DNA of 64,000 nt, taken from Bdellovibrionales bacterium GWA1_52_35 (GTDB taxonomy: Bacteria; Bdellovibrionota; UBA1018). Below are positions 1 to 64,000 of the stretch, piece by piece. The DNA lies in assembly GCA_001769805.1 (NCBI GenBank), contig MEPO01000026.1:1-64000 (forward strand), in the 5' to 3' direction. The first letter of the stretch is position 1, and every line of letters begins with the position of its first letter. The notes below the pieces were generated by a model. The model was not told where the DNA came from. It did no database searches and saw only the letters and a list, made by a program, of their open reading frames with translations. A program made the translations under genes and the position numbers.

Positions 1-1
1 T

Positions 2-526
2 GGTCCGTCGATCCGTAATCAATCAAATCCTAAACGCCAGCACCTTTTCAGCGGAGGTCAGCGTTCGGGTACGGATAAATGGTACCTTATTGTAGATTCA
101 TCGAGGAGTTTCAGTCCGTCGTTCGACCGTCCCCGCCGGAAACCCTGTGCGGTTTTTGTTTGGACTGGTTCCAGCTCTGATGCGAAGTTTGGACACAATC
201 ACATCAGAAGTGAGGTTGATGATCGCGGCGCTTTCAAGATCGCTTATTTTTCGGCCAGCGCGGAAACGCACGTAGACAATGAACCCGAAATTTCAGGATC
301 ACGAGCTTTGATTTTCAGAAATTGGAAAAATCCGCTTGGCCCAGGGATACTGGAGGAATCCATCCTCCGCAGAGGCCTGTCTCTAATCAACATATTTCAT
401 CAGCTTGTAAGTGGATTTGCCTTTCTTTTCTTTTCGCGACATATTCGAATTTTCGACGGCAAAGCCAAACCCTATTTCGCCGCTGCGGCTATCGCTGCTT
501 CAACGACGTTGGGATCAATGGGTTGA
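2..526 (+). CDS. Possible C-terminal part of a CDS truncated by the window start (unknown function)
   Basis: Frame 2 has no stop from base 2 to the TGA at 524-526 (GPSIRNQSNPKRQHLFSGGQRSGTDKWYLIVDSS...TTLGSMG*). The listed 72-aa ORF is only its tail. It overlaps the convergent gene end at 472. Confidence 0.35.
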   Translation, partial: GPSIRNQSNPKRQHLFSGGQRSGTDKWYLIVDSSRSFSPSFDRPRRKPCAVFVWTGSSSDAKFGHNHIRSEVDDRGAFKIAYFSASAETHVDNEPEISGSRALIFRNWKNPLGPGILEESILRRGLSLINIFHQLVSGFAFLFFSRHIRIFDGKAKPYFAAAAIAASTTLGSMG

Positions 527-1155
527 GGAATAATTTGGATAACGTCGGGTAGAATCTTGCTGACGGTTTGATCATTGACCGACCGAATTCCCTCAGTAAT
601 TGTTTCGACCCGTCTTTGCTTCTTGCATTCCGTCTGAAGCCCAAGGTCTTTCAAACTCACGGTTCGTGCGGGTTTCTGGTCCTGCTTGTTAAGATCAAGC
701 AACTGAAATGTGACGGAATCATCGTCCTTCGCGGATTTTTCAGCGATGAATTTGATAGCCAGCTTTTCCCCGGCGGTGTCCTCCGACACAATGGAGCCAA
801 GCTTTAATGTCAGGTTTCCTGCTCCGGTACCATGAACGATCCCGGATATTTGGTCAGAAGTCTTTGCATTCTTCACCTGGCAAACGATTTCCTCAATGAT
901 TTTTTGTTTTACATCGGCGAGATCGCCCTTAACCGTTGATTCGACTTTTCCAGCAACGGTTCGCGCATTTTCGATGGCTTCAGCCGCAGCCTTTTCCAGT
1001 GCGACTTTATCTTCCTTGGCCTTCTTTTCAATTTCTGCCTTACGAGCTATGGCCCTTTGCATTGCGTTTTTTATCACGGCTAACGTCGGGTCGGCGTGCG
1101 CAACCCCGGCTGAGAAAAGAACCGCAATGACTGACAATGCAATAATATTTTTCAT
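472..1155 (-). CDS. Exported hypothetical protein, Ala/Lys-rich
   Basis: Internal Met gives a clean signal peptide MKNIIALSVIAVLFSAGVAHA; the N-terminal extension in the ORF track is unlikely. Confidence 0.7.
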   Translation of the reverse strand: MKNIIALSVIAVLFSAGVAHADPTLAVIKNAMQRAIARKAEIEKKAKEDKVALEKAAAEAIENARTVAGKVESTVKGDLADVKQKIIEEIVCQVKNAKTSDQISGIVHGTGAGNLTLKLGSIVSEDTAGEKLAIKFIAEKSAKDDDSVTFQLLDLNKQDQKPARTVSLKDLGLQTECKKQRRVETITEGIRSVNDQTVSKILPDVIQIIPQPIDPNVVEAAIAAAAK

Positions 1156-1290
1156 GATTGACACTCCTATTCCCCAGCTCTTCAGAGCATCTAATTGCAA
1201 TGCGTAAGCCACTGAAAGCATTACCTATCTTATTGAAATAGTGGGGCTTTTATTAATGACAATGCCGCATTCAGTGTCTATCCTTTAGGC

Positions 1291-2259
1291 ATGTGGAAAT
1301 ACATGTGCCTTTTCCTACTACTGCCAGCCCTGGGCGGGCCATTGTTAATGAGCGCAAAGGCATCGGCGCAGAATACAGATATTCGATCCCCACAGCGTCG
1401 AAGTGGTTTGCAAGCTCAACGCGCAAAAGCTGCGCAGTCGCTGTCTTCAAGATATTTGGGCGGACACTATTTTTTGAAAAGTGCGCTCGTTGATATTCCT
1501 TTCATTGCACCCTATGTCAGCTCGTCATTAGAGGGCGCTTTTGCCACCCTTCATATTGCAGACGCAGAGTCCGATATAAAAGCCGCCGGACTCACGCCTT
1601 CGTTTTCCGGTCAGTTCCATATAGCCAACGCCGTGGGTATAGAGCTTGGAGCAGGTTTCTCTGAAATCATTGGGGCCGATGATTATTCAGCACTGGTCTT
1701 GGGGGCCAATTTCTCTTATGCGATTTCAGCAACCCTGCGGGTTCCTATCATTAGGGAAGAGCAGTGGATGCTTACAACCATGCTGAAGTTTGCCCCCAAG
1801 CATGGAACGAGCTTTTCTCCTCTTGTTGCAGTTGCCAATGAAATTACGACAAAGGCCCAATCATCTAATTTTTTGATTTCAACGTCTACTTCGCATATCG
1901 AACCTGGCCTATTAGCGGCGGTAACATTAAGCCCGGTCTTCGGGCTGAGCGCGGAACTTAGCCGAATTTTCGCCACAACAACGACTACACCTGGCGGGGA
2001 TCAAACTGACGATGGCACCGTTCGCACAGGCCTCGCCCTTAGCTCTAACCTTCGCCCGCTACTTGCCATCCCCATTGGCTTGACGGCTGCGTATCGCAAT
2101 GATTGGCCCACGCGTTCCGGTGTGGAAGCAACACCCATGTATGAATTTGGAATTTTTGAAATGCTTCGGCCTAATTTCAACTTCGGGGCTGAAATGACCC
2201 GACTGATGACATCTACGCCTACAATTTCTGTGTTGCTCTCGTTGACATACTATTACTGA
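1291..2259 (+). CDS. Exported outer-membrane beta-barrel-like protein
   Basis: Signal peptide, alternating hydrophobic strands, C-terminal aromatic ending (SLTYYY). Confidence 0.65.
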   Translation: MWKYMCLFLLLPALGGPLLMSAKASAQNTDIRSPQRRSGLQAQRAKAAQSLSSRYLGGHYFLKSALVDIPFIAPYVSSSLEGAFATLHIADAESDIKAAGLTPSFSGQFHIANAVGIELGAGFSEIIGADDYSALVLGANFSYAISATLRVPIIREEQWMLTTMLKFAPKHGTSFSPLVAVANEITTKAQSSNFLISTSTSHIEPGLLAAVTLSPVFGLSAELSRIFATTTTTPGGDQTDDGTVRTGLALSSNLRPLLAIPIGLTAAYRNDWPTRSGVEATPMYEFGIFEMLRPNFNFGAEMTRLMTSTPTISVLLSLTYYY

Positions 2260-2605
2260 TGGCCTTCGAACGCGACAGGCACGAAGAAAGGTCGGCGTAC
2301 CCTTGGTGGTATTTGGAACCCAGCCACATTGGGTTTCATCTTTTAAGCATTGCCACTTATCCTCGGTTTGAGTGACAGACGTAGATATTTTTCCAAAATT
2401 CTTTTGATCAGATGAACAAAATCTATCAAATACGCGGAGTGTGGGTCTTGTTTCAACTAACATTTCTTCAGGATTCGCTCCGGTTGATTGTGCGCGAATT
2501 TATTTCAAGGAAGTAAAAAAAGCAGTGCTCACCTGCGAGCTGAGAGGTCATCCGTCGAATAGAAACAAGAAAACAAATATTCACCAGCAAGAGCCCGTTC
2601 GTTCT

Positions 2606-4417
2606 TCAGGGGGCATGAAACAGAACTCTAAGAATTTGCTCCTTGCAGCGCGTTTTGGACTTAATTGACTGAGAACCACGATAGCGTGCAGGAATAAGAT
2701 CCAAGTACAGGTCCGGGTCAAGCCCGGCGCCCCTGACATAGGACCTGTATTGTTTCAAAACTTCAGCATCGTCCGTCGGCGGGAGAAGTGTTCCCACGAG
2801 GACCCGATCTGGTAAATTCTTGAGATAGTTAATCCGTCCCTCGAAAAGGTCGGCAATTTTTTTGAGATCGTCCGCATTTCGCTGAGCTCTGAGTGCCCGC
2901 AGTTCCACGGTGCGGAAGGATTCTGCCACATTTTCCTTGGTAACCCGGGTCAGATTCACCGCCATGTATTTCTGGGACGGATCGCCATAGACGGGGGAAT
3001 GAAAGTAAACGCGCCTTTCAATTTCTTTCGCAAGCTGATTTCGCCCTCTGATTAATCCGTAATCAAAATCCGATATCACTTTGCGAAAGGCAATTTTTTG
3101 ATCGGAGCGGAGCTTTGCCACAGGTGTGGCATTGCCCTGGTCTAGGCTGAGAGCGCCAAAAGCAAGTCCCGGATGGTTCGAATAATCGACCAGGAAGTCC
3201 CGTAACAGCCGTCCGTCTTCCGGAAAGGCTGAAGTCAGGTCAATGTGAATATGTCCGCCCCCAACTCCCGGTTTGGGTTTCAACCCGAGTTCCTCACAGG
3301 CATCAAAGATATCTTGCTGGATTCTCGCATGGAACGCATCAAGATCCTTAAGTGTCATCTCCTTGGATTGAAATTCGAGGACCGACGTATCGAGGCCAGC
3401 AATAAACCACCAACCGTCAGGATAAGTCACCCTGAGCTCGGGTGTTCGCCATCCGTCAGACCAGACATGGAACTGCTCTTCAATTTTACAGCCCTTGCGC
3501 AAACACAACTCCTGAATCTTGATCTTATAGCGTTCCAGCGCTTCCTTGTTTTCCGCCCGAACTGCCGTGACATCGCCATTGGGCATGGACCAGTTCGCAT
3601 TCAGCATGTTCTCATTGGTAAAGGTCAATTCAGGCCCGACCTTGATCGACACCGCTCGGCTTCGAGTGGAAGGGGGTATTTCCGGGACCGCTTCGGGAGC
3701 GAGGGAGAAAACCTTCGGAAATTCATGGAGGTCCAGCACGGCAACGGTATAATTGCCGGATTTCGCCCGCCCCCAAGGGGCGCGATAGGATTTATCCGTG
3801 ATTCCACCAGGATTCATGAGATCTTTAAGTAAACGCCCGGAATAGTCGAGTTCATACGAATCCACCGTGATGAGTTGGCCTTTGTCTTTGATTACAGTGA
3901 AAGCATGGTCTTCTATTAACCCGCCCGTATTCACCTTGGCATAGACGTATTGGTTGGGCACTCCGGCCTCCTTGAGTGCGAGGTGAGTCAACAAAGCGTA
4001 TTCCCGGCAGACTCCCGCTTTAGCGACAGCATATTCTCCAAGCGGAATTTCTCGCTTCAGTTCACGAAATTGTTTCAGGGTCCTCAGATAGTCTTTGTCT
4101 TCATAATTTCGGTTTGGCAGGAGTACCGTTCGGATAAACTGGACAATTGAACGGATTTTATCCTCCTGCGGAAGAGACTTGACGTTCCGTGCGTGATCCC
4201 AAAGAGGAGCTAGAGCGGGATGATTTTTGTCGATGATGTAATCCGGCTGAAAGCCACCGTGTCCGAGGGAGCCTTCCATCACTGAGCCGTCTGGAATATC
4301 GCGAAAGGCAGTCGATTTTAACCCACTATAGGCCAGACTCGCCCCTGAAATTACAAATACAAATTGCAGGAGGATCAAAGCCGTTCGCATTGACCTGAAA
4401 AATGGACCGTACTTCAT
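2606..4417 (-). CDS. Transglutaminase-like domain protein, exported
   Basis: KAGVCREYALLTHLALKEAGVPNQYVYAK...DHAFTVI...VDSYELDYSGRL resembles a transglutaminase-like C/H/D core; N-terminal hydrophobic segment. Confidence 0.65.
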   Translation of the reverse strand: MKYGPFFRSMRTALILLQFVFVISGASLAYSGLKSTAFRDIPDGSVMEGSLGHGGFQPDYIIDKNHPALAPLWDHARNVKSLPQEDKIRSIVQFIRTVLLPNRNYEDKDYLRTLKQFRELKREIPLGEYAVAKAGVCREYALLTHLALKEAGVPNQYVYAKVNTGGLIEDHAFTVIKDKGQLITVDSYELDYSGRLLKDLMNPGGITDKSYRAPWGRAKSGNYTVAVLDLHEFPKVFSLAPEAVPEIPPSTRSRAVSIKVGPELTFTNENMLNANWSMPNGDVTAVRAENKEALERYKIKIQELCLRKGCKIEEQFHVWSDGWRTPELRVTYPDGWWFIAGLDTSVLEFQSKEMTLKDLDAFHARIQQDIFDACEELGLKPKPGVGGGHIHIDLTSAFPEDGRLLRDFLVDYSNHPGLAFGALSLDQGNATPVAKLRSDQKIAFRKVISDFDYGLIRGRNQLAKEIERRVYFHSPVYGDPSQKYMAVNLTRVTKENVAESFRTVELRALRAQRNADDLKKIADLFEGRINYLKNLPDRVLVGTLLPPTDDAEVLKQYRSYVRGAGLDPDLYLDLIPARYRGSQSIKSKTRCKEQILRVLFHAP

Positions 4418-4576
4418 CGATATCTTTTCGGAATTCTTGAATTTGGTCTTGAGAATAACCGGCGAAAGAAATTACTTGTCGCTTATAACGTGGCGCATCG
4501 GGCCATTAACTGTCAATAATGCCCTCTCATTTAGAAGGACATTATCCTGCACCTTCAGTCGACCAAAGATCTCAAT

Positions 4577-4948
4577 TCAATATTCGCAAGCGGCTGCCGT
4601 GGAGTCATCACCGCCGTCACGCGTAGACGAAATTATTTTTCCGTCGATAGTTGCTACGACTCGGAAAACAATTTGATCGATAACTGACCTCTGAGTGGGG
4701 CATGTATCAACCTGCGCTTTGACCAGCATCGAGCATGCGACACGACTTCCACTTGTTCCGGGAAATGGTTCACAGGTCGCGCTGTTTGGAATGTAACAAG
4801 CCCAGCGGTAAAGGTTATTTGGACGAAGCGTCCAGGAATACCGGTCAAAGTTACGCAGGGTGCTTTCTAGGGCTTCTGGGGCTGCAGACGCGTACAAGTT
4901 GATCGAGAACAGGAACGTAATGACGGATAAAGTTATTAAACGGAACAT
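4577..4948 (-). CDS. Small secreted Cys-containing protein
   Basis: Start at internal Met MFRLITLSVITFLFSINLYASA (signal peptide); several Cys. Confidence 0.55.
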   Translation of the reverse strand: MFRLITLSVITFLFSINLYASAAPEALESTLRNFDRYSWTLRPNNLYRWACYIPNSATCEPFPGTSGSRVACSMLVKAQVDTCPTQRSVIDQIVFRVVATIDGKIISSTRDGGDDSTAAACEY

Positions 4949-5544
4949 GTGGCCCTCTCTATAATGCAAACGATGAATAGTTGAGAAGCAAGGCGGGAAT
5001 AGGTGAACCTGCAATCCTGCTATGCAGCCCGCCTCTCTTCAGAAAACACCGTCATTGCTGGGGAGAGAGAGGTAAGGAACCCCAGCTGAGTATTTCCTTC
5101 ATTGATTTGGCTTGATACCTTGATTTTTAACAGCTGTAAAGATGGCTGATTCATTTCGCTTCTCGAACCCGTCAAAGAGAATGAGTATTTCTGATCACGT
5201 CGTCAGCGGGACGGTCGTGATGTCAGCGCAAAAATTTCCGATTTCTCCGGTGTCTTCAAAGTGTTTTAATGCCCCTCGCAACTGAAGGACATTATTGCGA
5301 ACCCTACATATGAGAGTCAAGGTGATGAGATACAATACCGCTCCCGATACGGCCCAAAATGAGTTTCGCATTTCTCCTTGGCAATTAAAAAGAAATTCAA
5401 GAGAAAATGCACATCTACCTGATTGCTCGCAATGAACACTCCGATTTGGCACTAAAGACCATGGATAATGCCCGGCTCCGTCGATTGAAGCTTGTGCCGG
5501 CCGAAATTGGAAGGAGCCCGGAGGGTTGATCTTTGAACTGAGTT

Positions 5545-6036
5545 TTATTTCCAAGAAGCTGGCATGACTGATGACAAAACTTTATTAATGGCATGCAGTA
5601 GACATAAGCTGGCTCCGTTGCGGATATAGAACTGCCGTTTCGTGGATTGAAGCTGAGGCAGAACTCGTTTTAAATCGTGATTCTTTGATTTTTCTATAAC
5701 GTCTATGTACTCATTCAATTTTTCAACGACGGAGAGCTTCATGGTTGGGCTCAGTCGTGATCTGATTTTATTCAATGCGACAATTTGAGATTCCAATAAG
5801 CGTGGTTCGACCAAGTCTTTAGATGGAAGATAAGCATATACAATCGATCCCAAGGCATTGGGATTGCGAGATCCTGTCATTTCCAAATAGTTCAATAGGG
5901 AATCAATGGCATTAACCTGCTGGGACTGAGAAATCTTAAATCCAAGCTTATTTCTAAAAATATTCTGTGCCGCACTAATTAAGTCTGCAAATATTTGCGT
6001 GGATTCTGCGGCTTCAAGACCTTGTTGCTTTGCCAA
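5545..6036 (-). CDS. Hypothetical helical protein
   Basis: 163-aa ORF with protein-like composition; no recognised motif. Confidence 0.4.
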   Translation of the reverse strand: MAKQQGLEAAESTQIFADLISAAQNIFRNKLGFKISQSQQVNAIDSLLNYLEMTGSRNPNALGSIVYAYLPSKDLVEPRLLESQIVALNKIRSRLSPTMKLSVVEKLNEYIDVIEKSKNHDLKRVLPQLQSTKRQFYIRNGASLCLLHAINKVLSSVMPASWK

Positions 6037-6380
6037 TTGGATTAACCGTCAGGAATGCACTGAATTCCTATACAGATCGCCATACTGGCCGAAAAGACGA
6101 GGACTTTCGCCCCCCCTTTCCGGGCTCTAGCTTTTTACGAGAGACGAAAGAAAAGGGTGCGGCACCGGATGACATCGCCCCGGGGGGCACTGGTTTTAGG
6201 CTGGTGCCGATGGCTCAGCCCCTTCGACGATGCAAATTCGGATTTGGCAAACTGGTTTTGAGTTTCCATTTTTTTTGTGAGAACCAGCTGCCGAAACCCG
6301 CCGACGATGTTCGCTGGCCATCGAGCCGGGCCGTCTGGATTTAGAATCGCGGCTCTGGTTTTGGTGCTGCAGTACTTTGA

Positions 6381-6863
6381 TCAGGCCGCGTCGTCTTCGG
6401 GTACTTCCTTCACCACAGTCATATCCACTCGATACCCGAGAACTGCCAGCAGGCGCATCATCTCGTCCACCGATTTCTTGTAGTTGGCGGGATCAAGCAG
6501 GCGATAAAGCTGGCTGGGGGAGGTCTTGAGCCTTCGGACGATTTCGTGCTTACTGATGCCGGATCGCTTGATCTGCGTAATCGCATCAACAGTTAGTTTG
6601 TGCAAGGTGATCTCCCTGTGATAGTCAGGGTCGCGGTTATAGTGCAGGAATACATCCAAATGAATGGAATCCTCCTTGCCTGAACTCATAATGTAAGTGA
6701 TGGCCTCGTTTCCCAGTTCCGAGTCCACGTATGCGGCCTTGATCTTGTCCTTCAGGCTTGGCTTGAGGTCGAGACGGGCAAAAGGCAGGGTCAGGATTCC
6801 CCTTGCTGTCTCAATTTCGAAACATCTCTTCCGTGAATTGATTATAACTTTCTTGATCTTCAT
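6381..6863 (-). CDS. HTH (XRE-like) protein, candidate antitoxin
   Basis: C-terminal HTH-like SKHEIVRRLKTSPSQLYRLLD...; adjacent to a DUF4160-like ORF. Confidence 0.6.
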   Translation of the reverse strand: MKIKKVIINSRKRCFEIETARGILTLPFARLDLKPSLKDKIKAAYVDSELGNEAITYIMSSGKEDSIHLDVFLHYNRDPDYHREITLHKLTVDAITQIKRSGISKHEIVRRLKTSPSQLYRLLDPANYKKSVDEMMRLLAVLGYRVDMTVVKEVPEDDAA

Positions 6864-6879
6864 AGCTTGCCCTCCTTTA

Positions 6880-7104
6880 CTAAATCACTGAGCAGGCATC
6901 CAAGTTCCATTTCACAATGAGTTTGCCGTCACGATAGACATGGACATGCCGTGGGCGGTGGTCGCCCTTGTAGGTTATAAAAACATATCCGCCTCTTCTG
7001 ATCTTACCCATAGCTCCATCAACTATTACCACTGAAGGTAATACTTCGTCAATGGAGCATTTGCAACCGTTACAACCAGCAAATGTGGATGCTGTGAAAA
7101 GCAA
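6880..7104 (-). CDS. DUF4160-like protein, candidate toxin partner (start uncertain)
   Basis: GGYVFITYKGDHRPRHVHVYRDGKLIVKWNLD matches the DUF4160 H-x-P-x-HVHV pattern. Confidence 0.6.
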   Translation of the reverse strand: MLFTASTFAGCNGCKCSIDEVLPSVVIVDGAMGKIRRGGYVFITYKGDHRPRHVHVYRDGKLIVKWNLDACSVI

Positions 7105-7214
7105 GTTGTTGATATTTATTATTTCAGTAGCTTGATGGAGTTTTTCGCGCGCTATGTGTCAAACTGTTTTTTAATTTTCTGCTGGGGGTTGAAACTTAGA
7201 GCGACGGAAATCGT

Positions 7215-7406
7215 TCAGTCCTGAGCAGCCTTTTTGTTTTTTTTACTCAAAGCCGCAGACAGATGCCGGCTCTGGTCCTCTAAAACTCTGATCTGCTCGT
7301 CCTTCTCAGATAATTCCGCCTTGAGTCGCGCAATTTCCGATTGCGCAGCTTTCAGCTCACTTTGAAGTTTATTCAAACCCAGAGGTTTGTCGGTGAGATG
7401 TGCCAT
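7215..7406 (-). CDS. Small coiled-coil protein
   Basis: LQSELKAAQSEIARLKAELSEKDEQIRVLEDQ heptads. Confidence 0.45.
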   Translation of the reverse strand: MAHLTDKPLGLNKLQSELKAAQSEIARLKAELSEKDEQIRVLEDQSRHLSAALSKKNKKAAQD

Positions 7407-7535
7407 AATTCAATGAGTATACGGGATATTCTTTCATTGAGAAAGCCATGACGCGCGTTTGACCAATGGTTGTTGAAATCCGCAGTCCCATAGGCTGTGT
7501 TGATTCTGCGCATCTATTGTATATTGATCGTCAAG

Positions 7536-8210
7536 ATGGCCAGAAAACGCATAGATCTGAAGTCAGCCATTCAAGCGATTGAAAAACGGGGAATACTCCT
7601 GGTTTTCCCGGTCAACAATTCCAAGGAGCCGCCTTCGCTCTGGAGCGAATATTATCCTCGCACCAAGATGCGCTGGGAATGGGACGATACGGGTCAAGCC
7701 GGAGTAGCCCGCCTTTGGGCACTTCGAGCCGAGCTGGCCGAATCCCGTCGTGTTTTATACACCAAATGGTACCGCGGACGTGCGACCCTGATTGCGCGAG
7801 ACCTCTTCGTACCGATGCTTTCAACTCTCGGCACCTCGATTAATCCCAAGCTGCAGCTCTCAGCCGAAGCCCGCCGTGTCCTGGAAATCCTGGAAATGGA
7901 CTCCCCACTTTCCACGCGTCAGCTCAAAAGAGCAGCAGATCTCCAAGGCCGATTTCAGGAAGCAACTTATAACCGTTGCCTGAAGGAACTCTGGTCTCAG
8001 CTTTTGATAGTAGGCGTGGGTGAAGTGGACGAAGGGAGCTTTCCATCACTGGCGATCGGTTCCACCCGGCTTATTTTTGAAGAACTTTGGGCGCAGGCCG
8101 AACAGCTTTTGGCTCAAAAAGCGGCCACACTTGAATTGATCCGCGCGAAGCTCGGCGAGAGTTCACAGTGGATGCGATTTTTCAGTTCCCAGCTCCAAAC
8201 CGGCAGATAA
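7536..8210 (+). CDS. AlkZ-related (winged-helix-like) protein
   Basis: MARKRIDLKSAIQAI...; MRWEWDDTGQAGVARLWALRAELAESRRVLYTKWYRGRATLIARDLF resembles AlkZ-related proteins. Confidence 0.5.
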   Translation: MARKRIDLKSAIQAIEKRGILLVFPVNNSKEPPSLWSEYYPRTKMRWEWDDTGQAGVARLWALRAELAESRRVLYTKWYRGRATLIARDLFVPMLSTLGTSINPKLQLSAEARRVLEILEMDSPLSTRQLKRAADLQGRFQEATYNRCLKELWSQLLIVGVGEVDEGSFPSLAIGSTRLIFEELWAQAEQLLAQKAATLELIRAKLGESSQWMRFFSSQLQTGR

Positions 8211-8315
8211 CAGGGCACTTCATCGGTATTAGCAATACTAAATCTGTTCACTTGACCCTTCTGAAAACTCCCTCATAATAAGAAAAAGTGTTTAACCAAC
8301 TCAGGAGATTTAAAA

Positions 8316-8804
8316 ATGAGGAAGTTTTTTAAGCTTGCGTCGCTGACAGTGTTGCTCAGCCTCGTGACGGCAACATTACCGGCAGCATCTTTTGGAATGG
8401 ATCATTCATTGCGTCTCGCGCAGATTTCTGTTTTTCAGAAAGATGGCGACACCTTCTCCGGAATGCTCACCTATAATCCCGGTTTTCACCTTCTGATTCC
8501 CATGCGCGGCGATTTCGGAGCATCCCTGTTCAAATCTGCGGCAGGAACCAAGAGCAAATTCGTTGTCCTGAACGCGAAACTCATGGCGGACCTCAAATTT
8601 TCCGACTCCCTCTCCTGGGAAGTCGGACCTGGCGTACAGCACTGGATTGACAACGGAGACCTGAAGCTTATTGTCGGCACCAACCTCGTTCACCATACGA
8701 AGAGCAGGTTTCTCGGAATCGCTGATCAGCTTTTCGTCGGTTACAACGCAGTCATCATCAAAAATCTTTTAACCCACGAAATCCTTGTTGGATTCGGAAT
8801 TTAA
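8316..8804 (+). CDS. Exported hypothetical protein
   Basis: Signal peptide MRKFFKLASLTVLLSLVTATLPAASFG. Confidence 0.65.
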   Translation: MRKFFKLASLTVLLSLVTATLPAASFGMDHSLRLAQISVFQKDGDTFSGMLTYNPGFHLLIPMRGDFGASLFKSAAGTKSKFVVLNAKLMADLKFSDSLSWEVGPGVQHWIDNGDLKLIVGTNLVHHTKSRFLGIADQLFVGYNAVIIKNLLTHEILVGFGI

Positions 8805-8817
8805 GAAGGAGTTCATC

Positions 8818-9549
8818 GTGAAAACGTCATTACTCTATAAAACATTCATTGCTCTCGGCTTGATTGCCGGAGTCACCACCACCACGCTCATGATCTCTTC
8901 CTGCGGCAAAGGCGTTTTGGGAGGAACAACCGCCCAGCTAAGCTTCAACGATGCAACAATTACCGCATCCATGTTTGATCTGCTCAAAACCTTCAAACTG
9001 TTCCCCGAAGCACTCGCCGCTCCAGCCACTCCCGTATACTTCGGCATAAAATTCCTGGCTGCCTATCTGGCTGAAGATGTGGATCCCATCACCCAGAACA
9101 ACGCCGGACAGGTCGCAAAAATTTACGTCAATCCTGAATGCCCGGACAATCCTGGCTGTAGCAGCTCTGAAGCCGTAACTACCTTCTTTGATTTCGCGCG
9201 CACCTCCACGGAAGTGAACGCGGAACTCAACGGACAGAAGCGGATCATCAAACCCGGCACTTACAAATATGTACGCCTGGACTTCTGTATCGGCGGCGGC
9301 ACTCGCAACGTCGCCTTCCGGGAAACGGCTGGAAGCGAACTGGTTTACGCGAACTCAAACAACTGTGGAAGGACCAGCCAACCCATGACCCCTCCCCTGG
9401 CGATCACTGAAGGAGATCAGGTGATCATCAACCTGAATTACACCCTGACCGACCTCGTGGTCGACTCCCCCGGAGGCGACGTCTCTCCGATCAGTGGTAC
9501 GCGTTCAGTCAGCTTCCCTGATTTTATTCCCACTGCAAAGAAGCTCTGA
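8818..9549 (+). CDS. Lipoprotein, unknown function
   Basis: GTG start after aagaaggag; VKTSLLYKTFIALGLIAGVTTTTLMISSCGKG lipobox-like signal. Confidence 0.65.
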   Translation: MKTSLLYKTFIALGLIAGVTTTTLMISSCGKGVLGGTTAQLSFNDATITASMFDLLKTFKLFPEALAAPATPVYFGIKFLAAYLAEDVDPITQNNAGQVAKIYVNPECPDNPGCSSSEAVTTFFDFARTSTEVNAELNGQKRIIKPGTYKYVRLDFCIGGGTRNVAFRETAGSELVYANSNNCGRTSQPMTPPLAITEGDQVIINLNYTLTDLVVDSPGGDVSPISGTRSVSFPDFIPTAKKL

Positions 9550-9680
9550 GTACCGCCTGCGTCAGGGGAGAGCGATCGGACTACTGCAAATTACAGTTGG
9601 CAGCTACTTTCCCCTCAAACAGTGCTAACATTGAAGTATCTGCGTATCTGCAATTTGAATTATCGGTTTCGAGGGGCAAA

Positions 9681-10331
9681 GTGGACATAGAGAATTATCA
9701 TCGCAACTCTATTAACAACTCAGGCATGAGCCTGATCGAAGTCATGATTGCCGCCGTCATCGGCATGATTGTCCTTTATGGCATTTCAGTGATGATGACT
9801 TTCAATATGAGAACCAGCAAAAGCATCCAACTCTCAATGGACTTCAATCAACTCAGCTCAACTATTCAACAGATCATCAACAATCCGACTGCTTGCAAAG
9901 ACGTCTTCTCGAAATTCAACTTCACTGCCCCTACCGGGGGTTCCCTGCCCAGACCCATCACAGGGGCAGTCCTTTCTCCTCTTGAATTAAATGGTGCAAT
10001 TATCGCAAAAATTAACGCAGATGACGGCGGTTTGAAAGTGACGAAACTCGAGTTTGACAATTTGAAAGATGTCCTTCCTTCCCTGGGCAACAACAATCGT
10101 TATCTTGTGAACCTTCACCTGGAAGCGACCAAGAGTATCGGCGGCAAAGCCGCGGTCGGCGCTCAAAATTCCTGGCAGGATTTCATGATGACCCTGGTTG
10201 TGAACCCCGGTAATCAAATCGTCGAGTGCTATAGCACCAGCACCGCAGAGCAAAACTGCATTGACATGGGAGGGACTTACAGCGCGAGCTCGATTCCCAA
10301 ATGTCGGATGCCGGCGGTGTACCAGCCATGA
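9681..10331 (+). CDS. Type IV pilin-like (pseudopilin) protein
   Basis: GTG start after gagggg; NNSG|MSLIEVMIAAVIGMIVLYGI prepilin peptidase site with Glu at +5. Confidence 0.8.
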   Translation: MDIENYHRNSINNSGMSLIEVMIAAVIGMIVLYGISVMMTFNMRTSKSIQLSMDFNQLSSTIQQIINNPTACKDVFSKFNFTAPTGGSLPRPITGAVLSPLELNGAIIAKINADDGGLKVTKLEFDNLKDVLPSLGNNNRYLVNLHLEATKSIGGKAAVGAQNSWQDFMMTLVVNPGNQIVECYSTSTAEQNCIDMGGTYSASSIPKCRMPAVYQP

Positions 10332-11407
10332 AAACCACCACTCTTGTGATCTTTGCCCTGAGTCTGCTGAAACCCGTCCATGCGCTCGCGTGGACAGACG
10401 ACCCATTGCCTGCCGATGCAGCGATGCGGGTAACCCATGTTCAAGAACTCCGAACAGCAATCAATGCCAAAAGAAGCGCTTGCCCGCTTCCCCATTTCAA
10501 TTGGACGGACAATAATCTCGGAGCCCCGGGAACACTCATTCGGGCGATACATATTTCTGAGCTCAGAACGGCCATTTCGGACGTTTACCCGAAAGGCGGA
10601 GCAGCAGCACCCAGCTTTTTGGATCCAACGCTCATCCCCTTGCAAACAACCATCAAAGCAGCGCACCTGACCGAACTCCGCAGCACAGTCGATAATGCCC
10701 CTCCCTGCCAGCCTGCCGTCGACTGTGTAGGGGCATGGGGAACCTGTTCGGCAGCCTGTGGCCCCGGAATTATGACTTACACAATAACGACTCCGGCAGC
10801 CTTTGGTGGCGCTGCTTGCCCGTTTGCCAATGGAGCAACTCAGCCCTGTTCTTCAGTCGCCTGCTGTGTTGACTCGGCTTGGAATCCCAGCCCCGCATCA
10901 ACTTGCAGCGGCGTGCTTTTCCTGCAAACCAGCAATTGCGGGAATACCCGCAATGGGATCGGAACCCTGTCGACCGGCGCCTGCTGCGTTGACTCGGTTT
11001 GGAATCCCAGCCCCGCATCAACTTGCAGCGGCGTGCCTTTTCTGCAAACCAGCAATTGCGGGAATACCCGCAATGGGACCGGCACCCTGTCGACCGGCGC
11101 CTGCTGCATGGATTCCAGCTGGACCCCCGCAACCAATGGAACCTGCACGACGTCGACACTTGTTCAGACCAGCAATTGTGGCAGAACCCGGACTGTTCCC
11201 GGTACCAAGGTTTGCCCGAACTTCACCTGCTCCTATGGTGGAACCTACCCTGATCTGGCAAGCTGCCAGAATGCCTGCTACCGACTTTCCCATACTTGCC
11301 TCTCGGGGACCACAACTCAGAATTGCGTCTGCAGAAGAGGCCGGGATTCCATGAACTACATTGGTGGCGTACTTTATTGTTTATACGATGCCGGCACTTG
11401 CAGATAA
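10328..11407 (+). CDS. Secreted Cys-rich protein with ELR-type repeats, a TSP1-like segment and 40-aa tandem repeats
   Basis: ATGA overlap with the pseudopilin stop; signal peptide; CVGAWGTCSAACGPGIMTYTITTPAAFGGAAC is TSP1-like; three HxxELRtAi motifs. Confidence 0.75.
   Translation: MKTTTLVIFALSLLKPVHALAWTDDPLPADAAMRVTHVQELRTAINAKRSACPLPHFNWTDNNLGAPGTLIRAIHISELRTAISDVYPKGGAAAPSFLDPTLIPLQTTIKAAHLTELRSTVDNAPPCQPAVDCVGAWGTCSAACGPGIMTYTITTPAAFGGAACPFANGATQPCSSVACCVDSAWNPSPASTCSGVLFLQTSNCGNTRNGIGTLSTGACCVDSVWNPSPASTCSGVPFLQTSNCGNTRNGTGTLSTGACCMDSSWTPATNGTCTTSTLVQTSNCGRTRTVPGTKVCPNFTCSYGGTYPDLASCQNACYRLSHTCLSGTTTQNCVCRRGRDSMNYIGGVLYCLYDAGTCR
10861..11217 (+). repeat. 120-bp in-frame tandem repeat (two near-identical copies plus one diverged)
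   Basis: 10861-10980 and 10981-11100 differ at 6 of 120 positions by eye; a third, diverged copy follows from 11101. Confidence 0.9.
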
Positions 11408-11418
11408 GCAGGGGTGGC

Positions 11419-11432
11419 TTGATTTGAATCAA
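11419..11432. promoter_or_regulatory. Consensus FNR/ANR-type box
   Basis: TTGATTTGAATCAA exactly matches TTGAT-N4-ATCAA; ends 34 bp before the ATG at 11467. Confidence 0.7.
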
Positions 11433-11466
11433 GGCATACCGGAACCCGTTCTGCTACCTTGGCTGC

Positions 11467-12294
11467 ATGGTGCGCAAAATTATTCAGATTGATGATCAGA
11501 AATGTGATGGCTGCGGCCTTTGCATTCCCAATTGCCCTGAAGGGGCCATTCAAATCCTGGACGGCAAAGCCCGACTGGTCAGCGACCGGTTTTGTGACGG
11601 CTTGGGTGCCTGTCTCGGGTATTGCCCGCAAGGAGCCATTACCGTTCTCAGGCGAGAAGCGGAAGCTTACGATGAGTCACTCGTCATGGAGCAGATTGTC
11701 CAGCACGGACCAGCGACCATTCACGCGCATTTAAAGCACCTTAAAGAGCACGGCGAAACCGAACTCTTTAATGAAGCAATACTTTTTTTGAAAAAACGCG
11801 GAATCTCCCTGGAACCAAAAGCGCCCGCAGATGCTTGCGCCTGTCCGGGTGCCGAGAGCAAGCAATTCCGAAAGGCCGCGGCTCTCAATTCTTCTTCAGA
11901 AGAGACTCCCTCTGCGCTGACCCATTGGCCTGTGCAAATGCACCTCATCTCGCCTGCGGCGCCCCAGTATTGCGGCAAAGACGTTCTGCTTGCCGCCGAT
12001 TGCGTGGCGTTCTCAGTCGGAGATTTCCACACCCGTCATTTACCAGGCAAAGCCCTCGCCATCGCCTGCCCCAAACTCGACAGCAACCAGGATATTTACG
12101 TTGATAAACTGGTCGCCCTGATCGATCAGGCCCAGATTCGATCACTTCACGTCATGATCATGCAGGTGCCCTGCTGCCGCAGTCTGCTGCAGCTGGCCCT
12201 GGCAGCGGCTGAAAAAGCAAAACGTCGTGTCCCGATCAAGTACAGCGTCGTGAGCCTGCAAGGTGAAATTTTGAAAGCAGAATCGGTTCAGTAG
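11467..12294 (+). CDS. 4Fe-4S ferredoxin-domain protein
   Basis: CDGCGLCIPNCPEGAI and FCDGLGACLGYCPQGAI cluster motifs. Confidence 0.85.
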   Translation: MVRKIIQIDDQKCDGCGLCIPNCPEGAIQILDGKARLVSDRFCDGLGACLGYCPQGAITVLRREAEAYDESLVMEQIVQHGPATIHAHLKHLKEHGETELFNEAILFLKKRGISLEPKAPADACACPGAESKQFRKAAALNSSSEETPSALTHWPVQMHLISPAAPQYCGKDVLLAADCVAFSVGDFHTRHLPGKALAIACPKLDSNQDIYVDKLVALIDQAQIRSLHVMIMQVPCCRSLLQLALAAAEKAKRRVPIKYSVVSLQGEILKAESVQ

Positions 12295-12983
12295 AGAGGA
12301 AAGTTCCCGTCGGCCGCAGAACGCAGACGCTCCAGGTCCGGTACCCGCAGGCTGTTTTCACCTTCCTCTTGAATCAGTCCGGCCTCTTTGAGCTGCTTTA
12401 ACGTGCGCGAAAGAGTCTCACTCGTGAGGTTCAGATGACTCGCCACATGTTTCTTCAGACTGGGAAGAACGATTTTATTCCCCTTTTGTCTGGCAGTCTG
12501 TTCCAGTAGGTACGCCGCAATCCGACTAATAGAATCCTTCAGGACGATTCCTTCCATCAAATCGAGGAAAGACCGCACCCACAATCCCATGCCTGTAAGC
12601 AGCTGCAGGCAAAGCCCATGATCACTGCGCAGCGCCGCCAGGAAACCATCCGTCGGCAAGAAAATACACCGGGTGTCTTCCGTCGCCTCAGCAAATGCCG
12701 GACAGGGAAACCCGGCGATCACCGCGATCTCAGCGAAAGTTCTGCCGGGTCCGGCCAGATGGAGAACATGCTCCTTGCCGCTCGAACTCATTTTAAAAAC
12801 CCGCACCAATCCTTCGGAAACAATGAAAATCCCCGGGACCGGGTCTCCTTGCCTGAAGATCGTTGTGCCGCGAACAAAGATTCGCTCTTCGGCGATCTTC
12901 AGCAACGGGCGAAGACTGCGATCCTCAAGGCCTGTGAAAAAAGCACAATTTCTTATTTCTGAAAGAAATCTTGACTGATCCAA
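12288..12983 (-). CDS. Crp/Fnr family transcriptional regulator
   Basis: cNMP-binding fold plus HTH HVASHLNLTSETLSRTLKQLKEAGLI; FNR-like E-x-x-S-R recognition helix. Confidence 0.88.
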   Translation of the reverse strand: MDQSRFLSEIRNCAFFTGLEDRSLRPLLKIAEERIFVRGTTIFRQGDPVPGIFIVSEGLVRVFKMSSSGKEHVLHLAGPGRTFAEIAVIAGFPCPAFAEATEDTRCIFLPTDGFLAALRSDHGLCLQLLTGMGLWVRSFLDLMEGIVLKDSISRIAAYLLEQTARQKGNKIVLPSLKKHVASHLNLTSETLSRTLKQLKEAGLIQEEGENSLRVPDLERLRSAADGNFPLY

Positions 12984-12987
12984 ACAA

Positions 12988-13458
12988 TCACAGAATCCGT
13001 GCGAGTTGCTGACAGGCCCGTTTAATGCCGCGGGTTTCGTAAAAAATCGTGGTGATAATGCCGGCTTCTTTCACGACGTACACGCTCATGCTTTCGTCAA
13101 CTTCCTGTCCGTTTTCCGAGGGGTACGAGACTCTTGCCCAAAAGCTGTTCTCGTCAGTATTGAATTCTTCGACCCGGCTCAGACTAACATCGGAACTCAA
13201 CATGAAAACAATGGGGAAGCCGGTCGCTGCCCCGTCCTTGGCCTGAAAGGCTCCCTCGAGCCAGACCTTTGAATTGCGCTCATCTGTTTGGGAATAAACC
13301 AGAAGTCTGCAATTTCCGAGATCATCAGAGCCCTGATACAGTTTCGGAGATTCAGCACTCATGAACTTCTTCAGCTCGTCAACTGCAGTCGAGGGTTCGT
13401 TTGCCGCAGACGCGATTCCAGCGAACAGCAGGCCTAAAATCAAAAAAGAAGTTCTCAT
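12988..13458 (-). CDS. Exported hypothetical protein
   Basis: Signal peptide MRTSFLILGLLFAGIASA. Confidence 0.6.
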   Translation of the reverse strand: MRTSFLILGLLFAGIASAANEPSTAVDELKKFMSAESPKLYQGSDDLGNCRLLVYSQTDERNSKVWLEGAFQAKDGAATGFPIVFMLSSDVSLSRVEEFNTDENSFWARVSYPSENGQEVDESMSVYVVKEAGIITTIFYETRGIKRACQQLARIL

Positions 13459-13530
13459 GTCAACATCTCCTTATGTCCACCTCAGTTGAACCCCTTCGCC
13501 TGTTTTTTGTAAACCTAATTCATAAATATT

Positions 13531-13560
13531 AAGGGGAGATGCCTTGCGACACCTCCCCTT
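13531..13560 (-). terminator. Hairpin, possible terminator of the 13586-14197 gene
   Basis: AAGGGGAG ... CTCCCCTT inverted repeat just downstream of the minus-strand stop, followed by a T/A-rich tract on that strand. Confidence 0.55.
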
Positions 13561-13585
13561 CTAAAATCGACTGTTCCGATTCGCG

Positions 13586-14197
13586 TCAGTTCCGGAAGAA
13601 ACTTTCGCAGCGAACTGGCTTTTCACAATACATCGGATGAACAGCCTTTTGACAGGAGATCCGGACATTTCCCTCTGCCTGGACCGGGGTCATGCCTTCC
13701 GCGCGATAATTTGCGCCCCTCAGACTGTCAGTCAGCATGCAAACAAATTGTTGATTCGGCGCAAACTCCCGGGTGTCATCACATTTCAGACCGAAACCCG
13801 GCGTGCAATAAGTCGGGTGAACCATAGCCTCACAGGATTTTCGCACATTGAATTCCGCGTCCATGCGCGTGCGTCCTGTTGCAAGATAGTTCGCGTGAGT
13901 GAGGCCATCCGTCAACATGCAATGATTGACGATTGGCTGTGGCGGAAGCGGCGCAGGTCCGGGCTGATAACCACCGCGCTCAAGAAATTCCACGCGTTCA
14001 TTCAGCCGAAACATTTCCCGCTGCATCCGGTCCATTTTCTGCTCCACCTGAATCATACGGCGGTCCAAATCGCGATTGTCATTACCTGGATTGGGCCTTC
14101 CATCACCAGGCCGTCCATCCCGAGGATCCGCGAGAACCGCAAGAGGGAGCGCAACCAGCAAAGTGATCAGTGAAACTTTCGAAAAAAGATTTTTCAT
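13586..14197 (-). CDS. Exported protein with two Cys-containing direct repeats
   Basis: MKNLFSKVSLITLLVALPLAVLA signal; repeats CMLTDGLTHANYLATGRTRMDAEFNVRKSCEAMVHPTYC and CMLTDSLRGANYRAEGMTPVQAEGNVRISCQKAVHPMYC. Confidence 0.7.
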   Translation of the reverse strand: MKNLFSKVSLITLLVALPLAVLADPRDGRPGDGRPNPGNDNRDLDRRMIQVEQKMDRMQREMFRLNERVEFLERGGYQPGPAPLPPQPIVNHCMLTDGLTHANYLATGRTRMDAEFNVRKSCEAMVHPTYCTPGFGLKCDDTREFAPNQQFVCMLTDSLRGANYRAEGMTPVQAEGNVRISCQKAVHPMYCEKPVRCESFFRN

Positions 14198-14356
14198 AAA
14201 ATACCCTTTCAAGGCGCAAGCATTGAGCTGCCGCGCTTGGGCCAACGTTTAGCAGCCCTCTCTGGCATAATCAACACATTGCGTTATGATTATTCATAAA
14301 AAACGGTTTGAAAATATTTATAATCGGCTAAGCTCGCGTACGAAGAGGGAAATATC

Positions 14357-16345
14357 ATGCTTCACGAGCTCATCACAATCTGGTTTGGCTGGGTAGAAAA
14401 CTGGGGATATACGGGAGTATTCTTTCTCATGGCCATGGAAAGCTCAATCATTCCTGTGCCATCAGAAGTGGTCATTCCCCCCGCTGCGTTCTGGGCCGCC
14501 CAGGGCAAAATGGATTTCACGGGTGTGATCCTGGCGGGCACGCTCGGCAGCTATTTTGGATCGGCGGTGAGTTACTGGGTTTCGCAGTGGGTAGGCCTCC
14601 CCATTCTGCGACGGTACGGCAAATACGTACTTCTCCCTCCTGACAAGCTTGAACTCGCAGAACGCTGGGTTCAGCGTTTTGGCGTCACCGGCATTTTCAT
14701 CGCTCGCCTTCTCCCTGTCGTACGCCACCTGATTTCGATTCCTGCTGGAATTCTCAAGATGCCCTTCTGGAGTTTCAGTTTGGCGACCACCATCGGTGCT
14801 GGATTGTGGTGCTGGGTCTTGGCGATCTTCGGACGCGAAGTCATCGGGGGAAATCCTGAACTCATGCAGTCGCCCGAGGCAATGGTTGCCGTACTCAAGG
14901 CAAAACTCCATTGGTTTGTGCTGGCGGTTGTTGCGCTGGGCTTGCTCTACGGTTTCATCATCTGGTTCAAGAACCAGAATCAATCTCGTGTGAATGCCGG
15001 AAAATTGCTGGCGCTCTTCTTCTTCACGTCTCTTTTGGGCACGACATTCGTTTCCACCGGCTGCGGTACCGCGACGAAAAAACCAGTTTCCGAAAATCGA
15101 GTCATATTGATCTCGATCGATGGTTTAACTCCTGCGGATTACCTTTCACCTTCCAGTCCGGCCCTGAATCTTCGCGCTCTGGCTCAAAAAGGAGCCCATG
15201 CCGAAGCGGTACTGCCGGCCTACCCCTCAGTCACGTTTCCAAATCATGCGTCCTTGGCAACCGGAGTACGCCCCGCAAAGCATGGAATCCTTTCAAACAC
15301 GATCTTCAACCCTGAAAAGGGACCGACGCAGGACTGGTATTTTGACAGCCGGGCACTTCAGGTGCCGACTCTATGGGAGGGAGCAACCCGACAAGGCTTG
15401 ACCACTGCTTTGATTGCCTGGCCTGTGAGCCTGAATGCGAAGGTGAACTGGTTGGTGCCGGAGGTATTTTCTCCCGACGGCATCGATCACGATAAGAACT
15501 GGCAACATACACTGAAGAATACGGATCCAGCCCTGATGAACGAACTGATCCTCCATTCCTCAGTCAAACATATCAAAAACAACGCAGACTACGACCAGTG
15601 GATGACCGAAGCTGCTCTTCATATTTTGGAAACACATCAGCCTTCGCTCACGCTTCTTCACTACCGCTCATTGGATGCCGCTCAGCATGAGCACGGACGG
15701 GTCGCGCCCGAAGTCAAAGAAGCACTCCGCTTCGTGGATACGCAAATTGGCCGCCTGATCGCAGCGAACGACCTCGAACACACAGCCATTCTCGTCGTTG
15801 GAGATCATGGTTTCGTGGATGTCACCCAGGAACTCAGACTGAATGCACTCTTCCGCTCCAAAGGATGGTTGACTGCCCGGGGCAAAACCATTTCAGCCTG
15901 GAAAGTCATCGCGCACTCCAACGGCGGACAAGCCACTGTTTACTTGCACGGGAGCATGATGAAGAACCTTGAGTTCCGAACGAAAGTCGAGAACCTCTTG
16001 AAGAAAAATGCAGGCGGCCGCTACCGCATCATTGACCGCGCGGAACTGAACGAAAAAGAAGCATTGCCCGAAGCCTTTTGCGCGCTGGACTCATTGAATG
16101 GCTACGGATTCAGTCAGTCTTCGGAAGGTAAGTTCATTACCCAACTGAAAGGCACGAAAGGGGAACACGGTGCACTAGCAGACAATCCTCTCCTTTGGAC
16201 GGGCTTTCTGGCGGCAGGAGCGGGGATTTCATCCGGGGTTAATCTGGGCAAAATCAGCATTCTCGACATTGCACCCACCGCAGCAAAACTTCTGAATGCT
16301 GCGTTGCCAACGGCAGAGGGAAATGCTTTGAATTTGACGCCCTAG
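14357..16345 (+). CDS. DedA-family membrane protein fused to an ENPP/alkaline-phosphatase-like phosphodiesterase
   Basis: N-terminus is DedA-like (ESSIIPVPSEVVIPPAAFWA...GSYFGSAVSYWVSQWVG...RLLPVVRHLISIPAGI); C-terminus has LISIDGLTPADYL, PSVTFPNHASLATGVRPAKHG, DHGF. Confidence 0.85.
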   Translation: MLHELITIWFGWVENWGYTGVFFLMAMESSIIPVPSEVVIPPAAFWAAQGKMDFTGVILAGTLGSYFGSAVSYWVSQWVGLPILRRYGKYVLLPPDKLELAERWVQRFGVTGIFIARLLPVVRHLISIPAGILKMPFWSFSLATTIGAGLWCWVLAIFGREVIGGNPELMQSPEAMVAVLKAKLHWFVLAVVALGLLYGFIIWFKNQNQSRVNAGKLLALFFFTSLLGTTFVSTGCGTATKKPVSENRVILISIDGLTPADYLSPSSPALNLRALAQKGAHAEAVLPAYPSVTFPNHASLATGVRPAKHGILSNTIFNPEKGPTQDWYFDSRALQVPTLWEGATRQGLTTALIAWPVSLNAKVNWLVPEVFSPDGIDHDKNWQHTLKNTDPALMNELILHSSVKHIKNNADYDQWMTEAALHILETHQPSLTLLHYRSLDAAQHEHGRVAPEVKEALRFVDTQIGRLIAANDLEHTAILVVGDHGFVDVTQELRLNALFRSKGWLTARGKTISAWKVIAHSNGGQATVYLHGSMMKNLEFRTKVENLLKKNAGGRYRIIDRAELNEKEALPEAFCALDSLNGYGFSQSSEGKFITQLKGTKGEHGALADNPLLWTGFLAAGAGISSGVNLGKISILDIAPTAAKLLNAALPTAEGNALNLTP

Positions 16346-16399
16346 CTTCAAGGGGGCTACACTTGAACGGGAACTATTTCAATTTCGGAGGACTTAATA

Positions 16400-16810
16400 A
16401 TGTCTATTTATGCTGATTTGCGCGTCCTGGTTGTGGATGACATGCTCACCATGCGCAAAATCATTGGCCAGCAACTGAAAACCCTCGGCGCCACCAACAT
16501 CCTGGAGGCCAATGATGGGACCACTGCCTGGGAAGTCCTCGAGAGAGAATCCACCGTCAAACCGATTCAATTTATCATCAGTGACTGGAACATGCCGCAA
16601 ATGAAAGGCATTGACCTCCTCAAAAAATGCCGGGCCCATCCTGTTTACAAAGACGTCGCTTTCCTGATGGTCACTGCCGAAGCGGAAGTCACGCAAGTCA
16701 AGGAGGCGGTTGGCGCAGGCGTGGACAACTATGTTGTCAAACCGTTTACACCCGCGGCTTTTGAAGAAAAGATGAAAGCAGTTTACACAAAACGATTCGG
16801 TGCAAAATGA
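16400..16810 (+). CDS. CheY-like response regulator
   Basis: VLVVDDMLTMRKII, SDWNMPQMKG, VTAEAE, VKPFTP receiver motifs. Confidence 0.93.
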   Translation: MSIYADLRVLVVDDMLTMRKIIGQQLKTLGATNILEANDGTTAWEVLERESTVKPIQFIISDWNMPQMKGIDLLKKCRAHPVYKDVAFLMVTAEAEVTQVKEAVGAGVDNYVVKPFTPAAFEEKMKAVYTKRFGAK

Positions 16811-17643
16811 GCCTGTTTGAGGTCAGTGATCCTCAGGATGGCCCTGTGGTGATCACCTGCCCTCCCTTAATCGACGCCAAAGCGACAGATGAATTTGTGA
16901 AGCTCATCCAACCCTGGATGAAGAAATCTGAAAAACTTTATATTCTGGATTTCGCAAGAGTGACGCATCTGGACTCTTCATTTTTTCGGCCCTTGGTTCT
17001 TTTTTACCAGCACCTCAAAAACCGGAGTTCATTCCTCTGCTCCATCAATATCACCGGACCCTTGGCGCTCATCATCAAATCCAACGGCATGGAAAACGCC
17101 TTATCGATTAAATCCTCCAAAGAAGAAGCCATGGAGACAGCTGGGATCAAGACACCGGCCAAAGCCAAATTTGATGTGAAGTTCATCAATCCGTTCATCA
17201 CGGCCACCAAGGCCACCTTTGAAATGCAGGCGAATACGCCCATCCGGATCGGCAAACCCTTTTTAAAAAAAGAGGACGACAAGGTTGCCATCGATATTGC
17301 CGGCGTGATCAGCCTCACGAGCCCCGCGTTCCACGGCTCGATCGCACTTTGCTTTCCAGCGAAGGTATTTCTGGCGATTTATTCGAATATGCTCGGGGAA
17401 AAACACGAGACCATCACCCGTGAGATCGAGGATGCAGCTGGCGAGATGCTCAATATTATTTTCGGACAGGCCAAAGCTGAACTCAATGATAAAGCCGGCT
17501 ATCAGATTCAAAAAGCGATCCCAACGATTGTGCGCGGTAATCAACTCGAAGTTCATCACCTTGTGCGCAACATTGCGGTGGTCTTACCTTTCGAAACGGA
17601 TGCCGGCTCTTTTCACCTGGAAGTCAGCACGGAAGCCTCTTAA
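16807..17643 (+). CDS. STAS-like + CheX-like two-domain protein
   Basis: ATGA overlap with cheY; N-terminal STAS-like; C-terminal FINPFITATKATFEMQ...EIEDAAGEMLNIIFGQAKAELN resembles CheX. Confidence 0.75.
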   Translation: MSLFEVSDPQDGPVVITCPPLIDAKATDEFVKLIQPWMKKSEKLYILDFARVTHLDSSFFRPLVLFYQHLKNRSSFLCSINITGPLALIIKSNGMENALSIKSSKEEAMETAGIKTPAKAKFDVKFINPFITATKATFEMQANTPIRIGKPFLKKEDDKVAIDIAGVISLTSPAFHGSIALCFPAKVFLAIYSNMLGEKHETITREIEDAAGEMLNIIFGQAKAELNDKAGYQIQKAIPTIVRGNQLEVHHLVRNIAVVLPFETDAGSFHLEVSTEAS

Positions 17644-17651
17644 AAGGCTGC

Positions 17652-18347
17652 TTATTTCATCTGCTGAAAGAAGCCGTCACCGCGCATGAAGAAGTTCTCG
17701 GCTCCTTCAGTATGCTTGACAATTGTGTCAATGCTCCAGTGGACGTCCATCTGGATGCCCGCAACAGGAGCTCGGGTTGTACCTGTATTCAAGATCGTGG
17801 AAGCGGCTGCTTTCGCATTGAACGTGTAACCCCAAGCAACGTCAAGATTCGCAGGAGCAATAGCGGCATTGGCGATGTACAAGCCCTTGCCATCCAGCTT
17901 TCCGCCGTAAGTGAAGATCACCCGAAAGCTGAAATCGACAACGCTCATTCCATAGAGATTCTGGTAATTCACCCGATAAGTTTTGGAAAACGGCGTCTGC
18001 CAGTTTGAAAGTCCGGTCCAATACCGAACCCCTTGCGGCAGTCCGTTTGCATTGTCGAGGGTCAAATTAACCACCGGCTTATTGTTCAGGATAACCTGCC
18101 AGATCTGCTTGCCGTAATTGACGATTTCATCAATCGTAATCGAACCCGCAATAATAGACTGATCAGAGTACTGCGGTCCAACCACCACTGGCTCAGACCC
18201 ATCCGTGACCTCTTCAATCGTTACAGCACCGATCGTAAAATAGGCTTCATCCTGAATGTCGACCGGTGTGCGATTCACAGTTTCAGCAGCAAAAGCTGAG
18301 AAGGAAAATGCGAACGCCAATAAACTCATCATTACATATTTTTTCAT
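17652..18347 (-). CDS. Exported hypothetical protein
   Basis: Signal peptide MKKYVMMSLLAFAFSFSAFA. Confidence 0.65.
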   Translation of the reverse strand: MKKYVMMSLLAFAFSFSAFAAETVNRTPVDIQDEAYFTIGAVTIEEVTDGSEPVVVGPQYSDQSIIAGSITIDEIVNYGKQIWQVILNNKPVVNLTLDNANGLPQGVRYWTGLSNWQTPFSKTYRVNYQNLYGMSVVDFSFRVIFTYGGKLDGKGLYIANAAIAPANLDVAWGYTFNAKAAASTILNTGTTRAPVAGIQMDVHWSIDTIVKHTEGAENFFMRGDGFFQQMK

Positions 18348-18440
18348 AGCGACCCCTTTATGGTCGTCTATCTATAACGTAATGCGTTATGTGTCTATTA
18401 TTTTATAAAACGTCACATTTTCCGGAAAATGCAGGAATTT

Positions 18441-18740
18441 CTAGGCGGCGCGATCGATCCTGTCCCGGGTCTGGGTACCCGTAGCTGACCGGCGCCGCCT
18501 GCCCGCAATCCAGTAATAAATGGCAAGCACAGCGACGGCACCAATCGTTGCCGCAATGAATCCTGCCCCCTCACCCGGATTGTACCACCCGAGGGCTTGG
18601 CCGATCCAGCCGGCGAGTACGGCACCCACAACGCCCAAAGCAGTCGTCCCAATCAAGCCTAGCGGATCGCGGCCGGGCATAATCGCGCGAGCAAGAAGAC
18701 CAATCACGAAACCAAAAATGATCCATCCCAAAATACCCAT
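18441..18740 (-). CDS. GlsB/YeaQ/YmgE-family stress-response membrane protein
   Basis: MGILGWIIFGFVIGLLARAIMPGRDPLGLIGTTALGVVGAVLAGWIG; C-terminal Arg-rich tail. Confidence 0.88.
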   Translation of the reverse strand: MGILGWIIFGFVIGLLARAIMPGRDPLGLIGTTALGVVGAVLAGWIGQALGWYNPGEGAGFIAATIGAVAVLAIYYWIAGRRRRSATGTQTRDRIDRAA

Positions 18741-18753
18741 GAGAAGGTTCCTC

Positions 18754-19638
18754 CTACTGCGGCAAAGTTGCAAGTTGGGGACCGAGATCCACTTCTTCGA
18801 GCCATTTTTGGGTCAGCTGCATAATGGAATGAATCAGCTCGCCGGCTCCAGGCTGCAGATGATCGCCCGGCATGAAAATCTCACGATAGGCACCCTGGTT
18901 TTTGAAGGCCTGCCGCAGACTTTGGGTGGCATTGCTTGGAATGAAAGAATCCTGTTCGGCGGCAACAATCAGTGATTTCTGGTGGGCTCTCAGATTTCGA
19001 ACGGCTTGTTCAGGTGATTCCAGCTGAAGATATTTCCAGGCGCTCTGCCCCAGTGCCCAGGCGAGCGGATAAGTCCAGCGGCCATACCTAGGTCCCCAGA
19101 CACGCATCAGCTGATGCGTGATCACGCCGGGTATATCACCAAAGCCATGGATCAAAACAAGTCCGGCGATCTCCGGCGATCTGCCCACAGAAAGCGCGGC
19201 GAAAGGAGCACCGAGACTTGCGCCGACAATTGAAATCCTGTCCGGATCAACATCGGGCCGCTTCCTGAGTTCGCGAACAAGGCGATCAATTCCGTCCAGA
19301 GTATCATGAACCATGCGCTTGGCCTGACCCGCGAGACGCAAACTCCCAGGGAACTCAAAGCGACGGGGCGGATCAAAAGGATAGTCAAAACTGGCCAAAA
19401 TATACGATTTTTGTGGGTAAAGAAGCTCCAGCACTTCAGCGGCATGCTGAAATCCACCAAAGACGAGCAAGACCGGGTGCTGAAGAGCACTCTGGGTTTT
19501 GACCCCCGACGGAATTTTCAGCTGGGCGGTGATTCTTCGGCCGGATTCCAAAACAAGAGGAAGCTGCTCAGAATATTCAGCAGCGCGAAGTTCAGAAGCG
19601 AAAAAAATACAAAGGACTAGGAATACAAATTTAAACAC
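18754..19638 (-). CDS. Alpha/beta hydrolase
   Basis: Signal-like N-terminus; GASLGAPFAAL nucleophile elbow; GDHLQPGAGE His region. Confidence 0.75.
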   Translation of the reverse strand: MFKFVFLVLCIFFASELRAAEYSEQLPLVLESGRRITAQLKIPSGVKTQSALQHPVLLVFGGFQHAAEVLELLYPQKSYILASFDYPFDPPRRFEFPGSLRLAGQAKRMVHDTLDGIDRLVRELRKRPDVDPDRISIVGASLGAPFAALSVGRSPEIAGLVLIHGFGDIPGVITHQLMRVWGPRYGRWTYPLAWALGQSAWKYLQLESPEQAVRNLRAHQKSLIVAAEQDSFIPSNATQSLRQAFKNQGAYREIFMPGDHLQPGAGELIHSIMQLTQKWLEEVDLGPQLATLPQ

Positions 19639-19721
19639 GGGTCGAGTCTAGCGATTTTGTTTGTAATAGGAAATCGGTTTAAAAAAGATTAAAACAGAAG
19701 CCGAAGGAAACGCTGTTCGCA

Positions 19722-20909
19722 ATGAAGAAATCTCCACTGTTCGTTATCTTTACGACTGTACTGATCGATTTGGTCGGCTTCGGGATGATCATCCCGCTTG
19801 TTTCGATTTACGGACGGCACTACGGAGCGAGTGGCTGGGAGCTTGCCCTGCTGGGCGCGATTTTTTCACTGATGCAATTTCTCTTTGCACCGTTCTGGGG
19901 GAACCTTTCAGATCGTTTCGGAAGGCGTCCGATTCTCTTGGTTTCTCTTGCCGGCTCCACGGTCTCGTATTTTACGTTCGGTCTGGCTCCAAGCTTCGCG
20001 TGGCTTTTTGCGTCTCGCGCCTTCGCGGGCGGTTTTGCCGCGAATATCTCGGCCGCTCAGGCTTATATTGCCGACATCACGACACCGCAGGATCGCGCGA
20101 AAGGCATGGGCCTGATCGGCGCGGCTTTTGGAATCGGATTCACGCTCGGACCGCCGCTTGGGGGAATCGCCTCACATTGGCTGGGGCTTGGGGCACCAGG
20201 GATCATTGCGGGAACTCTTTGCGGTCTGAATCTGATTCTTGCTTACTTCCGCCTGCCGGAATCTCTTTCGCTGGAAATCCGGCAGTCCATTACTGGGAGA
20301 CGTTCGCTTTGTCCAGTAGCGCCGCGGACAATGAAGGCGGCGTTTGCGCATCCAGTGCTCTGGCTTCTGCTGTTGGTCTATGCGCTCTGGACTTTTGCTT
20401 TCTCTACGGTAGAGCAGACGATCTCGCTGCTCTTGCAGGCGAAGTTCGTGCTGTCGACGGAAGAGGCGGGATTGAAAACCGGGCTGGTGCTGATGTGGGC
20501 GGGAATACTGAGCGCGGTGATCCAGGGTGGACTGATCCGCAAGCTGGTCCCGGAGTACGGCGAGCGGAAGTTATTACTCGCAGGTTTGCTGATGAACGCG
20601 CTGGGGTTTGGGCTTTTCCCGTTCGGGCCGACGTACGGAAGTTATTACGCGCTGATCATTCTGGTCTCGGGTGGCTCGGCACTTTTAAGCCCGAGTTTAA
20701 GCGCGATGATTTCGAGGAGTGCCGAGGCGTCAGAGCAGGGCGCGGTGATGGGCCTGTCTCAAGGACTGGCCAGCCTTGCGCGCGCGCTGGGCCCGTTTTG
20801 CGGGCTGCTCGTTTTTGCCGTGGATATGCGTTACCCGTTTTTGATTGCGGGGGTGACCTGCTTGGCGCTGCTGTTTTGGAGCATGAACCGAATCACGCTT
20901 AGATCTTAA
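19722..20909 (+). CDS. MFS transporter (TetA-like)
   Basis: 12-TM pattern; GNLSDRFGRRPILL motif A. Confidence 0.88.
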   Translation: MKKSPLFVIFTTVLIDLVGFGMIIPLVSIYGRHYGASGWELALLGAIFSLMQFLFAPFWGNLSDRFGRRPILLVSLAGSTVSYFTFGLAPSFAWLFASRAFAGGFAANISAAQAYIADITTPQDRAKGMGLIGAAFGIGFTLGPPLGGIASHWLGLGAPGIIAGTLCGLNLILAYFRLPESLSLEIRQSITGRRSLCPVAPRTMKAAFAHPVLWLLLLVYALWTFAFSTVEQTISLLLQAKFVLSTEEAGLKTGLVLMWAGILSAVIQGGLIRKLVPEYGERKLLLAGLLMNALGFGLFPFGPTYGSYYALIILVSGGSALLSPSLSAMISRSAEASEQGAVMGLSQGLASLARALGPFCGLLVFAVDMRYPFLIAGVTCLALLFWSMNRITLRS

Positions 20910-23896
20910 TAAGCATATAGTTGTGGCGTGAAGGCACTGGTCCAGATCGCAACCCCCTTCATGATTCGAACCTCATCAAAAGAACTGCCTGCAGGGAACA
21001 TAGCTCCAGACATTGCCTGATTGGAGCCGATGTAGAGGGAATTCGAAGAGTCAAGAAAACCATTACAATCTGCCTGCGTCGCAACAATTTGCCCGTTTGT
21101 AAAGAGTCTGCAGGTCGTACCGGATTTCGTAACTGCCACGTGCTGCCAGTTAATTGTGTAGGCATTCGCAACAGCAGTAGCATCACCCAAACCTTCAGAA
21201 AGGCTATCGGTTCCGTTTGTAAAGCCCAGTCCCTGCTGCCAATCGATCATCAAAACCCATCCTGTTGCGGGAGTTGCCGGTGGGCCCGCTGCGCCCGGAG
21301 CGTAATTGCCGATCAAAGTCACAGGAGAACCCACAGTCGGTGCGGTGGCTAATTTGACCCACATTTCGACCGTAAAATCTTGAGAACCGAAATTCCAGTC
21401 CAGACTGTACGGAAACGTGACATAGCCATAGTCAGTAGCGCTACTGCCAAAATAGCCTTGATTGACATTCACCGGCGTCGAATCACCTGAGCCCATATTT
21501 GCAGCCATGTCAGGCATCAGCAATCCCTTTGCATCCCTGAAGCTATCCACTCCACCTATTCCATTCACGTGAACCAGCAGTGCTTGACGGGACTCCAAAT
21601 AAAACCCGGTTTGCCAGGAAGGGACACTCATTTCAGGCGGTGCACTGATCGCCAGCTGGTGGGTCGTAGAAAAGTTCCGAATTGTTTGTGCGCGATAATA
21701 AAACCAGGTACTTGTGCTCGAATCCGCAAGACTCAGTTCGAAACCCGCAAAAACACTGCTACCATTAGCCGTGATTCCTGCTGTTGCACAAGTCGGGTCG
21801 TTCGGTGGATAAACCCGACCATAGCTTCCGCCACCCTCGGTAACTGCAATCGGAATAGAAGGATGCGCAAAGCTGCTCAGGGGATTTAAAGCGCTGTCCA
21901 CAAGTTCAACGATGAACTTCGAACACTCCCCCTGATAAAGGGTGGTGGCGGCGTCTGCCAGTGAAATTTTTAGTTGGGCTCTGTACGGGAGATAATAGGT
22001 GCTCACTGCTGCCGAAACACTCGAATCCGTAGTACCAACGCCAATATTTACGCTACCTGCAACTGAATCACCTGCTGGTCTAAAGAATATATTTTGAGTT
22101 GAGATGGAATCCGGCACATTGACCTGAATCACCCCATTTGATCCCGCTTCGCAATCAGCAGCGGTCTGGTAAAAGGCTCCGGAAATTCCGGTACTCGAGA
22201 GGTTTATTGTCTGGGCAGCTGAAAAGGTCGATTCGAAAGTCAGAGGAACGCTACAGGGATCTGAAATAACTGAAGGTGGCGGACCAATAAAAGCTAAACT
22301 GCCGGTAACTGAATTGGACCCAACAACATTGACCTTGAACTGGAATTCCCGATTTTGAAAATCCACCAACTTGGCAGTCCACTCTTCTGTTGTCCCATTT
22401 GCTACGACAGGTGCGGCGAACATGGCTCCGCTACAGCTCCCAGGGATGCTGCAATCACCATCAATTGTAGAAGTGCCATTGGTAATCTGCCAAGTATAAG
22501 GTGCGACCCCGCCCCACCCGTATACATAGAAATTTTGATTCGAAGGCACATTCACTACCGTCCCCGGAGTGGGCATTGGCCCCGATCCGGTGGAAACTTG
22601 TCCTTCGAGCGGCTCGGGCATTGCTGATAGACTGACTGAGACACCTTCCACCGTAACTTCGCTCGTTATCGAAGGCGCAGTCATCGTGTCGGATTCGATA
22701 TTCATCAGGATAAATGGCTTATTGTCCGTTGGCATTCCATTCGTGAACTTCATGACATGCCGGGAACTCAAAGTATGAAAGGAGGCATGATAAAGACCAA
22801 TATCGGAATTTCCGAGCGGAGCCCAATTAACCGAGCTATCCGACAGGAAAGCGTAAGCCGATCCACAAACGTTAGCCGTACCAACCGTGTTTGTACAATC
22901 AGCTCTCCCTCCTGAGTACCGTAAGCTCACTCGCATATAAGGCAGCTGTTCATAACCCGTGGCATCGAAGGCAAGCCGGATGGCCGCCCTCCCTTGCTTA
23001 GGTGTTTCTGCAGAAGGAGCCTGATATTTGTGAATGACCGAATTTGCGGAGGTACCGACAGCTCCCGTCAACAGGTCTGCAAAGTTCAATGCAAGCACCT
23101 TTTCAGAGTCACTAAAGTCTACGGGAACGCCCGCAGAAAGATCAACTGGCACTCCGACGAAAGACCCATCACCCTCTGGCCCGGTGGGATAAACAGCAGA
23201 AGGCGACGAAGTATTCATTGGTGATGGATACCGCCCCTTCCTCGCAATCACGAGCGGTACGGAATCCTGCTTGTCACCGCATTGAAAAAGTTTCCTGTCA
23301 CTTACGAAAGCGGCATCCAGATAAATATCTTTATCTTCGAACAAGTCGACCACCTGTTCTGCCAGAAGGTACGGATCACCCAAGCTGTCTTTATAGGAAT
23401 CATTGTTCAGAACATCTTCCATGTTGGGGCAGCCAAGCCCAGCTATCGCCGAAAAACCAAAGATCCGGACATGCCTAGCCGGACCCGCAGCGATCAGCAT
23501 TTCCATGCTGCCGCCGTTTACCGCCGAAACCAGTCCTGCAAATTTCCCTACGGCTTCATTCGGGCACTTCTCCACCCGCGGATCATCCGCAATATCCACT
23601 GCACTCACCGCCATCCCAAGACAGGCGATTCCTGCCATGCTGGTAGGAATGGGGGCATAAGAACTGTAGGCCGAAAACCCGGGTACCGGGAGTTGTGCGA
23701 CCCAGTCGGATTTTGAACTCGCATTGATTTCTTGAATCGTGGTATTCCGCGGAATTTCCACACGAATGGACCGCTTTTCCTGAGGAGCCAGGGAACAGCC
23801 GGTCATCACGACTCCCACCGTGAGTATTCCCGCCGCTGCCGCCAACCAGGTCAGTAGTTGTGGCGCCAGATGCTCACCACGTTTGATCCTGCTCAT
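20906..23896 (-). CDS. Large lipoprotein with C-terminal LamG/concanavalin-like domain
   Basis: GILTVGVVMTGCSLAPQ lipobox; C-terminal SQDFTVEMWVKL...NWQHVAVTKSGTTCRLFTNGQ...LYIGSNQ...FDEVRIMKGVAIW. Confidence 0.8.
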   Translation of the reverse strand: MSRIKRGEHLAPQLLTWLAAAAGILTVGVVMTGCSLAPQEKRSIRVEIPRNTTIQEINASSKSDWVAQLPVPGFSAYSSYAPIPTSMAGIACLGMAVSAVDIADDPRVEKCPNEAVGKFAGLVSAVNGGSMEMLIAAGPARHVRIFGFSAIAGLGCPNMEDVLNNDSYKDSLGDPYLLAEQVVDLFEDKDIYLDAAFVSDRKLFQCGDKQDSVPLVIARKGRYPSPMNTSSPSAVYPTGPEGDGSFVGVPVDLSAGVPVDFSDSEKVLALNFADLLTGAVGTSANSVIHKYQAPSAETPKQGRAAIRLAFDATGYEQLPYMRVSLRYSGGRADCTNTVGTANVCGSAYAFLSDSSVNWAPLGNSDIGLYHASFHTLSSRHVMKFTNGMPTDNKPFILMNIESDTMTAPSITSEVTVEGVSVSLSAMPEPLEGQVSTGSGPMPTPGTVVNVPSNQNFYVYGWGGVAPYTWQITNGTSTIDGDCSIPGSCSGAMFAAPVVANGTTEEWTAKLVDFQNREFQFKVNVVGSNSVTGSLAFIGPPPSVISDPCSVPLTFESTFSAAQTINLSSTGISGAFYQTAADCEAGSNGVIQVNVPDSISTQNIFFRPAGDSVAGSVNIGVGTTDSSVSAAVSTYYLPYRAQLKISLADAATTLYQGECSKFIVELVDSALNPLSSFAHPSIPIAVTEGGGSYGRVYPPNDPTCATAGITANGSSVFAGFELSLADSSTSTWFYYRAQTIRNFSTTHQLAISAPPEMSVPSWQTGFYLESRQALLVHVNGIGGVDSFRDAKGLLMPDMAANMGSGDSTPVNVNQGYFGSSATDYGYVTFPYSLDWNFGSQDFTVEMWVKLATAPTVGSPVTLIGNYAPGAAGPPATPATGWVLMIDWQQGLGFTNGTDSLSEGLGDATAVANAYTINWQHVAVTKSGTTCRLFTNGQIVATQADCNGFLDSSNSLYIGSNQAMSGAMFPAGSSFDEVRIMKGVAIWTSAFTPQLYAY

Positions 23897-23921
23897 CAGA
23901 AACTCCTTTGTATTCCCACTT

Positions 23922-24974
23922 TCAAGGCCTGATATTGACTATGACCTTCAAACGCCTGAGGACCGGCCCCGTATTGACCGGCTGCTGAGTGAAAGTCTGG
24001 GTTACACCAAACGTTCCTGCCACTCCCACGTCCCCCATCGAAACTGTCATCGAGGGTGGAGCCACTACGGCCGTGTTCATCACCGCTTTCATCACTTCCG
24101 GGGAAGGCGCCTGGCTTCCTGAGGTCGCCGAAGTATCAATCACAACGGCTTTGGAAAACGTGTTGTCGATCACCTTGATATCTTTTGTAATACTCGCCAG
24201 CTGCTTCGTATCGAGGGTCACCGACTTCATCGGAGCTAGATCACCCTGCTTGGTCGTGAGCTGCGTGCCGGCAGTCAGGCTGACAACCTTTTCCTCTTTC
24301 ATCGAACTGGGAGCACGACCGTCAACTTTGGGTAATTCTTTTTTGACGTCGACCTGTCCCTGAATCACTGTAATTTCTGTTTTGGCCAAATCCGGTTGCG
24401 CGGGTGCCGCACCGGGTTTTCCATTTACGGAGCCCGCACTCGCGGCGGCGGCAGCCTGCACAGGGAGCGGCTTGTCCGGATTCAGAATGACATGACGGAC
24501 TTCATCCATATTCTTGATTTCTGATTTCACGATGAATTCTGTACCGCGAACACCCATGGTCGCGGCCGGTGTCTTCACGCGGAAACGGCCTTTGCCATCA
24601 ATTTTCTGTGTCACCGCTGCGCGCATCGTGCCGTACATCATACTCACATCCGCTTCGCGATCCGATCCACCATTCAACTTGAACCCTTCCACTTTGAAAA
24701 GAGCGGAGGGACCCAGATCCACAATGCTTTTGTCTTTCATTAAAATTTTGACCCGGCCATTGCTCGGCGTATTCACGACATCGCCCGCACTGATCGCATC
24801 GCCGGGTGCTGCCGGCTTTAATTTCCCTGCGACCCTACCGTCTGGACGGATGAATACGCTCCCGTCCACACTGACGACCTCGCCGGCGATTTCGCCGGCT
24901 GAGATGGCGGGCAGAAAAAAACAAAAACCCAATAAAATAGAACAATACACTCCTACGTACCGCATAAAATCCAT
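23922..24974 (-). CDS. FecR-domain protein, exported
   Basis: Signal peptide; GEVVSVDGSVFIRPDG...GDVVNTPSNGRVKILMKDKSIVDLGPSALFKVEGF...FRVKTPAATMGVRGTEFIV. Confidence 0.8.
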   Translation of the reverse strand: MDFMRYVGVYCSILLGFCFFLPAISAGEIAGEVVSVDGSVFIRPDGRVAGKLKPAAPGDAISAGDVVNTPSNGRVKILMKDKSIVDLGPSALFKVEGFKLNGGSDREADVSMMYGTMRAAVTQKIDGKGRFRVKTPAATMGVRGTEFIVKSEIKNMDEVRHVILNPDKPLPVQAAAAASAGSVNGKPGAAPAQPDLAKTEITVIQGQVDVKKELPKVDGRAPSSMKEEKVVSLTAGTQLTTKQGDLAPMKSVTLDTKQLASITKDIKVIDNTFSKAVVIDTSATSGSQAPSPEVMKAVMNTAVVAPPSMTVSMGDVGVAGTFGVTQTFTQQPVNTGPVLRRLKVIVNIRP

Positions 24975-24988
24975 GATAGGCTTATCGA

Positions 24989-26587
24989 ATGATCCCAACA
25001 ATCTGTGTCCGGAATGACACCCGCTCAGGTCCCAATAAATTCAGGTTCGCCATAATTTTTTTATTAATGCTCTGCATTAAAACCGACCCAGTTTATGCCG
25101 TGGAGTCGCATCCCGGGATCAACCTTGAATCCATGTATTCCGAGGCCGTGATCGCCTACAACAAAAAACAATCCGATCAGGCCTTGAAGCTTTTGAATGA
25201 GCTACTTGTGGCCAGCCCCAATCACGTCGAAGGTCTTGAGTTGATGGCGCTCACTCTTAAGGAGAAAGGCGACCCCACCAAAGCCATGGAAGTTTACGCC
25301 CGCCTGATCAAGGCCAAACCTGAAGCTGCGCGCGGCCCCTACTACTTCGAAATGGGCATGATGTATCACAAGGCAAACAAACCCGATCTTGCGAAGCCAT
25401 ATTTCGAAAAGGCCCTGAAGCTTGGTTTCAATCGCAGCACGACCCAGTTGTTCCTCGGCTTGATCAGCTTCACCGCAGGCAGACTCAATGAATCTGAAAA
25501 AAGCTTCACTGAAGTAAAATCCGGCGGGGCGCCCGAAATGAAGCTCCTCGCCCATTATTATCTGGGACTCATCCACTTCAAAAACGGCTACGGTGCCGGT
25601 GGCACCTACGAACTGACCGCAGCCCGGAATCTCGCGCGGGACCTTCCCAACAGCAAAATGACAACAGACATCGCCGCCGGTGCGGACAAGATTCTGGCCC
25701 CCTTCAATAAAGATCAATGGTTCGGCAATATGACTTTCCTGACCGAATACGATTCCAACATTGCGACGCTCCCGACCAGCGCTGCCGCAGCGAATGCCTC
25801 AAAGAAATCAACTCCGAATCTCATGCTGAACGGCGGCGCAGGATATATGACGAGCCCCACAAACACAGTCCAGTGGGTCGGAAATTACCGTTTCTCCGTT
25901 AACAAGACGACCAATGTGCAAACCAAGTCTTACGAGTACTTCAATCATACCCCTGCGCTATTTATGAATATCAGTCCACTTTCGCGCACGACAGGTGGCT
26001 TGAAGGTGGAAGGTAATCTCGCATTCAACAATATGCCCAAAGATCCGGAGCAGCCGAACGGGGCCTATATTTTCCGTAAATACAGCACCTACTTTGAAGG
26101 CAGCCCGTACTTCCGCTATGAGCTCGCCAAAGGCGTGCAAAGCGAACTGGAAGCGGGTTATCGCAAGATCACCAATGATTCAGACCCGACCCAATCGGGA
26201 AATCTGCTCCGCGTGCGGGGTTCAACGCATGCAACAACATCATCGCAATTGCTGAACCCAGGCGCGAGCGTCAGCTACGAGAAGCTGAATACGCTCGGGA
26301 TCGATACTCGCTCCAATTCCCTGGATTTCGGCCTTTTCAATACAATGAAATTGTCCGGCTCCGATATTCTGAACTTGTCCGTCGATTACACCCTCAGCAG
26401 ATATCCTCTGAGTACAACTTCCCGCTCAGATAAAACCACCGTTGCAAGATTGAGTGCCGTTCACACGCTGAGCCCGGCGTTTTCCCTTCTGGGAGAGGTC
26501 AATTACACCGCCAACAGCTCGAGTCTTGCCGATGCCTACTCCTATAATCGCCTCGCGGTCGGCTTCGGAATGGGCTGGACTCTCTAA
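24989..26587 (+). CDS. TPR protein with C-terminal outer-membrane beta-barrel
   Basis: N-terminal TPRs (EAVIAYNKKQSDQALKLLNELLVASPNHVEGLELMALTLKEKGDP), then barrel-like strands from TFLTEYDSNIATL to GFGMGWTL. Confidence 0.75.
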   Translation: MIPTICVRNDTRSGPNKFRFAIIFLLMLCIKTDPVYAVESHPGINLESMYSEAVIAYNKKQSDQALKLLNELLVASPNHVEGLELMALTLKEKGDPTKAMEVYARLIKAKPEAARGPYYFEMGMMYHKANKPDLAKPYFEKALKLGFNRSTTQLFLGLISFTAGRLNESEKSFTEVKSGGAPEMKLLAHYYLGLIHFKNGYGAGGTYELTAARNLARDLPNSKMTTDIAAGADKILAPFNKDQWFGNMTFLTEYDSNIATLPTSAAAANASKKSTPNLMLNGGAGYMTSPTNTVQWVGNYRFSVNKTTNVQTKSYEYFNHTPALFMNISPLSRTTGGLKVEGNLAFNNMPKDPEQPNGAYIFRKYSTYFEGSPYFRYELAKGVQSELEAGYRKITNDSDPTQSGNLLRVRGSTHATTSSQLLNPGASVSYEKLNTLGIDTRSNSLDFGLFNTMKLSGSDILNLSVDYTLSRYPLSTTSRSDKTTVARLSAVHTLSPAFSLLGEVNYTANSSSLADAYSYNRLAVGFGMGWTL

Positions 26588-26697
26588 TTTTAAAAAATTA
26601 ATTTAGTTGAAAAATTGAAAAAACTGCTTCTTTTGGTCCACTATTTTTGTCGACCAAGTATTTGATTTTTCATTTAATTTAATTCTGTATTTCATTG

Positions 26698-26715
26698 GTC
26701 AGACTTAAGTCTGAC
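26698..26715. promoter_or_regulatory. 18-bp perfect palindrome upstream of the flagellin promoter
   Basis: GTCAGACTTAAGTCTGAC equals its own reverse complement. Confidence 0.6.
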
Positions 26716-26757
26716 TATTTCAATACAGTATAACTATCCGAAATTACACGTTTTTTT

Positions 26758-26784
26758 TAAAGTCGGCAAATTTTTCACCGATAG
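26758..26784 (+). promoter_or_regulatory. Sigma28 (FliA)-type promoter
   Basis: TAAA-N15-ACCGATAG versus consensus TAAA-N15-GCCGATAA, upstream of flagellin. Confidence 0.75.
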
Positions 26785-26855
26785 GTTCAGTGAGAGTTCG
26801 GCAGGGATTGCCGAGTGATCACAGAGTAAGAACAAAAACATCAAGGAGGAATCAA

Positions 26856-26876
26856 ATGACCTATCGAGGAGGATAG
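26856..26876 (+). CDS. 6-codon leader ORF (MTYRGG*) in the flagellin 5' UTR
   Basis: AAGGAGG at 26843-26849, then ATG ACC TAT CGA GGA GGA TAG; the flagellin SD lies inside the ORF. Confidence 0.4.
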   Translation: MTYRGG

Positions 26877-26880
26877 TCAC

Positions 26881-27714
26881 ATGAGTTTACGTATTGCCAC
26901 TAACGTCCAAGCCCTTGCCGCTCAGAGAAATCTGAATATCAATAACGAAAAATCCGCTGGATCTCTGGAGCGTTTGTCTTCCGGTTCCAGAATCAATAAA
27001 GCCGGTGACGATGCCGCCGGTCTCGCCATCAGTGAAAAATTAAAAGCCAATATCCGCAGCATGAAACAGGCAACCCGCAATGCCAACGACGGGATCAGCC
27101 TGGTGCAAACTGCTGAAGGCGCCATGAACGAAATCGGCAGCATCCTGGTCCGTTTGCGCGAACTGTCAATCCAATCCGCTTCCGATACGATCGGACAGAC
27201 CGAACGCGGATTCGTCGACAAGGAAGTTCAGGCCCTGAAATCTGAAATCAACCGGATTTCGAACGTGACCGAATTCAACGGCACCAAACTCTTAAATGGC
27301 ACTGCAGCCCCGCTTGACATCCAGGTCGGTCTGACCAACGATCCGGAACTCGATCGCTTTGTTTTCGATACCCCGACCCGCGTGACGACGCTCGATGCTC
27401 TCGGCATCAGCGATGTCTCAACTACCGACAAGGTTGCAGCACAGAACAATCTCGTTGCCGTCGACAATGCCATCGTCAGGCTGAACGAAAACCGTTCCAG
27501 CCTGGGCGCTTTGCAGAACCGGTTGATGTCCACGATCAATAACATGAGCATCTACCGCGAGAACCTTGAAGGCGCCAATAGCCGTATCCGCGATACGGAC
27601 ATGGCCGAAGAGACCAGCGAACTGGTCAAGAACAACATTCTCACACAGGCCAATATCTCAGTCTTGGGTCAGGCGAACCAGATGCCTAACCTCGTGATGA
27701 AACTCCTCGGATAA
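26881..27714 (+). CDS. fliC: Flagellin
   Basis: MSLRIATNVQALAAQRNL...LSSGSRINKAGDDAAGLAISEKL; C-terminal ANISVLGQANQMPNLVMKLLG. Confidence 0.97.
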   Translation: MSLRIATNVQALAAQRNLNINNEKSAGSLERLSSGSRINKAGDDAAGLAISEKLKANIRSMKQATRNANDGISLVQTAEGAMNEIGSILVRLRELSIQSASDTIGQTERGFVDKEVQALKSEINRISNVTEFNGTKLLNGTAAPLDIQVGLTNDPELDRFVFDTPTRVTTLDALGISDVSTTDKVAAQNNLVAVDNAIVRLNENRSSLGALQNRLMSTINNMSIYRENLEGANSRIRDTDMAEETSELVKNNILTQANISVLGQANQMPNLVMKLLG

Positions 27715-27763
27715 TACCGACCGAGTTAGTGATATTGATCTGAATTAGTGGCAAATATACGTG

Positions 27764-27810
27764 AGCGGGAAATCCCCCAAGGAAGATTTGGGATTTCCCG
27801 CTTGTTTTTT
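27764..27810 (+). terminator. Rho-independent terminator of flagellin
   Basis: 13-bp perfect stem AGCGGGAAATCCC/GGGATTTCCCGCT, 13-nt loop, then TGTTTTTT. Confidence 0.9.
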
Positions 27811-27839
27811 AAGCTCCCGCCCCTTACTTTCCCGCCGAC

Positions 27840-28601
27840 ATGTCTCATTCTGAAATAAAATTCCGGCTCCCCATCCACCACCCTGATTTTCAATACGCAC
27901 CCTGCGGTAATCCCTACGCTGCCAAAATCCGTGAACTCGCGGGCCGTGCATTCACCGATGCCGCTACCGAGCAGCATCGCGGAAACTGGAGAGTGGCTTT
28001 TCCGGATACCGCGAATTACCAAAGCCGCCTTCCGGAAACCCAGCGCGAACTTCATGTTGAGCTCGGCTGTAACGCGGGTCACGTCACCCTCGAGTGGGCG
28101 GCGCGCAACCCCGACCAGGCCTTTATCGGGCTGGACTGGAAATTTAAACCGATCTTTCGCGCAGCAGAAAAAGCGCTCAAACGGAATCTCGGGAATTTAC
28201 TGTTCCTCCGCGCTCATGCAGAGCGTCTTCAATTTATCTTTGCCCAGGAGGAAATCGACCGGCTTTACCTGTTTTTCCCGGACCCCTGGCCCAAAAAATC
28301 CCATTGGAAAAATCGATTCATCACGACTGAGGAAATTCTCTGTATATTACCGCTCTTGAAACGCGGCGGCATTTTTCACATCAAAACGGATCATCCCGAA
28401 TACTTCGCCTGGATCGAAGAAGCCCTGGAAAAAGCGCGCCCGCTTTCGAAAATTGAATGGCGAGTCGTCGAGCGAAATACCGATCTTCACGCGGGGCATC
28501 CCGCCGCGACGCAGCTGCAAATTCCTGAAGTGACGCTATTTGAGCGACTCTTTATTCAGGACGGCATCCGGATTCACAGCTTGAAACTGCAGCGACTCTG
28601 A
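27840..28601 (+). CDS. trmB: tRNA (guanine-N7)-methyltransferase
   Basis: VELGCNAGHVTLEWAARNPDQAFIGLDWKFK...LYLFFPDPWPKKSHWKNRFIT. Confidence 0.9.
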   Translation: MSHSEIKFRLPIHHPDFQYAPCGNPYAAKIRELAGRAFTDAATEQHRGNWRVAFPDTANYQSRLPETQRELHVELGCNAGHVTLEWAARNPDQAFIGLDWKFKPIFRAAEKALKRNLGNLLFLRAHAERLQFIFAQEEIDRLYLFFPDPWPKKSHWKNRFITTEEILCILPLLKRGGIFHIKTDHPEYFAWIEEALEKARPLSKIEWRVVERNTDLHAGHPAATQLQIPEVTLFERLFIQDGIRIHSLKLQRL

Positions 28602-28637
28602 TTTCAAACTGCAGCTGCTCGTGCTATCTCTGCGCGC

Positions 28638-30053
28638 ATGCGGACGGCCGTTTACAGCCTCACATTCGCTTTTTTTCTGCTCCCCTTCAGCACTCCAGCC
28701 GCTCCCAAGCCCATCACGGCTATCTACGCCGAATTGAAAAATGAAGTTCTCACCAACTCTCCCGATCTTCGCCTGGCCCAGGCCTCCGCAGCTCAAAGGG
28801 ACGCCGCCCTGTATACTGCCTGGACGCGCTGGATTCCCCGTCTGGATCTCCAGCTGCGGCAATCCCGCAGCAAGGATTACACACTGGTGACGAGCGGACA
28901 GCTCGGAAATTTGCAGAATATATTTCCCGGTGGTTTCACGCCGGAGGAAACACCGCTCGCTTCCTGGCACCTCAATTTAAACATGCCGCTCTTCAGGCGC
29001 TCCACCGTGCTGGACATCAGACGCGCGTCCGGCGAACGGGAGCTCGCGCAGCGGCAAACCGAAATTAAGCTCAATGAACTCGACTGGCGTTTACGTGAAC
29101 AGACGGGCAATTACCTATTTCAACTTTACCGGCTCAGTACTCTCAAAACTTCGATTGAGCTGGCCCGGACCAATCTCCGCGAAGCCAGACTCCGCCTGGA
29201 ATTGGGTCAGCGGACCCGGGTCGATGTCCTGCGCGCCAGCGCGAATCTGCTTTCGCTCGAATCCAGTGCCCTGGGTTTTGAGCAGGAACGGGGCGCGAGT
29301 CTCAGCGCCTTAAGTGCTTACTCCGGACTGACCCGGGCGAAGTTAGCGGAAATCCTCGCTCCGGGACAGCTCACAACCGAAGCCGCCCTGGGTGGCGCGA
29401 TAGAAGCGTTTACCGAGTCCGGGAAAGTGCTTGAAGTGATCCAACCGTATATGCCCAGCCAGGCTCCCACCACTTTTCCCGAGACCCTGTCCTCACGAAT
29501 TCCGGTCGCCAATCTCACCTACCTGATTTTACTTGCCGAGCAGAATTCCGCGGATATTCGCGCCCGACTTCTGATGGCGCCTGAATGGCCTGAAATACTG
29601 ATCCAGGGCAATCTCAACAAACAGGGACCTCACTGGCAGGAGGCCATCTCCGGCGGAAATGTCTCCCATACAATTGCGTTGGTTTTGAATATTCCGCTCT
29701 TTTCCGGAGGTAGCCTCTTCAGTTCATATTCCGAGAAAAGAAATGCCGAAAATGCCGCCACCCTCAAACGCGAGCAGGACATCCTCCGCTTGCGTGACGA
29801 GGTGGAAAACCAGGCCTTCCAGCTTGAAACCCTTCAAAAAACAATCCGTGCGCAAATGCTGAATCTGAAACAAAACGAGGAACTCGTACGCCTTTCTCAA
29901 AGAACTTACGGCCTCGGCAAGACCACGCTCCTGGAGCTTCTTGCAAGTCAGAATGACTGGATTGAGGCAAAGCTCGATCTGGCGCAGAGTCGACTTGCCT
30001 ATGCCGTGTTGGTCCGGAAATTTGCCGCAAATTTGGGGGTACCTGTTGAATGA
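28638..30053 (+). CDS. TolC-family outer-membrane efflux protein
   Basis: TolC-like duplicated helical pattern; signal peptide; ATGA overlap with the next gene. Confidence 0.88.
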   Translation: MRTAVYSLTFAFFLLPFSTPAAPKPITAIYAELKNEVLTNSPDLRLAQASAAQRDAALYTAWTRWIPRLDLQLRQSRSKDYTLVTSGQLGNLQNIFPGGFTPEETPLASWHLNLNMPLFRRSTVLDIRRASGERELAQRQTEIKLNELDWRLREQTGNYLFQLYRLSTLKTSIELARTNLREARLRLELGQRTRVDVLRASANLLSLESSALGFEQERGASLSALSAYSGLTRAKLAEILAPGQLTTEAALGGAIEAFTESGKVLEVIQPYMPSQAPTTFPETLSSRIPVANLTYLILLAEQNSADIRARLLMAPEWPEILIQGNLNKQGPHWQEAISGGNVSHTIALVLNIPLFSGGSLFSSYSEKRNAENAATLKREQDILRLRDEVENQAFQLETLQKTIRAQMLNLKQNEELVRLSQRTYGLGKTTLLELLASQNDWIEAKLDLAQSRLAYAVLVRKFAANLGVPVE

Positions 30054-31060
30054 AAACTCTGGTCCATCAGCTCAATTCCGCTCTGCTCTGTTTTGGAATC
30101 GTTTTCTTTTTCACCGGTTGTCAAAAAGCCGTGCCCGTCAAAGCGGTCAAAGCGACCCTCAGTCACGTTGAGTACACGATCTCGACGACTACCGCAGGAA
30201 CCGTCGAGGCCGAACAGCAGGCCATTCTTGTGTTTGGAACTTTGGGACGCGTACAAGAAATCCTGGTCGATACCGGTGACGAAGTCCGCAAAGGGGCGCT
30301 GCTGGCAAGACAGGAAAATCAGGATATGCGCAGTATTTTCCTGAATGCAGAGAAGGATCTGAATCGAACCACGCGCCTGTTCAAGGAGAAACTGGTCTCC
30401 CGCGCCAGTTTGGATGAGGCCAAACGGACCCATGATGTAGCCCGAGCCAACGTGGACAAGACCGAAATTCATGCCCCTTTCGACGGAACCATCATGGAAC
30501 TAAATCTGGAGATAGGCGAAACCTCGCAGCCTCAGTTCACCCCGGAGAAACCCCCGCTGCGCATCGTTGATCGGAAGCCAAGAACGATCAAAGGGAATGT
30601 GGATGAAGTGGATTTATCGAAGATCAAAATCGGAACCCGGGCCCGGGTTAAAGTGCTCGCGGTCCGCCCCAAACCCTATCCAGCGGTGGTGAGTCGCATT
30701 GTACCCTTTGTCAGTACGAATAAAGAGCAGGAGCGCACCGCAAGCGTGGAGCTGAAAATGCTTGAAAATGACGAGTTCATTCCGGTCGGCGCTTCTGCCG
30801 AAATCGAGATCATCATTGAGGCAAAGGACAGAACGCTAGCTCTCCCTTCGCGGGCAATCCTGGGAGCGGGATCAGCCCGGCACGTTTTCAAAGTTGTGGA
30901 TAACAGACTGCACAAGACAGCAATCCAAGTGGGGATCGGAAATTACGACCGAATGGAAGTTTTGAGCGGGATTTCGGAGGGTGACCTGATCGCTCAGCCA
31001 GGAGATACGGAACTTACGGACGGAATGAAAGTCCAGACCGAGCAGGTACCCTGGCCATGA
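30050..31060 (+). CDS. HlyD/RND-type periplasmic adaptor (lipoprotein)
   Basis: FFFTGCQKA lipobox; barrel-sandwich hybrid GRVQEILVDTGDEVRKGALLARQ...HAPFDGTI. Confidence 0.9.
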   Translation: MKTLVHQLNSALLCFGIVFFFTGCQKAVPVKAVKATLSHVEYTISTTTAGTVEAEQQAILVFGTLGRVQEILVDTGDEVRKGALLARQENQDMRSIFLNAEKDLNRTTRLFKEKLVSRASLDEAKRTHDVARANVDKTEIHAPFDGTIMELNLEIGETSQPQFTPEKPPLRIVDRKPRTIKGNVDEVDLSKIKIGTRARVKVLAVRPKPYPAVVSRIVPFVSTNKEQERTASVELKMLENDEFIPVGASAEIEIIIEAKDRTLALPSRAILGAGSARHVFKVVDNRLHKTAIQVGIGNYDRMEVLSGISEGDLIAQPGDTELTDGMKVQTEQVPWP

Positions 31061-31764
31061 ATGCCCCGTTGATTGAGCTCGAGCAGATCAACAAAACTTT
31101 CATGATGGGCAAGGAACCCATTCTGGCGCTTCGAAACATCTCACTCACCATCCAGGAAAACGAATTCATCTCCGTCATTGGACCCTCCGGCAGCGGGAAA
31201 TCAACGCTGATGAATGTCCTCGGCCTGCTCGATCAGCCGGACTCGGGCGTATACCGGCTGGACGGAGTCCCCGTTCAATCAGTTCCGGATGACGAGCGCG
31301 CCAAACTACGTAATCAGAAGATCGGCTTCGTATTCCAGGTATTCAATCTCCTCCCCCGGGCTGATGCGCTCCGGAATGTTGAAATGCCGCTGGTGTATTC
31401 GGCGAGCTATGACCGGTCCTTTTCCAAAACTAAAATTCGGGAGCTGGCAGAAGGCGCTCTCCGGCGGGTTTCCCTTCTGGACCGCATGTCCCACAAGCCC
31501 AACGAACTTTCAGGAGGGCAGCGCCAGCGCGTTGCGATTGCCCGGGCAATCGTGAACCGCCCGCGCATTCTGCTGGCGGATGAGCCGACCGGAAACCTGG
31601 ACTCGAAAACCGGCAGCGAAATACTGGCTCTATTTGAAGAACTCCATCACGAAGGAGTCACCGTGATCATGGTGACGCACGATCCGAAAATCGCGGCACG
31701 GGCACGTCGAACAATCTCCATGGCCGATGGCTTAATTGCAAAGGACGAATATGCCCATTCGTGA
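31057..31764 (+). CDS. ABC transporter ATP-binding protein (MacB/LolD type)
   Basis: GPSGSGKSTLMN Walker A; LSGGQRQRVAIARA; LLADEPTGNLD. Confidence 0.95.
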   Translation: MNAPLIELEQINKTFMMGKEPILALRNISLTIQENEFISVIGPSGSGKSTLMNVLGLLDQPDSGVYRLDGVPVQSVPDDERAKLRNQKIGFVFQVFNLLPRADALRNVEMPLVYSASYDRSFSKTKIRELAEGALRRVSLLDRMSHKPNELSGGQRQRVAIARAIVNRPRILLADEPTGNLDSKTGSEILALFEELHHEGVTVIMVTHDPKIAARARRTISMADGLIAKDEYAHS

Positions 31765-32959
31765 AGTATTCGTCCTGGCCTTCGAGGCCCTCATAGGCAA
31801 CAAGCTGCGGGCGGCGCTCACGATGCTCGGGATGATCATCGGGGTTGGCGCCGTGGTGCTGCTCGTATCGATCGGCAATGGCGCGCGGAATTACGTGACG
31901 AGTGCATTTCAGGGCATGGGCACCAATCTCATCATGGTTCAGCCGGGGCGAACGGAAGCGAAAGGCGGGTTCAGTCATCCCATGGGCCTGGCCCAAAGGG
32001 CGATTACCCTCGGAGACGTCGACGCTCTGGAAAAGCAGAGCCTGAATCTGGAAGCCGTCACCGGAATCATGTTCGGCGCCGGCACGATCAAATACGAAGG
32101 CCGCTCCAATGACATGAGCATCCTCGGGGCGAGTGAAAAGATCTTCGATATCTTCAATATGAAAATTTCCCAGGGTCAGCCCTTCAACAAGGAGGAATCC
32201 GACAGCGGCCGAAGGGTTGTGGTCCTCGGCTACGATATTGCGAAAAACCTTTTCGGAGACGAGAACGCCCTCGGAAAATCCGTTCGCATTAATGAAAGTG
32301 ATCACCGCGTGGTCGGCATTTTTCAGAAAACCGGCGAAAAGCTCGGATTTAATCTGGATAACATTGTGATCGTTCCGACGAAATCCACGATGCGGATCTT
32401 CAATGACGACAAGCTCTTCGGCATCCGGGCCAAAGCCAAATCCATGTCCAACCTTCAGGAAGCCGTCGATGAACTCAAAGCGATCATGCGGCAACGTCAC
32501 AACGGACAGGAGGACATCACCGTGGTCACGCAGGTTTCGATGCTGGAGACGCTCAATAATCTGCTCGGCATGCTGACCTATGTGCTCGGAGGGATCGCGA
32601 TGATTTCCATGATTGTCGGAGGAATCGGCATCATGAATATCATGCTGGTCAGTGTCACCGAAAGGACCCGGGAGATCGGAATCCGGCGGGCAGTCGGTGC
32701 TAGAAGGAGAGATGTTCTGACGCAGTTTCTGGCTGAAGCCATCGTCTTGTCCATTCTGGGCGGAATGGTGGGACTCGGAGGTTCCGTTGGAATCACCTAC
32801 TTGATTTACTTCATAGTACCGGCATTTGACATGCGCGCGCCCACCTGGATTTTGCTCCCGGCATTTCTGCTTTCGTTCGGAACCGGAATTATTTTTGGCG
32901 TCTGGCCCGCCCGACGTGCCGCACGGATCGAAACCATCGAAGCACTCCGCTACGAATAA
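31751..32959 (+). CDS. MacB/FtsX-type ABC permease
   Basis: MacB_PCD-like N-terminus; GGIGIMNIMLVSVTERTREIGIRRAVGARRRDVLTQFL. Confidence 0.93.
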   Translation: MPIREVFVLAFEALIGNKLRAALTMLGMIIGVGAVVLLVSIGNGARNYVTSAFQGMGTNLIMVQPGRTEAKGGFSHPMGLAQRAITLGDVDALEKQSLNLEAVTGIMFGAGTIKYEGRSNDMSILGASEKIFDIFNMKISQGQPFNKEESDSGRRVVVLGYDIAKNLFGDENALGKSVRINESDHRVVGIFQKTGEKLGFNLDNIVIVPTKSTMRIFNDDKLFGIRAKAKSMSNLQEAVDELKAIMRQRHNGQEDITVVTQVSMLETLNNLLGMLTYVLGGIAMISMIVGGIGIMNIMLVSVTERTREIGIRRAVGARRRDVLTQFLAEAIVLSILGGMVGLGGSVGITYLIYFIVPAFDMRAPTWILLPAFLLSFGTGIIFGVWPARRAARIETIEALRYE

Positions 32960-32984
32960 CCAAAAAGTGGGGACTACCTTTTGG

Positions 32985-34235
32985 TTAAGGCATGTACCGG
33001 AAATTGACGAAAACCTTTTTACCCGCTGTCACCTGAACCGTTTTTTCGGGCAGGGCGTCGGCACCATCCGGCAGAAGCCGGACCGTATAAGTCCCGGGCG
33101 TCACCACAAATCTCGCGAGTTGCAGGTCTTTCGGCAAAAGATTCCAGGACCGCAGATCTGCCTGGTCGCTGGCATAAAATGCCACGCGGGCAATGAAGCC
33201 CAGAAGCGGACTATTGGTTTTTCTTTCGATCTGATCCGCCAGAACTTCCTTGGCGATCACGCCACTCACTTTTTTTGCAATCAGCCCGCCGTATTTTTCG
33301 TCAAGATTTCTGATGGCAGTTGCTTCAATGTTATGGAGTTGAAAAGTCGGGCCCATCCTCTCTCCATTCAACTCCACTTCAGCAAAGAGCACCGGATTAT
33401 GCCTGGGATAGAACCGGGGCAAGACTCTCCAGTCGGGGTTCGGCCTTTTTTCCGGCGAAATGCCATTCTCATAAAGAACGATGATTTCGGCGTTACCGGC
33501 CCGGGGCAAGGTACGCCTGGCCAGCTGGTGATCAGCTTCTGTCAGCGCATACTCCCGATCCCAATTTTCCATCTCGTCGCGCATTCGTAGCTCCGAGGCC
33601 ATTCTCCAGAGATCCCGACCCAAACCCGGCACCGTCGGATCGAGCGCCCGAACCTGTTTATAATCAATGTAGGCATCGCCAAAATTTCCGTCCGCCTCGT
33701 AGAGAACCGCCGACAGATAGCGCGCAAACGCATTCTGCTGATACTTGCGCTGCCCTTCGGTGACCATGAGATACAGCTTGCGATTCACTCTCCGAGCTTC
33801 AACCAGCGCGTTCTCGTTATCCCCTATCAGCGCATAATTCATTGCGAGATAGGTATTGATCAGGACGTTTTCGAAGTCCTCTCCCTTGTAATCGCCAATG
33901 TTATCTCCCACCAGGAGCGTCGAAGTCTCGGTAGCGAGGCTGGTGTAGTCTTTGATTTCAGCGATCTTGTCGGCCTCGAGCAGGACTTTATTGCTCTCCT
34001 CGAGTTGCCCCGCTGAATGCAGCGCGAGCCCGAGATCAAAGAGATAAAGCAACTGGTCCCTGCCGTTCGGAAGCTGGGCACTCAGACCGTCCTTGAGTTT
34101 TTCAGCAGCTTCCTCGTATTTGCCATCTCGAAACAGCCGGGTAGACTCAGCATCCGCCATGCGCGCTGACGCGCAGCCGAATAGCGAGACCAGGACAGGA
34201 ACAAGGGCGAGGAACCTGAGCCTGGAACCGGCCAA
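32985..34235 (-). CDS. COG3014-like TPR lipoprotein
   Basis: VSLFGCASA lipobox; RLFRDGKYEEAAEKL...; directly downstream of the LpoB-like gene. Confidence 0.65.
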   Translation of the reverse strand: MAGSRLRFLALVPVLVSLFGCASARMADAESTRLFRDGKYEEAAEKLKDGLSAQLPNGRDQLLYLFDLGLALHSAGQLEESNKVLLEADKIAEIKDYTSLATETSTLLVGDNIGDYKGEDFENVLINTYLAMNYALIGDNENALVEARRVNRKLYLMVTEGQRKYQQNAFARYLSAVLYEADGNFGDAYIDYKQVRALDPTVPGLGRDLWRMASELRMRDEMENWDREYALTEADHQLARRTLPRAGNAEIIVLYENGISPEKRPNPDWRVLPRFYPRHNPVLFAEVELNGERMGPTFQLHNIEATAIRNLDEKYGGLIAKKVSGVIAKEVLADQIERKTNSPLLGFIARVAFYASDQADLRSWNLLPKDLQLARFVVTPGTYTVRLLPDGADALPEKTVQVTAGKKVFVNFRYMP

Positions 34236-34237
34236 GA

Positions 34238-34837
34238 TCAGAATCCAACACTACGCTTGCGGAATTTTTTGCGAATCTCGCGTTCCTCAGTGCAGTCGAT
34301 CGTGGATTGCTCAAGACTGGTCAAGTTCATCGTCAGCTTGTAGTAAATGAACTTGTCATTACCGACCTGCTGGACGTTCGTAGCCAGGGCGCCGCTCAGG
34401 ATGTAATCCGCGCCGATCTGACCGCCCTTCTTCTTGGCGGAAGGCCCCGAGACTGCGCCGGAGGCATGATAATCGTATTCGTCAGAAATGGTACCGCGCT
34501 CCTCTTTGTTCACGAAGCGCACCTTCCCCGATTTGATCAGGGCCGTGCGGATCTTATCCGTGAGGGAAACTGTATCGATATGTTCTTCGGTGCGATTCAG
34601 CACTTTTTCAACGATGACCACGGGAGGTTTTGGCGCCTTCCCGACGTAGTCACAGGCCACCATGGCTTTAATGACGGTATCGGCCATTTGCTGCATATCC
34701 GCTTCGTTGTACTTGTCGTCCAATAATTCAACGCGCGTCGGATCATCGTACTCGCCTTTGGTGAAGGCCTTGGGCCCACAGCCAGAAATCATCACCGTTC
34801 CAATTGCCAGAAAAGTCAGAACCATAGCTATACGCAT
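34238..34837 (-). CDS. LpoB-like penicillin-binding protein activator
   Basis: MISGCGPKAF lipobox; VLNRTEEHIDTVSLTDKIRTALIKSGKVRFV...GADYILSGAL. Confidence 0.75.
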   Translation of the reverse strand: MRIAMVLTFLAIGTVMISGCGPKAFTKGEYDDPTRVELLDDKYNEADMQQMADTVIKAMVACDYVGKAPKPPVVIVEKVLNRTEEHIDTVSLTDKIRTALIKSGKVRFVNKEERGTISDEYDYHASGAVSGPSAKKKGGQIGADYILSGALATNVQQVGNDKFIYYKLTMNLTSLEQSTIDCTEEREIRKKFRKRSVGF

Positions 34838-34988
34838 TGCGTTATCCTCTTTCTCAAATATTCGAAATCAAAGTCCTCCCAGTTTATGAACTGCACAATG
34901 AATTGCAAGCCCAGAGGTTGAAACGGACGCACCATTGTGATTTTCTCAACGGGCATCTGCTGTTACACTCAACAGCCTGGGAGATCTT

Positions 34989-35960
34989 ATGACTTCAACC
35001 CGTCTGTTTTTGACCCTTTTTCTCTTCAGTGGAGCTTTATACGGAACCGGAACCGCGGTACAGGCCGGGCAGCTTCACGAAACCTATTACGTCGAGAGTT
35101 CTCCGGAACCGAGCATGATTCAAAAATGGTCGCGGCTGCCCGGTACCCGCAATTTTTTATTTCGCGTGAGTGCCCCCTCTCAGACGGAACTCGAAATGAT
35201 CGGCCGGCTGGAACGCGCTTCACTCCTTCAACTCGAATCCACCACCTATCCCGAACGCACAGAGATCAAGGCCTGGCAGAAGCTCGCAAGCAAAGGCGCA
35301 CAATTCATCGGCTTGGATCTGCAACTCCCGAATCCGGAGCAGATTCAGATCCTGAATGAAATAGGGTTTTCGAGAATCATATTTTTAATGACTTACATTC
35401 CCGATACGGATGAAGGCCGGCGCCTCGGTCAGCTGAATACCCCCGTATCCGTCACTTTCGCCACGACCTCGTTCCCCCGTTATGATGACAGGGAGCTGCT
35501 CCTCGCCATTCCAAAGACGGTGCCCCTCACCTTTGTTGGAAGTTATTGGCCCGGCTACACGCACATGGATCTTTTCAATATGCTTCCCAATAGCAAACGC
35601 CTGAGAATTTCCGGAGAATTCCCGAATGATGATCAGTTCCCTTATCTCAACAACATCGACAATCTCCAGGAACTGACGATTGAAACTTCATTCGCGCCCC
35701 CCAGTCCCACCGTCTGGGAACAGATTGCCAACAGGGCGACACGCTGGATCTGCAGAGACTGGGTGCCCACAGAGGAAGAGCTGCAGGATTTCGCACGCAG
35801 TGCCCGGCCGGAAACCGGCGGAACCAGAAATCTCATTATCGATAAGGATGGAGAATTGTTTCCCGAAGAGCGCGCGCGCCTCGAACGGATGCAAACGCCG
35901 GTGGAATGGGTGCACTCTTCGGCAATCGGCGTTCAGCGCAGGAGCCGCTCAGTCCAGTGA
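34989..35960 (+). CDS. Exported hypothetical protein
   Basis: Signal peptide; overlaps the next ORF by GTGA. Confidence 0.65.
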   Translation: MTSTRLFLTLFLFSGALYGTGTAVQAGQLHETYYVESSPEPSMIQKWSRLPGTRNFLFRVSAPSQTELEMIGRLERASLLQLESTTYPERTEIKAWQKLASKGAQFIGLDLQLPNPEQIQILNEIGFSRIIFLMTYIPDTDEGRRLGQLNTPVSVTFATTSFPRYDDRELLLAIPKTVPLTFVGSYWPGYTHMDLFNMLPNSKRLRISGEFPNDDQFPYLNNIDNLQELTIETSFAPPSPTVWEQIANRATRWICRDWVPTEEELQDFARSARPETGGTRNLIIDKDGELFPEERARLERMQTPVEWVHSSAIGVQRRSRSVQ

Positions 35961-36874
35961 CTAAAAAGCCGAAGCCTACCTCGAAGATCGCGGCAATCCC
36001 TCTTCTTTCGGAAGTACTCACAAGACCCGTGATCTTTGTGAGCGGAAAGGGAGGTGTCGGCAAATCCGTAGTGACGCAAGCCATTGCCCTGGCGCTTTCC
36101 AGAAAAGGACGGCGCACGCTCTGGGTTGAGCTGGAGGACCCCTTGAAACCTCGGGGTCAGTTATCAAAAATCGCGCCGAAACTCTGGCGCCTCAACTGTG
36201 ATGCGGAAATGTCGTTCGAAGAGTACGCACTGTTGAAAATAGGCGACTCACCGCTGGCTCGCATGTTCATCGATAACAAGCTCATGCGGTATCTCGCCAA
36301 AGCCGCCCCCGGCATTCACGAGCTGGTTCTGCTGGGCAAGATCTGGCACGAGAGCTCACGCTACGAAAGCGTCGTCGTGGACATGCCCTCAACGGGACAT
36401 GGGCTCGCTCTTTTTCAAAGCACCAAAAATTACGCCACCCTCTTCCGGGGCGGCCCGATTCACGAGGATGCTGAAGAAATGATCCTCACCTTCGCCGATT
36501 CAGGGAAAACCGGCCATGTCATTGTCGCCCTTCCAGAGGAAATGCCCTTGCGCGAGTCTCTGGATCTCGATCAGTTCCTTATGGAAATTTTTCCCAAAAA
36601 CCGTGCGACTTTTGTCGTCAACCGCACTTTTCCGAAAACCGGAGTACCCGCGAACATTCCGGCAGACCCGACAAACTGGCCCTCTCCCCTGGCAGAAAAT
36701 CCCTTGGATTACCTGAACAGACGAGTCCTGCTTGAGGAGCATAATCTCAGGATCTGGCGCGACCAGGAACTTTCGTTCGCGGAATTCGGGTATGTGTCGC
36801 CTGCCGAAGCCCATACCAGCGCCGCGATTGCCGAGGTTCTCTCTGAACAGCTCGTGACCGGAGGGCATCTATGA
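35957..36874 (+). CDS. ArsA/Get3-like P-loop ATPase, subunit 1
   Basis: IFVSGKGGVGKSVVTQAIALAL deviant Walker A; VVVDMPSTGHGLALFQS; GTG start overlaps the upstream stop. Confidence 0.85.
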   Translation: MTKKPKPTSKIAAIPLLSEVLTRPVIFVSGKGGVGKSVVTQAIALALSRKGRRTLWVELEDPLKPRGQLSKIAPKLWRLNCDAEMSFEEYALLKIGDSPLARMFIDNKLMRYLAKAAPGIHELVLLGKIWHESSRYESVVVDMPSTGHGLALFQSTKNYATLFRGGPIHEDAEEMILTFADSGKTGHVIVALPEEMPLRESLDLDQFLMEIFPKNRATFVVNRTFPKTGVPANIPADPTNWPSPLAENPLDYLNRRVLLEEHNLRIWRDQELSFAEFGYVSPAEAHTSAAIAEVLSEQLVTGGHL

Positions 36875-37968
36875 ACGCGAACGTGGACGCCGACATGAAG
36901 GCAAATTCGATCGATGAAATCCTGAAGCGGCGACGGATCATCATTACGTGCGGAACAGGAGGAGTCGGCAAAACCACCGTGAGTGCGGCCCTGGCCATGC
37001 GCGCCGCCCAGCTCGGAAAGCGGGCTGCCGTGATCACGATTGATCCCGCACGACGACTGGCGACCTCACTTGGCCTGACAGAACTCTCCGAAACGCCCGT
37101 GGACCTGACCCGGAATCTCCGGGAAGCGATGCCATCCCATAAAATCGACGGGACCTTTTCAGCACTCATGCCCAATGCAAAAGCAAATTTCGATGATTTC
37201 GTGAAAGAACTTTCCGCTTCCAAGACAATTGCGGAACAGATTGCCAGAAATCCACTTTTTCAGATCTTCACGAAAGAATTCTCCGGAACCAATGAATACA
37301 TGGCGCTCGAGAGGCTGCAGGCTTTGGATCTGACCGGACAGTTTGACTGTATCATTCTGGATACACCGCCCAGCCGCAATGCCCTGGCCTTCCTGAATGC
37401 ACCCAAACTCGTTGCCGAACTTTTTGAGGAACGCCTGATTCGCTGGCTGGTCCTGCCGGCCAATCGCCTCCTTTCCGCGGGGATGCGCAAGGCACTCGGA
37501 ATTCTGGAAAAGCTGACAGGGGCGGGGTTCATGACGAATCTCCTGGATTTTGCCTCAACGCTCTTTTCGGTCCGGGTCCAGTTTCTCGCGAATTTTGAAA
37601 AGACAACACGACTTCTGCAATCAGAAGCCGTGGGTTTTATCATGGTGACCACTCCCACTCCCGAAGCCGCACCTGATGTTCACCATTTTGTCCGCACACT
37701 CCAAGAGCATCGCTTCCATTTTGAAGGCCTGACGATCAATCGAACCATCGGCTATCTTTTCAAGAGCACTTCTAAACCGAATCAGGCGACCAGCCCGGGG
37801 CTCCCGGTCCTTGAGGGGATCCGCAAGCGCGAAGAGCAGGCCATGCGGGCCCTCAGTTCCGGAAACATTCGGATCTGCGCAATGCTGCCGGAACTGGCCC
37901 GCGACATTCATTCCGTGGAGGACCTGCTTTATGTTGCAAACGCATTCGAGACTCATCATGCGCAGTGA
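36871..37968 (+). CDS. ArsA/Get3-like P-loop ATPase, subunit 2
   Basis: IITCGTGGVGKTTVSAALAMRAAQLGKRAAVITIDPARRLATSLG; DTPPSRNALAFLNAPKL. Confidence 0.88.
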   Translation: MNANVDADMKANSIDEILKRRRIIITCGTGGVGKTTVSAALAMRAAQLGKRAAVITIDPARRLATSLGLTELSETPVDLTRNLREAMPSHKIDGTFSALMPNAKANFDDFVKELSASKTIAEQIARNPLFQIFTKEFSGTNEYMALERLQALDLTGQFDCIILDTPPSRNALAFLNAPKLVAELFEERLIRWLVLPANRLLSAGMRKALGILEKLTGAGFMTNLLDFASTLFSVRVQFLANFEKTTRLLQSEAVGFIMVTTPTPEAAPDVHHFVRTLQEHRFHFEGLTINRTIGYLFKSTSKPNQATSPGLPVLEGIRKREEQAMRALSSGNIRICAMLPELARDIHSVEDLLYVANAFETHHAQ

Positions 37969-39001
37969 AATACTGTATTCGGCCCTGCTTCTCTTTCTAT
38001 TTGTTCTGGCCCCCGGACTTTGCTGGAGTTCCGTCGACACCTCTACCGGGCCTGCTCCCGTACAGGATGCCGCAGTACTGCTCGAAGAAGGTCAGAGGCT
38101 CCTGGAAGCCGGGAAATACAATGAAGCAATTTACCCGCTGAAAAGGCTCGTCGATCGTCATCCCGGTTCGCCCGATTACCTGAACGCGCACCTTCTTTTG
38201 GGCGAAGCGTTCCTCAAAAACAACCAGCCCGCCCAGGCCGTTGAACCTCTGCGCTTCTACAGCTCCACCCTTTTGCGCAAACCGGATGCAGAAGTTTCGG
38301 CAGTGAACCGTGCCCGAAGCTCACTGGGGCGCGCCTACCTCGCCTTGAGAAAATACAAAGAAGCTTTTCTCGTGGCCAAAGAAATTGAAAAAAGTCTTGG
38401 GACTTCCGAACCCGCCGGAGACCCTGATTTACTGAACGCCCTGTTGATCAAGACCCACGCCCTTTATGAGCAGGGCAAAGATAAAAAAGCGGAAACATCG
38501 CTGGCCGCAGCTGCAAAATTACTTTCCGCAAACCCTCCTGCGGCGCTGGCAGGCGAAACGCATTTTCTTCAGCAGCAACTCAAACTCAGATCATGCAGCC
38601 TGCTTCCGAGTCGCGGCAAACTGACCGAGGATCAGGTCCGAGCCCAGCTCAGTCGCAAAGGGCTATGCCTCCAGGAAGCGCTGCTGGCGTTCAGGAAAGT
38701 GGCAAGTACTGGCGCTGCCGGATGGGCAGAGAAGGCCAAAACAGAAATTCTGGGCGCCTTTCAGGCTTATTCCCGGAACTGCGCCGCCCCCCCCGAACCT
38801 CCGGTTACGCGAACCAAAGGCAGGCGCTCTCCACAACAATTGAAGCAGTATCTGCTAGAACTCAAACACGTCTTGAAAGCCGATTGCCAGGAAAAAATGC
38901 AGCAAGCTTCGTCTCTCCTCAGTGAATGGGCTGGGCAATCCAGCGCCGAAGCCGCCATTCTTTTCAGTGAAACGGGTTCCGGCATCGGAAAACTTTTATG
39001 A
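37958..39001 (+). CDS. Exported TPR protein
   Basis: MRSEILYSALLLFLFVLAPGLCWS signal; LLEAGKYNEAIYPLKRLVDRHPGSPDYLNAHLLLGEAFLKNNQPAQAVEPL. Confidence 0.75.
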   Translation: MRSEILYSALLLFLFVLAPGLCWSSVDTSTGPAPVQDAAVLLEEGQRLLEAGKYNEAIYPLKRLVDRHPGSPDYLNAHLLLGEAFLKNNQPAQAVEPLRFYSSTLLRKPDAEVSAVNRARSSLGRAYLALRKYKEAFLVAKEIEKSLGTSEPAGDPDLLNALLIKTHALYEQGKDKKAETSLAAAAKLLSANPPAALAGETHFLQQQLKLRSCSLLPSRGKLTEDQVRAQLSRKGLCLQEALLAFRKVASTGAAGWAEKAKTEILGAFQAYSRNCAAPPEPPVTRTKGRRSPQQLKQYLLELKHVLKADCQEKMQQASSLLSEWAGQSSAEAAILFSETGSGIGKLL

Positions 39002-40311
39002 AGTCGATCAAGCCATTTCTGGCAAAAAAAATCCTGACACATCTCCAGGAGATCCAGGAATGGAATGCCCGGCAGCTGACCACAGCTCCTCCTCCTTTTT
39101 ACTGTTCGGTGGACCTCCGGGATTCCGGTTATAAAATTGTGCCCGTTGATTGCAATATCTACCCTGCGGGTTTCAACAATATCTGTCCGCAAGATGTTCG
39201 CACAGCCTCTTCGGTGTTTCGCGTTCACCTGGACCGTTTGTTTCCAGCAGGAAGACGCCCCTCACGCATTCTGGTCCTGCCTGAATCTCATACGCAGAAC
39301 CGGCATTATATAGAGAATCTTTATCATCTTTCAGAGATCATCCGCGAAGCAGGACTCGAGTGCCGGATCGGGTGGTTCGGAACAGAGCCCCAGGAATCCC
39401 CGGTTCAACTCATTTCCGAGAGCAACAAACTGCTCAAAGCCTACCCGATTCGGGTGACCGAAGGTGTTCTGAGCGCCGGCGAATTCACCCCTGATCTGAT
39501 TTTGCTGAACAACGATTTCTCTGGCGGTTATCCGGCACTTTTGGACAAAGTCAGGCAGCCGATCGTGCCCAGCCATGTTCTCGGCTGGCATACCCGGAAG
39601 AAAGGCGAACACTTTCACCACTACAACGCGCTTGCAACAGAGTTCGCCCGGATCATCGACGTGGACCCCTGGCTTTTTCAAATCTTGACCCAGGAAGTCG
39701 ATCACGTTGATTTCAACGAGAACGAAGGTTTGGACCGGGTGATTGATTCCGCGGAGCGCGTGCTTTCTGCCACCCGTAAGGCCTTCGAAACACACGAAAT
39801 CAATCGAAAGCCTTTCGTTTTCGTCAAAAACAGCAGCGGTACCTACGGAATGGGAATCATGGTTATTCATTCCGTTGATGAGCTGAAAACGATGAACCGT
39901 CGTACCCGGAATAAAATGAGCGTTGGCAAGAACAAGCACCCGATTCATAGCGTAGTCATCCAGGAGGGGGTCCCGACCGCCACCCTGGTCAATCGCCTGC
40001 CCGCAGAACCCGTGATTTATCTCTTTGGCGATGAGCTGGTCGGCGGATTTCTGAGAACCCATACTCAAAGAGGTGTTGAAGAAAACCTGAACACACCGGG
40101 AATGGTGTTCCGGAAATTGTGCATGTCCGACCTGCGCCATCCCCAGGCATTCGAAGGTGCCTTCTCGGAGGAATCCCAGGACAAAGATCCGATTCTGGAA
40201 CTCGTCTACGGAACAGTGGCGCGAATTTCAGCTTTTGCCGCCGGTCGCGAGCTGGTCCGCCTTCAAGAACTTGCAAAGCAGCATCAAAACTCCGGAGGTC
40301 CGGTTCAATGA
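38998..40311 (+). CDS. gshA: Glutamate-cysteine ligase, proteobacterial/A. ferrooxidans type (TIGR02049-like)
   Basis: YKIVPVDCNIYPAGFNNIC..., LVLPESHTQNRHYIENLYHL..., FVFVKNSSGTYGMGIMVI. Confidence 0.85.
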   Translation: MKSIKPFLAKKILTHLQEIQEWNARQLTTAPPPFYCSVDLRDSGYKIVPVDCNIYPAGFNNICPQDVRTASSVFRVHLDRLFPAGRRPSRILVLPESHTQNRHYIENLYHLSEIIREAGLECRIGWFGTEPQESPVQLISESNKLLKAYPIRVTEGVLSAGEFTPDLILLNNDFSGGYPALLDKVRQPIVPSHVLGWHTRKKGEHFHHYNALATEFARIIDVDPWLFQILTQEVDHVDFNENEGLDRVIDSAERVLSATRKAFETHEINRKPFVFVKNSSGTYGMGIMVIHSVDELKTMNRRTRNKMSVGKNKHPIHSVVIQEGVPTATLVNRLPAEPVIYLFGDELVGGFLRTHTQRGVEENLNTPGMVFRKLCMSDLRHPQAFEGAFSEESQDKDPILELVYGTVARISAFAAGRELVRLQELAKQHQNSGGPVQ

Positions 40312-41051
40312 AATTATTTTTTGCTCGACTGACATCCGCCCCACACCTGATCCGAATGGACCTGCTCCTTCTGCTTTTACCTCTGGTCCTTTGGAGCGGC
40401 CTGACCTTACTGCGCCCTTATCTGATCACGCCTCATTGCCTGGTGCCGGCAGGCCAGACTTCCCTTTGTCATTCGGAAAACGTGCTTCCAGTGGACCGGG
40501 TGGCTCTTGGCCTGAACTCCTCCGACGCTGATCGCTATTCCTATTACACCCAAAATTTTTCAGGTGTTCTTGCTTTTTCCGCCCCCGTCCTCTGGCACGG
40601 GCTCTGGGCTGTGCTCGGACGCACCTCTCCTCTTATGGCCCTGACCGGCCTGAGCATCGATCTGGCGATCATTACTGAAATCACTCTTTGGAACGGTGCA
40701 ATTGGCGAAACTGTCCGTATCATCAGTCAACGCCCGAGGCCTTTTGTTTATGCGGACACGGCCTCCGCCGGTGCCAATCCCGCACATTATATTTCCTTCT
40801 ACTCCGGCCATACGAGTTTTGCCGCAGCGGCTTCTCTGGGTTTCGTTCTTTTCCTGCTCGGTCGAGGTGCGCCCGGCTGGCTCACGGCATTCTCTTTCAT
40901 TGGTTTCGAGCTTTTGACGTTTTCGACGGGTATTTTCCGGATTTTGGCTGGACGGCATTTTGTCACTGACGTCCTGGCAGCCGCAGTTGCTGGCTCAGTG
41001 ATTGCTTTTACGATTGCCTGGTTACACCGGGACAAGTCACCCGAGGTGTGA
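40308..41051 (+). CDS. PAP2-family phosphatase
   Basis: SQRPRPFVY...FYSGHTSFAAAASLG...RILAGRHFVTDVLAA motif triad; ATGA overlap with gshA. Confidence 0.88.
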   Translation: MKLFFARLTSAPHLIRMDLLLLLLPLVLWSGLTLLRPYLITPHCLVPAGQTSLCHSENVLPVDRVALGLNSSDADRYSYYTQNFSGVLAFSAPVLWHGLWAVLGRTSPLMALTGLSIDLAIITEITLWNGAIGETVRIISQRPRPFVYADTASAGANPAHYISFYSGHTSFAAAASLGFVLFLLGRGAPGWLTAFSFIGFELLTFSTGIFRILAGRHFVTDVLAAAVAGSVIAFTIAWLHRDKSPEV

Positions 41052-41111
41052 GTAGCAGCCCGGCGCCGTGGCCCTGGTATTGCTTGGAGATCAAGCAAGG
41101 AGATCCGGCTT

Positions 41112-41606
41112 ATGCTCAACTTTCTACAGGGTAGATTCATGAGGCACCCGCTCCATCCGCTTATGGTCCATCTTCCAGTGGGGCTGTGGATCGGGAGCCT
41201 TGTCTGCGATATTGGTTTTCTGGCGTCCGATAGTGCGAATTTCGCCATCGCATCCTATTATATGATGCTGCTTGGATTGATTGCCGTGCTTTTGGCGGTT
41301 CCGACCGGGCTGGCGGAATATGTTTCCATTCCAGCTAACACCCGCCCCAAAAATATTGCCACAACGCACATGTCTCTCAATATTCTGATTGCCGTGCTGT
41401 TTCTGGTCAACTTCCTGATGCGCCGGGGTCTTGAGAATGGTGTGCCGAGCATCGTCACCACCGGGCAGTTCATTTTTTCGCTCATAACAGTCGGGATCCT
41501 CGGATTCTCCGGTTATCTGGGTGGATTAATGGTGTTCAACTACGGAATCGGACACCGCCGGCCAGAACTCAGTGAGACGGAAAACGTTTCACGTAAAGTC
41601 GCTTGA
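41112..41606 (+). CDS. DUF2231-like membrane protein
   Basis: HPLHPLMVHLPVGLWIGSLVCDI...; 4 TM-like segments. Confidence 0.75.
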   Translation: MLNFLQGRFMRHPLHPLMVHLPVGLWIGSLVCDIGFLASDSANFAIASYYMMLLGLIAVLLAVPTGLAEYVSIPANTRPKNIATTHMSLNILIAVLFLVNFLMRRGLENGVPSIVTTGQFIFSLITVGILGFSGYLGGLMVFNYGIGHRRPELSETENVSRKVA

Positions 41607-41626
41607 TTTTTTAACCAGGAGAATTC

Positions 41627-43426
41627 GTGCCGCTTCTAGCGCTCCGGGATTACGGGCTCGCCGGAAACGAGTACAGCACAGCGCTGATCAGTCGCTTTGG
41701 TTCGGTCGACTGGTTGGCGCTGCCGTTTTTGGACTCGAAGACCCACTTTTCGGCTTACTTCAATGAGCGTACGGGCGGTCGCTTTCAGATCCTGCCCGAG
41801 GGCGAGTTCAAATCCGAGCTGCAGACTCATGACATTTTTCCAATCACGCCCATTCTCTTTGAAACTCCACACGGCAAGGGACTCTTGACCCACTGGATGC
41901 CAGCAGGGCAGCCGGCACTGCTGCGCAAGATCGAAGTGCTTGAGGGGGCGATCACCTGGATCATCCACTGCTCGCCGCGCTTTGATTCGAACTCCAGGCC
42001 ACCGCAATGTGAGCGTTTTGCCAGCGGCATTCTGTTCAGAGGTGCCCGTTCTGATCAGATTGGCTATCTCGAGTCGGATCGGGAGCTCGAAATTTCAGCG
42101 GACGGGCATTCCGCACGCATGCAATTTAAAATTCCGGCAGGCGGATCAGCGCTCTTTCGTTGGGCGCTGGGAAGAGACGGCCTGCCCAAGGCCGGGGATA
42201 AAATTCAGAATGCGACGAATTCCCTGGAGCAGGCTCTTCAATACTGGAAAAGCGACCAGCATCGCTGCCCGCCTCAAGGCTGTCCTTTTGCCGGTCCCTG
42301 GCACCATCAGGTGCTGCGCTCGGCATCCCTGCTGCGGCTGATTCAAAATCCCTGGGGCGGCCTGCTCGCCGAAAGCGTCGTTCCTGTCCTGCCTGATTTT
42401 CATACGGGTGACCCCAACCACCGTGTGATCCAGACTTGGACGCGGGATCTGTGGCTCGGATTTCAAGCTCTGATCAACCTCGGAATGAAAAAACAGGCTG
42501 AATCGTTTTTTTTGCGAATGACCGATCTTTTGTTTCGGGACACCCCGCAGGGTTTTCAACCGTCCTACACTCTGGACGGCGGTCACAGCAGCATGCATCA
42601 CGGTGAAAGTGAGTCCATGTTCCGCCGTTTTCATTTTGATGTTCAAGGCCAGTTTCTGATCACTGCTGCCGAATTTTACCGCAGTTTCGGGCACCTTCCC
42701 GCGAGACTCTGGCCCGTGCTCTGCGAATTAACCGATACGATCTGCCACACCTGGCGTAAACCGGATTGGGGAATCTGGGATGCGAATGAGCCGCGAAGTG
42801 ACCACTTCGTCACCTCCAAGGTCATTGCCTGGGCCGGAATCCATCGGGCGTGCTGGCTGGCCCGACAGCTTCAGGAAGAGCTGCCAAAGCGCTGGCTGAA
42901 TGAAGCGCAGATACTCCATCGCACCATTTGTGATCAGGGCTATGACTCCGCCCAACAGAGCTTTATCCGCTCATTCAGTGACCGAGAGCTGGATGCGGCG
43001 ACATTGCTCCTGCCCATCCTGGGGTTTTTGCCCGCAGATGATCCCAGAATCCTGGGTACCGCTGCGGCAGTCCAGAAGAGTCTGGGTGAAAGCGTTTTCG
43101 TTCACCGGTACCGGGAAAGAAGCCGCAAAGCTCAGGATCCCGGCTTGTTCTTCAGCTTCCTTTACGTTTCCGTTCTTGCACTCATGGGCCGCACCGATGA
43201 AGCCAGCGACAGACTGGCTGAACTTTGCAGCTACGCGACTCCAAGTGGCTTTTTCGGTCAGAACGTAGATCTGCGAACCGGGTATACAATCGGTCAATTT
43301 CCCTCCACAGAAGTTCATCTGGCACTCATTCAGGCCGCTGCCCATGTCGCCGTCGCAAGGGGAAGAGCCATTCCCTTAGCACCGGGTGATTGGGCAGAAG
43401 GGCTTCCTGAGCTCAAGGCCGCGTGA
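41627..43426 (+). CDS. GH15-like glycoside hydrolase (glucoamylase/trehalase type)
   Basis: LRDYGLAGNEYSTALISRFGSVDWLALPFLDS...; (alpha/alpha)6-barrel-like sequence; GTG start. Confidence 0.85.
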   Translation: MPLLALRDYGLAGNEYSTALISRFGSVDWLALPFLDSKTHFSAYFNERTGGRFQILPEGEFKSELQTHDIFPITPILFETPHGKGLLTHWMPAGQPALLRKIEVLEGAITWIIHCSPRFDSNSRPPQCERFASGILFRGARSDQIGYLESDRELEISADGHSARMQFKIPAGGSALFRWALGRDGLPKAGDKIQNATNSLEQALQYWKSDQHRCPPQGCPFAGPWHHQVLRSASLLRLIQNPWGGLLAESVVPVLPDFHTGDPNHRVIQTWTRDLWLGFQALINLGMKKQAESFFLRMTDLLFRDTPQGFQPSYTLDGGHSSMHHGESESMFRRFHFDVQGQFLITAAEFYRSFGHLPARLWPVLCELTDTICHTWRKPDWGIWDANEPRSDHFVTSKVIAWAGIHRACWLARQLQEELPKRWLNEAQILHRTICDQGYDSAQQSFIRSFSDRELDAATLLLPILGFLPADDPRILGTAAAVQKSLGESVFVHRYRERSRKAQDPGLFFSFLYVSVLALMGRTDEASDRLAELCSYATPSGFFGQNVDLRTGYTIGQFPSTEVHLALIQAAAHVAVARGRAIPLAPGDWAEGLPELKAA

Positions 43427-43742
43427 CCTGATGACAAAAGATTGGCGGTTTTTATACATAGCGTTACAAAATTATGACTATTCCTGCAGCCCTCAGCCAT
43501 AATTTCATCATGCATTTTATGATTAGATCTATTCACGGGGCAGGTAATTTCCCCCAACATCCCCAAACCTTAGTCTTGTCTGATTAATTGTCTCGACTAC
43601 CGGTCCAATCGATTGCCTGAGCAAATTAACGCATGAAGGTGGGCGAAATCTCGGCCTTTGCAATTGATTCGTTGTCGAACCTGACTTTCGTGTCTAAATT
43701 TATTTCTGAAACGCGGACATGTTGGGTGAATGGAGGGGAACC

Positions 43743-45044
43743 ATGCATCAAGACTTTGTAAGACAACCAGGCAAGTGCTCCATAAAATGTATGTCGTTGC
43801 TCGCGCTGCTACTATTAGCAGTACCCTCGACCTCCTTCGCGCTGCCCGTGCAGTTCGGGGTCGGGCCCGACAATAATCAGGCCCTGCTCCTTTCGCATAT
43901 TCAGTCGGCCCGCGAAAACCTGACGATCAATATTTATCTCTTCGATCACCCAATCATTGCCCAAGCCATTGTTGAGAAGATCAACGCCGGCGTGACCGTC
44001 AACCTCCTCGTTGAAGGCCAGCCCTTTGGTGCTGTCAGCGACAACGGCAGGACGATCCTGAACGCCATTGCTTCCGCTATGGCCCGCTCGGGCAACCCGG
44101 GTCACCAACTTCTCGTCATGACCAAATCCGCCTCGGGTGAAAAACGGCGGTATCGCTACAACCATGCCAAGTACGTTATTGTCGACCATACGCGCAGCCT
44201 GGTCTCTTCCGAGAACTTCACCGAAAGCGGCCATGCGAATGCCGGGAGCGTGGGCAACCGCGGTTGGGAAACCATCGTCGATGATTGCGATCTGGCAGAA
44301 CAGCTGGAAGATATTTACGCAGTCGACTCAGACCTGTCCTTTGGTGATGTGAGGCGGCTCAAAGTCCCCTCTCAGAACGTAAAAGTTCCGCAAGAAAATG
44401 GCGTGAAAAAACGCGCTCTCAAGGCCATCAGCATGGGTCAGGGGGACGCAAGACGGGCAACGCTCATCACCTCCCCCGATGCGCTCGATGAACTGCTGGG
44501 CTTGCTCCGGTCGGCCAAAAGCGCCATTTCGATCGAACACATGGGCCTTCCGAGCAATTGGAGGTCAGCACCAAATGCCGGCCAGAACCCCGTAATCACG
44601 GAGCTCATTCGTGCCGCACAACGCGGAGTTGATGTCCGGGTCCTTCTGAACGATGAACGCGTCTTCAGCAATACTGTGGGCGAAGAAGAGGACCCCGCTG
44701 CCCCGAAGCGCCCGAACCAACTCACGGTCGAGCTCCTCAAGTCAGTCGCTGAATCAGAGAACCTGCCGCTAGCCGCCAGGATCATTGATGTGCGTAAGCT
44801 GGGCATCACCTATCTCCATAATAAAGGTATTGTTGTCGACGGAACCAGGGCGCTGATCAGCTCCATTAATGGAAGTCAGAATTCCGTGATGAATAACCGT
44901 GAAGTGGCCATCCTGCTCGAAAGCAGCGATGCCGCCCGGTACTACGATAGTGTTTTCAATCTGGACTGGTCTTCTTCCGGTGGTGCACAGCGGGCGACCA
45001 ACGAGCGCGGGGCTTTTAATTTTTTCGAAGCGTTTTCGCTTTGA
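43743..45044 (+). CDS. Phospholipase D-like (HKD) protein, exported
   Basis: Two HxK motifs: HAKYVIVDHTRSLVSSENF and HNKGIVVDGTRALISSINGSQNS; SD ggagggg. Confidence 0.88.
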   Translation: MHQDFVRQPGKCSIKCMSLLALLLLAVPSTSFALPVQFGVGPDNNQALLLSHIQSARENLTINIYLFDHPIIAQAIVEKINAGVTVNLLVEGQPFGAVSDNGRTILNAIASAMARSGNPGHQLLVMTKSASGEKRRYRYNHAKYVIVDHTRSLVSSENFTESGHANAGSVGNRGWETIVDDCDLAEQLEDIYAVDSDLSFGDVRRLKVPSQNVKVPQENGVKKRALKAISMGQGDARRATLITSPDALDELLGLLRSAKSAISIEHMGLPSNWRSAPNAGQNPVITELIRAAQRGVDVRVLLNDERVFSNTVGEEEDPAAPKRPNQLTVELLKSVAESENLPLAARIIDVRKLGITYLHNKGIVVDGTRALISSINGSQNSVMNNREVAILLESSDAARYYDSVFNLDWSSSGGAQRATNERGAFNFFEAFSL

Positions 45045-45287
45045 TTTGAGGTTACCTTGCAGCACCCGCCCGGGTGCGTGAGTTTTAAGGCGGCCAAATT
45101 AACAACGATTTCGAAACGTTAGTCCTGAACACACAGGTTCTCTGGCAATTTAAATTAATAATTAACGTTTTATGTAATCAACGGTAATAATTGGAGTTTT
45201 TTTGCAAAGTTAAATTTGATTATTTTTGTCAACAATTCTATAGTTAATTAAACAGTCTTTTGCCGTCCGTTTTAAGGGGGCCTTTTT

Positions 45288-48200
45288 TTGCCAAAGGTGT
45301 TCGGTTCGAAAATCACTCGTGTATTCTGCTCATGGGGTTCAATCAAGAATTCCACGCTTCTGTTTTTTCTTTCACTGACTTTTGCCGCCTGCTCGCCCTC
45401 GATAGTTGAAGATAATTCCTCTGTCCAGAATCTTGGCAGCACCATCGACGAAGTTTTAAAACTAACTTATCTTTCGATTACACCCGAATCGCCCACCAAT
45501 ATAGACACTCTTCCCAGAGTAATCGGTACAACGTCTGCGGATATCCAGACAATCCGTCTCTATTCAAACAGTAATTGCGCAACCGAGATTGGAGCCGGCA
45601 CCCGCCAGGATTTTGCAACCTCTGGAATCACTGCGAACATCACGCAAAATGCGACCACCACGATTTATGCGAAAGTCTATGACGCCGTTGGCACCAGCGG
45701 TCCATGCACATCGCTTGTGAATTTTAAGCACAAAAACACGAATCCTGCGGACCCGGTATTTGGAAACTTCACCCCAGCACCTCCATCAAACAATGCAAGC
45801 CCGACTGTTTCCGGCACCTGCAGCAGCGATACAGTAACACTTAATTTTTACCGTGATGGGGGGTGTGTAAATCTAATTGGAACCGGCACTAAAGCAGGAT
45901 TCGAATCCGCTGCAGGAATTACCCTATCAGTACCGCTGAACGCAACAACCGGTATTTTTGTGCGCGCTATTGATGAAGTGACGAATCAGTCCAATTGCAC
46001 CCCGATGGGGAACTACACACACGACAATTTGCCACCGACGCTAAGCTTTACGAGCTTTGATCCAGCTTCACCTTCCAGTATCTCCACCACTCCTCGCATT
46101 ATCGGAAATTCTTCTGGAGATGTCCTGAATTTCTACAGCGACTCAGGTTGCACCACTGCTCTTGGGAACGGAGATCGAGCGACGTTCGAGAGCGCAGGTA
46201 TTCAACTCAGCGTATCAGCCAACACGGTTACCTCCGTGTTCGGCAAGGCAACGGATACAGCAGCAAACGCTTCCGCATGCACTGCCCTTGGAAGCTATAT
46301 TCATGACAGCGTGGCACCGACAGTACCCTCCTTTGTCAGCTTCACCCCCGCTTCTCCGTCGAGGACTTCGACCACCCCTCTGGTCATCGGCTCTTCCAGT
46401 GCAGACACGGTTACGCTCAATCTCTACGACAGCGCTACCTGTGCCAATCAAATAGGCACAGGAACAAAAGCCACTTTTGAGGCGGGCGGAATTACTGCAA
46501 CAGTGAGTGCGAATCTAACAGTACCAGTCCATGCAAAAGCAATTGATGCCGCAGGAAATCTTTCAGCTTGCACCCCCCTCTCATCCTACACCCATGACAG
46601 CACCGCTCCTGCGGCACCGGCTTTCACCAGTACCAACCCTGTTTCACCTTCCACGGCTTTGAGTCCGAAGGTGATTGGCACCTCAAGCGTCGACACCGTG
46701 AGCCTGAAACTCTATGATGGTGGCACTTGCGCAAACGAAATCGGCACAGGTACCAAAGCGGATTTTGAAGGACTGGGAATTACTGCTACCGTGGGGGCAA
46801 ACGCCGTCACCGCGATCTTTGCCAAAGCCTTCGACCTCGCAGGAAACGCTTCCGGTTGCACTTCCTTGACGAACTACTCGCACGACAACCAGGGACCTGC
46901 AGCCCCGACCTTCTCCAGCACCAATCCTTCTTCGCCCTCAAAGACGTCAACTACTCCAAACGTCATCGGTTCTGCCAGTGCGGATACGGTCACTTTGAAA
47001 CTCTATGATAGTAATGCGTGCTCCACTGAAATCGGAACCGGAACGAAGGCGTCGCTTGAGGGAGCGGGAATCGTGGCAACTGTCTCTGCAAATGCCACAG
47101 CGACAATTTACGCCAAAGCCTTTGATGCGGCGGACAATAGTTCTTCATGCACGCTTCTGACCAGCTATATTCACGACACGATCGCGCCGAATGCGCCGAC
47201 ATTTTCAAGCACAAATCCCCCTTCTCCTTCAAATGCCTCCACCACTCCCCTGGTCATCGGCACTTCAAGCGCAGATACCGCTACCCTTAAGCTCTATGAC
47301 GGCGCAACGTGTGCAAATGAAATTGGCGCGGGATCAAAAGCGTCTTTCGATGGCACAGGCATAACAGCCACGGTGAGCAGTAACAGTACAACAACGATTT
47401 ATGCCAGATCCTTCGATCTGGCTGGCAATAACTCAGGTTGCACCGATCTTACTGATTATACCCACAGCATCCTGGCGCCGAATGGGCCGCTATTTACAAG
47501 CACAAACCCGGCTTCTCCTTCGAAAATTTCCACAACTCCCGCTGTAATCGGGACTGTTACTGCAAGCATTGTGAACGTAATTCTTTACGACGGCGATACC
47601 TGCGGCAACTCTATAGGTTCCGGGACCAAGGCAGAATTCGAAGGAGCGGGTATTACTGCAACAGTATCCGCGAATGCCACAACCTCCATCTATGCCAAAG
47701 CTCAAGACAATATCGATAATTATTCCGCCTGTACTCTACTGACCAACTACGTCCACGACACCATCGGTCCTGCGGATCCTGCATTCACGAGCACAAGTCC
47801 CGCGTCTCCTGCAAACAACGGCACGCCCGCAGTGAAGGGTTCCTCAAGCGCAGACACGGTCACACTCAAGCTCTATGACGGCGCTACTTGTGCCAATGAG
47901 ATTGGTACCGGGACCAAAGCAACTTATGAGGGTGCAGGGATCGCGGCAAGTGTCGCAACGAACTCCACAACCACAATTTACGGCAAGGCGTTTGATCCTG
48001 CCGGGAACAACTCAAACTGTACTTCGCTCACATCTTTTGAACATGACAGCATTGCGCCCGCGGCTCCGGCTTTTACGAGTAGCAACCCTGCCTCGCCTGC
48101 GAGCAATTCCTCACCTGCTATTATAGGAACTTCGAGCGCCGATACCGCCACGCTTAGATTATTTGACGGTGATACCTGCGCTAATGAGATTGGCTCGGGA

Positions 48201-51200
48201 ACCAAGGCGACCTTCGAAGGAGCGGGTATCTCTGCGACAGTCGCAACGAATGCCACAACGACTGTTTATGCCAAAGCTTATGATGAGGCAGGGAACGGAT
48301 CCGGATGCACTTCGCTAGCGAGTTATGTACATGATTCGCTCGGACCCAATGCCCCAGCCTTCACCAGCGTCAATCCCGCATCACCGGCAAGCGTTTCAAC
48401 TCCCGCAGTGAAGGGAAGTTCCAGCGCCGATACGATTTCCGTGAAGCTCTACGACAGCAATGCCTGTGATAACGAAATCGGAACCGGCACCAAGGCGACT
48501 TTTGAAGATGCCGGGATCGCCGCAACGGTGGCTTTGAATAACCTAACTACGATCTATGCCAAAGCGTTCGACGCCTCGGCCAACAGCTCGGCTTGCACCT
48601 CGTTGACCAGCTACACCCACGATAACATCGGTCCGAACGCACCAAGCTTCAGCAGCACCAGTCCCGTATCACCTTCCAACAACGGTACGCCTGCGGTGAA
48701 GGGTTCCTCAAGCGCAGACACGGTCACGCTGAAACTCTATGACGGCAATACTTGTGCAAATGAGATAGGTACCGGAACCAAAGCTGCCTTTGAAGACGCG
48801 GGAATCGCCGCGAGCATTGCTGCCAATGCAACAACAACTATTTACGCCAAGGCTTTCGATCAGGCAGGCAATGTTTCAGCCTGTACTTCATTGACGAGCT
48901 ACATGCATAGCAATATAGCGCCAGAGGACCCCATACTTGCACTCAGCGACCCGACAACCGGCTCCACGACGCATGTTCGACAGATCGCGATTGCGATTGA
49001 ACTTACTGAGGATGTCACAGCGGTTAAGTGGTGCGTAAGCCAAAGCCAGAGCTCGGCACCGTCCTATTCCGGAGCCTGCACAGGAGGAGCCGGACCCAAC
49101 AGTGGCTGGTATGCGGTTCGCCCGACCACCTTCACGCTGAGCACCGGAGATGCCGCCAAGACGGTTTATGCCTGGGTCGGTGACCAGTACGGAAATGTCA
49201 ATTCTGCCGCAGGCTCCGATTCAATTACTCTGGACACCGCCCTTCCCGGCACTCCGACCGTCGCACTTTCTGATCCCAATACAAACTCAATTATTCAGAC
49301 AGATCAGGCCACGGTGGATCTCTCCGTCACCGGAGATACAGATGCGGTTGCCTGGTGTGTATTTGAACAGGACTCAGTCACAGATGCACCGGCAGCACCA
49401 CTTTATAATAACGCTTGTTGGGGCGCACCTAGGCCCACCACGCAAGCGCTCCAAGATTACGGAAACCGGAAAGTCTACGTTTACACCAAGGACGTGGCTG
49501 GGAATATCTCAGCTTCCGCTGCTACGGCCACGATTATGTATTCCGACATCACAGTCTTTTCAATCACCGGAATCACTGGCGGGACGGACGTCACGGCAGA
49601 CTCCTGGCTTTCAAACGGAAACACCCCGGTTATCAACTGGGGAGACACCACTGGCGAAAGCAGTTATGAAGTAACCATCTACGAAAGCGACGGAACAACC
49701 GTCAAGTGCGCAAAAGCAACGAAGGCCACCAATGACACAAGTCACGACTTCTCAAGTTGCACATTGACCGATCATACTTCGTACAAAGTGCGCGTAATTG
49801 CCAAGGACGCCAGTGGAAATTCCCGTGAGGCTGCTAATAGCCCGTATCTTTTTACCAGCTCTGCCTATTCGAACTCCATCCTGCAGATATCGAATAATTT
49901 AGATGACGGAGGAATTTCTGGTTTATCCAACAGCACCCTGGGTGATCAATTAGCTCAAAGCGGTGACTCAGGAGATGGAGTCGGCTACATGGGAGAATGG
50001 ACACCCAGCAACCAGTATTACAATTATTTCAGGTTTACGCTGACAAATGCGCTTCCGGCGGGCAGTGTAATCAGTAACGCAAAATTAGAGGTGAATGGGC
50101 TGACGCATTTTAACTGGTCCAGTTCATACGCTCTTCGGATTTTTATTCAGGATTCAGCGAATGCTCCCCAGGTTGACAATGCAAACGATTATCCTGGGGA
50201 TGCGGGAGGAACTGAACTTCTTGGGAGCAATGTGCGGTGGCCTGCCTCAGGCGGGCTGACTTGGAATTATCCTGAAGTGAATAATGGGTCTCCCAATTTG
50301 AGTTCACTCGTGCAAGCGCTGGTAGATAAATATAACGGTCTGAGCGCTGGAGCTTCGATTCAATTCTGGATTGGCATTGACCAAACCCAGGCAGGCGGTC
50401 ATTCGGTTGCTTACGAGGAGTATTCTCATGCGGGTAACACGCCACCCAAACTCACTCTCACTGCGGGACTGCTACAGCCTTCAGAGTTTGCAATTACCGG
50501 GATAACGGGCGGCGCTGATTTATCGACCGATGATCTGCTGACAAATGGCTCAACCGCAACCGTGCACTGGACTGACTCGCTTGGAGAAATTTCTTACCGT
50601 GCTTCCATTTATGAGGATGATAACACCACCGTGAAGTGCGCAGCTACTGTGCTTGCAGCCAACTCAACTGAATATACTTTCACCGGATGTAATCTGGCCG
50701 AGAATACCTATTACCGCGCACGAGTGGTTGCGGAAGACAGTAGTAGTACGAGCACGACAGCGAGCTTGCGGTTTTTCACGGGTTATCATCTGCTTGCGCC
50801 GGTCTATGCAAATCACGCGAACTGGAATGAGTATGTGCTCAATAATAATGGCGGGAGCAATGCCTATGACCAACCCGATACCACCTGTACACGGCCAGTG
50901 AATTCCCATTACGATGCATGCATTCACGGAGGCGAGAAGCGGAAGCTTGTCCTTACCGGCATAAACTCCTGCAATACGATTACCGCAACAGATACACTAA
51001 GCGCATTTAATTGGATTTGTGATGCAAGCAGTGGAACGGCCACCATCCTGATGGGAGGATTAGCTCAAAACAAAGGCCTGCGTGATCTCGTCGATGCCAC
51101 AGACTGGCTCCCGAACTCGTTGATTGTCAAACAGGGATTAACAACTATTGCCCAAACCCCCTCCTCTGTTTGGTGGCAGAACGCGATTGTCGCTTTACCA

Positions 51201-52571
51201 GACAATAGTGCCTCGGCGGCTGTTGCTTTGGACAGCTCGTATTATCCGGCAGATTATGATTCATCCAGGGGCGGATTGGTATTTGTATTGGCTTCCAGCA
51301 GGACCAGTAATGGCTATTATCTCGCTTTACCCGGCACGAGCCTTGTCACCTTGAGCGGGGCGGTACTGTCTTATGCAGGGAGTGCTGCAAATAATTGCGG
51401 CGGTAATGCCACACCAGAAAATCCATATGTAATCTGTCTGATTTTTTCAGATCAACCCCATCTTTGGATGGAGGGAGATTACAGCGGCGGCATTCAGGCC
51501 ACAAAAAGCGCCCGTGGTCTTTTTCTCAATACTACAAATTTCTCAAGAATCAGAAACGCACGATTCTTTGGACACAGTTCCATCAATATTCAGATGGAAA
51601 GCTGCAACAGTCATCTAATTGAAAATACTTCATTGGCAAACAGCGTCTATGGTATCGGAGATTACTGGGGCGGGTACAATACTTACAATAACCTTTCGAT
51701 TTCCAATATTTCGATCCGCGGGCTTGAAGGGTCGGCAACCGGAGCAGATACAATCGTCCGTGTAATGGGTTCAAATTCCGGATCAATGATCACCGGTGGA
51801 TTCTACGCTTCCACGATATCTCATCTAACTCTCGCGAATAATTCCGTCTTAGGCTTGGGGCTCTGGAATGCTCCGGATAATCGAATTGTTCAGCTGCTGG
51901 GGGTCAATAACGACAACTTTGAGGTCAGCATAAGCACAGATAATGGAACTTCTACTCGCAACAGTTTCTCTTATTCGTTTTTGCTGAACTATAACGACGA
52001 AGGTTCTTTGAACACCTGGTCACCCGTCGTTCTTACAGGAAACGCGACTTCCTCATTCATGGGAGCGGTGACAACTACCGATACTGCGAATCATTCAAAT
52101 ACGGACGGCTTGCAGGCGTTCGCCTCCCTTACGGATTGGGTGAACTTCCTGAATCCCTTCCGAGCATGGGGGAAGACCGCTTTCCAGACAGGAGCCTGCG
52201 CAAGCGCTGATTGCCGGATTAATGACTTCAGGATTAGAGCCGCCGACACGTTGGTTCGAAACCGCAGCGGAGACGGGACAAACCCGAATGAGGCTTTTGA
52301 GGCGGGAGAGATCTGCCCGTCCGCGGTACACGGAAATATTACAGTAACAGACGATCTTGGCCGCGTGTTCCTCGCCAACGCGGTGGAAATCATGGGGAGT
52401 GGTTACGGAAATTATAACGGGCTCTGCGAAAGCGGAGAAGCCTGCATCTACTCCCCGAATTTCGGCGTCTATCAGGGTGAGGGCGACTACTACTCAGGCG
52501 GAACCTGCACCTTCCAAGATGGTGCGGTGAGTGGCGTGAAAATGTACGCCTATCCAGTTAACGGAAGCTGA
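45288..52571 (+). CDS. Giant repeat lipoprotein: ~12 Ig-like ~96-aa repeats, FN3-like segments, DNRLRE-like region, C-terminal beta-helix-like region
   Basis: TTG start with AAGGGGG SD; FLSLTFAACSPS lipobox; repeats of type TNPASPSxxSTPxVIGTSSADTVTLKLYDGxTCANEIGTGTKATFEGAGITATVSANATTTIYAKAFDxAGNxSxCTSLTxYxHD. Confidence 0.85.
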   Translation: MPKVFGSKITRVFCSWGSIKNSTLLFFLSLTFAACSPSIVEDNSSVQNLGSTIDEVLKLTYLSITPESPTNIDTLPRVIGTTSADIQTIRLYSNSNCATEIGAGTRQDFATSGITANITQNATTTIYAKVYDAVGTSGPCTSLVNFKHKNTNPADPVFGNFTPAPPSNNASPTVSGTCSSDTVTLNFYRDGGCVNLIGTGTKAGFESAAGITLSVPLNATTGIFVRAIDEVTNQSNCTPMGNYTHDNLPPTLSFTSFDPASPSSISTTPRIIGNSSGDVLNFYSDSGCTTALGNGDRATFESAGIQLSVSANTVTSVFGKATDTAANASACTALGSYIHDSVAPTVPSFVSFTPASPSRTSTTPLVIGSSSADTVTLNLYDSATCANQIGTGTKATFEAGGITATVSANLTVPVHAKAIDAAGNLSACTPLSSYTHDSTAPAAPAFTSTNPVSPSTALSPKVIGTSSVDTVSLKLYDGGTCANEIGTGTKADFEGLGITATVGANAVTAIFAKAFDLAGNASGCTSLTNYSHDNQGPAAPTFSSTNPSSPSKTSTTPNVIGSASADTVTLKLYDSNACSTEIGTGTKASLEGAGIVATVSANATATIYAKAFDAADNSSSCTLLTSYIHDTIAPNAPTFSSTNPPSPSNASTTPLVIGTSSADTATLKLYDGATCANEIGAGSKASFDGTGITATVSSNSTTTIYARSFDLAGNNSGCTDLTDYTHSILAPNGPLFTSTNPASPSKISTTPAVIGTVTASIVNVILYDGDTCGNSIGSGTKAEFEGAGITATVSANATTSIYAKAQDNIDNYSACTLLTNYVHDTIGPADPAFTSTSPASPANNGTPAVKGSSSADTVTLKLYDGATCANEIGTGTKATYEGAGIAASVATNSTTTIYGKAFDPAGNNSNCTSLTSFEHDSIAPAAPAFTSSNPASPASNSSPAIIGTSSADTATLRLFDGDTCANEIGSGTKATFEGAGISATVATNATTTVYAKAYDEAGNGSGCTSLASYVHDSLGPNAPAFTSVNPASPASVSTPAVKGSSSADTISVKLYDSNACDNEIGTGTKATFEDAGIAATVALNNLTTIYAKAFDASANSSACTSLTSYTHDNIGPNAPSFSSTSPVSPSNNGTPAVKGSSSADTVTLKLYDGNTCANEIGTGTKAAFEDAGIAASIAANATTTIYAKAFDQAGNVSACTSLTSYMHSNIAPEDPILALSDPTTGSTTHVRQIAIAIELTEDVTAVKWCVSQSQSSAPSYSGACTGGAGPNSGWYAVRPTTFTLSTGDAAKTVYAWVGDQYGNVNSAAGSDSITLDTALPGTPTVALSDPNTNSIIQTDQATVDLSVTGDTDAVAWCVFEQDSVTDAPAAPLYNNACWGAPRPTTQALQDYGNRKVYVYTKDVAGNISASAATATIMYSDITVFSITGITGGTDVTADSWLSNGNTPVINWGDTTGESSYEVTIYESDGTTVKCAKATKATNDTSHDFSSCTLTDHTSYKVRVIAKDASGNSREAANSPYLFTSSAYSNSILQISNNLDDGGISGLSNSTLGDQLAQSGDSGDGVGYMGEWTPSNQYYNYFRFTLTNALPAGSVISNAKLEVNGLTHFNWSSSYALRIFIQDSANAPQVDNANDYPGDAGGTELLGSNVRWPASGGLTWNYPEVNNGSPNLSSLVQALVDKYNGLSAGASIQFWIGIDQTQAGGHSVAYEEYSHAGNTPPKLTLTAGLLQPSEFAITGITGGADLSTDDLLTNGSTATVHWTDSLGEISYRASIYEDDNTTVKCAATVLAANSTEYTFTGCNLAENTYYRARVVAEDSSSTSTTASLRFFTGYHLLAPVYANHANWNEYVLNNNGGSNAYDQPDTTCTRPVNSHYDACIHGGEKRKLVLTGINSCNTITATDTLSAFNWICDASSGTATILMGGLAQNKGLRDLVDATDWLPNSLIVKQGLTTIAQTPSSVWWQNAIVALPDNSASAAVALDSSYYPADYDSSRGGLVFVLASSRTSNGYYLALPGTSLVTLSGAVLSYAGSAANNCGGNATPENPYVICLIFSDQPHLWMEGDYSGGIQATKSARGLFLNTTNFSRIRNARFFGHSSINIQMESCNSHLIENTSLANSVYGIGDYWGGYNTYNNLSISNISIRGLEGSATGADTIVRVMGSNSGSMITGGFYASTISHLTLANNSVLGLGLWNAPDNRIVQLLGVNNDNFEVSISTDNGTSTRNSFSYSFLLNYNDEGSLNTWSPVVLTGNATSSFMGAVTTTDTANHSNTDGLQAFASLTDWVNFLNPFRAWGKTAFQTGACASADCRINDFRIRAADTLVRNRSGDGTNPNEAFEAGEICPSAVHGNITVTDDLGRVFLANAVEIMGSGYGNYNGLCESGEACIYSPNFGVYQGEGDYYSGGTCTFQDGAVSGVKMYAYPVNGS
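45471..48930 (+). repeat. ~12 tandem coding repeats, period about 288-291 bp
   Basis: Aligned by eye. A 32-nt identical stretch occurs at 47832-47863 and 48696-48727, 864 bp (3 x 288) apart. Confidence 0.85.
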
Positions 52572-52645
52572 AATATCAACTACTTACAGGATTTTTGACT
52601 TCTTTGGTCAGCTACTATAATGTACGCGGTCTGGAGCAATCTCTT

Positions 52646-53701
52646 ATGAAATTGAGATCTACGGCCCTGTTTCTTCATCTCATTCCCGCCCTAGCAATCG
52701 CCAACTCGCCTGCTGCGAACGATTTCCAAGCGGATCTTCAAGCAGTCATTCAGGCCAATGCGCGCGCAACCTCGCAGGCAGATTGGATGGAGAGCGGAGC
52801 AACTCCCGAGAACGTTTTTAATAAATTCAAACAGCTGAAATCGGATGACGCGGCGGCTGAGCAAAAGTTCTGCGCCGCACTTTCTCAACTCAGTTCACAC
52901 GACTTGGCGCTTTTTGAAGAAGAACTTTCGAAAGAAAAACTCGCGTGCACAGCCCTCTTGCTGGCTCAACTCAAGCAGCACTGGCAGAAAGCGGCCGTCA
53001 CCTTCAAACTCAACACTCTCGAAGCAGCTCAGACCGAGAGACAATTTCTTGCCGGTTCCGAAACACGACCGCTTCCCTGCATCGAAAAGCACATTGACCC
53101 CGTGGCAACCCCGTATCTGATTCGAGGGGAGCTGAAGCCGGGAGAAATCGCCTTCACCTTTGATGACGGCCCCCATGCCTCAAGAACGGCCCGGGTTCTG
53201 AAAATTCTGAGGGATTATGGAATTCGCGCAAATTTTTATCAAATCGGGCAGAACGTGAAAGCCATGCCCCACGTGACCAGGCAGGTTGCTGATGCGGGCC
53301 ATCTCGTCTGCAATCACAGTTGGAGTCACCCGCTGAACATGACCCGTCTCTCGATGAAAGCCGCGGAAGCTGAGTTCGACAAAGGACGCGATATCATCTC
53401 CCAGACGACCGGCACGGATATCCCCTTCTGGCGTTTCCCGGGCGGCAACAAGAATGCCGCTTTGCTCGAGATGGTAAAAACCCGCCAGTTTGCTTCATTT
53501 TACTGGACGATGGATACTCGCGACTGGCAGATCCGGGACCCTGAAGCCCTGTACCAGAACACGCTCAAGGAGCTGAACCGGGAAAAAGGCGGAATCATTC
53601 TGTTCCATGACGTCCACGAACAGACCGTACTCATACTGCCCCGCTTGCTGAATGAACTTCGTGCCCGTAATTTCACAACGTACGTTTTCGTTCCCCATTG
53701 A
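52646..53701 (+). CDS. NodB-type polysaccharide deacetylase, exported
   Basis: IAFTFDDGPHASRTARVLKILRDYGIRANFYQIGQNV...HSWSHPLNM...FRFPGG-like motifs. Confidence 0.9.
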   Translation: MKLRSTALFLHLIPALAIANSPAANDFQADLQAVIQANARATSQADWMESGATPENVFNKFKQLKSDDAAAEQKFCAALSQLSSHDLALFEEELSKEKLACTALLLAQLKQHWQKAAVTFKLNTLEAAQTERQFLAGSETRPLPCIEKHIDPVATPYLIRGELKPGEIAFTFDDGPHASRTARVLKILRDYGIRANFYQIGQNVKAMPHVTRQVADAGHLVCNHSWSHPLNMTRLSMKAAEAEFDKGRDIISQTTGTDIPFWRFPGGNKNAALLEMVKTRQFASFYWTMDTRDWQIRDPEALYQNTLKELNREKGGIILFHDVHEQTVLILPRLLNELRARNFTTYVFVPH

Positions 53702-53729
53702 GCCCGCATCCGTTTATATTCTGAGCTGA

Positions 53730-55892
53730 ATGAAGCGAAAGATCCTCATCACCATCCTGGCTGTATTTACAGGTGCAGCCTTACTGGCCGGGATACAGAT
53801 CAGTCGTTTTCTCAAAGAGAAACAATCGGAGTTGATCACAGCACTCCCGTTTAAAATTGACGAAATCAACACCGCTTACAGACTGAAACAACTCTTCGCC
53901 GGTCACCTCGAGCGCCTCGCTTTTACTCTCGTTTTTTCTGATTGGCGCATTTATCTGGACGGTCCTGTACAAATCACCCGACAGACCAATTCAGACATCG
54001 AGGTGCATTTTTCGCCACAAGTGGAAATTGAGCCAATAGCAGAGGGCCCCAGAGCGGCATCCGGACCTTTGCAGGCAGATATCAAACTTCAACTTCCTTC
54101 AGACTTTTCCGGCTTCAAAACGTTCAGTGCTTCCATAACAACAAAGGATGGGGCATTTTCATGGCCGGCCCGGGGAATTGACTTGAATACCCCCTTGCTC
54201 CAATTTGTTTACTCCGCGAGCAGCAAGGCTTTTGAATTTGATTTCACCGCCAAGTCCCTGGACTGGAGCAATCCCGCATCTCCGGATGATCAAATCGTGC
54301 ACACCGACCGCCTCCACCTGCGTTCACAAGGTATCATCACGGAGTTCACAAGCGATTTTCAGATGGGCAGTACCGAAATACTTTGGAACAAAAGCTACTT
54401 TGATCTGCCGGCACAGACGCTGAATTTCAACGCCCAGGTCAACTTCGCTGAAAAGAATGGCGGTTTTCGTTTTTCAAAAGCTCAGGCAACTTTTGGAAAC
54501 AAGGTTTTTCTTTCACTCGTTCCCGGATACAACGAATCCGGATTCATCAATGAGCTGCAAGCCCGCTGGAAAGCACCTCGCATATCGGCTCCCGGGCTTC
54601 ATGCCCTGGTCCAATCCATTGCACCCACTGAAACCACTGTCCTGAAAAACTTCGAAGTCACGGCGGGGACGCTTGAGACCCAAGGTAAAGCCTTCGTTCA
54701 TTTTACCGCCGATCCTTCCGGCAAATACCACGTCCGCTCCGCTGACATTGGCTCAGATTCTCGGCTTCAGATCAGAAACCTGGGGTTCCGATGGCCTGAA
54801 CAGGGACTCTCCCTGAAGGGACTGAACGGCAAATTCTCCCAATCCGAAAGAGGCACGGCAGAAGGCGTTCTTTCGATCGACCAGGTTGCCTTTCGAAGGC
54901 TGCGTGGATCACTGCAAAAAACCGGAATTATCTTTGCCCCAGTAGGTCCCGGCAGGACCGAACTCAGGATCGGACAAGGCAAAGACTTGCCGTTCGAAGT
55001 GCAAGGCGTCCCTCTGCGCATCAAAGCAATCGAGGCCGTTTTCGACCAGGAAGAGAACGGGACGGTCTATGCGCTGAACACGGGCCTGAATCTCGGAAAG
55101 ACCAATGCAAAAGCACTGGCCCGGTTTTTCTGCCTGCCCACGAAGAATCTGCCCAAATCTTCCTTGAGCATGGATCTTCCGGAAATCCGGCTTTCCCCCG
55201 AAGTGGTTGAGCCGCTTGGCAAAATCCGTCTTGATCTGCTGGGTGGAACCATCGAACTCTCCGAGATGGGTGCTTTTGATCTGCTCGGGAGGGTTCCGGA
55301 ACTGGACTTCAACCTGGAAGTCAAAGGCATCCAGCTGGACCAGACAGGGGCCTGGTCCGGGTTGGGCGAAATGGATGGGCTGATCCAAGGGCATGCTCAC
55401 GACGTGACCTTTCAGTCCTGGCTCCCAACACGCTTTGACATGAAGCTGGAGGTGGAACCGCATCACCGTGGAAAAGTTGTTTTCTCCCCGGAGGCGATGA
55501 AGAATGTCGTACGCCTTTTCGCCGGCGGTGACCTCGACTATCTCCCGGATATTGCCGATTGGCTGGCCTTCGGCTGGCCCAGCCGAGTTCTCGGTGGCTA
55601 TGACGTTTACTATGCCGGCTTCAAGCTGCACTCTTCCCAGGGGAGCATGATCCTGGAGACGCTGGATCCGCCCGAAATTTTTGAGAAAACCGGAAAACAT
55701 TTTATCCTTTATGGGCGTCGGTTTATGATGCCTCTAAGAACTTCCCATTATCCACTCGTGGCTGATGCAGCGGCGATGAGTAACTTTGTAAGACACATGC
55801 TCCTTCAGATCGAGCAAATCCGAAGCGGCAAAACGCAAGAAAGCGATGCGAACGCAAATGAAGAATCCAACCCCTGTTTTCCGAATGATTAA
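53730..55892 (+). CDS. YdbH/AsmA-like intermembrane-bridge protein
   Basis: N-terminal TM anchor, long beta-repetitive body, gene adjacent to a DUF1318/YdbL-like gene. Confidence 0.55.
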   Translation: MKRKILITILAVFTGAALLAGIQISRFLKEKQSELITALPFKIDEINTAYRLKQLFAGHLERLAFTLVFSDWRIYLDGPVQITRQTNSDIEVHFSPQVEIEPIAEGPRAASGPLQADIKLQLPSDFSGFKTFSASITTKDGAFSWPARGIDLNTPLLQFVYSASSKAFEFDFTAKSLDWSNPASPDDQIVHTDRLHLRSQGIITEFTSDFQMGSTEILWNKSYFDLPAQTLNFNAQVNFAEKNGGFRFSKAQATFGNKVFLSLVPGYNESGFINELQARWKAPRISAPGLHALVQSIAPTETTVLKNFEVTAGTLETQGKAFVHFTADPSGKYHVRSADIGSDSRLQIRNLGFRWPEQGLSLKGLNGKFSQSERGTAEGVLSIDQVAFRRLRGSLQKTGIIFAPVGPGRTELRIGQGKDLPFEVQGVPLRIKAIEAVFDQEENGTVYALNTGLNLGKTNAKALARFFCLPTKNLPKSSLSMDLPEIRLSPEVVEPLGKIRLDLLGGTIELSEMGAFDLLGRVPELDFNLEVKGIQLDQTGAWSGLGEMDGLIQGHAHDVTFQSWLPTRFDMKLEVEPHHRGKVVFSPEAMKNVVRLFAGGDLDYLPDIADWLAFGWPSRVLGGYDVYYAGFKLHSSQGSMILETLDPPEIFEKTGKHFILYGRRFMMPLRTSHYPLVADAAAMSNFVRHMLLQIEQIRSGKTQESDANANEESNPCFPND

Positions 55893-56475
55893 AAATATTT
55901 TTTGCACCGGCCTTCTGCTGCTGGCCGGCCTGGGTTGCGTGACCGTGAACGTGACCTTCCCGGAAAGCGCTGTTCAAAAAGCAACGGACGATTATGTTCG
56001 GGAACTTTATCGCGCGAAAGAAAAGGGCCATTCCCCCGTTCCGCAACCCTCCCCTTCGCTCACCCCGACAAAGGTCTCGCACGGATTCACCTTTGTGGAA
56101 GCCGCCTGGGCCGATGAATTCATTTTCAAGGTGGATTCCGCAACGGCTTTGCAGATTCGCGATCGTCTGAGCAAACGAGTGGAAGAAGTCGTTGTGCAAA
56201 AACGCGCGGGAGTGCTGGGGGAATCTCGGGACGGTATGCTGGTACTTAAAGAACCCGGAAAGCTCAAAAAGCTGTTTTCCAAAAAAATCGAAGTACTCGT
56301 TTCTGATGAGAACAAAGACCGCACGGAGCTCTATGCCGAAGTGCTCTCGTCCAATGCACTTCCCGCGACCCGCCTGATTGATGTGAAGCGCAGCTTTGCC
56401 CGTTCTTTCCAGGCGGAGTCACCCTCCGGGACCTGGCTGCAGGATGCGGATGGAAACTGGGTGCAGAAGTCTTAG
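55846..56475 (+). CDS. DUF1318 (YdbL)-like lipoprotein; start may be 55858 or 55885
   Basis: MIKNIFCTGLLLLAGLGCVTVNVTFPESAVQKATDDYVRELYRAK; start region overlaps the YdbH-like ORF. Confidence 0.7.
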   Translation: MRTQMKNPTPVFRMIKNIFCTGLLLLAGLGCVTVNVTFPESAVQKATDDYVRELYRAKEKGHSPVPQPSPSLTPTKVSHGFTFVEAAWADEFIFKVDSATALQIRDRLSKRVEEVVVQKRAGVLGESRDGMLVLKEPGKLKKLFSKKIEVLVSDENKDRTELYAEVLSSNALPATRLIDVKRSFARSFQAESPSGTWLQDADGNWVQKS

Positions 56476-56501
56476 CGTCTACTTGTCACAGCGCTTTTTC
56501 C

Positions 56502-56531
56502 TTGCTTTCAGCACAGTAACCGACCTATAAG
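56502..56531 (+). promoter_or_regulatory. Possible sigma70 promoter
   Basis: TTGCTT-N18-TATAAG, ending 7 nt before an ATG at 56539. Confidence 0.35.
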
Positions 56532-56538
56532 GTTAGGT

Positions 56539-56604
56539 ATGCGCAAAATCAAAGACCTGATCCGTCGGATACTCAAGAGCCAGTCGCGCCTTGCACTCGC
56601 TTAG
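56539..56604 (+). CDS. Candidate 21-aa cationic peptide MRKIKDLIRRILKSQSRLALA
   Basis: ORF below the track cut-off; intergenic; net charge about +6; amphipathic spacing. Confidence 0.3.
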   Translation: MRKIKDLIRRILKSQSRLALA

Positions 56605-57755
56605 TTAACTGGAGCCAGCCGAATCAACCTGGCTTCGACATCAAAAACAATTCCGGTACAATCCTGAGCAGGCATATCATCCGGATCCTGGAATTTTTCT
56701 TTTACTTTGAACACGAGTTCATTGAGCAGATCCGCCGGTTCCCTTTCGCGGTAATTGTTCAATAGTGCGCCCGTCGCCTCACTGCCGCCAATCACTTCGA
56801 TAAAGCCATCCGAGAGCAAAACCAAACGACCTTCTGGGTCCAGAACCCGTTCCTGCTGAACCGTGTCTGATACGATTCCCGAAGAGCGCGTGATGGCTGG
56901 ACCACTCGATGGAAGTATCTCAAAATGCCCTTTGGGATCGGCGTAATATGCACATGAGGCTCCAAGATTGATGTATCTCAGCTTGTAATCCTTGCGCGAG
57001 ACCACGCCGTAAAAAAGCGAAAGGCGGTCTTTTTCGCCCAGAGTGATGAGGAGCTCTTCCTGGATTTTTTTAACCGTTTCAATGCTCGAACGGGTTTCGT
57101 CGGCCGACAACTTCATGGCAACTCGCATGAGGACTGAAAGCACATTGCTCGAAAGGCCATAGCTTGATGAATCCGAGAGGACCATCGAAATCAAACCTTT
57201 GTCCTGGGATTCCGCAAGATCCGCATGATCGCCGCCCGAACGCATTCCAGCGAGATATCGACTGAGGACCTTGAAGCCTTTGATTTCCGGAAAACGGACG
57301 GGAAGCTTTCCTTTCTGCATCCGCTCGGCAAGCAGGACATCCTCCTGCAGCTTCCCAAGCAGTCCCGCAAACGAGGCATTCAGTTTGTTGACCTCTTCCC
57401 ACATCGTAATCTGCTGAAGCCGGTAAATTTTCCCGAGAAGCTCCATCGGTCTGAACGGCCAGACCAGAACGTCATCTACTTTTCCTTGGTTCAGGGCTTC
57501 AGGCAGGGACATCTTCTCATCCAGGATCAGGAATACAGCCCGCCCTCTGCGATCGATCTTACCGAGCATGGAAGACAGAGCAGTTGAATCCGCTTTCCCA
57601 TCAATGAAGATCAGTTGTCCGAACTTCTCAGGCTCAATATCTTGCGCGCCTAGCACGTTGATTTCGATCAGTCCTCGCGCGGCAGCACTGATTCGATTTG
57701 CCCAAATCTGCTCAACCGCCCTGTCCTCACCCATGACTGTCACACTGAAGCGCAT
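56601..57755 (-). CDS. SpoIIE/PP2C-like phosphatase with N-terminal receiver-like domain
   Basis: GGDHADLAESQDKGLISMVLSDSSSYG...LVLLSDGFIEV; N-terminal receiver-like region without clear phospho-acceptor context. Confidence 0.75.
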   Translation of the reverse strand: MRFSVTVMGEDRAVEQIWANRISAAARGLIEINVLGAQDIEPEKFGQLIFIDGKADSTALSSMLGKIDRRGRAVFLILDEKMSLPEALNQGKVDDVLVWPFRPMELLGKIYRLQQITMWEEVNKLNASFAGLLGKLQEDVLLAERMQKGKLPVRFPEIKGFKVLSRYLAGMRSGGDHADLAESQDKGLISMVLSDSSSYGLSSNVLSVLMRVAMKLSADETRSSIETVKKIQEELLITLGEKDRLSLFYGVVSRKDYKLRYINLGASCAYYADPKGHFEILPSSGPAITRSSGIVSDTVQQERVLDPEGRLVLLSDGFIEVIGGSEATGALLNNYREREPADLLNELVFKVKEKFQDPDDMPAQDCTGIVFDVEARLIRLAPVN

Positions 57756-57782
57756 CTCGCTGTTCTTCCTTTTTATGAAATC

Positions 57783-58889
57783 TCAAAATGTCCGGACTTG
57801 ATAATGGAGCATGTAGCGTTGATCGCGCACGGAGTGATAACCGCCACCAATTTCCTCGCTATACCAAGTCACCGAAAAATCGCCGCCCTTGCGTCGCAAG
57901 CCCACACCAGCAGAGGGATAGCCACCACTCCAGCCGCCACGCAGGAAGAAGGCGTCACGAAGGGAAAGTTCGATTCCGCCCGCCAGGCGTCCATACAAAC
58001 TCACACCCGAAGTGTCCGTCAAGTCACGGTACTCACCGACAATATTGAAGTAACTTCCGGCGCCTATCTTGGAAACGAATCCAACCGCAGCATCATACGA
58101 TGTGGGTTCATCAGGTGGAGCCCCTGAACGGTTTCTTGCCAGTGGTAACGCCGAAAAATCCGAAAAATGCAGACCTAATAGATTCCTCGCAACCAGATTA
58201 AACGAGGGCAGGTATGCAATTGGAAGAGTCAGGGCAAAGCCGATATTATGCGAGAGACCGGAACCGGAGGCCAAGCCCTGATTGTAACCCATCGGCGTGG
58301 TGTCCCGGGGCACAAGCATCTGTCCGGAAGCCTGGTTCACCCATTGAACCACGTAGCCGATCCGGACAATTCCACCTGCGAGCCGAAACCCCGCCCCTGC
58401 GGTCGGGACAAACTGATAGACGCTCCGATACTCCACCGACCCATCACTGTGAGCGACCCCCATGACATGACTTTGCAACAAAACACCGAAAGAGAAGCCG
58501 CGCATGTAAGCAGTGGGAAGAAGTGAAAAGCCCGCTCCGGCCAGCTGCTCTGGATTTTTTTCCAGAGTGGGAAGAAAGCTGCTCAGGCTTCCGATATTGT
58601 AGAAATTCAAACCAAACATGCCGGCGTACTGGTTGTTAAAATAGATGCTAAAATTCAACGGTTCAACTTGCGGAGCACGAAGACGTGCCAAACCGGCAGG
58701 ATTGTAAAAGAGTGCCGAAGCTCCGTCATCCGCCAAAGGCAGGAAGGCATCCCCCATCGCAGCCGCACGACCGGAGGTGTAGCGCGCTCCGGGGACAATA
58801 TCCTCACGGGCAGAGCTCAATTCCGCCTGCCCCAGCAAGAAGAGCCCCAAGCCAAATACAAATGCCTTTGGGATCAATGCAACTCTCAT
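57783..58889 (-). CDS. OmpP1/FadL- or PorV-like outer-membrane protein
   Basis: ARYTSGRAAAMGDAFLPLADDGASALFYNPAGLARL. Confidence 0.75.
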   Translation of the reverse strand: MRVALIPKAFVFGLGLFLLGQAELSSAREDIVPGARYTSGRAAAMGDAFLPLADDGASALFYNPAGLARLRAPQVEPLNFSIYFNNQYAGMFGLNFYNIGSLSSFLPTLEKNPEQLAGAGFSLLPTAYMRGFSFGVLLQSHVMGVAHSDGSVEYRSVYQFVPTAGAGFRLAGGIVRIGYVVQWVNQASGQMLVPRDTTPMGYNQGLASGSGLSHNIGFALTLPIAYLPSFNLVARNLLGLHFSDFSALPLARNRSGAPPDEPTSYDAAVGFVSKIGAGSYFNIVGEYRDLTDTSGVSLYGRLAGGIELSLRDAFFLRGGWSGGYPSAGVGLRRKGGDFSVTWYSEEIGGGYHSVRDQRYMLHYQVRTF

Positions 58890-59007
58890 AACTGCTTATC
58901 GGCTGAACTGGATCAAAATCGAGGAGAATTTCTGATGGGTTCTACCGAGTTATGAATTTTTTCATAAAATTAAGGAACCTGCCGAAAAGCATCTGAGGAC
59001 ACTTTGG

Positions 59008-59664
59008 ATGGTATGGCCAGCTAACGAAATTCCGGACTGGGCACAGGCAGTGGCAAAAACCCTGTTGCGCGCCTTGAAGGAGCGCGACCCCTACACCTAC
59101 GGCCACTGCCGTCGTGTCGCCCGTAATGCAAAACTTCTGGCTGAAGCAGCCGGCCTAAATGAATTTGAACAATCAGTCGTCGAGTACGCTAGCCTCTTTC
59201 ATGATTTGGGTAAAATTGGGGTTCCGGACACAGTTCTTCTGAAACCCGGTCGCCTTACTGAAGATGAAGAGGCCGTGATGCGTCTTCATCCTGTGAAGAG
59301 CGCCGAAATCATGAATTCACTTATCCATATTCCGTTCTTCCGCGCGACCCTCCCGGGAATTCGCCACCACCATGAACGCATTGACGGGACCGGCTACCCT
59401 GACGGATTGAAAGGCACGGAAATTCCATTTGTTTCAAGAATACTGCTTGTTGCCGACACCTTCGATGCGATGACAACCACCCGTCCTTACCGCAAGGGAC
59501 TGGCCCACGAAATTGCTTACAAGGAACTGGAACGCTACTCGAACCTTCAGTTTGATGCCGCCTTGGTGGAAATGTTCGTCAAGGCGCACCCGGGCTGGCC
59601 CGTGCTGAGCGAGGAAGAGACAGGCGAACTTTTTGTTTCCGTGCCGCTCAAAAAGGCAGCCTAA
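59008..59664 (+). CDS. HD-GYP domain phosphodiesterase
   Basis: HDLGKIGVPD; HHERIDGTGYPDGL; ADTFDAMTTTRPYR. Confidence 0.93.
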   Translation: MVWPANEIPDWAQAVAKTLLRALKERDPYTYGHCRRVARNAKLLAEAAGLNEFEQSVVEYASLFHDLGKIGVPDTVLLKPGRLTEDEEAVMRLHPVKSAEIMNSLIHIPFFRATLPGIRHHHERIDGTGYPDGLKGTEIPFVSRILLVADTFDAMTTTRPYRKGLAHEIAYKELERYSNLQFDAALVEMFVKAHPGWPVLSEEETGELFVSVPLKKAA

Positions 59665-61001
59665 ATCTGGATATTTTTTGCAACCGAGTTCACCACGCCG
59701 CGCATATCAATGCGAAAATCGCGAAGCTCAGGCCCCCGCCAAAGAGACAGGACTGGATCGTCCATCTTGTCTGTTTTTTTGAAATTATTGGCGATGTTGG
59801 TCGCCAGGCAAATCAGACCCGTAATCGGGAAAAGATTTTTTTGCCGCAGCCGAAGCAGATAAGGATCATGATGGAACTGCACAACCTTCTCAATTGGGCG
59901 GAACATCCGGTAAAAGTGGCAGGTTAAGGCGCCGATGGCGAGATGATCCACTCCCCATTTTTCTTTTTCCAGATGCTGGCGGATCGGGCGTGAAATTTCT
60001 TTCTTTTTTACGTCTTCCAGAAAATTGATGTAGCCCGGGCGTACGATCGCCATACCCACCTTGCCGATATCGTGGATGAGCGCCGCCGAAAACACGTATT
60101 TCTGAAAACCAAGATCCGGGACATTTTTTGCGAGTTCCGCGGCAATTGTCGCAGTACGCAGGCCGTGATTGTAAATGCCGTCCAAAAACGCGAGAACCTT
60201 CTTTTTGTCATCACATACGGCATTCGTAACAGCCGCTAGAATATCGAAAACCAGGCCGGCGGCATAGGCCGTATCCGAATACTCGTTCTTGCGGTTGACG
60301 AGCTGCTCTTCAGTTTTCAGGGAATACTTCAGGAACTCCGAGGACGTCAGCTTGAGCTTGCCGTCTTTGTCCCATTCCGGATGGGTACCGAGAACGGACC
60401 TGTAGAGCTGGGCGGCAATCATCAGATTGCGAAAGTTCTGCATTCCGAGGAGCACAATGGCTCCTTCCAGACTCGGCATCTCCTCGCGTTTGGAGAGATT
60501 GGCCACGACCCGGTAAAAAAGGGACTCAAAATAGGCGTTTGCTTTCAGGATCTGACTGACTTTTTCTGCCGTGACATCGATATTGGAGAATGCTTCGAGT
60601 ATGAACCAACTTGTATCCGGAAGGATCAGCTTGGGCGCGACCTTGTCCAGGAAGTGGCTTAAAATCTCAGGCTGTGGCCCTTCTTTGATTTTCAGCGCAG
60701 CAAAAACTCTCTGCTCAACCGGAACCTGGGTCTCCAGCTCTTCCCGGGCCTTGCGCTCCTCTTCAGATTTGCGCTCCTGCGCCTTGAAATTGACACCGAT
60801 CTTCGCATGCCCCTTCGAAAGCGTGACTCTCGACGTCGCTCCTGGCTGCGGACGGCCATAGGGAGCCGGAGCAGCCGGTGCCACAGGCTTTGGAGTAGCA
60901 CCCAACACGGGCTTTGCGCCTGGCTGGGCTTGGGGACTCGGCTGAACGGGCTGCCCACCCGAAGGAGGCGTTCCTTTGGGGGCGGGCTTATCTATAGCCA
61001 T
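59661..61001 (-). CDS. HDOD-like domain protein with Pro-rich N-terminus
   Basis: SLEGAIVLLGMQNFRNLMIAAQLY; HDIGKVGMAIV. Confidence 0.75.
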   Translation of the reverse strand: MAIDKPAPKGTPPSGGQPVQPSPQAQPGAKPVLGATPKPVAPAAPAPYGRPQPGATSRVTLSKGHAKIGVNFKAQERKSEEERKAREELETQVPVEQRVFAALKIKEGPQPEILSHFLDKVAPKLILPDTSWFILEAFSNIDVTAEKVSQILKANAYFESLFYRVVANLSKREEMPSLEGAIVLLGMQNFRNLMIAAQLYRSVLGTHPEWDKDGKLKLTSSEFLKYSLKTEEQLVNRKNEYSDTAYAAGLVFDILAAVTNAVCDDKKKVLAFLDGIYNHGLRTATIAAELAKNVPDLGFQKYVFSAALIHDIGKVGMAIVRPGYINFLEDVKKKEISRPIRQHLEKEKWGVDHLAIGALTCHFYRMFRPIEKVVQFHHDPYLLRLRQKNLFPITGLICLATNIANNFKKTDKMDDPVLSLWRGPELRDFRIDMRGVVNSVAKNIQI

Positions 61002-61151
61002 GAATAGAGTTTAAGTGAGTTTCTGATAATTACAAGTCAACAGAATGAGACCCTTTTATTGACAGCATGTCTAAAACTCATGCTAAACTTAATATTACTA
61101 CGGCTTATTCAGAGTTCTGATATTCTGTATCATTCGCAAAAAGGGCGCCCG

Positions 61152-61766
61152 GTGAAGCTGAAACTGGAACAGAGCAACGACATTACCATTCTCTCAGTCA
61201 GCGACGGCATTGAAGCTGCGCAGATTCCTGTCTTGAAGGCTGGCCTGCATAAACTTTTTCAATCGAAAAAAACTCTAGTCGTTCTTGATCTGCTTACAGT
61301 GAAGAACGAGCTGCTCATGATTCAACCCATGCTGAGCGAATTGAGCGGTCTTCCTCATTGGGCTCAGGAGCAAGGCGCCCAACTCGCAGTGATTTCAACG
61401 GCAACTGGCGTGGGCACAGCGAATACGCGCGAAGAAGGAATCCGGGCAATTCAATCTCCTCTCGCGGGCCTGCAAATGCTCGAAGCAAAGTTGCAGGCGC
61501 AACTCAAAATGCTCGAAACCCAGAAAGCGGATTTCACCCAAAAAATAAATTCCGCCGCTGCCGACGATGTGCGGGCACTCCGGCAGGAGAACAGCAAACT
61601 CCACAATACAATCAAGAGCCTTGAGGAAATCAATCTGCGATTTCTAAAGAAACGGACGGAGCCGAGCCAGAGCATTGCCGTAAAGGCAAAATGGGATGAA
61701 CTCCAGAGCATCCTGTCCATCGTGCTTGTGCAAGAGGGTTTGCTCGCGGACAAGGACAGCAAATGA
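61152..61766 (+). CDS. STAS-like protein with C-terminal coiled coil
   Basis: GTG start VKLKLEQSNDITILSVSDGIEAAQIPVLKAGLHKLFQSKKTLVVLDLLTV, then a long coiled coil. Confidence 0.55.
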   Translation: MKLKLEQSNDITILSVSDGIEAAQIPVLKAGLHKLFQSKKTLVVLDLLTVKNELLMIQPMLSELSGLPHWAQEQGAQLAVISTATGVGTANTREEGIRAIQSPLAGLQMLEAKLQAQLKMLETQKADFTQKINSAAADDVRALRQENSKLHNTIKSLEEINLRFLKKRTEPSQSIAVKAKWDELQSILSIVLVQEGLLADKDSK

Positions 61767-62158
61767 GTCAACCCACCAAGCCCCCCCAGAAGCCCAGCGC
61801 CGCAACCCCGGCCGCCGCACCAGCAAAGCCGACCCTTTCTCCGGAAGCCGAATTATCAGGACGCATCAAGGAAATCGAAGCCAGGCTCCTGGTCTTGAAC
61901 GGCGAAATCAAAGTTTTGAAAGGCAAACTGAGCAACCGCGACCCCCTTCTGGCTCACAAACTCAAGAAAGAAAACGAACTGCTGAAAGGCCGCATAGGCA
62001 AATTGGAGCAAGCACTGGCTGCGCTGCTTGCCGATTCCTTCAAACCTCGACAGCCAGACGAATCCAACATCCAACTGGATGTGATGCGTCGGGCTGCTGT
62101 CGAATATTTTAAAAAAGCGAATGTCGCACCTGAGTTATGGAAAAACATAGAATCCTGA
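61763..62158 (+). CDS. Coiled-coil protein
   Basis: ATGA overlap with upstream; ELSGRIKEIEARLLVLNGEIKVLKGKL heptads. Confidence 0.6.
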   Translation: MSQPTKPPQKPSAATPAAAPAKPTLSPEAELSGRIKEIEARLLVLNGEIKVLKGKLSNRDPLLAHKLKKENELLKGRIGKLEQALAALLADSFKPRQPDESNIQLDVMRRAAVEYFKKANVAPELWKNIES

Positions 62159-62814
62159 TTATTGAAGACAACCTGGATACGAGAAAGTTCCTCGAAGCCA
62201 TGCTGAGCAAGGACTTCGAAGTCATAACAGCCGAGAACGGCGTTATAGGAATCGACTATGCCCGGAACCGGGCACCGGATCTGATTCTGCTGGATATCAT
62301 GCTGCCCATTCTGAGCGGCTACGATGCCTGCAGTCTTCTAAAAAAAGACGAAAAAACTAAAAGAATTCCAATTATCTTTCTTTCGGCCAAAAACAGCATT
62401 CCAGATATTACCCAGGGTCTCGGAGTCGGGGCGGATGACTACATCCCCAAACCCTTCGACTACAAGGAACTGCTGGCCCGGATCCAGACGCGACTCCGCA
62501 AAACCATGGAAGCAACAGCCCAGCCGATCCAGGTGGGTGACCTGAAGATTGATCCCGCCAATCGCGTTGTTTCGTTTGCAGACAAAGTGGCTCAACTCAC
62601 CCTGACGGAATTCGATATTCTAAGATGCCTTGCCGCGAAAGCGGGCACCGTGGTTTCACGTGAGGACATTCTGAAAGAAGTTTGGCGTGATGACTCCGGC
62701 AAGACGAACGACCGGACAATTGACGTGCATATCCGGGCACTCCGAAAGAAGATCCCACCGCTCACCAAGCATGTCATTTCGATCTACAGCGTCGGTTACA
62801 AGTACGAGAAATAA
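62137..62814 (+). CDS. OmpR-family response regulator
   Basis: ILIIEDNLDTRKFLEAML, LLDIMLPILSGYD, KPFDYKELLARI; C-terminal winged helix. Confidence 0.94.
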   Translation: MEKHRILIIEDNLDTRKFLEAMLSKDFEVITAENGVIGIDYARNRAPDLILLDIMLPILSGYDACSLLKKDEKTKRIPIIFLSAKNSIPDITQGLGVGADDYIPKPFDYKELLARIQTRLRKTMEATAQPIQVGDLKIDPANRVVSFADKVAQLTLTEFDILRCLAAKAGTVVSREDILKEVWRDDSGKTNDRTIDVHIRALRKKIPPLTKHVISIYSVGYKYEK

Positions 62815-64000
62815 TCAGTTTTTCACTTCAAGCGGAACGTCCAGAGATACAACCCGCTGATCTTCAATCGTCACGGTGATTGTCTTTTCCATGCCCAGAA
62901 CTTCGTGAATCAGATGAACATTGTAAACGCCTACCGGCATTTTCTCGTTTTCAATGGGTGTTTTGCGAATCCAGGGTTTGCTGCCGCTGTTTGAACTTCT
63001 GAAAGTTGCGCTGACGATTGCGGGCGTCGTGTGGATGCTCAGGAAGCCGTATGTCACCGGCTCAAGCGCAATTTCCATCGGCCAGTCTTTCTGGTCGCCG
63101 ACCTGCTGGGACTGCAGAACAAATTCACGCCGGAACTCCCGAAAATCCTTCCGTTGAACAACCAGCTCCAGAGCGGTGTCCAGCGGCTGGACTGAAGTCG
63201 GATTTGCCGGGTCAATATTCTGGCCATTGATGAAAATGGAGGAATCCTCGCCTCCTGGACTTATATTCAGATGCAACTGCACAGTCCTGCCGGCGGGCGC
63301 CCGAGATCCTGCATTCACCGTATGGTTGGCGACCGCACCGGTCCCTTGGGAGATATTGACCGGGACCACACGGCTTTCGCCGGACTTAAGATTAAATTCC
63401 TGATCAAAAGCCCCAGCAGAACTTCGTACCGAGATGAACAAGGGTTTTCCTGCCGGAAGTTTTTTCAGTGTGATGGGAAGCCCTTTACCCCAAGGCTGAT
63501 TATTCACTGAAATAACTGCCGTCTGATTGTCACCTTCCAGAACCAAGGTGGCAGTCTGGGCTGGTCCCGAAGAAAGAAACGGGATTTTGATTCCAAGTTC
63601 CGGTGCCAGCAGCAAAGCGATGAGTCCGGCCGCGATAGTACCGAGGAGGCGGCTTTTAGTGCCCCTCCCTGACTGACCATCCTGCGCCATCCGACTCTGC
63701 TTCGGAGCAGTCCGCTCCTGGTTGCGCCCCCCCTCAGACTGGTGCGCCGACCGGGACTGCCCACGAGCAAAGGACTCCATTTTCAAATTCCCGGCTGTCT
63801 CAAGATCTTTCTTGCTGAAGAGATCACGCGATCCGGTTGAGGCGACGCCTCGATTGCCGATCACGGTCTTTTCATCGCGGGCTACAGCCCCCCCGCTAAC
63901 CAGCTCGATTGACAATTCCTGAGACTCCAGATTGAGAAGTTCCTCGGCTTTGGTATTGAGTTCCACCATCCGTTTGCGATCCCGGATGATCTCATCTTTG
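62815..64000 (-). CDS. PEGA-like domain protein, N-terminus beyond the window
   Basis: C-terminal FLSIHTTPAIVSATF...MPVGVYNVHLIHEVLGMEKTITVTI; the frame stays open past 63969 to the edge (KDEIIRDRKRMVEL...). Confidence 0.65.
   Translation of the reverse strand, partial: KDEIIRDRKRMVELNTKAEELLNLESQELSIELVSGGAVARDEKTVIGNRGVASTGSRDLFSKKDLETAGNLKMESFARGQSRSAHQSEGGRNQERTAPKQSRMAQDGQSGRGTKSRLLGTIAAGLIALLLAPELGIKIPFLSSGPAQTATLVLEGDNQTAVISVNNQPWGKGLPITLKKLPAGKPLFISVRSSAGAFDQEFNLKSGESRVVPVNISQGTGAVANHTVNAGSRAPAGRTVQLHLNISPGGEDSSIFINGQNIDPANPTSVQPLDTALELVVQRKDFREFRREFVLQSQQVGDQKDWPMEIALEPVTYGFLSIHTTPAIVSATFRSSNSGSKPWIRKTPIENEKMPVGVYNVHLIHEVLGMEKTITVTIEDQRVVSLDVPLEVKN

Follow-up and report, generated by a model that had tools for sequence, protein, structure and literature searches.

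Very probably, many flagellin genes of the Bdellovibrionota use a real and apparently undescribed translation switch: a mini-ORF of three to seven codons that holds the Shine-Dalgarno (SD) sequence of the flagellin gene and stops just before the flagellin start codon. The same arrangement, with start, frame and stop kept, stands before many flagellins of the phylum, which argues that it is not a coincidence. We describe it here at one locus of Bdellovibrionales bacterium GWA1_52_35, within a window that comprises the whole stretch of DNA analysed (64,000 nucleotides), and in its relatives.

In the window, all features of the locus lie on the forward (+) strand. A sigma-28 (FliA)-like promoter, TAAAG-N15-CCGATAG (26758-26784), was recognised by sequence and by comparison with the B. 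bacteriovorus FliA consensus, TTAAG-N16-CCGATA (PMC3627812), and its start site is a predicted one. It is followed by a hairpin, GUUCGGCA-GGGAU-UGCCGAGU (26796-26816), which carries GGA in its loop and is a candidate CsrA site (BS1) by virtue of GGA-loop enrichment and of covariation in the tandem clade described below. Downstream, SD1 (AAGGAGGA, 26843-26850), the spacer ATCAA, the codons ATG ACC TAT CGA GGA GGA TAG, the spacer TCAC and the flagellin ATG (26881) follow in that order. SD1 is the predicted ribosome site of the mini-ORF and, with CAAGGAGGA, also a candidate CsrA ANGGA site. The six-codon mini-ORF, ATGACCTATCGAGGAGGATAG (26856-26876), encodes MTYRGG* from its own SD, and within its last codons lies SD2 of the flagellin gene (GAGGAGGA, 26866-26873), whose GGAGG core ends 8 nt 5' of the flagellin ATG; such embedding is in frame in nearly all of the leaders compared below. 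The flagellin gene (26881-27714) encodes 277 aa and matches Flagellin_N at 145 bits (PF00669, E 2.8e-42). Beyond its stop codon stands an intrinsic-terminator-like hairpin with a T run (27765-27811), recognised by inspection of the sequence. Given the sigma-28-like promoter and this hairpin, the flagellin transcript is probably monocistronic, with a leader of ~90 nt.

The original prediction had given this mini-ORF and its upstream SD exactly, except for one A dropped between SD1 and ATG. It was also right that the Gly codons form the flagellin SD and that the flagellin ATG comes 4 nt after the TAG, TCAC separating positions 26876 and 26881. The leader of the window folds no more stably than its shuffles (z 0.11 and -0.79), and a structured leader in the window itself was rejected on that ground. 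Its SD2 region, which in an iraD-type system would be sequestered in a structure opened by upstream translation, does fold locally (centroid -9.1 kcal/mol), at z 0.11 relative to shuffles. Directly upstream of the flagellin gene, positions 20906-26587 encode a 996-aa predicted lipoprotein, a secreted 359-aa FecR-type-like protein and a 532-aa protein, seemingly TPR plus an outer-membrane barrel; judged by sequence, these neighbours appear to have nothing to do with motility.

We evaluated the arrangement against chance in flagellin leaders taken from 58 relatives, 147 of which were left after 90% redundancy removal. An SD-preceded ATG opens a short ORF that ends beside the flagellin ATG in 55 of the 147, compared with 3.1 ± 1.7 (maximum 9 in 300) when the last 45 nt were shuffled with all SD tetramers held fixed. 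Genome-wide, the pattern GGAGGN{4,10}ATGN{3,12}GGAGGNTRR, which does not require frame, matched 62 sites in 58 genomes versus 7 for the reversed pattern (sums of the table). Of thirty pattern loci retrieved, 25 lie before flagellin; the 29 sites that these 25 contain are in-frame ORFs without exception, whereas the five non-flagellin loci yielded an in-frame ORF in only one case, L210. Leaders of flagellins from other phyla had the arrangement in 0 of 40 cases. A chance origin is thus rejected on three counts, by the shuffles that keep the SDs, by the reversed pattern and by the outgroup leaders. L210 itself (G041:C13:284549-284581, minus strand) encodes MNLGEGG* with both SD1 and SD2, before a gene whose N-terminus resembles FlgF/FlgG-type rod/hook proteins; it is the sole non-flagellin flagellar case seen and is possibly due to chance.

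Conservation extends to the start, the frame and the stop of the mini-ORF but not to its peptide, the hallmark of a cis requirement for translation. Without imposing any ORF condition, we collected the 45 leaders in which SD1 is followed by an ATG and then by SD2. In 43 of them the mini-ORF ATG and SD2 share a frame, and in 40 a stop codon comes directly after GGAGGN (TAG 21, TAA 18, TGA 1). Among 77 intact mini-ORFs, the stop is TAG in 36, TAA in 35 and TGA in 6, its identity having changed at least 19 times on the flagellin tree. Mini-ORF length has changed 12 times on that tree, in whole codons, a comparison that is in part built in, since an ORF with a broken frame would not have been called; independent evidence for frame comes from the no-condition test (43/45). 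The gap between the stop and the flagellin ATG takes values of 1, 2, 3, 4, 5 and 7 nt with 29 changes on the tree, and is 1-4 nt in 75 of the 77 intact cases, though related sequences are not independent and such counts are not probabilities. Between GGAGG and the mini-ORF ATG the spacing is mostly 8-9 nt in relatives and 6 nt in the window.

The encoded peptides include MNGG, MQGG, MTGG, MKGG, MLKGG, MILTGG, MVFNGG, MTYRGG and MDG, and the residues not forced by GGAGGN vary freely over sizes of 3-7 codons. Gly-Gly-stop closes 55 of the 77 mini-ORFs because GGAGGN encodes Gly-Gly in the frame used, and a conserved peptide was rejected since residues outside the SD2-encoded ones vary. Three further leaders (L164, L182 and L047) keep frame and stop with ATA or ATT as the start (ATA AAG GGA AGG TAG, ATT AAA CAA GGA GGA TAG and ATA ACA CTA TCC TAG, respectively). 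By their sequence, these would be either decaying mini-ORFs or weak start codons in use.

We next placed the mini-ORFs on a FastTree of 203 flagellins, the basis of all clade counts given here. One paralog clade, made up mostly of second or later tandem genes, has the mini-ORF in 67 of 74 genes, and the clade of first tandem genes has it in 1 of 48, a case that looks spurious. In the clade of the window gene it precedes 15 of 25. The ATG and stop, whose conservation in relatives had been set as a check on the original prediction, are thus kept at the level of clade and phylum, while 10 of the 25 window-clade genes, the nearest ortholog L039 included, are without an ATG-started mini-ORF. The tree requires no fewer than 17 changes in mini-ORF presence, so that both gain and loss have occurred. 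A second geometry, a minority in relatives, occurs in the window clade and elsewhere: the stop lies 12-19 nt upstream, just before SD2, and the peptides are MNTT*, MKQL*, MTNY*, MKPK* and MTLNNF*.

Across the phylum, the pattern was found in 161 of 369 genomes, compared with ~38 matches of the reversed pattern in 34 genomes (our own count). Of 30 loci returned by this search, 21 precede flagellin, as do all of 20 further sites that were chosen for recurring peptides. By our tally, the mini-ORF is confirmed before flagellins in 16 Bdellovibrionota families (f1-f7, f9, f11-f14, f16, f18-f20). Named homologs assign the window itself to this phylum. The leaders of first tandem flagellins (L001 and L007-L035, MGLRINTNVP class) have no mini-ORF. 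Almost all of them close with the inverted repeat ACCUUC-AUGGAGG-AAGGU, by which the flagellin SD comes to lie in a GGA loop; often they also have an upstream GGCCAAGGAUAGGCC-type hairpin. Read from the letters, this would be a second, direct CsrA-like layout within the same genomes.

We then compared the leaders with known CsrA features, which are GGA in a loop, ANGGA, multiple sites and the SELEX consensus RUACARGGAUGU (PMC7652899). GGA-loop hairpins occur in 47 of 72 mini-ORF leaders versus 4.3 ± 1.9 in dinucleotide shuffles. They are also common in leaders without a mini-ORF (22/38 class-1 leaders versus 2.2 shuffled), showing that hairpin and mini-ORF are separable, and were found in 22/75 other leaders (versus 3.1 shuffled) and 11/36 distant mini-ORF leaders (versus 1.1 shuffled). 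In 28 leaders of the tandem clade, two successive GGA-loop hairpins stand at about -70 and -50. Their helices have a covariation score of 0.709, compared with 0.243 ± 0.025 for shuffled and at most 0.19 for slid alignments, a large margin, though one somewhat favoured by predicting the structure on the same alignment; compensatory changes occur in 10 of 11 pairs. The window leader has one such hairpin (26796-26816), not two. A CANGGAG context surrounds 68% of 117 SD1s versus 13% of 39 SDs of other genes, and ANGGA is present in 79% of SD1 and 72% of SD2 sequences. Both SDs of the window contain GGA (SD1 as AAGGA, SD2 as GAGGA). A known RNA family was rejected, as neither the window leader nor those of five relatives gave a relevant Rfam match at gathering score.

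Five flagellin genes are clear in the window's own genome, although the end of a contig truncates one of the five; a sixth, weaker match is probably FlgL-like. A second mini-ORF precedes the flagellin on contig C12, with the order AAGGAGGATAGCGCTT-ATG AAC GGA GGC TAA-T-ATG and the peptide MNGG*. In this genome csrA (G000:C21:154513-154668) adjoins fliW (154005-154358). FliW was found here and in 17 of 17 relatives tested, and CsrA is present in 229 of 235 good genomes of the phylum. Co-occurrence of CsrA with the mini-ORF was rejected as evidence, since a protein that is almost universal in the phylum makes it uninformative. The original prediction had overlooked both the csrA/fliW pair and the GGA-loop hairpin at 26796-26816; together, the CsrA-like hairpin and the gene pair suggest how the coupling would be regulated.

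One relative, G190, has six flagellins arranged as two close pairs and two singles. The flagellins of the laboratory strain B. bacteriovorus HD100 are Bd0604/0606, Bd0408/0410, Bd3052 and Bd3342 (PMC2791853), and from the match to this published layout we infer that G190 is HD100; a comparison with the PDB recognised no Bdellovibrio flagellin. Its fliC4-position gene is preceded by MKHGG*, and its fliC5- and fliC6-position genes by MKNKY* and MVMTK* in the second geometry; inspection of the leaders at the fliC1, fliC2 and fliC3 positions revealed no mini-ORF. In B. bacteriovorus, FliC5, FliC1 and FliC6 are abundant, and FliC2, FliC3 and FliC4 scarce. Mini-ORFs thus stand before flagellins of both high and low abundance, so they are not simply high-output devices, and these abundances do not support a simple role in high expression. 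If G190 is HD100, the attack-phase small RNAs APsRNA3 and APsRNA4 (PMC3627812) directly flank the flagellin gene at 562142, at about 561854-561981 (before) and 562984-563081 (after), and APsRNA3 may then be a flagellin leader instead of a free small RNA.

The reading that we consider probable is that of a translated mini-cistron that acts in cis and hands ribosomes to flagellin by termination-reinitiation, with CsrA and FliW probably gating the first SD. Transcription from the sigma-28-like promoter would yield a 5' leader of ~90 nt with a GGA-loop hairpin, a strong SD1 and a 3-7 codon ORF holding SD2. After entry at SD1 and passage through the mini-ORF, ribosomes would stop, in most cases 1-4 nt 5' of the flagellin AUG, where SD2 under the terminating ribosome would position the 30S subunit for reinitiation; flagellin output would thereby follow entry at SD1, and the peptide itself would be of no importance. 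CsrA bound to the upstream hairpin or hairpins and to ANGGA over SD1 would probably close the only efficient entry, and FliW, free when unassembled flagellin is scarce, would release CsrA and open it. From the architecture, conservation and covariation of these leaders and the presence of csrA and fliW, we infer mini-ORF translation, reinitiation, CsrA binding and relief by FliW. Each step has a known precedent: iraD/ORF27 for an action of CsrA that depends on a coupled ORF, hag for control of flagellin by CsrA/FliW, and bicistronic designs for reinitiation from an SD2 placed within the first ORF.

A constitutive ribosome-loading device, in effect a natural bicistronic design, could also make flagellin initiation strong and independent of structure, with CsrA acting elsewhere or not at all. 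The architecture equals that of the engineered designs, whose short first cistron carries SD2 at its 3' end (PMC5995908), and hairpins also occur without mini-ORFs. We nevertheless consider this unlikely, as SD1 has the CsrA-like CANGGA context, covarying GGA-loop hairpins are strongly over-represented in mini-ORF leaders, and the mini-ORF is not confined to abundant flagellins. It is quite improbable that the ORF is an untranslated by-product of two GGA/SD motifs selected as CsrA or ribosome sites. Such a reading would draw on the recurrence of GGAGG repeats in these leaders and on the window ORF itself, which can form a small hairpin whose loop holds GAGGAG; against it, ATG, frame and stop are kept while stop codons are exchanged and lengths change by whole codons, GGA sites include neither ATGs nor stops, and the SD-preserving null gives 3.1 where 55 were observed.

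The original prediction of coupled control left two outcomes, masking of the flagellin ribosome-binding site (RBS) or reloading at it. Coupling itself is strongly supported by a start, frame and stop kept while the peptide changes; of the two outcomes, reloading would be the better fit to the arrangement. An inhibitory mini-ORF, whose initiating or stop-stalled ribosomes would cover the flagellin RBS and lower output, seems very improbable to us. The mini-ORF does overlap the flagellin RBS, which rules out simultaneous occupancy of the two sites by ribosomes, but a stop usually 1-4 nt before the AUG and an SD2 at normal spacing (8 nt in the window) suit reinitiation better, and there is no conserved arrest peptide. 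Hardly credible is a micropeptide acting in trans or as an arrest peptide: the frequent Gly-Gly-stop (55/77) is forced by GGAGGN, the other residues vary freely over 3-7 codons, and variants such as MNGV, MNGD, MDG, MKQL and MNTT exist.

The termination-reinitiation reading may, as a tentative extension, describe a module of the whole phylum, in which CsrA and FliW would sense unassembled flagellin and close the 3-7 codon mini-cistron. Several paralogs would then be switched by coupled reinitiation, and the first, filament-starting paralog by a direct SD hairpin. If true, the order of the flagellins along the segmented filament, and their amounts, could be determined in this way. The arrangement would explain, in a directly testable manner, how the amount of each flagellin is set in predatory bacteria that have several, and supplies many natural variants of a minimal reinitiation module, from 3 codons upward.

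A literature search, outside which most subscription papers fell, returned no description of an upstream ORF of Bdellovibrio flagellin or of such a combined leader. The parts are known separately, from iraD/ORF27, from hag with CsrA and FliW, and from engineered bicistronic designs, and we did not find their combination described. In E. coli, repression of iraD by CsrA depends entirely on translational coupling to an upstream ORF, ORF27 (PMC5574718). As in the flagellin leaders, that ORF has GGA over its SD and a stop at the start of the main gene, and the leader has several GGA sites; ORF27 is 27 codons long and a hairpin sequesters the iraD SD (PMC5574718), whereas the mini-ORF described here has 3-7 codons, contains SD2, acts on flagellin and is found again and again across a phylum. 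The B. subtilis hag system (PMC7652899) shares the flagellin mRNA, the presence of csrA and fliW, and at least two leader GGA sites, one of them over the SD. Unlike hag, for which we found no upstream mini-ORF described, the first GGA/SD here is that of the mini-ORF, and the CsrA sites are candidates. Engineered bicistronic designs of the Mutalik type (BCD; PMC5995908) likewise consist of SD1, a short first cistron, an embedded SD2 and a stop beside the second start, but they are man-made, with a leader of ~17 residues, while the flagellin mini-ORFs are natural, have 3-7 residues and are linked to candidate CsrA hairpins. These leaders appear to be a natural equivalent of engineered bicistronic elements, one that is conserved across a phylum, before a single gene family, and that comes together with CsrA-like sites.
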